Assembly (NCBI GenBank): GCA_016840695.1
Contig: JAEORV010000023.1
Coordinates: 1-10,473 of the forward strand
Source: Promethearchaeota archaeon
Lineage (GTDB): Archaea; Asgardarchaeota; Lokiarchaeia; Sigyniarchaeales; SOKP01
Length of the DNA stretch: 10,473 bases
Reading direction: 5' to 3'
The position numbers and the translations under genes were made by a program. Of the stretch, positions 1 through 10,473 are shown piece after piece. The first letter of the stretch is position 1, and the number at the start of each line of letters is the position of its first letter. The notes under the pieces were generated by a model. It saw only the letters and a list, made by a program, of their open reading frames with translations. It was not told the DNA's origin and made no database searches.

Positions 1-248
1 TGCACGGAGTTGATATGAATGAAACGCAACATTCAAAATTGATAGACGATATCCCACCAGTAGATATTGTGGTGACCATGGGATGCAACGTGAATTGCCC
101 ATGGCTGCCCAGCAAGCACCGTGAGGATTGGGGACTGGATGATCCCAGCGGAAAAGCAGAAGTTGAGTTTATTATAACCGCCAAGACGATTGAAGCTAAA
201 GTGCTGGATTTAAAAGAGCGAATTTCTAAAGACATAATTAAGGTATAG
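1..248 (+). CDS. arsC: Arsenate reductase, thioredoxin-dependent (low-molecular-weight phosphatase fold), C-terminal part
   Basis: This reading frame is open from the left edge and stops at TAG 246-248, so about 82 C-terminal residues are visible. They carry the conserved block DIPPVDIVVTMGCNVNCPWL followed by HREDWGLDDPSGK, the signature of the ArsC family built on the low-molecular-weight tyrosine phosphatase fold. In that family the enzyme reduces arsenate to arsenite in the cytoplasm. The Asp-Pro of the DDP motif is the expected general acid, and the two Cys of GCNVNC correspond to the redox Cys region that relays the disulfide to thioredoxin. The N-terminal CxnR active-site loop lies outside the window. 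An internal ATG at 15 exists, but starting there would lose the fold, so it is not the true start. The gene heads a run of redox genes on the same strand, as expected for an enzyme that needs thiol recycling. The identification is confident; completeness upstream cannot be judged. Confidence 0.93.
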   Translation, partial: HGVDMNETQHSKLIDDIPPVDIVVTMGCNVNCPWLPSKHREDWGLDDPSGKAEVEFIITAKTIEAKVLDLKERISKDIIKV

Positions 249-276
249 TATATTGAAGTTATAGTGAGGTGGTATC

Positions 277-426
277 TTGAAAGATAAAATTAATTTGTCA
301 GACCTATATCATAAATTAGAAGAAATGGAAAAACGTCTTATTGTTATCGAGGAGAAAATTGATGAAGGCAATAAGGACAATAAACAGATTCATAAAAAGC
401 AAAACGAACAGCTTCAAAAATTGTAG
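277..426 (+). CDS. Small charged helical protein of unknown function (49 residues, TTG start)
   Basis: A 49-codon frame starts at TTG 277, preceded by a good ribosome binding site (GTGAGGTGG, 264-272), and stops at TAG 424-426, 21 bases before the next gene. The protein has no Cys, no membrane segment and no signal peptide. It consists almost entirely of Lys, Glu, Asp and Ile/Leu, with hydrophobic residues spaced as in a short coiled coil (LYHKLEEMEKRLIVIEEKI), followed by a Lys/Gln/Asn-rich tail. I do not recognise a family. It sits tightly between arsC and the ferredoxin gene on the same strand and fills a gap that would otherwise be empty, which supports it as a real small gene. It could form a homodimer or dock on a neighbouring protein, but nothing in the sequence shows a partner. 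The weak point is the TTG start, because no in-frame ATG covers the whole frame. Confidence 0.6.
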   Translation: MKDKINLSDLYHKLEEMEKRLIVIEEKIDEGNKDNKQIHKKQNEQLQKL

Positions 427-447
427 ATTTATAAAGGAGAATGATTT

Positions 448-774
448 ATGTCAAAAACATGGTATCCGATGATAAACTATGAGAACTGCATTGAATGTGG
501 CGCGTGTGTTGCGCACTGCACTCACGGAGTCTACAACAAAGAAAAAGCACCCCGACCTATCGTGATTTTCCCGGAGGGCTGCATCCAAGGATGTGCTGGC
601 TGTGGGAGCTTATGCCCAGCCGAGGCAATTGACTATTTTGGTGATACAGGCAACAATCAGAACGAAGGGTGCAATTGTGGTTGCGGGGATATAAGTGAAA
701 ACGATGCGAAGCAAACCGAAGAAGGCTGTGAATCTGACTGTGATTGCGGTGGAGGATGTGACTGTGGAGAATAA
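448..774 (+). CDS. 4Fe-4S ferredoxin-like protein with Cys-rich C-terminal tail
   Basis: The 108-residue protein starts at ATG 448 behind AAGGAGA (434-440). It has two sets of cluster ligands: C14-x2-C17-x2-C20-x3-C24 and C45-x3-C49-x2-C52-x3-C56-P. This is the pattern of a bacterial two-cluster ferredoxin, so it should carry electrons in the cytoplasm. After about residue 66 comes an unusual tail with many Cys in CxC and CDCG groups, interspersed with acidic residues, ending CDCGGGCDCGE. Such a tail is not needed for the two clusters and could bind metal or arsenite; that is inference. The 3' end overlaps the start of the thioredoxin gene by 11 bases, and the GGTGGAGGATG stretch that encodes Gly/Cys codons also supplies the next gene's ribosome binding site. 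Ferredoxins of this type next to arsenic genes are seen in anaerobes, but the redox partner here is not known. Confidence 0.85.
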   Translation: MSKTWYPMINYENCIECGACVAHCTHGVYNKEKAPRPIVIFPEGCIQGCAGCGSLCPAEAIDYFGDTGNNQNEGCNCGCGDISENDAKQTEEGCESDCDCGGGCDCGE

Positions 775-1345
775 AAGCGAAAAAAGCAAAAAGCCTTTAT
801 CATTGCCTATAAGAATACTTATTCCTGTATTGATAGTCGTTGCGATTGCCGGCATCTATCTTATTAAAAATAAAGACAACACCACAGCGAACGTTGTAGA
901 AACGGCCGAGATAAATGAAGCGGTTGAAACGGATAAGGTGCCTGTTTTAAATTTGCATGTTACAGAAGCGATCGACCTTGAGGAACTCAAATCGTACGGA
1001 TTGCCAATAGTGATAGACTTCGGCGCTGATGAATGTATTCCTTGTAAGGAAATGGCTCCAGTGCTCGAGAAACTTAATGAGGAACTGCAAGGAAAAGCCA
1101 TTATCCTGTTTGTTGATGTTTGGCAATATCAGGATTTGGCCATTGACTATCCGATTCGCGTCATACCTACGCAGGTTCTAATCGATAGTGAGGGTAATCC
1201 TTATACACCAAGCGATAATATTGATGTGCAATTGATGATGTATGGCAACAAGGCAACAAATGAACATATATTCACAACGCATGAAGGCGGAATAACGGAA
1301 GAAGATCTACTGCAAATACTTTATGAAATGGGAATGGATAAATGA
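764..1345 (+). CDS. Membrane-anchored thioredoxin-fold protein
   Basis: I chose GTG 764 because GGAGG at 751-755 lies 8 bases upstream and the resulting 193-residue protein begins with a short Lys-rich segment before its anchor. A longer in-frame ATG at 695 would add 23 unlikely residues deep inside the ferredoxin gene. Residues about 14-34 form one hydrophobic helix (IRILIPVLIVVAIAGIYLI), an uncleaved signal anchor, so the rest should face outside the membrane. The thioredoxin domain spans about 60-190, with active site C91-I-P-C94 in the context FGADECIPCKEMAP and the cis-proline at P135 (VIPT). The family exchanges disulfides with thiol or metalloid substrates. The stop overlaps the ccdA start as ATGA, so the two are translationally linked; CcdA is the expected supplier of electrons across the membrane. 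The natural substrate is unknown: an assembly or repair target, or an arsenic compound, are both possible. Confidence 0.85.
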   Translation: MENKSEKSKKPLSLPIRILIPVLIVVAIAGIYLIKNKDNTTANVVETAEINEAVETDKVPVLNLHVTEAIDLEELKSYGLPIVIDFGADECIPCKEMAPVLEKLNEELQGKAIILFVDVWQYQDLAIDYPIRVIPTQVLIDSEGNPYTPSDNIDVQLMMYGNKATNEHIFTTHEGGITEEDLLQILYEMGMDK

Positions 1346-2034
1346 TAAATCAATGGCTTGTAACCTTGGGCGATTTGATAAGTAATCATTTCTGGTTTGC
1401 ACCTTTGCTGGCACTTCTGGCTGGAGTTTTAACATCGTTTACGCCATGCTCTTTGTCTAGTATGCCTTTAGTAATAAGCTATGTCGGAGGATATGCGGGA
1501 AACGATGTGAAAAAAGCTTTTAAGTATTCTCTTGTTTTTTGTTTAGGGATGTCTGTAACCTTTTCAACTCTCGGAGTCATAGCTTCTTTGCTCGGGAAAT
1601 TAATGCAAGGAACAGGCTCATGGTGGTATATTGTTTTAGGGGTGCTTATGGTGATGATGGCACTGCAAACTTGGGAAGTAATAAATTTCATCCCACAAAA
1701 CGGAGCTATCAGTAAGAACCCCAAAAGAGGTTATTTAGGAGCAATAGTCGCAGGCGTATTAGGCGGGTTGTTTGCCTCACCGTGTGCTACTCCGGTATTA
1801 GTTGTCCTGCTTGCTATGGTAGCCCAAAAAGGAAATTTGATTTGGGGATTATTATTGTTTATAATATACTCGGTTGGTCACAGTGTATTATTGCTAGTCG
1901 CAGGAACATCGATAGGTTTTGTAAAAAAACTATCCGCATCAGAAAAATACGGGAATTTTAATAAGGTATTCAAAATATTAATGGGCTTGTTGATTTTAGC
2001 GATTGGTCTTTATATGTTTTATTTAGGATTTTAA
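1342..2034 (+). CDS. ccdA: CcdA/DsbD-type transmembrane electron carrier
   Basis: The 230-residue protein is very hydrophobic, with about six membrane helices. Cys36 in FTPCSLS (first helix) and Cys148 in ASPCATP (fourth helix) are the paired Cys-Pro motifs of the CcdA family, which moves reducing equivalents from cytoplasmic thioredoxin to proteins outside the membrane. The length matches CcdA rather than full DsbD, which has extra soluble domains. The ATG at 1342 overlaps the upstream stop (ATGA), and a purine-rich GGGAATGGA lies just before it. A membrane thioredoxin is encoded immediately upstream and a small CxxC protein immediately downstream, giving an outside acceptor and an inside donor. 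Related CcdA-like proteins in arsenic operons have been named ArsG and linked to export of aromatic arsenicals; this one has the electron-carrier Cys pair, so I prefer the CcdA reading, but the ArsG alternative is not excluded. Confidence 0.88.
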   Translation: MINQWLVTLGDLISNHFWFAPLLALLAGVLTSFTPCSLSSMPLVISYVGGYAGNDVKKAFKYSLVFCLGMSVTFSTLGVIASLLGKLMQGTGSWWYIVLGVLMVMMALQTWEVINFIPQNGAISKNPKRGYLGAIVAGVLGGLFASPCATPVLVVLLAMVAQKGNLIWGLLLFIIYSVGHSVLLLVAGTSIGFVKKLSASEKYGNFNKVFKILMGLLILAIGLYMFYLGF

Positions 2035-2050
2035 GAAAGGTGGAAACATT

Positions 2051-2290
2051 ATGGAAATAAAAATATTAGGATCAGGGTGTGCGAGCTGTAAGAAACTACT
2101 AACAACGACTGAAAAGGCTGTAAAAGAATTGGATATAGAAGCGGAAGTTATTTATGAAACGGATATGGAAAGAATTATTGCAACAGGGATTATGAGCACA
2201 CCTGGTTTGATGATTAACGGCGTTGTCAAATCAGCCGGGCGCGTACCCAATCTTAAAGAAGTGATGCAGATGATAACCGATACCCTTTAG
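2051..2290 (+). CDS. Small glutaredoxin-like redox-active disulfide protein (TM0996/MTH895 type)
   Basis: This is a 79-residue single-domain thioredoxin-fold protein. The motif GSGC10-A-S-C13-KK follows the first strand, and STPGLMINGVVKSAGRVP in the second half holds the cis-proline (P51) and the usual strand-loop after it. Length and both motifs match the small redox-active disulfide proteins of the TM0996/MTH895 family. There is no signal peptide or membrane segment, so it acts in the cytoplasm. A strong ribosome binding site (GAAAGGTGG, 2035-2043) precedes the ATG. It follows ccdA by 16 bases and lies 9 bases before the DUF2703 gene. My inference is that it donates electrons to CcdA or to the DUF2703 protein, or helps recycle ArsC. 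In arsenic operons small proteins of this kind have also been named ArsE. Confidence 0.85.
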   Translation: MEIKILGSGCASCKKLLTTTEKAVKELDIEAEVIYETDMERIIATGIMSTPGLMINGVVKSAGRVPNLKEVMQMITDTL

Positions 2291-2299
2291 GAGATAAGC

Positions 2300-2770
2300 A
2301 TGAAAACATTAATCATTGAATGGAAGCATTTAGATGTCGAAGGAGAAACCTGTGATCGCTGTTATGATACCGGCGAAAACTTGGACAATGAAGTGAAGAG
2401 GCTGAATCGTGCATTTGAACCACAAGGGATACATATTGAGATTAAGGATACATTACTTGATAAAAACCAAGTGAGTCAGTCAAATTCGCTCTTATTTGAT
2501 GGAATCCCGATTGAAGAATTATTGGATATTGAAATTGCGGATAATTACTGTGCATCATGCTCCGATCTGATAGGAGAAGCTACTTCATGCCGAACTGTAA
2601 AGTATGAGGACCAGGAATATGAAGATATTCCGGCAAAGGCGATACGTCGTGCTGTACATAAAGCATTAGGGGTACATTTTGAGGAGATGAAAGGCAAGCC
2701 GGAATCAACAAAATCCTGCTGTTGTGATGATGGCAATCAAGGTTGTTGTGGGAATGCTCAACGTGAATAA
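2300..2770 (+). CDS. DUF2703 protein with Cys-rich C-terminal tail
   Basis: The 156-residue protein begins MKTLIIEWKHLDVEGETC and matches the DUF2703 pattern. After strand 1 comes C18-D-R-C21, then a long helix and a second strand (IHIEIKDTLL), then the FDGIPIEELL segment and C84-A-S-C87 with C97. This arrangement resembles a thioredoxin-like fold with two CxxC pairs. The function of DUF2703 is not established. A tail from about residue 133 carries C140-C141-C142 and C149-C150, like the tail of the ferredoxin encoded earlier in the operon, and may bind metal or arsenite (inference). The ATG at 2300 is preceded by TAGGAGAT. It is the last gene before a probable terminator. ArsF-like proteins in other arsenic operons are an alternative comparison, but I see no specific motif that decides this. 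Confidence 0.82.
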   Translation: MKTLIIEWKHLDVEGETCDRCYDTGENLDNEVKRLNRAFEPQGIHIEIKDTLLDKNQVSQSNSLLFDGIPIEELLDIEIADNYCASCSDLIGEATSCRTVKYEDQEYEDIPAKAIRRAVHKALGVHFEEMKGKPESTKSCCCDDGNQGCCGNAQRE

Positions 2771-2828
2771 CGCTCAGTAAAACGTTGCTGACTGATCGAA
2801 GCATAACAAATAGACTCAAATCACCTAT

Positions 2829-2863
2829 ACCTGGTTTCAGATATTAATCGAGCCAGGTTTTTT
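2829..2863 (+). terminator. Probable intrinsic terminator of the arsenic/redox operon
   Basis: ACCTGG (2829-2834) pairs with CCAGGT (2853-2858), and three further pairs including two G-T wobbles extend the stem inward (2835-2837 with 2850-2852). A run of six T follows (2858-2863, the first of them in the stem). It lies 58 bases after the DUF2703 stop codon, in the right orientation to end the operon. The loop of about 12 bases is longish, so termination may be partial. Confidence 0.65.
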
Positions 2864-2907
2864 GATGTAAGGGTTGGGCATCGCTTTTTATAAGAATCGT
2901 CTTTATG

Positions 2908-2941
2908 ATATTTTTGTAGTGATTTTGTATCTCAAAAATAT
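2908..2941 (+). repeat. Perfect 9-bp hairpin upstream of the transposase start
   Basis: ATATTTTTG (2908-2916) is exactly complementary to CAAAAATAT (2933-2941) with a 16-base loop. It ends a few bases before the transposase ribosome binding site (AAAGGTGA, 2948-2955). Some insertion sequences use such a structure to lower translation from read-through transcripts; here that role is inference, and the stem is A+T rich. Confidence 0.4.
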
Positions 2942-2963
2942 TAATAGAAAGGTGATTTAACAA

Positions 2964-4079
2964 ATGATTGATGAGCAAGAGAAAAGAAAAATTGTTTCAC
3001 TTTATGAAAAGGGAGCCAGCGTTACGTCGATATGCACAAAGCATAAATTATCCAGAAGCACGGTTTATGACTGGATAAAAAAATATGCAATGATTGAGCG
3101 GCCTTCTGGAGAGGTATCAGATGTTAAGCAGATTTACCTTCTCGAAAAGCGCCTAAAACGTCTCGAAACTGAGCTTTCAATCTGGCAGAAGAGCGGTTGT
3201 TCGATTGAATCGCCCGTATCAAAGAAGCTTGAAGCCATACTTATGCTGCACGAAGAATATGGCGTGCATCCAACATGTGAAACGCTGGGAGTGAGGCGCT
3301 CCACGTTTTATCACTACCAACGCCGAAGACCTATTCAAACTCAAGTTCAGAAGGATGATGAACTTCTAAAACCAAAAATCGAGAAAATATTCAATGATAC
3401 GAGAGGTAGGTTGGGATCCAAGAAGATTCGTATTAAATTAATGGAACTAGATTTTGTTGTTAGTGTTTCCAGAGTCTCTCGATTGATGAAGGAAATGGGG
3501 CTAAAATGTGTATCACATGGGAATGTCCCAAAACGGCTGCATAACGGATCCAGCAAATATTACAGAAACAAATTAGGACAAAGTTTTACTCAAACTGATC
3601 CAAACAGAGTATGGGTCAGTGATATTACGCATCTTTATGTTGATTACTGTCGATATAATTTGTGTGTAGTAATAGACTTGTTTTCGCGAAAGGTTATTGC
3701 GTATACATTATCTGATGACGAAAGAGCTTCGCTCGTAATTAATACTTTTAAAAAGGCTTATACAAAAAGGCAGCCAACGGATTTGATGTTCCATAGCGAC
3801 CAAGGTGTTCAGTATACAGCTTTTGATTTTAAGAATTTGCTTAGGGAACGGCAAGTCACACAGTCGTTTTCAAATGCTGGATATCCTTATGACAATGCAG
3901 TTGCGGAATCATTCTTTCGAGCATTGAAATCAGAGGAAGCGTCACAATACTACTATAAAACATTTGACGAGCTGGAAAAATCGATTAGCGAATATATTTA
4001 CTTCTATAACACGGAAAGACCTCACCAAAGCCTGAATTATTTGACGCCAGATCAAGTCGAAAAGAACTATAAAGGCTAA
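2964..4079 (+). CDS. IS3-family transposase, OrfA and OrfB in one frame
   Basis: The 371-residue protein has the IS3 layout. An N-terminal helix-turn-helix (about 5-42, with GASVTSICTKHKLSRSTVYD) binds the element ends. A Leu-rich heptad segment (about 57-76) serves for dimerisation, then comes an HTH_21-like linker with YGSKKIR-type sequence (here GRLGSKKIRIKL, 148-159). The rve catalytic domain has the acidic triad D220 (VWVSDITH), D279 (FHSDQGVQY) and E315 (NAVAESFF), with 35 residues between the last two and a C-terminal YNTERPHQSLNYLTP block. Most IS3 elements make OrfAB by a -1 frameshift, but here the two parts are joined in one uninterrupted frame. All catalytic residues are present, so the enzyme could be active. 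ATG 2964 follows AAAGGTGA at a good distance. Confidence 0.95.
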   Translation: MIDEQEKRKIVSLYEKGASVTSICTKHKLSRSTVYDWIKKYAMIERPSGEVSDVKQIYLLEKRLKRLETELSIWQKSGCSIESPVSKKLEAILMLHEEYGVHPTCETLGVRRSTFYHYQRRRPIQTQVQKDDELLKPKIEKIFNDTRGRLGSKKIRIKLMELDFVVSVSRVSRLMKEMGLKCVSHGNVPKRLHNGSSKYYRNKLGQSFTQTDPNRVWVSDITHLYVDYCRYNLCVVIDLFSRKVIAYTLSDDERASLVINTFKKAYTKRQPTDLMFHSDQGVQYTAFDFKNLLRERQVTQSFSNAGYPYDNAVAESFFRALKSEEASQYYYKTFDELEKSISEYIYFYNTERPHQSLNYLTPDQVEKNYKG

Positions 4080-4085
4080 ATGTAA

Positions 4086-4132
4086 ATAGGCTTTTTCGGA
4101 CATTCCAATAAAAAGTGTCCAAAAAAGCCTAT
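4086..4132. repeat. Long near-perfect hairpin after the transposase gene
   Basis: The arm 4086-4102 (ATAGGCTTTTTCGGACA) pairs with 4116-4132 (TGTCCAAAAAAGCCTAT) over 17 positions with a single C/A mismatch and a 13-base loop. It starts 7 bases after the transposase stop. It lacks a T run after the stem, so it is not a standard intrinsic terminator. It may shape the end of the transposase mRNA or be part of the insertion sequence's right end. The GGACA/TGTCC core resembles a motif frequent in IS3-family terminal repeats. Confidence 0.7.
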
Positions 4133-4192
4133 CCAGTTCAATGCCCAGGGGGTGGCGAGATCTGAACCCCTGTGTTTTTTGTAAAGTAATTG

Positions 4193-4230
4193 AAAGGTAT
4201 TGATATTGAAGAATATGGATACCTTTTTAT
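4193..4230 (+). terminator. Terminator-like hairpin without an upstream gene
   Basis: AAAGGTAT (4193-4200) pairs with ATACCTTT (4219-4226). Inside it ATATT pairs with AATAT around a GAAG loop, and TTTTTATT follows on the + strand. The structure is a good intrinsic terminator. No gene ends just before it except the transposase more than 110 bases upstream, so it either insulates the next operon or is left over from a displaced gene. Confidence 0.6.
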
Positions 4231-4333
4231 TATACTGTTTCAATAGGGAATTTTGTTGGCCGTATACTATCCATTTTAGTTTGCCTGTTACAAAATGTTA
4301 ATGGTAAAAAGGCCGGAAACAGTGGTTTCTTGA

Positions 4334-4385
4334 TAAAAAAAGCACCTAGATTTGAACTGTCCAAATATAATGTTCAGATCTGGGT
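4334..4385 (-). terminator. Intrinsic terminator on the minus strand
   Basis: Arms 4344-4357 and 4372-4385 pair over 14 positions, 12 Watson-Crick and two G-T, with a 14-base loop. Read on the minus strand the stem is followed by GC and then seven T (A run at 4335-4341), the classic terminator layout. There is no minus-strand gene to its right in the 180 bases before the next coding region, so it would end either a short antisense transcript or transcription coming from within the neighbouring gene. Confidence 0.6.
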
Positions 4386-4462
4386 ACCCTATTCAAAATA
4401 AAATCCTAGTCGTTTTTCCAAAGAATTTGAGTATAAACAAAATAAGATATTTATCTCATTCA

Positions 4463-4491
4463 TGGCATTTTATTGTAATTTAAATTATAAT
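4463..4491 (+). promoter_or_regulatory. Candidate promoter of the RloC-like/DUF2130 operon
   Basis: A perfect -10 hexamer TATAAT sits at 4486-4491 in a strongly A+T-rich stretch, 74 bases upstream of the start codon. The matching -35 position (around 4463-4468, TGGCAT) is a poor match, so the call rests on the -10 box, the A+T richness and the position only. Confidence 0.35.
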
Positions 4492-4512
4492 GATAAGCGT
4501 GGATAAATAAAA

Positions 4513-4557
4513 TCGTAGTCTAACACGACAATTATATATCGTAGACCTAGCGGAGGA
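4513..4557 (+). promoter_or_regulatory. Leader hairpin/repeat and ribosome binding site before the RloC-like gene
   Basis: TCGTAGTC (4513-4520) is repeated as TCGTAGAC (4539-4546), 26 bases apart. GTCT and ACGA (4518-4528) can also pair with TCGTAGAC to form an 8-bp stem with a 3-base bulge. GGAGG (4552-4556 region) follows directly and lies 9 bases before GTG 4566. The arrangement could be an operator or a leader that limits translation; neither is shown by sequence alone. Confidence 0.4.
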
Positions 4558-4565
4558 TCAGTATT

Positions 4566-6737
4566 GTGTCAAGCAATAATACTAAAAGGGAAAAGGCTGC
4601 AATTAATATCAATTTACTGAACCACCCTGACAAGTTCAGCCCAAGTAGCCAAGAACTTACCATTATAAGAAAAGTAAACTTTATATTCGGGAAAAACGGC
4701 ACGGGAAAAACAACTATGGCTGATGAGATTTTGAGTCAGTTGTATACTGACTATGATGTCTGTGTTTTCAAAGATTTTGATGGTGTTATCGAGAATGATA
4801 GGTTGAATGCTGTAGCACTTGGTACAGAAAATGCAAGAATACAGAAAGAAATTGATGTTGTAAATAGAAAAATTGCTGAAATAGAAAAACAAATAATTCA
4901 ACCAGATGGGCAGGCTGTAGAGAATTTGTTTACTAAAGCTGAAAAATCGAAAAAGACATATGAGGAGCAGAAGAATAAAATCAACAATTTTTTCACAGCT
5001 TCCGCACGAAAGATAAAAAATGTATCAAATCCTCAAATAGCAAAAACAACTTATGATAAATTAAGCTTCCAAGAGGATATTAAAAAAGCCAACTTGCTAT
5101 CAGAGGCGAATATTACTGAATATAAAAATATAATAAGAGCAGACAAAAAGGCGGAAGTCTCGAATATTCTCTTTCTAAATGTTGATTTATCATCACATTT
5201 AGAATCAGTGAATGCAATTTTACAATGCAGTGTTGTTCAGACAAAAGATATACCTGAGCTAACTAGTCAAGCAGAGAAACAGAATTTTGCCAGACAAGGC
5301 ATGAGCATTCACGAACAAAAATCTGGAGAAATATGCGCTTTTTGTGGGAATGAAATCACTACTGAGCGGTGGCAACTGCTTGGGAACTATTTTAATGATA
5401 AGGTAAAACAATTGGAGCGCCGCATTGCTGATCGAATTACAAAAATCAAATCTGAACTAAAGGCCCTATACGAAATAGAAAAAATAGAAAAAGATAAGTT
5501 TTACAGTAAATTCGAACAGGATATAATTAACGTAAATCTAAAGGTTAATACCAAACGAAATGAATATAAAGAATTCTTCGAAAGCTTACAGTCTGCCTTG
5601 GAGGAAAAGTATAAAAATCTTTTTATTAAATCTGCTCCGTTTGAAATAATCATACCTGCGAATTTTAATGAAATAGAAAAAGAATGCAAAACCTTGGTGG
5701 ACAAACATAATGAATTAGCATTAAATCTTACGGCAGAACAGGAAAAGGCCAAAAACACTTTGCGCTATCATGAAGTAAAAAAAATCTTGAATGAATTCAA
5801 ATATGACGATGAAAGCATTAAACTTGTAACACTAAATGCAGCAAATGATTTGGCACAGAATGAACTTCAAGAGAAGAGGACAGAATTTCGTAATAAACAA
5901 AATGAGCGCACTGCACTGATTCTACAAACAAAAGATGAAGAAAAAATTGCAGGAAAAATCAATAGTCTGCTAAAAAAAATGGGTGTTGTCTCGTTCTCGC
6001 TTATGCTGGTTGAGGATAACGAAGAGAACCAAAAAGGACAATATCAAATAAAAAGTTATGATGAAAGCATTAGATCTATTACGGAATTAAGCAAAGGTGA
6101 AAAGAACATAATTGCTTTTTTGTATTTCATATTCAGCCTTGAAAGCATCGATAATAAAAGCAAGCCTAAAATCATTGTATTAGATGACCCGATGACAAGT
6201 AATGACGATACGATGCAATATTTAATGATAGGAGAGATCCAAAAACTATATAGGGGACTTGAGGACGGAAATTATTTTATTTTGCTTACTCATAATTGCC
6301 ATTTTTACCTAAACGTTCGGCCAAGAATAGGGGAAAACTTCTATGATAAATATGGAGTTTTTCATTTGTATTCTGATGGGAAGCGTACGACAATAAAATG
6401 CATTAGTAAAGGGAAGCAGGATTTCAACTCGAGTTATGAGACCCTATGGAAGGAATTGGTGTTTTTGTATCGAGCGAATGAGGCCGAACCAGATTTGATG
6501 TTAAGCCCTTGTCGTAAAATATGTGAAACTTACATGAATTTCACAAAGAAAAGTATTGAAGCGTTTTACGGTGATAATATAAACGCAAAAAAGCTATTTG
6601 ATGTTAATCAACACTCCATTGATGATTTTGAAGCTGATGCAAATGGCAAGACAAAGAATGAGATAAAAGACATTTTATACAATCTGTTTAAAGACAATGA
6701 TGCGGAAGAACATATGAATAGTTATTGGAGGGAATAG
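4566..6737 (+). CDS. RloC/PrrC-like ABC-ATPase, candidate anticodon nuclease
   Basis: The 723-residue protein begins at GTG 4566 behind GGAGGA. Its ATPase is split as in Rad50/AAA_13 proteins: Walker A GKNGTGKT (42-49), then two long charged coiled-coil stretches (about 88-250 and 270-470), ABC signature ELSKGEKN (507-514), Walker B IIVLDDP (536-542) and the switch His in LLTHN (H576). Between the coils sits C257-A-F-C260-G, placed like a zinc hook. In the C-terminal part R650-x3-E654-x28-H683 (PCRKICETY ... NQHS) matches the Arg-Glu-His arrangement known for PrrC and RloC, which cut tRNA anticodon loops to stop growth when DNA restriction is disturbed. Size and hook fit RloC better than the shorter PrrC. 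The ATPase family is certain. The tRNase activity is inference from the triad, because related AAA_13 proteins with other roles carry similar C-termini. It is co-transcribed with the DUF2130 gene 4 bases downstream. Confidence 0.82.
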   Translation: MSSNNTKREKAAININLLNHPDKFSPSSQELTIIRKVNFIFGKNGTGKTTMADEILSQLYTDYDVCVFKDFDGVIENDRLNAVALGTENARIQKEIDVVNRKIAEIEKQIIQPDGQAVENLFTKAEKSKKTYEEQKNKINNFFTASARKIKNVSNPQIAKTTYDKLSFQEDIKKANLLSEANITEYKNIIRADKKAEVSNILFLNVDLSSHLESVNAILQCSVVQTKDIPELTSQAEKQNFARQGMSIHEQKSGEICAFCGNEITTERWQLLGNYFNDKVKQLERRIADRITKIKSELKALYEIEKIEKDKFYSKFEQDIINVNLKVNTKRNEYKEFFESLQSALEEKYKNLFIKSAPFEIIIPANFNEIEKECKTLVDKHNELALNLTAEQEKAKNTLRYHEVKKILNEFKYDDESIKLVTLNAANDLAQNELQEKRTEFRNKQNERTALILQTKDEEKIAGKINSLLKKMGVVSFSLMLVEDNEENQKGQYQIKSYDESIRSITELSKGEKNIIAFLYFIFSLESIDNKSKPKIIVLDDPMTSNDDTMQYLMIGEIQKLYRGLEDGNYFILLTHNCHFYLNVRPRIGENFYDKYGVFHLYSDGKRTTIKCISKGKQDFNSSYETLWKELVFLYRANEAEPDLMLSPCRKICETYMNFTKKSIEAFYGDNINAKKLFDVNQHSIDDFEADANGKTKNEIKDILYNLFKDNDAEEHMNSYWRE

Positions 6738-6741
6738 AATC

Positions 6742-8031
6742 ATGAATGAAATTAAATGTCCAAATTGTGGGGAAGTATTTAAAGTAGATGAATCAGGTTT
6801 CGCGAATATTATCAAACAGGTGCGTGATCACGAATTCGTGAAAGAGTTACATGAGCGAGAATTGCTGATGGAACAAGATAAAGAAAATGCAGTCAAATTA
6901 GCTGAAGTCAGTATAAAAAGCACATTGAAGGATGAAATGGTAAGAAAAGATGCAGAGATTGCTGAGCTTAAAGCTAAAATCGACGCAGATAAAACTTCTA
7001 AGATACTTGCCGTAACTGAAGCTGTAGCGAAAATAGAAAAAGAACGAGATGCTTTGGCTAATGAACTTAAAGGCAAGGATGTTGAAAAACAGTTAGCTGT
7101 CTCGGATGCCGTAAACAAAATTGAAAAAGAAAGGGACACTCTGGCAGGTGAACTAAAATCTAAGGAATCAGAAAAAAAGCTACTTGAGGCATCACTTAAA
7201 GAAAAACATCTCGCGGAAATAAAATCTAAAGATGAGATGATTGAGTACTATAAAGATATGAAAGCTAAGCTCTCAACGAAGATGGTTGGCGAAACTTTAG
7301 AGCAACATTGTGAGGTTCAGTTTAATCAAATTCGCGCCACAGCTTTTCCTAAGGCTTTTTTTGAGAAGGACAATGATGCTCGGTTCGGTAGCAAGGGTGA
7401 TTACATTTATCGCGAGTCTGATAAAGAGGGAAATGAAATCATTTCCATTATGTTTGAAATGAAAAATGAGCAAGATGGAACAACGACTAAGAAAAAAAAC
7501 GAGGATTTTCTCAAAGAACTTGATAAGGATCGCAACGAAAAGGGGTGTGAGTATGCCGTACTAGTCTCGATGTTAGAGTCTGAAAGTGAGCTATACAATT
7601 CCGGTATTGTAGATGTATCTCACCGATATCCGAAAATGTATGTGATACGTCCGCAATTTTTTATACCTATGATTACTGTTCTCCGAAATGCTGCCATGAA
7701 CTCACTGGAGTATAAAGCAGAGCTTGCACTGATTCGCAATCAAAATATTGATATTACGAAATTTGAAGAGAATATTGAAGCATTTAAAAGTGGATTTGCT
7801 CGGAATTATGATTTGGCTAGTCGTAGATTTAAGGCGGCGATAGATGAGATTGATAAGACTATAAAAAGCCTTGAGAAGACCAAGGAAAACTTGTTGCGAT
7901 CAGAGGATAATTTGCGATTAGCAAATAATAAAGCTGAGGACTTAACAATAAAAAGATTGACGAGAGGAAATTCCACAATGACAGAAAAATTTACGCAACT
8001 TGAAGATAAAGAGATGGATGAGAGTAAATGA
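6742..8031 (+). CDS. DUF2130 protein: coiled coil plus PD-(D/E)xK-like nuclease core
   Basis: The 429-residue protein starts at ATG 6742, 4 bases after the RloC-like stop, with GGAGGG overlapping the end of that gene. Order of parts: a single CPNCGEVF knuckle (C6, C9), a long Lys/Glu coiled coil (about 25-180) with two tandem 29-residue units, then the DUF2130 domain (about 180-325), and a second coiled coil (about 340-400). In the domain, G-S-K-G-D220 followed by ISIMFE239-M-K241 fits the D...ExK metal-binding core of PD-(D/E)xK nucleases such as RmuC relatives, followed by the typical K-N-x-D-F-L-K-E-L-D-K-D-R helix. The family's function is not established; a DNA-acting nuclease is the best guess. 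Tight coupling to an RloC-like ATPase suggests shared regulation and perhaps direct partnership, which is inference. Confidence 0.85.
   Translation: MNEIKCPNCGEVFKVDESGFANIIKQVRDHEFVKELHERELLMEQDKENAVKLAEVSIKSTLKDEMVRKDAEIAELKAKIDADKTSKILAVTEAVAKIEKERDALANELKGKDVEKQLAVSDAVNKIEKERDTLAGELKSKESEKKLLEASLKEKHLAEIKSKDEMIEYYKDMKAKLSTKMVGETLEQHCEVQFNQIRATAFPKAFFEKDNDARFGSKGDYIYRESDKEGNEIISIMFEMKNEQDGTTTKKKNEDFLKELDKDRNEKGCEYAVLVSMLESESELYNSGIVDVSHRYPKMYVIRPQFFIPMITVLRNAAMNSLEYKAELALIRNQNIDITKFEENIEAFKSGFARNYDLASRRFKAAIDEIDKTIKSLEKTKENLLRSEDNLRLANNKAEDLTIKRLTRGNSTMTEKFTQLEDKEMDESK
6997..7170 (+). repeat. Tandem 29-residue coiled-coil repeat inside the DUF2130 gene
   Basis: Residues 86-114 and 115-143 align without gaps with 19 of 29 identical positions, sharing KIEKERD and the ELK segment. 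The DNA copies (87 bases each) differ at many third positions, so the duplication is not recent. It lengthens the N-terminal coiled coil and may vary between relatives. Confidence 0.7.
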
Positions 8032-8048
8032 ATTGTAGAATTATTAAT

Positions 8049-8072
8049 AGCCATAGAATAATTGGCTCTTTC
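8049..8072 (+). terminator. Weak terminator-like hairpin after the DUF2130 gene
   Basis: AGCCA (8049-8053) pairs with TGGCT (8063-8067) around a 9-base A+T-rich loop, followed by CTTTCT. The stem is short and the T run is interrupted, so it probably gives partial termination at best. Confidence 0.3.
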
Positions 8073-8077
8073 TAGTA

Positions 8078-8153
8078 TATAATTGACGAGATGGTTTTTG
8101 CTAGGTGTTTTTTACACACAGAATTCTATTCATAAGTTGGGAATGATATTTAT
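8078..8153 (+). promoter_or_regulatory. Possible promoter region of the SLOG-PLD-helicase gene
   Basis: The 122-base gap before the third gene is long compared with the 4-base gap upstream, which suggests separate control. It contains TATAAT at 8078-8083, overlapping a TTGACG hexamer (8083-8088) that could serve as a -35 box, but no convincing partner lies at the right distance from either. The start ATG 8154 has only a weak GGGA (8139-8142) as ribosome binding site. An in-frame stop (TAA 8133) excludes an upstream start. Confidence 0.25.
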
Positions 8154-10473
8154 ATGATAAGTGATACAACGGTTGCAATTATTGGGTGTTTACCTTCTGG
8201 AATTGAGGAAAGCTCTTTACTTTTTTCTGAGATAAAAACGGCTATTCGTGAAAGCATTGAATGTAATATAGAACAAGGTTCTGATACATTCCTGATTGGC
8301 ATAGAACAAGAGTCGGATATTTATACTGCAGAAATAATTTTGGAAATGAAAAAGAGGCATACAATAAAGATTATTATCGTTGTACCATATGACAACTATT
8401 TGGACGAACTGGAGCTTTCGTCCGATAAATATAAAACGATAACTGATAAATGCAGAGAAATAATTTCCGTAAGCAGTAAAAAATCAAAAGAGAGAAACAA
8501 TATATTAAATCGCTACCTGGTTGATAACTCTAGCAAATTAATTTGTTATTATGAAGGTCTGAAAAATGGTGCTGAATATACCTATATTTATGCGCAATCT
8601 AAAAAGGTTGAAATAGAAAATATTGCTGAAAAAGTTGCTGTAGAACAAAAACCTGTGCATACCTTGGATAACAAGAGAGGGAAAAAAGTCTTTGAGGAGT
8701 TTTCCAGCAATATGAGATTGGGAAGTGAATTATCAGTTATTTCCGCGTATTTTACAATATATGCATACGAAAAAATGAAAGATACACTTGCACGAATTGA
8801 TAGCATGAGGTTTATATTTACTGAGCCAACATTTGTAAATGATGAATCAAATCTAATTCGAGAATATTATATTAAAAACACCTCTACATCAAAGTTATCA
8901 GGTAATAAATTTGAGATAAAACTAAAGAATGAAATGAAGCAAGCGCGTATTGCAAAGGAATGTGCTGCGTGGCTCTCAGAAAAGGTTGAGATTAAATCTT
9001 TGATACATCCTAACCCGGCACAACCAAGATTTATTCATATGCATCACAAATATGATGATACGTTAATACATGGTACAGTTGATTTCACTACTGACGGCTT
9101 AGGGATAACGAATTCTGATAGACTTGACAGCAATCTATTAATGAACGGGAAAGCTTTTACTGAAAGCTTCTTAATGATGTTTAATGAATTATGGAGTAAC
9201 AATGAAGCGGTTAAAGATGTAAAAAAAGAAGTGTTAGAGCATATGCAGATTTTATATAAGGAAAACACACCTGAGTTTATATATTTTGTGACATTATATA
9301 ATATTTTTAGTAATGATATTGATTCACTAGTTGAAGACAATATTGTGAAAACGAAAACAGGGTTTAAAGACACTGCTATTTGGAACATGTTATATAAATT
9401 TCAAAGAGACGGTGTCATTGGTGCAATAGATAAACTGGAGAGATTTAATGGTTGCATACTTGCGGATTCTGTTGGTCTAGGTAAAACATTTGAAGCTTTA
9501 GCAGTAATTAAATATTATGAGTTACGAAATGATAGGGTTTTAGTCCTTGCACCAAAAAAATTGAGAGAAAACTGGACGGTATATACGCAAAATGACAGAA
9601 GGAACCTTCTTGTGGGGGATAGATTTAACTACGATGTCTTGAATCATACCGATTTAAGCAGATATGAAGGTAAGTCGGGAGAGATTAATTTAGAAAGCAT
9701 AAATTGGTCAAATTATGATTTGATAGTTATTGATGAGTCTCACAATTTTAGAAACAATAATCCAAGAAAAGACAAAGAAACAAGATATTCAAGGCTATTA
9801 AATGATGTAATAAAAAAAGGTGTAAAGACAAAAATTCTTATGCTTTCTGCAACACCTGTAAACAACCGAATGAATGATATAAAAAATCAGATAGCTTTTA
9901 TTACGGAAGGAAATGATTCCGCTCTAACAGATGAAGGAATTGTAAGTATTGAACAAACATTAAGACGTGCGCAGCTAATATTTAATCGCTGGTTAGACTT
10001 GCCTGAAGAAAATCGTAATGCAGATGAATTTATTGAAATGATGAATATGGATTATTTTAAGCTCTTGGATACAGTCACAATTGCCCGTTCAAGAAAGCAT
10101 ATTGAAAAATATTATAATTTAGAAGAAATCGGTAAATTCCCAGATAGAGAAGTACCAGTAAACAAAAAAACAGATATTGATTTGGAAAATGAATTTCCGC
10201 CATTGAAAGACATAAACAAAACTATCAGAAACCTTAATATGAGTTCGTATTCTCCACTAAAATATGTTCTTCCTGAAAAACAGCGAGAATATAGTCAAAA
10301 ATATGATATAGAAGTTCAGGGAGGGCAATCCATATTTAAACAAACAGATAGAGAGCAAAGTTTAGTTAACTTAATGAGGGTTAATATTCTGAAGCGAATG
10401 GAGAGCTCAATATACTCATTTGGGCTTACGGTTTCAAAGATTTTACAGGATATTGATACCCTAATTAATAGAA
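8154..10473 (+). CDS. SLOG (YpsA/DUF1273-like) - PLD-like - SNF2-type helicase fusion, N-terminal part
   Basis: The frame is open from ATG 8154 to the right edge, giving 773 residues without a stop. Residues 1 to about 155 follow the YpsA/DUF1273 (SLOG) pattern: IIGCLP near the start, FLIGIEQESD with G49 and D55, AEIILEMKK, IIIVVPY, then NRYLVDNSSKLICYYEG and NGAEYTYIYA. Residues from about 180 to 400 resemble a phospholipase-D-like domain, with H297-x-K299 and HGTVDFTTDGL in place of the usual GSxNxT motif. The helicase core starts with FQRD (416-419), Walker A DSVGLGKT (438-445), DESH (527-530) and SATP (565-568); the second helicase lobe lies beyond the window. Such proteins are translocases on nucleic acid and occur in restriction or defence clusters. 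The SLOG Gly-rich ligand loops are altered, so ligand binding is uncertain. Domain calls for the helicase are firm, for SLOG good, for PLD moderate. Confidence 0.85.
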   Translation, partial: MISDTTVAIIGCLPSGIEESSLLFSEIKTAIRESIECNIEQGSDTFLIGIEQESDIYTAEIILEMKKRHTIKIIIVVPYDNYLDELELSSDKYKTITDKCREIISVSSKKSKERNNILNRYLVDNSSKLICYYEGLKNGAEYTYIYAQSKKVEIENIAEKVAVEQKPVHTLDNKRGKKVFEEFSSNMRLGSELSVISAYFTIYAYEKMKDTLARIDSMRFIFTEPTFVNDESNLIREYYIKNTSTSKLSGNKFEIKLKNEMKQARIAKECAAWLSEKVEIKSLIHPNPAQPRFIHMHHKYDDTLIHGTVDFTTDGLGITNSDRLDSNLLMNGKAFTESFLMMFNELWSNNEAVKDVKKEVLEHMQILYKENTPEFIYFVTLYNIFSNDIDSLVEDNIVKTKTGFKDTAIWNMLYKFQRDGVIGAIDKLERFNGCILADSVGLGKTFEALAVIKYYELRNDRVLVLAPKKLRENWTVYTQNDRRNLLVGDRFNYDVLNHTDLSRYEGKSGEINLESINWSNYDLIVIDESHNFRNNNPRKDKETRYSRLLNDVIKKGVKTKILMLSATPVNNRMNDIKNQIAFITEGNDSALTDEGIVSIEQTLRRAQLIFNRWLDLPEENRNADEFIEMMNMDYFKLLDTVTIARSRKHIEKYYNLEEIGKFPDREVPVNKKTDIDLENEFPPLKDINKTIRNLNMSSYSPLKYVLPEKQREYSQKYDIEVQGGQSIFKQTDREQSLVNLMRVNILKRMESSIYSFGLTVSKILQDIDTLINR

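What the first reader, a model, noticed from the sequence alone, without database searches (positions are those of the whole stretch)
8154..10473. SLOG-like sensor domain fused to a PLD-like domain and SNF2-type helicase
One open frame joins a YpsA/DUF1273-like SLOG domain (residues about 1-155), a PLD-like domain (about 180-400) and an SNF2-type helicase (from about 410). SLOG domains are known in bacterial conflict systems as nucleotide-ligand or NAD-derivative sensors or processors. A fusion directly to a PLD-helicase would put a possible ligand switch on a nucleic-acid motor. The SLOG Gly-rich loops deviate from the family (IGCLP for TGHRP, IEQESD for MAxGxD, KNGAEYT for PGGTxxT), so it may bind a different ligand or act only structurally. 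I do not recall this architecture being described, but cannot search.
Basis: partly seen in the sequence, partly recalled or inferred. Interest (0 to 1): 0.75.

Follow-up and report, generated by a model that had tools for sequence, protein, structure and literature searches.

The report
Sensor domain fused to restriction-system helicase
A bacterial antiviral helicase carries an extra front domain of a kind that usually binds small nucleotide signals; related helicases keep the binding pocket intact, while this copy has lost most of it, which hints that DNA restriction can be wired to a chemical alarm signal.

The parts
8154..10472 (+). SLOG - pseudo-PLD - SNF2 helicase gene, cut by the contig end after 773 aa (full-length relatives 1241-1275 aa)
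   Evidence: open frame; window is the whole contig; relatives
8154..8642 (+). SLOG domain of YpsA type, aa 1-163
8178..8201 (+). SLOG loop 1, aa 9-16: IIGCLPSG where relatives have F(S/T)GYRxxK; aromatic, Arg and Lys lost (as substitutions in one alignment, as a short deletion in another)
   Evidence: F9, Y12, R13, K16 in 24 of 24 relatives; gap placement
8298..8318 (+). SLOG loop 2, aa 49-55: GIEQESD where relatives have GMAxGFD; Gly of the GxD/E signature replaced by Glu53, Asp55 kept
   Evidence: signature from PMC6459960; register with YpsA
8553..8582 (+). SLOG loop 3, aa 134-143: EGLKNGAEYT where most relatives have DGRYGGTEYT
   Evidence: D134, G138, T140 fixed in 24 of 24 relatives and in all 35, all three lost here
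8643..9263 (+). PLD-fold domain, aa 164-370, without the catalytic HxK
9021..9089 (+). degenerate HKD region, aa 290-312 (QPRFIHMHHKYDDTLIHGTVDFT): GTxD in place of GSxN; the HHK here is not shared by P0001 or P0002
9381..10472 (+). SNF2-type helicase, first half, aa 410-773
   Evidence: Pfam SNF2-rel_dom, ResIII, DEAD; 51 of 51 columns fixed in 24 relatives kept over aa 410-494
9462..9488 (+). Walker A, ADSVGLGKT, aa 437-445
   Evidence: invariant columns
9732..9743 (+). DESH, aa 527-530
   Evidence: nearly invariant columns
4566..6737 (+). AAA_13 ATPase, PADLOC candidate PDC-S06; defence-island neighbour, not shown to work with the helicase
   Evidence: Pfam 2.3e-93, PADLOC 1.1e-232
6742..8031 (+). 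DUF2130 protein, 4 bases after the ATPase; neighbour
   Evidence: Pfam 1.9e-89

Best explanation
The gene is the helicase subunit of a type III-like restriction-modification gene set (helicase - DUF4391 - Mod methyltransferase - Res), horizontally acquired and cut off here by the contig end. Its PLD domain descends from an HKD nuclease but is catalytically dead; Res supplies the nuclease. The SLOG domain is an N-terminal add-on of some of these helicases and has apparently moved between helicase lineages. In relatives it keeps a complete YpsA-type nucleotide pocket and probably works as a ligand-controlled switch on the helicase, for example letting restriction respond to an NAD- or ADP-ribose-like or nucleotide signal. 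In this copy the pocket has lost most of its conserved loop residues while fold, PLD and helicase remain, so SLOG here most likely no longer binds the ligand and is fixed in one state or structural only. Shown: the architecture, its recurrence, the pocket contrast, the missing PLD motif, the gene set in relatives. Inferred: the partners of this copy, acquisition, module transfer, switch function, ligand class, loss of binding.
For: Fold and family. Same order in 35 relatives; all 30 proteins found with the SLOG part of P0013 (P0013 included; candidates of about 0.55-1.75 times its length only) carry the same helicase domains. Pocket: 35 of 35 relatives match the three loop motifs; this copy has lost 13 of 25 columns fixed in the 35 others (11 substitutions, 2 gaps), while each other, left out in turn, breaks 0-2 of 25-27. 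SLOG 13 of 28 against PLD 3 of 82 and helicase 0 of 51 with the 24 relatives (SLOG vs PLD Fisher p 5e-7). Window vs P0001: SLOG 42.8%, PLD 84.4%, helicase 410-494 95.3% identical. Relative rates: more SLOG changes on the window branch than on P0001 for 22 of 22 (not independent) outgroups, chi2 3.9-20.5; in PLD none above 3.0. G53A and E55Q impair YpsA (PMC6459960, passages). Gene set: 6 of 6 plasmid relatives opened, of 526 matching records, have DUF4391 next and then a methyltransferase; in 53 loci DUF4391 38 of 39, Mod 32 of 35, Res 25 of 28 where enough DNA follows. SLOG bearers: L078 and L079 both followed by DUF4391, L079 also by the start of a type III methyltransferase. Transfer: between lineages A (12 representatives) and B (11) SLOG median 53%, body 47%, SLOG the more alike in 128 of 132 pairs, against 0 of 66 within A and 1 of 55 within B; fused SLOGs one clade, 92/90; SLOG-bearing bodies not one clade, p-AU 6e-72. 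Acquisition: of 83 genomes of the host's class only its own has the fusion.
Against: No ligand, binding or phage data. No signal-making enzyme was recognised among the neighbours scanned in the window, L078 and L079, though several L079 neighbours had no Pfam match above its cut-off to judge by. P0002's SLOG also evolves fast: window vs P0002 is significant for only 6 of 22 outgroups. Enrichment of lost residues in the pocket loops over the rest of SLOG is borderline (11 of 18 vs 2 of 10, p 0.055). Module transfer: the tree test does not reject separate A and B SLOG clades (p 0.267), the fused clade is not starred, P0002 from the window's own clade shows no excess SLOG likeness to B (45% vs body 46%), and the clade test without L078 did not finish; one old fusion with many losses is not excluded. 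DUF4391 was not found in this genome, which is 74% complete; the controls of that search did not ring either.
Confidence: 0.58

Rival explanations
1. SLOG is a nucleic-acid-binding domain, as in DprA, that helps the helicase grip ssDNA or DNA ends; no small ligand is involved.
Confidence: 0.15
2. SLOG is an enzyme that cleaves an N-glycosidic bond of a nucleotide (LOG-like), making or destroying a signal, and the helicase is only its carrier.
Against: Fusion to a motor in a restriction gene set fits sensing better (inference); YpsA-clade catalysis is uncharacterised as far as I know.
Confidence: 0.15
3. In this copy SLOG has not decayed but changed specificity under selection.
For: Frame and 15 of 28 fixed columns kept; Asp55 and Glu141 retained.
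Against: No second protein with the same altered loops was seen: the two nearest, P0001 and P0002, have canonical loops. As an N-terminal fusion the frame is protected anyway, so an open frame says little.
Confidence: 0.2
4. The join is an assembly or sequencing artefact of two genes.
For: Fragmented assembly of 558 contigs, 74% complete; most relatives lack SLOG (96 of the 120 listed bear no YpsA match).
Against: 35 other distinct proteins with the same order, two of them in named genome assemblies (L078, and L079, which holds P0023).
Confidence: 0.01

Closest known systems
PADLOC C3a139 'HKD+Snf2' helicases, annotated 'helicase-related protein'
   Same: The PLD-SNF2 body is of this family (window aa 197-771, E 4e-76; P0002 E 3.2e-141)
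   Different: The model does not cover the SLOG part; the plasmid relatives opened lack SLOG
Type III restriction-modification (Mod/Res)
   Same: A relative without SLOG (L110) sits with PADLOC MTase_III (1.1e-199) and REase_III (3.6e-280); 53 loci surveyed
   Different: Classical type III systems have two genes (recalled); here a helicase and DUF4391 precede them
SauUSI (type IV) and NgoAVII/BfiI nucleases
   Different: They are nucleases; the window clade lacks HxK and has SLOG in front
YpsA of B. subtilis (2NX2)
   Same: Fold and, in the relatives, the GxD/E signature and first-loop aromatic
   Different: Stand-alone protein; in this copy the pocket is lost
Thoeris ThsA
   Same: SLOG as ligand-binding switch of an antiphage effector (PMC12948488, one passage)
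   Different: Effector is SIR2, not a helicase
Phage SLOG fusions, including one to a superfamily-1 helicase
   Same: SLOG joined to nucleic-acid-processing domains, proposed to sense NAD/ADPr derivatives (PMC9503650, passages)
   Different: Phage proteins, another helicase superfamily; no PLD or type III gene set mentioned in the passages seen
Type-2 BREX-related HKD-Swi2/Snf2 helicases
   Same: HKD domain at the N-terminus of a Swi2/Snf2 helicase beside a methyltransferase (PMC12839542, passages and section 31)
   Different: HKD described as an effector DNase there; SLOG not mentioned in that main text (0 occurrences)

Membership tests
YpsA / SLOG (PF06908) | SLOG Rossmannoid fold | tested here: met
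YpsA / SLOG (PF06908) | GxD/E signature of the substrate site | tested here: not met
   window ExD (Glu53, Asp55); G53 and D55 in 35 of 35 relatives. Homologous by fold, but not filed as a ligand-binding YpsA
YpsA / SLOG (PF06908) | aromatic in the first loop | tested here: not met
   Cys12 in the window, Tyr in 35 of 35 relatives
YpsA / SLOG (PF06908) | nucleotide or NAD-derivative binding | not testable with these tools
   needs a binding assay
HKD (PLD) nuclease | PLD fold | tested here: met
HKD (PLD) nuclease | HxK...GSxN catalytic motif | tested here: not met
   GTVD for GSxN; the window's HHK is not shared by P0001/P0002 and lies closer to GT than in L046 and L067
SNF2-type SF2 helicase | Walker A, DExH-like, SAT motifs | tested here: met
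   ADSVGLGKT, DESH, SAT
SNF2-type SF2 helicase | C-terminal helicase domain | not testable with these tools
   cut by the contig end; present in P0002, Helicase_C 8.7e-17
Type III RM gene set | Mod and Res next to the helicase | not testable with these tools
   contig ends inside the helicase; in relatives' loci Mod 32 of 35, Res 25 of 28
Thoeris ThsA | SIR2 effector domain | tested here: not met
   no SIR2 match in Pfam at E up to 1, first 773 aa only

The most novel reading that the evidence does not exclude
A mobile nucleotide-signal receptor that plugs onto the motor of type III-like restriction systems: the SLOG module is exchanged among distant helicases and gates restriction by an infection- or stress-derived NAD/nucleotide signal, so that methyl-mark-based and signal-based immunity are joined in one protein; this copy is an unplugged version whose receptor has gone blind while the motor stays.
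Probability: 0.28. Interest if true: 0.78.

Novelty: new variant of a known kind. Interest (0 to 1): 0.56.

Why it matters
Restriction-modification is usually thought to be controlled by DNA sequence and methyl marks. A conserved nucleotide-type pocket on the motor of a type III-like system would mean that restriction can be gated by a small-molecule alarm. The family offers both pocket-intact relatives and a pocket-lost copy, so the idea can be tested directly.

Tried and rejected

First family trees were rebuilt with 10 more fused proteins. From the second body tree I left out rows under 600 aa, L110, L046, L041 (long branches) and P0054, and seven near-copies. From the SLOG tree I left out six near-copies among the fused and, of the stand-alone rows, L082, L089, L090, L095, L097, L101 and L102. 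A clade test of SLOG bearers without L078 did not finish. The gene-order count used too strict an overlap rule and was replaced. In one search two of the window's 13 lost columns are gaps, not substitutions.

Full report

The fusion is real and recurrent but rare. The protein search with aa 1-400 listed 120 of 4326 matches; 24 of the 120 carry a YpsA match beside helicase domains. Of the other 96, those printed (P0025-P0059) start at the PLD part, except the fragment P0030, which begins inside SLOG; full-length ones have about 1089 aa. A search with the SLOG part of P0013 gave 30 proteins, all 30 fused to the same helicase domains, 10 of them new. With L078 this makes 35 relatives, three of them fragments (P0001, P0006, P0007). 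In species genomes, a pattern scan of 84,980 species gave 23 loci: L078 and L079 are fused, 20 lie in frames of 113-267 aa, and for L090 my script found no frame; this is a lower bound, as the patterns demand canonical motifs. At E 1e-38 or better, 5 of 95 genomes in the order of L079 match, 2 with long fused frames, and 8 of 391 sampled in its class, 1 with a fused frame. In the host's class 3 of 83 genomes match the SLOG profile, but the two others only weakly and in frames of 272 and 312 aa; the fusion is in its own genome alone. That points to horizontal acquisition.

The pocket. The three SLOG loops of the relatives read GYR..K, MA.GFD and C(Y/F)YDG..GGTE(Y/H)T in 35 of 35. Against the 24 relatives the window has lost F9, Y12, R13, K16, M50, A51, G53, F54, D134, G138 and T140 in these loops, and L73 and Y115 elsewhere: 13 of 28 columns fixed in 24 of 24, against 3 of 82 in PLD and 0 of 51 in helicase 410-494. 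In another alignment with all 35, 13 of 25 fixed columns are lost, 11 by substitution and 2 (Arg and Lys of loop 1) by a gap; any other protein, left out in turn, breaks at most 2 of 27. In B. subtilis YpsA, G53 and E55 form the GxD/E signature, and G53A and E55Q lost filamentation and impaired focus formation (PMC6459960: passages, introduction and discussion read). One search aligns that motif with GFD of the relatives and hence with Glu53-Ser-Asp55 here. Window and P0001 share 42.8% of SLOG but 84.4% of PLD and 95.3% of helicase 410-494. The window branch in the SLOG tree is 1.17 against 0.36 and 0.48 for P0001 and P0002, and in the body tree 0.13 against 0.082 and 0.14. The relative-rate test against P0001 exceeds 3.84 for 22 of 22 outgroups, but against P0002 for only 6 of 22, so P0002 has also sped up; the outgroups are related and not independent. 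The excess of losses in the loops over the rest of SLOG is borderline (p 0.055). I read this as loss of ligand binding in this copy, with changed specificity as rival.

The PLD part. Of 131 proteins scanned (130 and the window) 120 have G(S/T)xD(F/Y)(T/S) and none G(S/T)xN(F/Y)(T/S). With spacing up to 20, the only HxK match among them is the window's HHK, which its nearest relatives lack. Of 51 viral-contig loci, 49 with a helicase frame, two keep HGK...GSSN: L046 and L067. In these a weak DUF4391-like stretch (below Pfam's cut-off) is part of an Eco57I-type methyltransferase protein, an SMC-type ATPase follows, and no type III methyltransferase or Res was found. With only two cases, this suggests that the PLD nuclease was given up where Res is present.

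The gene set. Six plasmid relatives opened, all without SLOG, are followed by DUF4391 and then a methyltransferase (in one a hypothetical gene lies between), four of them also by a DEAD/DEAH protein; in some a small helix-turn-helix gene precedes. In one (L110) PADLOC calls the partners MTase_III and REase_III. In 53 loci (51 viral contigs, some nearly alike, with matches that start at residue 153 or later, plus L078 and L079) DUF4391 follows in 38 of 39 with at least 800 bases, Mod in 32 of 35 with 3000, Res in 25 of 28 with 6000 and all three in 24 of 28. SLOG bearers with DNA: L078 (DUF4391 start) and L079 (DUF4391, then a type III methyltransferase start broken off after about 119 aa); L079 also has a phage-type integrase upstream. 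The window's own partners lie beyond the contig; DUF4391 was not found in the genome, a search whose controls were also silent.

Movement of the module. SLOG-bearing bodies do not form one clade (at least 6 changes forced by starred branches; one clade rejected, p-AU 6e-72, a test that includes the distant L078). Two groups stand far apart: A (with the window) and B (L078, P0121-P0130). Within A (12 representatives, without the window's own clade) the SLOG is less alike than the body (medians 54 and 69%; SLOG higher in 0 of 66 pairs), likewise in B (58 and 68%; 1 of 55); between A and B it is the other way (53 and 47%; 128 of 132). Saturation does not explain this well, since P0002 against A gives 42%. 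P0002 against B shows no such excess (45 and 46%). The fused SLOGs form one clade against stand-alone YpsA (92/90; 87/83). Against: holding A and B SLOGs apart costs 9.7 log units, p-AU 0.267, not rejected. So transfer between lineages is likely but not proven.

How it works. I propose a type III-like restriction system whose accessory helicase carries, in some lineages, a nucleotide-type receptor that turns the motor on or off. No signal-making enzyme was recognised among the neighbours scanned in the window, L078 or L079, so the signal would come from elsewhere in the cell or from infection. A SLOG switch is known in Thoeris (PMC12948488, one passage), and phage SLOG fusions to nucleic-acid enzymes, including an SF1 helicase, have been proposed to sense NAD/ADPr derivatives (PMC9503650, passages). 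In this copy the receptor has most likely lost its ligand.

Print. Searches for SLOG or YpsA with helicase, Snf2, type III, restriction and phage terms, for related helicase systems and for DUF4391 (one paper, listing only) gave no description of this fusion in what I saw. I read passages of PMC9503650, PMC7159879, PMC7824862, PMC12948488, PMC10952713 and PMC12707154, passages and section 31 of PMC12839542, and passages and two sections of PMC6459960. The library holds open-licence papers only, and the founding SLOG survey (Burroughs 2015, recalled) is not in it.

Noticed in passing
window 4566-8031: AAA_13 ATPase (PADLOC candidate PDC-S06, 1.1e-232) followed after 4 bases by a DUF2130 protein; the 8 plasmid relatives of the ATPase listed (of 222 records) are at most about 35% identical.
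   Followed up: partly
window 2964-10473: G+C falls from about 0.38-0.43 before 4 kb to about 0.32-0.37 after it, with an IS3-type transposase at 2964-4079 near the border; looks like an acquired defence island.
   Followed up: no
L046, L067: Relatives with an intact HKD motif sit beside an Eco57I-type methyltransferase with a weak DUF4391-like stretch and an SMC-type ATPase instead of type III Mod/Res: a possible older form of the system.
   Followed up: partly
L079:13726-14424: DUF4391 gives a confident model (pLDDT 93.4) without a clear solved relative, though it follows these helicases in 38 of 39 loci.
   Followed up: partly
L079:4022-16151: A phage-type integrase and an AlpA/HTH gene lie upstream of this SLOG helicase, and the type III methyltransferase after it breaks off after about 119 aa, followed by an ArsP-type permease: looks like a disturbed mobile island; described only.
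   Followed up: partly
window 448-2770: Cluster of ferredoxin-like, thioredoxin-like, DsbD-like and DUF2703 proteins upstream of the transposase.
   Followed up: no
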